From Candidatus Lindowiibacteriota bacterium (lineage in GTDB: Bacteria > Lindowbacteria > 2-12-FULL-62-27), in assembly GCA_023249255.1 (NCBI GenBank), contig JAHFCY010000218.1, positions 1 through 5,467 of the forward strand: DNA of 5,467 nucleotides. Direction: 5' to 3'. Of the stretch, positions 1 through 5,467 are shown in pieces. Position 1 is the first letter of the stretch, and each line of letters opens with the position of its first letter. The notes under the pieces are model-generated. The model saw nothing but the letters and a program-made list of their open reading frames with translations, was not told the DNA's origin and made no database searches. A program made the translations under genes and the position numbers.

Positions 1-452
1 CGTTCGACGGCGTCGGCATTCATCTCCATGCCAGCGTCGATATCGGGTTTGCGGTCGCCATCGAAGGCGGCCTCATCACGCCGATCCTCCGTCAGGCCGA
101 GCGGGGGACCCTGCGGCAACTTCACGAAGCCGCCGAGGCGCTGGCGGCCCGCGCGCGCGACCGGAAATTGAAACCGGACGAGTACATGGGCGGAAGTTTC
201 ACCGTGTCAAATCTCGGCATGTACGGCCTCGATAATTTTCTGCCTATCATCAACCCGCCCCAGGTCGCGATCCTCGCCGTCGGGGGTATCAAGCAACAGC
301 CTTGTGTCGACGACGAAGGGCATTTTTATGCGGGCCGGCAGATGGGCGTCACGATCGCCTGTGACCATCGCGCGCTCGACGGCGCCGTCGGCGCCAAATT
401 CCTGGGCGATCTCAAGACTGTCCTCGAACATCCGGAAGGCTGGTCGGCCTGA
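1..452 (+). CDS. pdhC: Dihydrolipoamide acyltransferase (E2), PDH type, C-terminal catalytic domain, 5' partial
   Basis: The first full codon is at base 3, giving 149 visible residues before the TGA at 450-452. This is the catalytic domain of the 2-oxo-acid dehydrogenase E2 subunit, which transfers the acyl group from the lipoyl arm to CoA in the cytoplasmic complex core. Seen here: the strand VDIGFAVAIEGGLITPIL (visible residues 12-29), the segment ARARDRKLKPDEY (49-61), SNLGMYG (69-75) followed by INPPQ (83-87), and the active-site DHRALDG (121-127) with the catalytic His122 and Asp126. The ARARDRKLKP/SNLGMYG/INPPQ combination is, from family knowledge, typical of pyruvate dehydrogenase E2 rather than 2-oxoglutarate or branched-chain E2, so the acetyl assignment is an inference. 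The lipoyl and E1/E3-binding domains lie upstream of the window. The HDOD gene follows after 18 bases and the E3 gene comes next, which supports a PDH operon. Confidence 0.93.
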   Translation, partial: FDGVGIHLHASVDIGFAVAIEGGLITPILRQAERGTLRQLHEAAEALAARARDRKLKPDEYMGGSFTVSNLGMYGLDNFLPIINPPQVAILAVGGIKQQPCVDDEGHFYAGRQMGVTIACDHRALDGAVGAKFLGDLKTVLEHPEGWSA

Positions 453-458
453 CATGGC

Positions 459-463
459 GGGAG
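459..463 (+). promoter_or_regulatory. Ribosome binding site of the HDOD gene
   Basis: GGGAG lies 7 bases before the ATG at 471, inside the 18-base gap after the E2 stop codon. It supports 471 as the start. An ATG at 454 is in another frame and has no comparable site. Confidence 0.55.
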
Positions 464-470
464 CGGCGGA

Positions 471-1748
471 ATGAGTATCGCCCAGCTTCAGGCGTTCATC
501 GGGCATCTTCGGCAGAACAAAGTCTTTGAGCAATCCGACATCATCAAAGTGGTCAAGCAGATGGTCCAGATCGACCGCCGCATCGGGCTTCTTGCTATAT
601 CCCGCGGATACCTCAGACCCGAGCAGGTCAATGTGATCATGAATGCGCTCCTTCGGCACATCGACCTCAAATTCGGCGAGGCGGCCGTCCAGATGCAAAT
701 GTTGACCGAACCCCAGGTCGAGGAAATTTTGCGGCTTCAGAAAAACGATCTTTTCATTTTTTCCCAGGCCGCAATTTTGTCCAAGGTCGCGTCGGCGGAA
801 AAGATGGCGGTCGTGTTGAAGAATTTTTTGAGCAGTCAGGCCGGCGCCGCGCCGCCGCCCGAAGACGCCGCGCCCTCCAAAGAGCGCGTGGCGATGGGAA
901 GAAAAATCCGCGAGGTCCTCAACAGCATCCAGAGTGTCGCCGCCCTGCCCGGAGCGGCCCAGAAAGTTCTGACCATGCTGCAGGATCCCGAAGTCGACAT
1001 GGACAAAATCGCGAAGATGCTTGCGACGGAGGCGACGCTGGTCACCAAGATCCTCAAAATCGTCAATTCGGCCTTCTACGGGCTTCGCGCCCGATGCAAC
1101 ACCATGAACCAGGCGCTGGTCATCCTCGGCCTGAAAAAAATCCGCCAGATCATTCTGACGGCCGGCATCATGGAAAAATTCCAGAATGTGTCTCCCGAAT
1201 TCGCCGCCAAATATTGGAACCATTCCCTGCGGGCCGCGCAGTGGAGCAAGGAACTTGCGGGAATTTTCAAATTCAAGGAAACCGAGGAACTCTTTCTCAG
1301 CGGCCTCATTCACAACATCGGCGAACTGGTGATTGTGCAATATTTTCCGAACGAGTACCGGCAGATCGATGACCTGATCAAGGCCGGCACGATTCGAATC
1401 GAGGCTGAGCGCAGGATCATCGGCGGTACGCACGCTGACATCGGGGCCTTCGTGTTCGAAATGTGGATGCTCGCCGGCGAGACCGTTCAATCGGCCATGC
1501 TTCATCACCAGACCCCGGCCATGCTCGGGCAGATCAAAGATCTTTCGACCTACATCAAAATCATCAATCTCGCCGTCGCCCTCGCGGACGTTGATCCCGA
1601 GGGCAAGGACGCCTTCGAAGTCATCGCCCAACTCGACGTCGTCTATCAGCCCTACGCGGAACTGATCGGCAAATCCGATATTGGAATCGGCGACATCCAC
1701 ATGCGCGTCACCAACACCGTCAAAGAGCTTCAGAAAATGTTCGCCTGA
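471..1748 (+). CDS. HDOD domain signalling protein with helical-repeat N-terminal region
   Basis: A 425-residue predicted cytoplasmic protein with no signal peptide or membrane segment. Residues about 9-120 form four similar helix-turn-helix-like units of about 29 residues (starting near 9, 38, 68 and 97). The second unit has the pattern RIG-x6-G-x-L-x3-Q (37-52). Residues 121-140 are an Ala/Pro-rich linker. Residues about 141-350 match the HDOD family: AALPGAAQKVLTMLQDPEVD (157-176), VTKILKIVNSAFYGLR (191-206), QALVILGLKKIRQIIL (214-229), W249-x-HS, LIHNIGELV (279-287) and HHQTP (345-349). HDOD proteins are non-catalytic relatives of HD phosphohydrolases and usually act as regulatory or scaffolding modules. 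Here the HD pair is HN (His281, Asn282), so metal-dependent phosphodiesterase activity is unlikely. It lies between the E2 and E3 genes, and lpdA begins 2 bases after its stop, suggesting translational coupling. The signal sensed and the output are unknown. Confidence 0.88.
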   Translation: MSIAQLQAFIGHLRQNKVFEQSDIIKVVKQMVQIDRRIGLLAISRGYLRPEQVNVIMNALLRHIDLKFGEAAVQMQMLTEPQVEEILRLQKNDLFIFSQAAILSKVASAEKMAVVLKNFLSSQAGAAPPPEDAAPSKERVAMGRKIREVLNSIQSVAALPGAAQKVLTMLQDPEVDMDKIAKMLATEATLVTKILKIVNSAFYGLRARCNTMNQALVILGLKKIRQIILTAGIMEKFQNVSPEFAAKYWNHSLRAAQWSKELAGIFKFKETEELFLSGLIHNIGELVIVQYFPNEYRQIDDLIKAGTIRIEAERRIIGGTHADIGAFVFEMWMLAGETVQSAMLHHQTPAMLGQIKDLSTYIKIINLAVALADVDPEGKDAFEVIAQLDVVYQPYAELIGKSDIGIGDIHMRVTNTVKELQKMFA

Positions 1749-1750
1749 CC

Positions 1751-3136
1751 ATGACGCCCCAGTACGATCTCGCAGTCGTCGGCGCCGGCCCGGGCGGCTA
1801 CGTCGCCGCGATCCGCGCGGCCCAGCTCGGAAAAAAAGTCATCGTGGTTGACGACGAGGGCCGTCCGGGCGGCACGTGCCTGAATTGGGGATGTATTCCG
1901 TCCAAGTCTCTTCTTCGGACGGCCGAGAGGTTTGAGTTTTTGAAGAACGCCGGACGGTATGGATTTTCGGCCTCGGACGTCGGATATGACATGAAAAAAA
2001 TTATCGGCCGAAGCCGTGACGTGGTGGCCAAACTTAATTCCGGCATCGAATTTTTGTTCAAGAAAAATAAAATTGACTACCGGGTGGGCCGCGCTAAAAT
2101 TCTCAACGCCGGCCGGCTGGCCGTCAAGGATGACATCTTCACCGCCGGAAAAATTCTGATCGCCGTCGGAGCCAAACCCCGTCTTCTGCCCGACGTCCAG
2201 CCGGATGGCCGGCGTGTGCTGACCAGCAAGGACGCGCTCCTGGTCGAACAGGCGCCGGCGAGTCTTCTCATCATCGGCGCGGGCGCGATCGGCATGGAGT
2301 TCGCCTATTTTTTTCATGCTCTTGGCAGTCAGGTCACCGTGATTGAACTTCTTGACCGGATTTTACCGATGGAGGATCCCGAAATTTCCGACCGGCTTCG
2401 AAAAATTTACGAACGGCAGGGTATGACGATCCAGACCGGCGCTCGCGTCGAAAATTTGTGCGTGGAACAGTCCGGAGTGCGCGTGAACCTTGAGGTGTCC
2501 GGCGCGAAATCAGCCGTGAGCGCCGAGACCGCGCTGATTGCGATCGGCGTCGTCCCCAACACTGCGGGCCTGTTCGCGGAAGGGATTAAACTGCGTGAGG
2601 AAAAAGGCTGGATTGCCGTCGACGATAATTTCCAGACGTCTCTGCCCGGTCTCTACGCTATCGGTGACATCATCGGCCCCCCGTGGCTGGCCCACGTGGC
2701 GTCTCACGAGGGTGTCATCGCCGTTGAACGCATGTTCACGCACGAAAAACCGGAAATCAATTATGACGCCATTCCCGCCTGCACCTACTGTCAGCCGCAG
2801 GTGGCGAGCGTCGGGCTCACGGAGGCGGCAGCCCGGAAAAAATTCGGGGAGGCCGTCGAGATCGGCCGGTTTCCGTTTCAGGCGCTCGGCAAGGCCCTCG
2901 CGACGGACGCCGCTGAAGGATTCGTCAAACTCGTTTTCGCCGGCCCGCACGCCCAGATTGTCGGCGCGCACATTCTCGGACACGACGCCACCGAAATCAT
3001 TGCGGAGCTGGCATTGGCGGTCGCGATGGAGGCCACGCGGGCCGACATCCTGTCCACCATCCACGCGCACCCGACCATGGCGGAAGCCATTCTTGAAGCC
3101 GCCCTTGCTTCGGCCGACCGCGCAATACATATTTAA
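1751..3136 (+). CDS. lpdA: Dihydrolipoyl dehydrogenase (E3)
   Basis: A full-length 461-residue flavoprotein disulfide reductase that reoxidises dihydrolipoamide on E2 (and on glycine cleavage H protein) with NAD+. Visible motifs in order: FAD-binding GAGPGG (11-16); redox-active disulfide GGTCLNWGCIPSK with Cys43 and Cys48; NAD-binding IIGAGAIGMEF (174-184); the ATG motif LIAIGVVPN (262-270); second FAD motif LYAIGD (301-306); and the C-terminal interface HAHPTMAE with catalytic His440 and Glu445, completed by the partner subunit. Length and motif order are normal for the family. The CLNWGC form separates it from glutathione and mercuric reductases. A Cys344-x2-Cys347 pair sits at the start of the dimerisation domain. 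The start lacks a clear Shine-Dalgarno site and lies 2 bases after the HDOD stop, so translation probably depends on coupling. The adjacent E2 gene and the downstream lipoate synthesis gene support a role in the PDH complex. Confidence 0.96.
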   Translation: MTPQYDLAVVGAGPGGYVAAIRAAQLGKKVIVVDDEGRPGGTCLNWGCIPSKSLLRTAERFEFLKNAGRYGFSASDVGYDMKKIIGRSRDVVAKLNSGIEFLFKKNKIDYRVGRAKILNAGRLAVKDDIFTAGKILIAVGAKPRLLPDVQPDGRRVLTSKDALLVEQAPASLLIIGAGAIGMEFAYFFHALGSQVTVIELLDRILPMEDPEISDRLRKIYERQGMTIQTGARVENLCVEQSGVRVNLEVSGAKSAVSAETALIAIGVVPNTAGLFAEGIKLREEKGWIAVDDNFQTSLPGLYAIGDIIGPPWLAHVASHEGVIAVERMFTHEKPEINYDAIPACTYCQPQVASVGLTEAAARKKFGEAVEIGRFPFQALGKALATDAAEGFVKLVFAGPHAQIVGAHILGHDATEIIAELALAVAMEATRADILSTIHAHPTMAEAILEAALASADRAIHI

Positions 3137-3151
3137 TGGAACATCACACTC

Positions 3152-3159
3152 AGGGGAGG
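3152..3159 (+). promoter_or_regulatory. Strong ribosome binding site that fixes the start of the secreted protein
   Basis: AGGGGAGG, with core GGAGG at 3155-3159, is 9 bases before the ATG at 3169. It is the best Shine-Dalgarno match in the window. It shows that translation starts at 3169 rather than at the in-frame ATG at 3136, which overlaps the lpdA TAA. The later start also puts a clean signal peptide at the N-terminus. Confidence 0.8.
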
Positions 3160-3168
3160 TTGAAATCC

Positions 3169-3600
3169 ATGAAGAAAATTCTGTTGTGTCTGGTGATCGC
3201 CGCTTTTTCCATCGGCGTGGCGATCTCGGCAAGTTCCATTTCTGCGTTTGCTGACGATGAAAAACCGGCCAAGGAAGGCAAGCACAAGATGTACGGTGAC
3301 AAGCCGAAGTCTGCAACCGGCAAGATCAAGGCGATTGACGCCAAAGCCAAGACCGTGACGCTCACCAAGAAGGACCGCAAGGAGAAAAAAGAGATCGAGA
3401 TCACGGTGACGGTTACGGACAAGACCAAGTTCAAGGAAATCGACAGTCTCGACGATCTCAAGGTGGGCGATAAGATCGGCGCCAAGTACGTGGAAAAGGA
3501 CGGCAAGATGATCGCCAAGTCGATCGAGAAAAAAGTCCAGGGTGAGCGCAAGGGCCACAAGAAGAAGGGGCACAAGGAAGAGAAGGAAGACGGGGAATAG
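3169..3600 (+). CDS. Small secreted lysine-rich protein with a predicted beta-barrel-like domain, function unknown
   Basis: A 143-residue protein. Residues 1-28 form a typical Sec signal peptide: MKK, a hydrophobic core to about residue 20, and an AFA|DD cleavage site after Ala28. The mature protein is therefore predicted to be periplasmic or extracellular. Residues about 48-121 alternate beta-forming and charged residues: SATGKIKAIDAKAKTVTL (48-65), EIEITVTVTDKTKF (75-88), DDLKVGDKIGAKY (95-107), KMIAKSIE (113-120). The pattern G-x-I-x-x-I-D...T-V-T...T-D-x-T-x-F...L-x-V-G-D-x-I is like that of small secreted OB-fold-like or DUF5666-like domains; this is pattern recall, not a search result. 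The tail (122-143) is rich in Lys, Glu and His. ATG 3169 was chosen for its ribosome binding site and signal peptide. Lysine codons are 27 AAG to 7 AAA by hand count, the reverse of lpdA. The 3' end overlaps the longest version of the lipB-lipA frame by 59 bases. Its link to lipoate genes is unclear. Confidence 0.82.
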   Translation: MKKILLCLVIAAFSIGVAISASSISAFADDEKPAKEGKHKMYGDKPKSATGKIKAIDAKAKTVTLTKKDRKEKKEIEITVTVTDKTKFKEIDSLDDLKVGDKIGAKYVEKDGKMIAKSIEKKVQGERKGHKKKGHKEEKEDGE

Positions 3601-5209
3601 CGCGCTGAACAAAGAACAGCCGCGAGCGTTTCAATTTTCCCGGCTCGGACTCGTCCCATACCGCTCGGCGCTGGCGCTTCAAGAAAAGCTGGCTGAGTTT
3701 CGCGCGGCTGATCGGATTCCGGACACGCTGATTCTTCTTGAGCATCCGCCGACCATCACGCTCGGCGCGTCGGCGTCATTTGCCGACGTCCGGATGCCTC
3801 TGCCGGCGTTGTCCCGCATCGGCGTCGAGGTCGTTCAGACCCGGCGTGGAGGGCACGTGACGTATCACGGCCCCGGCCAGCTCGTCGCCTATCCTATTTT
3901 TAAACTTGGCGGCCCGAAAATCGTCGACTGGGTCCGGTATCTTGAGGTCGTCATGATCCGCACGCTTGCGGTGTTCGGGATCACCGCGGTTCCCAACGGC
4001 GCTGTCGGCGTCCGCGCGCAGGGAAGAAAGATCGGCTTCGTCGGCCTGAAAATTTCCCGGGCCGTGTCTCACCACGGCATATCACTCAACGTCGATTGTG
4101 ACCTCCGGCCGTTTTCCTACATTGTCCCCTGCGCCTGTGACGGCGATCCGATCACGTCGATGGAGGAATTGTCTCTGCGGCCGCCGCGTCTCGATGACGT
4201 CGCATCTGAACTGTCACGGCAATTTCAAACGGGCATCGACGGCCGGCCGCGCGAATCCCGGCCGGTGGACGCGGATGAACTCTGGTCGGTCGTCAGCGAA
4301 GACGTCGCCCGATCCGCTCTCCCGCGCCGAAATCTTCCCGACCGCGCAGGATCCAAACCCGAATGGCTTCGGCGGCCCCTTCCGGGCGGCCCGGTCTACA
4401 CGCGCATTCGAGAAATCATGGACAGCCGCCATCTTCATACCGTCTGCGAAAGCGCCCATTGTCCGAATCTTGGCGAGTGCTGGGGCCGCGGCACCGCGAC
4501 CTTCATGATCCTCGGCGACATTTGCACGCGCGCATGCGGATTCTGCGCCGTCACGCCCGGCAAGCCCGCCGGCCTTGATCTGCTCGAACCCGCCCGCGTC
4601 GCCGATGCGGTCCGGCGCATGGAACTTCGGCATGTCGTCATCACGTCGGTCAACCGGGATGACATCGAAGACGGCGGAGCCGCTGTCTGGGCGGAAACCA
4701 TCCGCGCTGTCCGCGAAAAAAATCCGGAAACGGCGGTCGAAGTCCTCATTCCGGATCTCTGCGGCAACTGGACTGCTCTTCAGACGATCCTCGACGCCGC
4801 GCCCGACATTCTCAGCCACAATCTTGAAACCGTCCCGCGACTGTATCCAACCGTCCGGCCGCAGGCCCGATACGGCCGTTCGCTTGAATTGTTGCGCCGC
4901 GCGACATCTGCAGGATTTGTCACCAAAACCGGTCTCATGTTAGGTATCGGCGAGCATCCTTTCGAAATTTTCCGGACTCTTCGCGACGTCGCCGCCGCCC
5001 GCGTTGAGATTCTCACCCTTGGCCAGTATCTTCGTCCTTCCCCCGCGCACTTGCCGGTCGACCGATGGGTCCATCCGTCCGAGTTCGATCACTGGAAACG
5101 CGTGGGCCTGCGCATGGGATTTCAGCACGTCGAGTCGGGGCCTCTCGTTCGGTCGTCCTATCACGCGGAGGAGCAGGTCGCCGCGCGCATGGAGGCCGGG
5201 TTGACATGA
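3542..5209 (+). CDS. lipBA: Bifunctional octanoyltransferase (LipB) / lipoyl synthase (LipA) fusion
   Basis: One uninterrupted 555-codon frame carries both enzymes of lipoate assembly. The LipB part (about 30-232) transfers octanoyl from ACP to a lysine of a lipoyl domain. It shows LILLEHPPTITLG (63-75), RRGGHVTYHGPGQLVAYPI (101-119), Lys163 in GRKIGF, SHHGISLNV (176-184) and Cys197 in PCACDGDPITSM. The Lys163-Cys197 spacing of 34 equals that of the known LipB Lys/Cys dyad. After a linker of about 35 residues, LipA (about 270-555) inserts sulfur at C6 and C8 with two 4Fe-4S clusters: auxiliary Cys302, Cys307 and Cys313 (CESAHCPNLGEC), radical-SAM Cys328, Cys332 and Cys335 (CTRACGFC), and the C-terminal RSSYHA with cluster-ligand Ser539. 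Other LipA landmarks are KPEWLR, SVNRDD, DILSHNLETV and LTLGQYLRPS. Both halves look complete. GTG 3542 is the only standard start upstream of the LipB domain, but its first 19 residues come from overlap with the previous gene. A CTG at 3605 with GGGGAA 7 bases upstream would give a more LipB-like N-terminus. Confidence 0.95.
   Translation: MSARATRRRGTRKRRKTGNSALNKEQPRAFQFSRLGLVPYRSALALQEKLAEFRAADRIPDTLILLEHPPTITLGASASFADVRMPLPALSRIGVEVVQTRRGGHVTYHGPGQLVAYPIFKLGGPKIVDWVRYLEVVMIRTLAVFGITAVPNGAVGVRAQGRKIGFVGLKISRAVSHHGISLNVDCDLRPFSYIVPCACDGDPITSMEELSLRPPRLDDVASELSRQFQTGIDGRPRESRPVDADELWSVVSEDVARSALPRRNLPDRAGSKPEWLRRPLPGGPVYTRIREIMDSRHLHTVCESAHCPNLGECWGRGTATFMILGDICTRACGFCAVTPGKPAGLDLLEPARVADAVRRMELRHVVITSVNRDDIEDGGAAVWAETIRAVREKNPETAVEVLIPDLCGNWTALQTILDAAPDILSHNLETVPRLYPTVRPQARYGRSLELLRRATSAGFVTKTGLMLGIGEHPFEIFRTLRDVAAARVEILTLGQYLRPSPAHLPVDRWVHPSEFDHWKRVGLRMGFQHVESGPLVRSSYHAEEQVAARMEAGLT
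5191..5195 (+). promoter_or_regulatory. Ribosome binding site of the response regulator gene
   Basis: GGAGG inside the last codons of the lipB-lipA fusion, 10 bases before the ATG at 5206. It supports the start that overlaps the fusion stop codon as ATGA. Confidence 0.55.
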
Positions 5210-5467
5210 CCGCCGCCCGAAGACGCCGCGTCCTTGTCGCCGATGACGATCCGTCGATCTCGAGGCTGATGTGTCACCTGCTCGAAGCCAACGGCTACGA
5301 AGTCCGTCTGGCGGAGGATGGCGAGGCATGTCTGGAGGAGGCGAAGGCGTTTCATCCGGACCTCGTTCTGCTCGACGTCATGATGCGCAAAATGCACGGA
5401 TTTGACGTCCTGAAAAAAATCAAAGCCGATCCGAAAACCAAACGCATCGGCGTCATCATCTGCACGT
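5206..5467 (+). CDS. Response regulator receiver domain protein, 3' partial
   Basis: 87 codons are visible before the window ends. The sequence is a CheY-like receiver domain: RRVLVADDDPSISRLM (7-22) with the acidic pair Asp13/Asp14 for Mg2+ binding, LLEANGYEV (25-33), the phosphoacceptor Asp57 in LVLLDVMM (53-60), GFDVLKKIK (65-73), and IGVIICT (81-87), which ends at the conserved switch Thr87. The receiver is thus predicted to be phosphorylatable. The proline normally found after DVMM is Arg61 (DVMMRKMHG), a modest departure. The last strand and helix with the conserved Lys, and any output domain, are beyond the window, so it cannot be classed as a stand-alone receiver, a transcription factor or a cyclic-di-GMP enzyme. 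The start overlaps the lipB-lipA stop by 4 bases (ATGA), implying co-translation. No histidine kinase is visible. Confidence 0.92.
   Translation, partial: MTAARRRRVLVADDDPSISRLMCHLLEANGYEVRLAEDGEACLEEAKAFHPDLVLLDVMMRKMHGFDVLKKIKADPKTKRIGVIICT

Follow-up and report, generated by a model that had tools for sequence, protein, structure and literature searches.

The bacterium from which our DNA derives carries octanoyltransferase (LipB) and lipoyl synthase (LipA) in a single chain, and, judged from the sequences, this fusion is real and fixed in its bacterial group. The stretch analyzed here (the window) is the whole 5467-base contig of a MAG whose genome is 89% complete (G000). It was compared within its phylum with two further genomes (G001 and G002), the three representing three genera of one family. 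The fusion is single copy in each of them, at 69–73% identity, and both domains lie in one frame in all three as well as in four other lineages. The stop indicated by the search in G002 sits upstream of the start of the fusion gene. A single MAG contig of 5467 bases might join adjacent genes through an error of assembly or sequencing, but the same fusion, with a homologous stop-free linker, is present in the two other genomes of the family. Because three genera share the fusion, and the substitutions in the linker follow a coding pattern, such an error is extremely improbable, and the two independent genomes rule out an assembly artefact.

One frame with two catalytic domains

The fusion frame (3542–5209, forward strand, stop included; true start between 3542 and about 3626) has 555 aa without internal stop in the ORF listing of the window. 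The original prediction held that LipB and LipA share this frame with both sets of active-site residues intact, and both statements stand. Pfam and NCBIfam, above their curated cut-offs, delimit a LipB-type region at residues about 26–234: LplA-B_cat matches residues 40–229 with 133.5 bits (cut-off 27), and TIGR00214 (lipB) scores 120 bits (cut-off 83.55). The octanoyltransferase domain can be placed at residues about 29–233 (3626–4240, forward). The LipA domain, a radical SAM lipoyl synthase, occupies residues about 271–551 (4352–5194, forward), and over residues 269–551 it obtains 367 bits with TIGR00510 (cut-off 310.25) and 409.8 bits with PRK05481.

The Cys/Lys dyad of LipB (Lys163, 4028–4030; Cys197, 4130–4132) is kept in all seven of the fused proteins that were aligned. 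The same alignment shows, in seven of seven, the CX4CX5C motif of the auxiliary cluster (C302, C307, and C313; 4445–4480), the CX3CX2C motif of the radical SAM cluster (C328, C332, and C335; 4523–4546), and the RSSY motif (residues 537–540; 5150–5161), all on the forward strand. The RSSY serine is presumably the auxiliary-cluster ligand, a role known for LipA. The AlphaFold2 model made from a 46-row alignment (its residue 1 being residue 23 of the frame) has both halves folded, with a mean pLDDT of 92 and a pTM of 0.81. Foldseek matches it to human and M. tuberculosis lipoyl synthase and to the LipB structures 2qhs and 1w66.

The linker and the start of translation

The linker (residues about 234–270; 4241–4351, forward) is open. 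It had been predicted at about 233–270, with about 35 residues, and free of stops, which agrees with the sequence, where its length is about 40 residues. In the model it is partly structured, forming a short strand and a helix followed by a short low-confidence stretch. Among the phylum relatives it shows 0.65–0.72 differences per codon at third positions versus 0.31–0.47 at the first two, and its identity is 37–59% versus 63–80% in the domains. It therefore appears to evolve as expected of translated coding sequence, under weaker constraint than the domains. Because it is less conserved than the domains, a precise role for the linker is not implied. Its length and sequence vary between fused lineages in the alignment.

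Could LipA also, or mainly, be made as a separate protein, from an internal start or by proteolysis? The linker does contain an in-frame GTG (4265–4267, forward), the relatives' linkers carry other ATG or GTG codons, and the confidence of the model is lowest not far from this GTG, at residues about 256–258. However, the GTG has no Shine-Dalgarno match, as had been noticed from the start. Neither L002 nor L003 keeps a start codon at this position, the matching codon of the closest relative being GTC, and the alignment shows no other linker start codon conserved among the phylum relatives. Separate production of LipA, which the original prediction had not favored, is thus quite unlikely.

At the other end of the frame the original prediction holds only in part, since the open frame is confirmed but its GTG at 3542, simply the first standard start, is probably not the true one. 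Two observations speak against this start: the codons of residues 1–28 overlap an upstream DUF5666/CusF-like gene over its last 59 bases, and this 28-codon stretch is not conserved in the relatives. The fusion of the closest relative begins with an ATG beside residue 29 of the window's protein. The only other start-like codon is CTG 3605, just past the stop of the upstream gene, and it is a possible start. The upstream gene itself (window 3169–3600), which lies between Lpd and the fusion, has a good Shine-Dalgarno site and encodes a Lys-rich, secreted-looking protein; no such gene occurs in the Lpd–fusion interval of either relative.

Genomic context, spread, and origins

To judge by gene order, the fusion gene terminates a pyruvate dehydrogenase (PDH) operon. 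On the same forward strand, the window contains the end of PDH E2 (2-oxoacid dehydrogenase acyltransferase; 3–452, cut by the contig start; PF00198), an HDOD-domain protein (471–1748; PF08668), and dihydrolipoyl dehydrogenase (Lpd, E3; 1751–3136; TIGR01350, 520.7 bits, over the cut-off), and the E2 gene stands in the same order in L133 and L134. In the best relative (G001) the order is E1a-E1b-E2-HDOD-Lpd-LipBA, and E2 has one lipoyl domain. In each of the three genera the HDOD gene, of signaling type, has the same place between E2 and Lpd (L133 9670–10932, L134 13275–14567); such a conserved regulator within a PDH operon is unusual, and the first 150 or so residues of the protein have no Pfam match. 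In G002 (L134 8496–11344), the operon is interrupted between Lpd and the fusion by genes for a Fic-domain protein and for a reverse transcriptase that probably belongs to a group II intron.

Acceptors of lipoylation, i.e., GcvH and lipoyl-domain proteins, are present in the three phylum genomes. The fusion is the only match of the PF21948 profile in each of them, and 13 of 14 control genomes score, so that the search works. The genomes are 81–94% complete, and a second LplA or LipB could escape detection in any one of them. As the only LplA/B-type catalytic domain found per genome, the fusion probably accounts for all protein lipoylation in the window's phylum.

A search for the taxonomic spread of the LipB-LipA order, as had been suggested, shows that it recurs in at least four lineages outside this phylum. 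Among named genomes it is found in a Candidatus Sumerlaeota MAG (L046) and in an Anaerolineales MAG (L047). A survey of 386 genomes revealed at least two further fused lineages, G153 and G160, from two further phyla; this is a lower bound, as the survey overlooked the fusion of G299, which came to light afterwards. A single-frame fusion is present in 10 of the 37 genomes sampled from the phylum of G160, and in an eleventh case (G420) the fusion is broken into two overlapping frames.

Several of the fusion genomes of the G160 phylum also keep a separate second LipA, and some have a LipB apart from the fusion, which suggests that two sets of lipoylation enzymes serve different targets. An E2-linked fusion together with a separate second LipA is seen in L180–L188 and in G160, G299, G399, G408, G411, G414, and G417. 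The Anaerolineales genome likewise retains one or more separate lipoylation genes beside the fusion. Because these genomes keep separate LipA or LipB, their fusion seems to be an additional set that is linked to PDH, whereas that of the window's phylum looks like the only one.

Some other candidates proved not to be fusions. Full-length-looking matches in Opitutae, G331, G284, G209, and G171 correspond to separate genes with stops between them, and the long LipA frames of G027, G030, G077, G179, G297, G289, G328, and G340 contain no LipB in the same frame. The frame of G027 (L126 728–2542; 604 residues) has LipA in its C-terminal half, and its about 300 N-terminal residues match neither LipB nor the LplA part of NF053790.

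The gene immediately before the fusion is E2 or Lpd in G153 and in the G160 phylum (ten single-frame fusions), and it is Lpd in the Anaerolineales MAG. Overall, PDH genes are beside the fusion in four of the five fused lineages, and in the window's clade the fusion is within the operon; the short contig of the Sumerlaeota fusion contains no PDH gene. PDH genes are near 10 of 105 unfused lipA loci, for which the flanks were shorter than for the fusions. Given the unequal flank lengths and the small number of lineages, the association of the fusion with PDH genes is to be read as a trend and not as a formal test.

On each of the domain trees (LipA and LipB) the fused rows need five changes, which makes five origins an approximate figure, as many deep branches are weak. 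AU tests in which all fused rows were held together, a group defined by architecture and not from the trees, gave p = 0.0022 for LipA and p = 0.033 for LipB, rejecting one origin of all fusions on both domains. As far as the phylogenies tell, the LipB-LipA fusion arose several times in bacteria. The LipA of the window's clade groups with Planctomycetota and Verrucomicrobiota (99% SH-aLRT), and its LipB is nearest to a Chloroflexota row (weak); the two halves may have different histories.

Proposed function and comparison with known systems

Separate LipB works through an acyl-enzyme formed with its Cys/Lys dyad, and LipA adds sulfur to the protein-bound octanoyl group (PMC8639206, PMC12246082). 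Because the catalytic residues are intact, we infer the same chemistry here, and the fusion is very probably a bifunctional enzyme, encoded in a PDH operon, that octanoylates and then sulfurates lipoyl domains. The LipB half would take octanoate from octanoyl-ACP onto Cys197 and then attach it to the lipoyl-domain lysine of PDH E2 or GcvH, after which the radical-SAM LipA half would insert two sulfurs to give the lipoyl group. Both halves would be active and the chain would stay uncut. One chain expressed from the end of the PDH operon would thus supply both steps in equal amount and alongside the PDH complex, and proximity would help LipA to receive the octanoylated domain from LipB.

Such a hand-over within the chain, which the original prediction had proposed, is plausible. 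The fuller reading, i.e., a recurrent PDH-dedicated bifunctional enzyme with intrachain hand-over on which an entire candidate phylum relies for all its lipoylation, is tentative, and we consider it somewhat less than an even bet. Competing with the hand-over step, though not with bifunctionality, is a neutral explanation to which we give nearly even chances: the two enzymes would be independent within one chain, the stop between translationally coupled adjacent genes having been lost neutrally, with equal dosage as the most that is gained and no hand-over. Adjacent unfused lipB-lipA pairs are common (L031–L045, L117–L121, and L123), so that fusion needs only a small step, and the variable linkers of the different lineages also suit this explanation. 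Against it, the trees show at least five fused lineages, most of them with PDH genes alongside, which suggests some benefit, as does the conservation of the fusion across three genera whose proteins have diverged by about 30%. Equal dosage, together with co-expression or co-localization with PDH, may suffice to explain the fusion.

LipB and LipA act successively on the same protein-bound substrate, and as long as the enzymes are separate it is difficult to test whether they cooperate physically. The natural single-chain forms, which have repeatedly arisen beside PDH genes, offer a direct test of coupling, and the fusion would be a compact part with which to lipoylate enzymes in engineered hosts. 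Such fusions are probably already labeled as multifunctional by the automatic annotation of protein databases. We found no report of a LipB-LipA fusion in the open-access literature; for the LplA-LipA fusion a curated family (NF053790) already exists.

The N-terminal half of the window's protein shares with LipB (TIGR00214; PDB 2qhs and 1w66) the fold, the Cys/Lys dyad, and a score above the cut-off, but LipB is normally a separate protein and not the first half of a longer chain. The C-terminal half has both cysteine motifs and the RSSY of LipA (TIGR00510; PDB 5exi and 8ugo) and scores above the equivalog cut-off, but LipA is also normally separate and here follows LipB. NF053790, the bifunctional lipoate--protein ligase/lipoyl synthase, has the same arrangement, with the attachment enzyme N-terminal and LipA C-terminal, yet in this family an ATP-dependent ligase forms the attachment half. 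The window's protein is not a member, as it scores 382 bits (cut-off 800) and matches only profile positions 332–606, i.e., the LipA part. Finally, adjacent unfused lipB-lipA pairs, as in L031–L045, which are mostly from Opitutae, have the gene order of the window but, unlike it, have at least one stop codon between the two genes.
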